From an uncultured bacterium (GTDB lineage: Bacteria > Verrucomicrobiota > Lentisphaeria > Oligosphaerales > Oligosphaeraceae), in assembly GCA_902783355.1 (NCBI GenBank), contig CACZQQ010000169.1, positions 1-6,395 on the forward strand: a stretch of 6,395 bases of DNA. Reading direction: 5' to 3'. The first letter of the stretch is position 1; the number at the start of each line of letters is the position of its first letter. The notes under the pieces were generated by a model that saw only the letters and a list, made by a program, of their open reading frames with translations, searched no databases and was not told the origin of the DNA. The position numbers were made by a program, and so were the translations under genes. Shown here one piece after another: positions 1-6,395 of this stretch.

Positions 1-307
1 CCCCTGCAGGGCAAACCCCCGCGAGACGCCGTCTGCAGCGTTCGCCGCAATGCACATCCAGGCCCCCCGCAGGGCAGACCCCGCGAGACGCCGTCTGCGG
101 CATCCGCCGCAATGCACATCCACGCCCCCGCAGGACTGCCTCCCGCGAGACGCCGTCTGCGGCGTTCGCCGCAAGAACACGCGCACGCAGAGAACCCCGC
201 AGCTCCCGCGAGACGCCGTCTGCGGCGTTCGCCGCAATGCACATCCAAGCCCCCCACAGGCAGTCCCCGCGAGACGCCGTCTGCGGCATCGCCGCAATGC
301 ACATCCA
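1..307. repeat. Tandem array of five ~62-bp hairpin-bearing repeats
   Basis: Five copies of a roughly 40-nt core start at 21, 83, 145, 208 and 269 (periods 62, 62, 63, 61), separated by about 22-nt C-rich linkers that resemble one another. The first 16 nt of the core, GCGAGACGCCGTCTGC, are identical in all five and contain the inverted repeat AGACG-C-CGTCT. Next comes a stem GCGGC/GCCGC with a changing loop (GTTC in copies 3 and 4, ATCC in copy 2, ATC in copy 5; copy 1 has one stem mismatch), then CAATGCACATCCA, which copy 3 has lost. Base 1 lies inside a linker, so the array probably continues upstream. The period is not a multiple of three, so the repeat passes through different frames and the open frames across it (for example 50-385) are not credible genes. 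The function is unknown; REP-like or protein-binding DNA elements are possible. Confidence 0.93.
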
Positions 308-434
308 GGCCCTCCGTGCGGCGGCGTTCACAATAATACTTCAGTGGATTGCGCAAACAGGAAAAACGAACGGCGGCGTTTATAATATCGTCATCGCCCG
401 CCGAACTACAACCCCATCCACGGAGTGACACGCC
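308..434 (+). promoter_or_regulatory. Promoter region of the beta-propeller gene
   Basis: A consensus -10 box TATAAT lies at 381-386. At the usual 17-bp spacing the -35 would fall on 358-363 (CAGGAA), which is a poor match and suggests activator dependence. A perfect 8-bp palindrome TTGCGCAA at 349-356 lies upstream and is a possible regulator site. A Shine-Dalgarno GGAG at 422-425 sits 9 nt before the ATG at 435. The -10 context TTATAATAT is shared with the promoter at 2136-2163, which fits joint control of the two + strand sugar genes by the GntR regulator between them, although no shared operator is obvious. Confidence 0.55.
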
Positions 435-1340
435 ATGACAGCACAGAACACCGTCCTCAGACGCCTCGGCACCTTTGATTTGGACATCGCCGAGGCCAAT
501 CCCGTCATCTTCAAGGGCAAGCCCTACCTGATGGAATACATCCGCAACCGCAAGTCGACCATCTACAGGGACGGCCGCCCCGTCTCCCACTTCCGCTTCC
601 GCGACATGACGGACATGAAGACCTTCTCCGCCCCCTTCGGCTTCGGCCTCCACCTGGGCAACGCCTTCGTCAAGGACGACCACATCGTCGTCACCGCCGT
701 CGAGGACTGGGGGAAGAGCCGCTTCTACGAACTGGAGTCCGACGACATGGTGCATTGGACCGAGCCGCGCGTCATCCTCGAAGACCCCGCGTGGGAGGGC
801 TACAACACCTCCGTCTGCGAGGCGGACGGGCGCTACGTGATGGCCTTCGAGCTGGGCAAGCCGAAGGAACTCGTGAATGTCGCCTTCACCATGTTCTTCG
901 CGGAATCGACGGACCTGAAGACGTGGCGCCTCATCCCCGAGGCCGTCTTCGGGCGCGACATCTACACGGGAGCCCCCCTGCTCCGCTTCCACAACGGCTT
1001 CTTCTACTTCTTCCACCTGGAGGGCAGCTACGAGGAGGGCTTCATCACCGTCGTCGCGCGCTCGAGCGACCTGAAGAACTGGGAATGGGGCCGCCGCACC
1101 GTCATGGAGCGCAGTCAGGACGACAGGATGATCCTGCCGCGCGCCGCCACCTTCTTCACGCCGGCGCAGCTGCTGCACATCGCCAGCGCCGTCCACATCA
1201 ACGTCTCCGACCTGGACATGTGCGACTGCGGCGGCCGGCTGCTGATGTGCTACAGCTGGGGCAACCAGCGGGGCACGGAGTTCCTCGCGCTGGCGGAGGC
1301 CGCCTGCTCCGAAGCCGCCTTCTGCGAAAGCTTCTTCTGA
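435..1340 (+). CDS. Five-bladed beta-propeller glycosidase-like protein (GH43/GH32/GH130-like)
   Basis: This 301-residue protein looks like a five-bladed beta-propeller of the kind used by glycoside hydrolases of clans GH43/GH32 and by GH130 phosphorylases. Three blade signatures of the S-x-D-(L/M)-x-x-W type are visible: SDDMVHWTE at 102-110, STDLKTWRL at 158-166 and SSDLKNWEW at 210-218. Other propeller-like segments are EANP near residue 20, NTSVCEADGRYVMAFE at 124-139, and a C-terminal stretch near 257-289 with NVSDLDMCDCGG followed by CYSWGNQRG. Candidate acidic active-site residues exist but I cannot assign base and acid securely. There is no signal peptide or membrane segment, so it should act in the cytoplasm, perhaps on an imported oligosaccharide. 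The start is supported by GGAG 9 nt upstream. It converges on the GntR regulator and is probably one of its targets. The fold is fairly sure, the substrate unknown, and a non-catalytic sugar-binding propeller is possible. Confidence 0.72.
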   Translation: MTAQNTVLRRLGTFDLDIAEANPVIFKGKPYLMEYIRNRKSTIYRDGRPVSHFRFRDMTDMKTFSAPFGFGLHLGNAFVKDDHIVVTAVEDWGKSRFYELESDDMVHWTEPRVILEDPAWEGYNTSVCEADGRYVMAFELGKPKELVNVAFTMFFAESTDLKTWRLIPEAVFGRDIYTGAPLLRFHNGFFYFFHLEGSYEEGFITVVARSSDLKNWEWGRRTVMERSQDDRMILPRAATFFTPAQLLHIASAVHINVSDLDMCDCGGRLLMCYSWGNQRGTEFLALAEAACSEAAFCESFF

Positions 1341-1350
1341 AGCCGCAGGA

Positions 1351-1372
1351 GGGCCGTGCGGCCGTGCGGCCC
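1351..1372. terminator. GC hairpin between convergent genes
   Basis: In the 40-nt gap between two convergent stop codons, GGGCCG (1351-1356) can pair with CGGCCC (1367-1372), and an inner GGCCG-TG-CGGCC stem is an alternative. The segment is built from a tandem GGCCGTGC duplication. No T-tract follows on either strand, so it is not a classical intrinsic terminator. A bidirectional transcription barrier is inferred mainly from position. Confidence 0.35.
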
Positions 1373-1380
1373 CCCCGCGC

Positions 1381-2094
1381 CTATGCGTCGCCCGCCGCGT
1401 CCATGGCCTCGTAGAGGATGGACAGGTAGTTCTCCGTGTGCATTGTCATCACGCGCTTGAGCTCCGCCGTGTCGCGCTTCTCCAGCGCCTCGATAATCTC
1501 CCTGTGGATGCGGATATAGTCGTCGCGCTCCTCCCGCGTGAGCGTATCCGAGTCGTTAGGCCGTATGAAGAGGAAGTGCGTGATCAGGGGAATCAGGCTG
1601 GCGATATATTCGTTGTGGGTGGCCAGCAGGAGGGCGCTGTGGAACTGCGCCTCCAGGCGGCGGCGCGGCTCATTGGCCAACACGGCGTCGCTGCCGAACG
1701 CATTCAGGAGGCGCCTCAGCTTCTTCAGATCCTCCTCCGTCCGGTTGCGCGCCATCACGCTGACGGCCCCCAGTTCGAGGCATGTGCGCAGCTCGCCCAG
1801 CTTGGCGGCGACCATCGGCCCCTGCTGCTGAAGGAAGGGGAAGAAGGAGCGGTAGGGGTCCTCGGGGAAGAGCCGCCGGATGATGGGGCCGACCTTCTGC
1901 CGCGATTCGATGATGCCCAGGACGCGGAAACGGCCCAGCGCCTCCCGCAACATGGAGCGGCTGACACCCAGCTGCTGCGCGAAGGCGATCTCCGGCGGCA
2001 GGACGTCGCCGACCGTCAGGCGGTTCTTGATGATGTAGTTGCGGACGGCGTCGTAGGCCTGTTCGACTGCGTTGGTTTGCTTGCGTGCGGTCAT
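1381..2094 (-). CDS. GntR-family transcriptional regulator, FadR subfamily (FCD domain)
   Basis: The 237-residue protein has an N-terminal winged helix-turn-helix (about residues 9-75; PPEIAFAQQLGVSRSMLREAL spans 33-53 and holds the recognition helix) followed by an all-helical FCD ligand-binding domain (about 90-230). The FCD metal site is recognisable as E148-x-x-x-H152, H197 and H219; the usual first ligand Asp is replaced by Glu. Members of this subfamily bind sugar acids or other organic acids and mostly act as local repressors. I chose the ATG at 2094 because the open frame extends to 2220 only through the promoter and start of the divergent gene, and the GntR domain begins right after this Met. 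No strong Shine-Dalgarno precedes it. It is divergent from the TIM-barrel gene and convergent with the propeller gene, so it likely controls both. The ligand is unknown. Confidence 0.92.
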   Translation of the reverse strand: MTARKQTNAVEQAYDAVRNYIIKNRLTVGDVLPPEIAFAQQLGVSRSMLREALGRFRVLGIIESRQKVGPIIRRLFPEDPYRSFFPFLQQQGPMVAAKLGELRTCLELGAVSVMARNRTEEDLKKLRRLLNAFGSDAVLANEPRRRLEAQFHSALLLATHNEYIASLIPLITHFLFIRPNDSDTLTREERDDYIRIHREIIEALEKRDTAELKRVMTMHTENYLSILYEAMDAAGDA

Positions 2095-2135
2095 AATGAC
2101 ATAAAATAAACGTAAACGCGAATTCTGCCGTCGCC

Positions 2136-2194
2136 TTGCAAAACTCTTCCGCTGGATTATAATATATGGAACAGAGGACAATTCGACACGGGAG
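2136..2194 (+). promoter_or_regulatory. Promoter and RBS of the TIM-barrel-like gene
   Basis: A -35 TTGCAA (2136-2141) and a perfect -10 TATAAT (2158-2163) are separated by 16 bp. The ribosome binding site GGGAG (2190-2194) lies 6 nt before the ATG at 2201. The -10 sits in the 8-bp palindrome ATTATAAT (2156-2163), flanked by TTCC (2147-2150) and GGAA (2168-2171) in inverted orientation, which is a possible operator for the divergent GntR regulator. An A/T-rich block at 2100-2116 is where the regulator's own minus-strand promoter should lie, but I see no convincing box pair there. Confidence 0.65.
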
Positions 2195-2200
2195 ACGACG

Positions 2201-3043
2201 ATGGAGAGCATGGAGAGCAAGTTTTGGCTGTGGGGCTACACGCTGGAGACCATTCCGGGCACGGCGTTCTTCGTGCCTGGCGAGACGCGCTGCAGCCTGG
2301 AGACCGCCGCGCACTATCTGGGCTGCGACGGCGTCTTCTGGATGAACGGCCTGCACGACCTGGACGCCTTCAACGACCGCCACATGGAACTGCTGAAGGA
2401 GTTCCCCTCCGTCATCTGCGGCCTGACGCACATCGAGACCAACGGCCCGGGCAAAGGCGGCTGGAGGATGCTCTACAAGGAGGCCGCCGCGCGGGTGGCG
2501 GCGCTGGCAAAGCGTTACCCCAACATCAAGGGGGCCATCATCGACGACTTCCTGCACGTGGAAGGCCCCAGCCGCGACATGACGCCCGACGAGCTGCACG
2601 AGGTCAACGCCGTCCTGAAGGCGGACGACCCCTCCCTCATGCTCTACGTGGTGCACTACCATGTGACGCAGGCCCCCGGCCAGCTCATCCCCTTCCAAGA
2701 GGATTTCGACGGCATGACCACATGGGCGTGGAACTCCACAAATGACTTCTGGAACTCCCTCTATGAGAAAGAGATACGCGAAATGCGCCAACTCTATCCA
2801 AATAAACGAGTTATACAGGGTCTCTTCCTGAACGCCTACGGAGATCTGGGCGACAATGCGGCGCAGCCCATGGACCAGCTGGAACTGCAGTGCGAACGCA
2901 TCTCGCCCATGCTGGACGAGGGCGTCGTCGACGGCTGGTGCGCCCTGCAGAACGGCCACCTCTGCCGCGAGTCCCACCGCCGCCAGGTGATGTTCCTGAA
3001 GGCCTATTGGGAGTGGTACCGCGGCACGCGGACCGTGCGCTGA
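2201..3043 (+). CDS. Putative TIM-barrel glycoside hydrolase-like protein
   Basis: The 280-residue protein has the rhythm of a (beta/alpha)8 barrel with short hydrophobic strands ending in acidic or aromatic residues: DGVFWMN (43-49), VICGLTHIET (71-80), GAIIDDFLH (111-119), LMLYVVHYH (147-155), DGMTTWAWN (170-178), VIQGLFLNAYGD (204-215) and VDGWCAL (243-249). D115/D116 and E79 are the best catalytic or ligand-binding candidates. No signal peptide or membrane helix is seen, so it is probably cytoplasmic. The start is fixed by GGGAG 6 nt upstream; the first six residues are a duplicated MES from two copies of ATGGAGAGC. Residues about 178-207 use A/T-ending and rare codons (ATA, AAA, AAT, CGA) unlike the rest of the gene. 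It is divergent from the GntR regulator and likely works with the propeller protein on the same sugar. I do not recognise a characterised family, and enzymatic activity is inferred from fold only. Confidence 0.68.
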   Translation: MESMESKFWLWGYTLETIPGTAFFVPGETRCSLETAAHYLGCDGVFWMNGLHDLDAFNDRHMELLKEFPSVICGLTHIETNGPGKGGWRMLYKEAAARVAALAKRYPNIKGAIIDDFLHVEGPSRDMTPDELHEVNAVLKADDPSLMLYVVHYHVTQAPGQLIPFQEDFDGMTTWAWNSTNDFWNSLYEKEIREMRQLYPNKRVIQGLFLNAYGDLGDNAAQPMDQLELQCERISPMLDEGVVDGWCALQNGHLCRESHRRQVMFLKAYWEWYRGTRTVR

Positions 3044-3046
3044 TGG

Positions 3047-3376
3047 CTAGAGCATTGCGGCCGAAGGGATGTATTTCTTGATGAAGGCGAAGCGGTCTGT
3101 CTCCTTGGTCAGCTCCTCGTAGCGGATGCAACCCAGTTCATACTCCGCCTGCAGCCCAAGCCAAAATTGCGCGGTCGTTCCAAAGAACCGCGACAGACGC
3201 ATCGCCGTGTCGGCGGTGACGGCGCGCTTGCCCAATACGATCTCGTTGATCCGGCGCGGCGGCACGCCAATCTCACGCGCCAGGCGGTTCTGCGACATGC
3301 CCAGCGGCTCCAGAAACTCGGCCAGCAGAACCTCGCCAGGATGGACCGGCGGCAGATATTTGTCTTCGTTAGCCAT
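3047..3376 (-). CDS. higA: HigA family antitoxin, XRE-type DNA-binding protein
   Basis: The 109-residue protein is a typical HigA antitoxin: the N-terminal LPPVHPGEVLLAEFLEPLG (8-26) precedes a Cro/CI-type helix-turn-helix (about 27-65; MSQNRLAREIGVPPRRINEI) and the conserved TTAQFWLGLQAEYEL (67-81). It should neutralise HigB and repress the operon through its helix-turn-helix. The ATG at 3376 is chosen because AAGGGGG (3391-3385 on the minus strand) sits 8 nt upstream; a TTG at 3394 is possible but would absorb this site. It follows higB by 14 nt, the usual toxin-first order of higBA. Its stop lies 3 nt from the stop of the convergent TIM-barrel gene with no terminator between. The cassette is less GC-rich than its neighbours, suggesting acquisition by transfer. 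Confidence 0.93.
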   Translation of the reverse strand: MANEDKYLPPVHPGEVLLAEFLEPLGMSQNRLAREIGVPPRRINEIVLGKRAVTADTAMRLSRFFGTTAQFWLGLQAEYELGCIRYEELTKETDRFAFIKKYIPSAAML

Positions 3377-3390
3377 GATTGCAACCCCCT

Positions 3391-3666
3391 TCAATGGTAA
3401 TCCTCTATTTTGACATTATCAGCCCCGTCGTTCCATGAAAATGTGACACGCCATTGGTCATTGATGCGAATGCTGTAGAAGCCTTGCCGTCCCTCCAATG
3501 CTTCAAAGTGATTGCCTGGCGGCTTGCGCAAATCTTCAGGCGCGGTAGCGTTGTTTACCATTTTCAGTTTTCTTCGGGCACCTACCTGTATGTTCTCTGG
3601 CAACTTGCGTGAGCACTCGCCGATGTAAATCTTCTGGGTCTCTTTGTCAGCAAAATTCTTGATCAT
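3391..3666 (-). CDS. higB: HigB toxin, RelE-superfamily mRNA interferase
   Basis: The 91-residue protein matches the HigB family in length and landmarks: MIKNFADKETQKIY at the start, LRKPPGNHFEALEGR (46-60), and the C-terminal DQWRVTFSWNDGADNVKIED followed by YH. In Proteus vulgaris HigB the catalytic residues are His54, Asp90, Tyr91 and His92; the equivalents here, H53, D89, Y90 and H91, are all present, as is the WR(V/I)TF core, so the toxin looks intact. The family cleaves mRNA on the translating ribosome and slows growth. It is first in the higBA operon, transcribed from the promoter at 3708-3735. Codon use is more A/T-rich than in the flanking genes. Confidence 0.93.
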   Translation of the reverse strand: MIKNFADKETQKIYIGECSRKLPENIQVGARRKLKMVNNATAPEDLRKPPGNHFEALEGRQGFYSIRINDQWRVTFSWNDGADNVKIEDYH

Positions 3667-3707
3667 TTTAACAAAACGGTGTGATGTTGTGGATTGGCGT
3701 CTTGCAT

Positions 3708-3735
3708 ACTATAACGCGGCGCATTATTATTGCAA
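3708..3735 (-). promoter_or_regulatory. higBA promoter
   Basis: Read on the minus strand, TTGCAA (3735-3730) and TATAGT (3713-3708) form a -35/-10 pair with 16-bp spacing, about 40 nt upstream of the higB ATG. A run of seven A on this strand (3755-3749) lies in the position of an UP element. The promoter encloses the palindrome at 3711-3727. Confidence 0.55.
3711..3727. promoter_or_regulatory. Candidate HigA operator palindrome
   Basis: ATAACGCGGCGCATTAT is a 17-bp palindrome around a central G with a single mismatched pair (C3715/A3723). It fills the space between the -35 and -10 boxes of higBA, where binding would block RNA polymerase. Autorepression by HigA is established for the family; this particular site is inferred. 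A second, wider inverted repeat, CTTGCA (3701-3706) and TGCAAG (3731-3736), brackets it. Confidence 0.5.
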
Positions 3736-3858
3736 GGGCCCTGCGCACTTTTTTTCGTCGCCGCTATGCGAAACGCCATTGCGCCATTATCTTATCTGCA
3801 ATCCTCACAGGGCGTGGGGGTCCAAGTCTGACAACATCCGGCAACCAAGGAGAAGAGA

Positions 3859-4227
3859 ATGGCCTGTTTTGCTGTACCGGTGGCGGAAGCCGTCGTGACG
3901 ACGATTGTGCAGAAGGTGCTTGCCAAGAAGGAGCAGTCCTCCAAGGCGAAGAATCCGTTTTCGCGCAAGTTGCAGTGGCTGAACAACATGCTGTGGGGCG
4001 GCTCCGCCCTGCTGGCCTTCGAGCACGTCTGGCACGGGGAGGTCGTGCCGTGGTTCCCCTTCCTGACGGCCGCGGAGAGCCCGGAAAGCACCTCCGAAAT
4101 GCTGCACGAGATGTCGACGGTCGGCGTCACGATGGCCGCCCTGGTCACCGTCGTCTGGCTGGCGATGGTCGCCGTGTCCAGCCTGATCGAGAAGCGCGCG
4201 CAGGCCTCCATGGCCGCGCAGGAATAG
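3859..4227 (+). CDS. Small membrane protein of the lar operon, paralogue A
   Basis: I do not recognise the family of this 122-residue protein. It has an N-terminal amphipathic or hydrophobic helix starting MACFAVPVAEAVVTTIVQKV (1-20), a basic linker (22-37), a membrane helix around 39-58 (LNNMLWGGSALLAFEHVWHG), an acidic loop (61-84) and a second membrane helix around 86-109. Potential metal- or heme-binding residues are C3, E55, H56, H59 and H83. The start is fixed by AAGGAG 6 nt upstream. It is the first gene of a tight + operon: the next ATG follows the stop by 13 nt, then larB and larC. Residues 46-105 align by eye with residues 36-88 of the next protein, so the pair look like diverged tandem paralogues that may form a heteromer. 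A role in nickel handling or in the function of an NPN enzyme is inference from context only. Confidence 0.88.
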   Translation: MACFAVPVAEAVVTTIVQKVLAKKEQSSKAKNPFSRKLQWLNNMLWGGSALLAFEHVWHGEVVPWFPFLTAAESPESTSEMLHEMSTVGVTMAALVTVVWLAMVAVSSLIEKRAQASMAAQE

Positions 4228-4240
4228 ACAGGAGGCTGCC

Positions 4241-4558
4241 ATGACCCTGCTCATCACCGTCTTCGCCGCCGTCATCAGCACCATCGTCTGGTACCAGAGC
4301 ACCTCCCGCAGGGAGATGAAGCTGGGCGCCCTCAGCTTGATGTACTGGGGCGCCTCCCTCATGTGGTTCGTGGACGCCATCTTCGAGTACGCGGAACTGC
4401 ACGAGGCGTATTTCACGCCGTCGGCGGCGGACATGCTGAACGATTCCTACCTCGGCCTCTCCGTGGTGGCCTTGGGCCTCGTCATCTGGCTGGCCGTCCT
4501 GCTGGTCAAGGACCCGAAGGGCGTCCTGAAGTCGGCGCTGTGCCCGAAGGCGAACTGA
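4241..4558 (+). CDS. Small membrane protein of the lar operon, paralogue B
   Basis: This unrecognised 105-residue protein has three predicted membrane helices: 1-18 (TLLITVFAAVISTIVWY), 27-47 (KLGALSLMYWGASLMWFVDAI within it) and 70-89 (YLGLSVVALGLVIWLAVLLV). The loop between the last two is acidic (E49, E52, E55, D64, D68) with H54. A perfect AGGAGG (4230-4235) lies 5 nt before the ATG. Compared with the preceding protein it shares WG-x-S at 36-39, an acidic residue nine positions after the Trp (D45 versus E55), DML at 64-66 (EML there), and a last helix with S, G, AL and WLA in register. larB starts 7 nt after its stop, so the two are certainly co-transcribed. The function is unknown. Confidence 0.88.
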   Translation: MTLLITVFAAVISTIVWYQSTSRREMKLGALSLMYWGASLMWFVDAIFEYAELHEAYFTPSAADMLNDSYLGLSVVALGLVIWLAVLLVKDPKGVLKSALCPKAN

Positions 4559-4565
4559 CCCTTGG

Positions 4566-5321
4566 ATGAAGACGGAGGTCAAAACCCTTCTGGAATCCGT
4601 CCGCGACGGTAGCCTCTCCGTGGAGGAGGCGCTGCTGCGCCTGAAGGCGGCGCCCTACGAAGACCTCGGCTATGCGAAGGTCGACCTTCACCGCGGCATC
4701 CGCCAGGGCGCCCATGAAGTCATCTACGGCGCGGGCAAGACCGTCGCGCAGATCGCCGGCATCGTCGAGGCCATGCGCCGCCACGGGCAGGAGCGCATTC
4801 TCGTCACGCGGCTCTCGCCGCAGGCGGCGCAGGAGCTGTCGGGCCAATGCCCCCTCGCCTATCATGAGACGGCCCGCCTCGGCGTCGTCGGCGGGATGCC
4901 CGAGCCCGACGGCATCGGCACCATCGTCGTCGCGACAGGCGGCACAAGCGACCTGCCCGTGGCGGAGGAGGCGGCCGTCACCGCCGAGTTCTACGGCAAC
5001 GCGACCGTGCGCCTGTATGACGTCGGCGTCGCGGGCCTGCACCGCCTTCTCTCCCACAAGGAGGAGCTGATGGCGGCGACCGTCGTCATCGCCATCGCGG
5101 GCATGGAAGGCGCCTTGGCGAGCGTGATCGGCGGCCTCGTAGACTGCCCCGTGGTCGCCGTCCCGACCAGCGTCGGCTACGGCGCCTCCTTCCAGGGGCT
5201 CTCCGCCCTGCTCTCCATGCTGAACTCCTGCGCCAGCGGCGTCTCCGTCGTGAACATCGACAACGGCTTCGGCGCAGGCTATCTGGCCAGCCGCATCAAC
5301 CATATCGAGGCGAAGAAATGA
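4566..5321 (+). CDS. larB: LarB, NaAD carboxylase/hydrolase of nickel-pincer cofactor synthesis
   Basis: LarB carboxylates the pyridinium ring of nicotinic acid adenine dinucleotide and hydrolyses it to pyridinium-3,5-biscarboxylic acid mononucleotide, the first step of nickel-pincer nucleotide synthesis in the cytoplasm. The 251-residue length fits the family. Its N-terminal helical region (1-45) is followed by the PurE-like domain with ATGGTSDLPVAEEA (123-136), AGMEGALASVIGGL (178-191), AVPTSVGYGASFQGL (198-212) and LLSMLNSCASGV (215-226). C222 corresponds to the cysteine (Cys221 in L. plantarum) that forms a covalent adduct with the substrate. No good Shine-Dalgarno precedes the ATG; with only 7 nt after the previous stop, translation may depend on coupling. 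The stop overlaps the larC start as ATGA. Confidence 0.97.
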   Translation: MKTEVKTLLESVRDGSLSVEEALLRLKAAPYEDLGYAKVDLHRGIRQGAHEVIYGAGKTVAQIAGIVEAMRRHGQERILVTRLSPQAAQELSGQCPLAYHETARLGVVGGMPEPDGIGTIVVATGGTSDLPVAEEAAVTAEFYGNATVRLYDVGVAGLHRLLSHKEELMAATVVIAIAGMEGALASVIGGLVDCPVVAVPTSVGYGASFQGLSALLSMLNSCASGVSVVNIDNGFGAGYLASRINHIEAKK

Positions 5322-6395
5322 GGACGTTGTATCTGGACTGCGGCATGGGCGCGGCCGGCGACATGCTGACCGCCGCCCTGCTGGAACTCTTCCCGAATCC
5401 CGATGCGCAGGTCGACGCGCTCAACGCCATCGGCATCCCGAAGGTCACCTTCAGGCGGGAGAACGCCATGAAATGCGGCATCGGCGGCACCCGTGTCATC
5501 GTCGACGTGGACGGCGAGGTCGAAGGCGACGAGACGCACCATCACCACCATGAGCACGAGCATGACCACGAACACGCTCATGAACATCACCACGAACACG
5601 GCCACCACCACAGCTCCATGCACGACATCGAGCATCTCGTCATGGACCATCTGGCGCTGCCGGAGGCCGTCAGGCAGGACGTCATGGCGGTCTACAGGCT
5701 GATCGCGGAGGCGGAGAGCCAAGTCCACCAGAAGCCCGTCACGGAAATCCACTTCCACGAGGTAGGGACATTGGACGCGCTGGCGGACATTGCGGCGGTT
5801 TGTCTTCTTATGCGGCAACTCTCTCCTGCGCAAGTAGTTGCGTCATCCATTCATGTCGGTTGCGGCCAAGTGCGCTGCGCCCACGGCATCCTGCCCGTGC
5901 CGGCCCCCGCGACCGCTCTCCTCCTACAGGGCGTCCCCATCTACGGCGGCGCCATCCAAGGCGAGCTTTGCACGCCCACGGGCGCCGCGCTGCTGCGCCA
6001 TTTCGCGACCCGCTTCGGCGAAATGCCGCCCATGCGCGTTGAGGCCATCGGCTACGGCATGGGGACGAAGGACTTCCCCGCCGCGAACTGCCTGCGCGCC
6101 CTGCTCGGAGAGACGGAGGAGGAACCGGAGAGCGTCCTACGGCTGTCGTGCAACGTCGACGACATGACGGCGGAGGAGCTCGGCTTCGCGATGGAGCGGC
6201 TGCTGGCGGAGGGCGCGCTGGACGTCTATACGGTTCCCATCGGCATGAAGAAGAGCCGCCCGGGCACGCTCTTCAGCGTGATTTGCCGCCCGTCGGACAG
6301 GGAGAGGATGGTGCAGGCCATCTTCCGCTTCACCTCCACCATCGGCCTCCGGGAGGAGACGCTGCGCCGCCATGTCCTGAAGCGCGAGACCGCCG
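5318..6395 (+). CDS. larC: LarC, nickel insertion protein of NPN cofactor synthesis (partial, runs off window)
   Basis: LarC is the CTP-dependent enzyme that inserts nickel into pyridinium-3,5-bisthiocarboxylic acid mononucleotide to complete the NPN cofactor. The open frame runs 359 codons to the window end without a stop. It starts at an ATGA overlap with larB, with GAGG (5307-5310) 7 nt upstream. Landmarks are LDCGMGAAGDM (6-16), HFHEVGTLDALADIAA (145-160), HGILPVPAPATALLL (189-203), ELCTPTGAALL (216-226), then the LarC2 part with CNVDDMTAEELG (278-289) and IGMKKSRPGT (308-317). A His-rich insert at 74-98 has 17 His in 25 residues. In L. plantarum the two halves are joined by programmed frameshifting; here residues about 265-275 read straight through. 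Codons 161-181 are unusually A/T-ending. larE, needed in the same pathway, is not in the window and may lie downstream. Confidence 0.97.
   Translation, partial: MRTLYLDCGMGAAGDMLTAALLELFPNPDAQVDALNAIGIPKVTFRRENAMKCGIGGTRVIVDVDGEVEGDETHHHHHEHEHDHEHAHEHHHEHGHHHSSMHDIEHLVMDHLALPEAVRQDVMAVYRLIAEAESQVHQKPVTEIHFHEVGTLDALADIAAVCLLMRQLSPAQVVASSIHVGCGQVRCAHGILPVPAPATALLLQGVPIYGGAIQGELCTPTGAALLRHFATRFGEMPPMRVEAIGYGMGTKDFPAANCLRALLGETEEEPESVLRLSCNVDDMTAEELGFAMERLLAEGALDVYTVPIGMKKSRPGTLFSVICRPSDRERMVQAIFRFTSTIGLREETLRRHVLKRETA

Follow-up and report, generated by a model that had tools for sequence, protein, structure and literature searches.

Two small membrane proteins encoded directly upstream of larB and larC, here called A and B, probably belong to a new nickel-uptake protein family, as judged from their genomic context and sequence. 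The pair is a concrete and testable candidate importer with thousands of relatives, and an excerpt of a nickel-use survey counts 62 bacteria that have nickel-dependent proteins but no known or candidate nickel transporter (PMC2667541).

The A-B-larB-larC operon

The window, i.e., the whole stretch of 6,395 nt that was analysed, contains the following genes:

3859-4227, + strand: gene A, a 122-aa membrane protein, heading the operon
4241-4558, + strand: gene B, a 105-aa membrane protein
4566-5321, + strand: larB, NPN cofactor biosynthesis (NCBIfam NF033503, 284 bits, E 5.7e-85)
5318-6395, + strand: larC, nickel insertion in NPN biosynthesis, running off the window (PF01969, E 5e-122; TIGR00299; NF052512)

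Coordinates, lengths, spacings and the single operon described in the initial annotation were all recovered when re-derived from the window sequence, with gaps of 13 nt between A and B and 7 nt between B and larB, and with ATGA as the overlap of larB and larC. The identifications of LarB and LarC are certain, both being borne out by NCBIfam (for LarC, TIGR00299 at E 1.3e-61 and LarC2 at E 6.6e-34) and that of LarC also by Pfam. Neither a promoter-like site on the + strand nor a terminator was found at window positions 3600-4620, where two promoter-like sites lie on the - strand, and positions 3640-3870 contained no inverted repeats. Positions 3047-3666 (- strand) encode a toxin-antitoxin-like pair, one protein with a helix-turn-helix and one that is HigB-like; both are divergent from the A-B operon and lie outside the A-B-larBC unit. 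Positions 1-316 are occupied by tandem repeats with a period of 62, present in 5.1 copies with 79% matches.

Family status and relatedness of A and B

Both proteins had been described as unplaced in any family, and this was confirmed by Pfam and NCBIfam searches with A and B and by Pfam searches with 50 A and 51 B relatives. A and B matched no family in either library, A having one Pfam match and B one NCBIfam match below threshold only, and the matches of the relatives were scattered, each occurring in at most 7 members. The Lar_N domain of the LarA superfamily (PF09861) was found neither in A or B nor in these relatives, while the succinate dehydrogenase membrane anchor (PF01127) matched a single one of the 50 A relatives, no better than E 0.068, and none of the 51 B relatives. 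Sequence searches of the PDB returned nothing up to E 1 for A and four matches at E 0.5-0.7 for B, and searches of the non-viral fold libraries (with VIA-align for B only) brought up no solved fold clearly like A or B. No paper whose title or abstract describes the A-B pair or the leader discussed below was found in searches of open-licence PMC text. A and B are real and widespread genes: among the 8000 matches listed for each, at least 7995 relatives of A and at least 7972 relatives of B pass E 0.01, many of the named ones coming from gut and rumen anaerobes.

The two genes travel together. A adjoins B in all 80 of the first loci, which are the genome loci of the best matches to B, and in 28 of the 31 loci of a second set drawn evenly from one class; in two of the remaining loci (L143, L149) A lies two genes upstream of B, and in L151 no A was found nearby.

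A and B also look related over their length, as had been proposed from an alignment made by eye. BLASTP aligned them at E 2e-6, and their Smith-Waterman score of 79, compared to shuffled means of 29-38, was equalled in at most 0.05% of 2000 shuffles. Comparison of the full profiles (238 and 239 rows) gave a P of 2.4e-5, with 0.17 and 0.22 for reversed profiles, and an hhalign probability of 50% (21% with query and target swapped; 60% in another run), the result being weaker with shallower profiles (probability 4%, P 0.0097). BLASTP and hhalign both align W46/W36, G47/G37, EML/DML, G89/G72 and W100/W83, and both place E84 of A opposite D68 of B. The proposed E55/D45 pair, however, appears in neither: BLASTP inserts a gap there and hhalign pairs E55 with E49 of B, so that this register is obtained only if helix 2 is read gapless by eye.

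Predicted topology and invariant residues

The structure models and the conserved positions are as follows, each protein being numbered from its first residue:

3859-4227, + strand: model of A, helices 2-25, 34-58, 67-71 and 75-121 (pLDDT 81; pTM 0.54, weak)
4241-4558, + strand: model of B, helices 2-19, 28-58, 62-90 and 95-100 (pLDDT 94, pTM 0.81)
3859-3867, + strand: N-terminal Met-Ala-Cys of A, with Ala in 235 and Gly in 2 rows at position 2 and Cys3 in 237/237 rows reaching the N-terminus (238 rows in total)
4021-4041, + strand: E55-H56-x-x-H59-G-E61 of A, candidate ligands for a metal at the outward-facing end of helix 2 (E55 238/238, H56 237/238, H59 237/237, E61 237/237)
4108-4110, + strand: E84 of A (237/237)
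4361-4375, + strand: M41-W42-x-x-D45 of B (each of M41, W42 and D45 239/239)
4442-4444, + strand: D68 of B (238/239)

These counts come from an alignment made without any filter on Cys3, in which L182 and L184 were dropped as the same places as L163 and L070, and L065 is incomplete and has no N-terminus; the sample is uneven, some rows coming from one genome (L007/L134, L051/L137) and 120 being the database proteins closest to the window.

B was modelled confidently with three long helices, and helix 2 of A is weakly hydrophobic. The mean numbers of lysine plus arginine (238 A/239 B rows) are 7.9/2.6 in loop 1, 0.2/0.7 in loop 2 and 3.1/5.0 in the C-terminal tail, and loop 2 is acidic in both proteins. 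By the positive-inside rule, we infer that the N-terminus and loop 2 of each protein are outside and the K/R-rich loop 1 inside. G89 and W100 of A are also invariant (237/237 each), and among the columns of A conserved at 95% Cys3 is the only cysteine. As residue 2 is small, Met1 is likely to be removed, which would leave NH2-Ala-Cys. Among the three histidines H56, H59 and H83 that had been singled out for a possible redox role, H56 and H59 are conserved and H83 varies. The divergent, hydrogenase-linked copies of L163, L202 and L203 keep Met-[Ala/Gly]-Cys, E55, H56, H59, E61 and E84.

Genomic context of the pair

Physical linkage of the pair to lar genes is frequent but not general. In a neighbour screen that covered nickel genes within 6.5 kb, 63 of the first 80 loci had a lar gene, one had hyp genes (Treponema, L070) and 16 had neither; among the 31 class-draw loci, 13 had a lar gene, one had hydrogenase genes and 17 had neither lar nor hyp/Ech genes. 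Lar and hyp genes never occurred in one locus in the first 80 loci and the class-draw screen. Under the refuting condition named in the initial annotation, that the pair be common away from lar genes, a strictly lar-specific module fails and a nickel-linked one stands. LarB was over the cut-off in 14 of 22 genomes, which comprise 21 with lar genes absent or only partial near A-B and the genome of L002, which has lar.

Four genomes link the pair to hydrogenase maturation. In G092, represented by a 2.56-Mb contig of a 2.6-Mb genome, no LarB was found; A-B is followed after 92 nt by genes for Proton_antipo_M, NADHdh, 20-kDa, 30-kDa and 49-kDa/[NiFe] subunits and then a ferredoxin-type protein, and the series continues with HypA, HypF, HypC, HypD and, taken as HypE from its position, a protein of the AIRS type. 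Both RICGIC and DPCISC are present in the large subunit, and the downstream genes amount to an Ech-type hydrogenase and its maturation set. The Treponema genome G020 (L070/L184), in which neither LarB nor LarC was found, encodes HypB (by Pfam) and HypA (PF01155) at a distance of 1.2 to 2.3 kb past B, a single gene intervening, and in G566 and G612 (L202 and L203), which are apparently related to each other and in which no LarB was found, a divergent A-B adjoins HypA and HypB (HypA of L202 called by Pfam, the other Hyp proteins of L202/L203 by phmmer). The pair is therefore linked to independent nickel pathways, lar in 63/80 and 13/31 loci and hyp/Ech in these four genomes, and since nickel is what lar and hyp/Ech have in common, we set a role in nickel supply above an NPN-specific one. 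At L043, L051/L137 and L200 (G508), LarC adjoins A-B and LarB was not found over the cut-off in the genome, which reflects either incomplete assemblies or a LarC acting without NPN synthesis. When neighbours were clustered, 17 of the 111 loci had an ABC ATPase of one cluster, its place differing from locus to locus, and no ATPase was seen to accompany the pair regularly.

Other neighbours recur. A DUF3842-like gene lies just upstream of A-B in L005, L008, L009, L011, L013-L016, L018, L019, L060, L069, L071, L079, L136 and others, the L079 copy being PF12953; the term DUF3842 was not found in a literature search of open-licence PMC text. An aldo/keto reductase is encoded near the pair in L073, L074, L076, L078, L144-L146, L149, L150 and L161, that of L076 having a C-terminal 4Fe-4S domain, and a permease is found near loci with DUF362 and A-B (L068, L139, L141, L142, L157-L159, L161 and L181, the last copy being ArsP_1, PF03773).

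Co-occurrence with nickel genes

Presence was scored in 243 genomes of one class, where B was found in 30, LarB in 101, LarA in 78 (E 1e-8), CbiM in 72 and HypA in 50; the p-values given here ignore kinship, and the genomes are related, so the tests are not independent. All 30 genomes with B have LarB or HypA, compared to 90 of the 213 without B (p 8e-11, kinship ignored), and LarB itself is present in 26/30 and 75/213, respectively. HypA alone is not associated with B (6/30 with B, 44/213 without), and within the genomes lacking LarB it is present in 4/4 with B and 15/138 without (p 2e-4, kinship ignored). A second set comprised 11 genomes with B in which LarB was not found; three of these belong to the class draw by B, G014 is in both sets, and G508 and G590 are outside the set. 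HypA was over the cut-off in 9 of the 11, the exceptions being G015 and G021 (assemblies of 1.3 and 1.6 Mb). Where B and LarB occur together, HypA exceeded the cut-off in one of 9 hand-picked genomes and in 2 of 26 in the class draw.

The importer component CbiM, which serves cobalt as well, shows the opposite pattern, with 2/30 genomes with B and 70/213 without B encoding it, and 2/26 against 49/75 when only LarB-positive genomes are counted (p 2e-7, kinship ignored). LarA was present in 5/26 LarB-positive genomes with B and 30/75 without (p 0.06, kinship ignored), leaving 21 of the 26 without LarA at E 1e-8. LarB or HypA is present in 120 genomes, of which 36 lack both B and CbiM, the known or putative importers scored here, hence other importers exist.

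A leader RNA upstream of A

Octamers common to the regions upstream of A led to a leader of approximately 135 nt, consisting of two hairpins followed by a helix whose 3' strand doubles as the 5' strand of a terminator, and a T run. With a covariance model built from 15 leaders, the first 80 loci gave 25 matches at E < 1e-5, and 48 further sources gave L135, L136 and L199 as well as L134 and L137, which repeat loci already counted; L071 (E 0.002) was excluded. Thirteen of the resulting 28 members were outside model building. Every one of the 28 shares its strand with A and stops 11-90 nt short of the start of A (for example 5400-5531 in L004, 5363-5509 in L051 and 3165-3307 in L079). For 8 of them, no lar gene was present within 6.5 kb (L001, L006, L007, L010, L030, L038, L055 and L135). 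By the covariance model, no leader was found in the window or in the Hyp/Ech loci.

In the 28-row alignment, which was fitted to a model containing the second hairpin and the terminator, the terminator version has 90.0% of cells paired and two-sided changes at 25 of its 29 pairs, and the alternative version 86.7% of cells paired and two-sided changes at 16 of its 19. For both versions, none of 500 shuffles reached the score and all slides were far lower; the first hairpin is weakest (71% of cells paired), and GAAG recurs in the leader loops. By this covariation the leader is a predicted transcription attenuator, and we would guess that it responds to a metal, in which case it would add a possible new metal-responsive RNA. 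NikR-like operators with 2 mismatches were present in 2 of 117 stretches upstream of A (L139, L141), and at gathering level Rfam found one unrelated sRNA, in L014, in the window and 12 loci.

Proposed function and alternative explanations

The initial annotation had offered three candidate roles for the pair: nickel entry, a membrane anchor for an NPN enzyme, and a redox partner. Nickel entry is the best supported of the three, and the other two lose ground because the pair occurs in genomes that have hydrogenase maturation genes but yielded no LarB and because H83 varies.

The alternative that survives best, though we regard it as unlikely, is that A-B acts as membrane partner to an NPN enzyme other than LarA, most likely a DUF362 protein, and serves electron transfer or docking and not nickel entry. 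Nine of the 31 class-draw loci (L139, L141, L142, L146, L153, L157, L158, L159 and L161) have a DUF362 gene immediately upstream of the pair, and one adjoins it in the Spirochaetota locus L181; of the 18 DUF362-like ORFs at A-B loci, 17 have the pattern H-x3-G-[FY]-x2-x(1,2)-K, a similar stretch is present in the LarA ORFs of L084 and L085, and LarA is lacking at E 1e-8 from 21 of the 26 genomes with B and LarB. NPN synthesis is cytoplasmic, however, while several of the DUF362 proteins beside A-B look exported by eye. Moreover, most screened loci have no DUF362 within 6.5 kb, G054 and G083 have DUF362-A-B and HypA with no LarB, and there is no DUF362 at the Ech, HypA and HypB loci; it is these Ech and Hyp contexts that lower the partnership with DUF362. 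A passage of PMC11770544, on the other hand, places DUF362 and the LarA domain in one Pfam clan, CL0471. The DUF362 proteins beside A-B, several of which have a hydrophobic N-terminal segment (seen by eye) and one of which (L159) has a Cu_amine_oxidN1 domain, are, with their H-x3-G-[FY]-GG-x2-K stretch that resembles one in LarA, candidates for non-LarA NPN proteins, possibly exported.

Less likely still, the pair could export or buffer nickel, in efflux or tolerance, or be a membrane metal sensor beside nickel users. The same contexts would suit any role in nickel homeostasis, and the invariant histidine and acidic residues would suit metal binding in general, but operons with cofactor and hydrogenase assembly genes, as well as the negative association with the importer CbiM, suit supply better than removal. 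That the substrate is another metal, cobalt or divalent metals broadly, with nickel users among those served, is the least likely explanation: a passage of PMC7689651 gives both Co(II) and Ni(II) for CbiMNQO, but those recurrent neighbours of A-B that emerged from clustering and could be tied to a metal, in a screen directed at nickel genes, are nickel genes.

Under nickel uptake, the reading we prefer, A and B would assemble into a membrane complex importing nickel on behalf of its neighbours, LarC (for the NPN cofactor) in the window and [NiFe]-hydrogenase in other genomes. Removal of Met1 from A would make the free Ala amine, the Cys amide and the Cys thiolate available for Ni2+, which would be gripped at the outer face together with H56, H59, E55, E61 and E84 of A and D45 and D68 of B and would pass between the two related halves. 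As for the driving force, we assume either secondary transport or a facilitated entry after which LarC or HypA/HypB would trap the ion. A fuller proposal, which we put forward tentatively as possible rather than probable, is that of a new metal importer class made of two paralogous three-helix proteins, with no ATPase and with an outward N-terminal Ala-Cys nickel hook, which in many Firmicutes is switched by a new attenuating RNA sensing nickel or a nickel product. If true, this would supply the missing nickel importer for a large share of gut anaerobes. The pair also gives a handle on NPN-making genomes without LarA, which make up about 15% of genomes in one analysis according to an excerpt of PMC11796402; the 21 of 26 genomes above are of this kind.

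Comparison with known systems

The ECF-type Ni/Co importers CbiMNQO and NikMNQO resemble the proposed system in that membrane metal uptake is linked to nickel users, and CbiM/NikM also use N-terminal residues as metal ligands. In contrast to these importers, A-B consists of just two small proteins, is rarely found together with CbiM in genomes and, among the clustered neighbours, showed neither a T component nor an ATPase in a constant position. The earlier statement that the LarMNQO/CbiMNQO type looks different from A-B agrees with this, as CbiM/NikM (PF01891) gave no match up to E 1 in A and B or up to E 0.1 in the 50 A and 51 B relatives.

NiCoT proteins perform membrane nickel transport without an ATPase, and NiCoT, UreH and HupE/UreJ are larger single proteins, whereas A-B consists of two different subunits. 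No Pfam match to the NiCoT, HupE or UreH families was found in A, B or the 50 A and 51 B relatives. The NiCo riboswitch, which we take to be RF02683, is an RNA that regulates metal transport genes in Firmicutes; it was not found by Rfam in the window, 12 loci or the leaders, and the A-B leader differs from it in matching no Rfam family beyond chance. The likeness of A-B to UreH and HupE/UreJ, as these appear in an excerpt of PMC2667541, is one of membrane nickel transport without an ATPase.

Ni superoxide dismutase (NiSOD), according to a passage of PMC5722923, binds Ni via His1, Cys2, Cys6 and amine/amide nitrogens. Provided that Met1 is removed, A would share with it a cysteine as second residue of the mature protein, adjoining a free amine. 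A has no His1 and no conserved second cysteine corresponding to Cys6, and NiSOD is a soluble enzyme, so the resemblance would be one of ligand pattern only and not of membership. In conclusion, the protein family, size, two-paralogue make-up and leader of A-B match nothing in the libraries searched, and the activity proposed for the pair, nickel import, is of a known kind.
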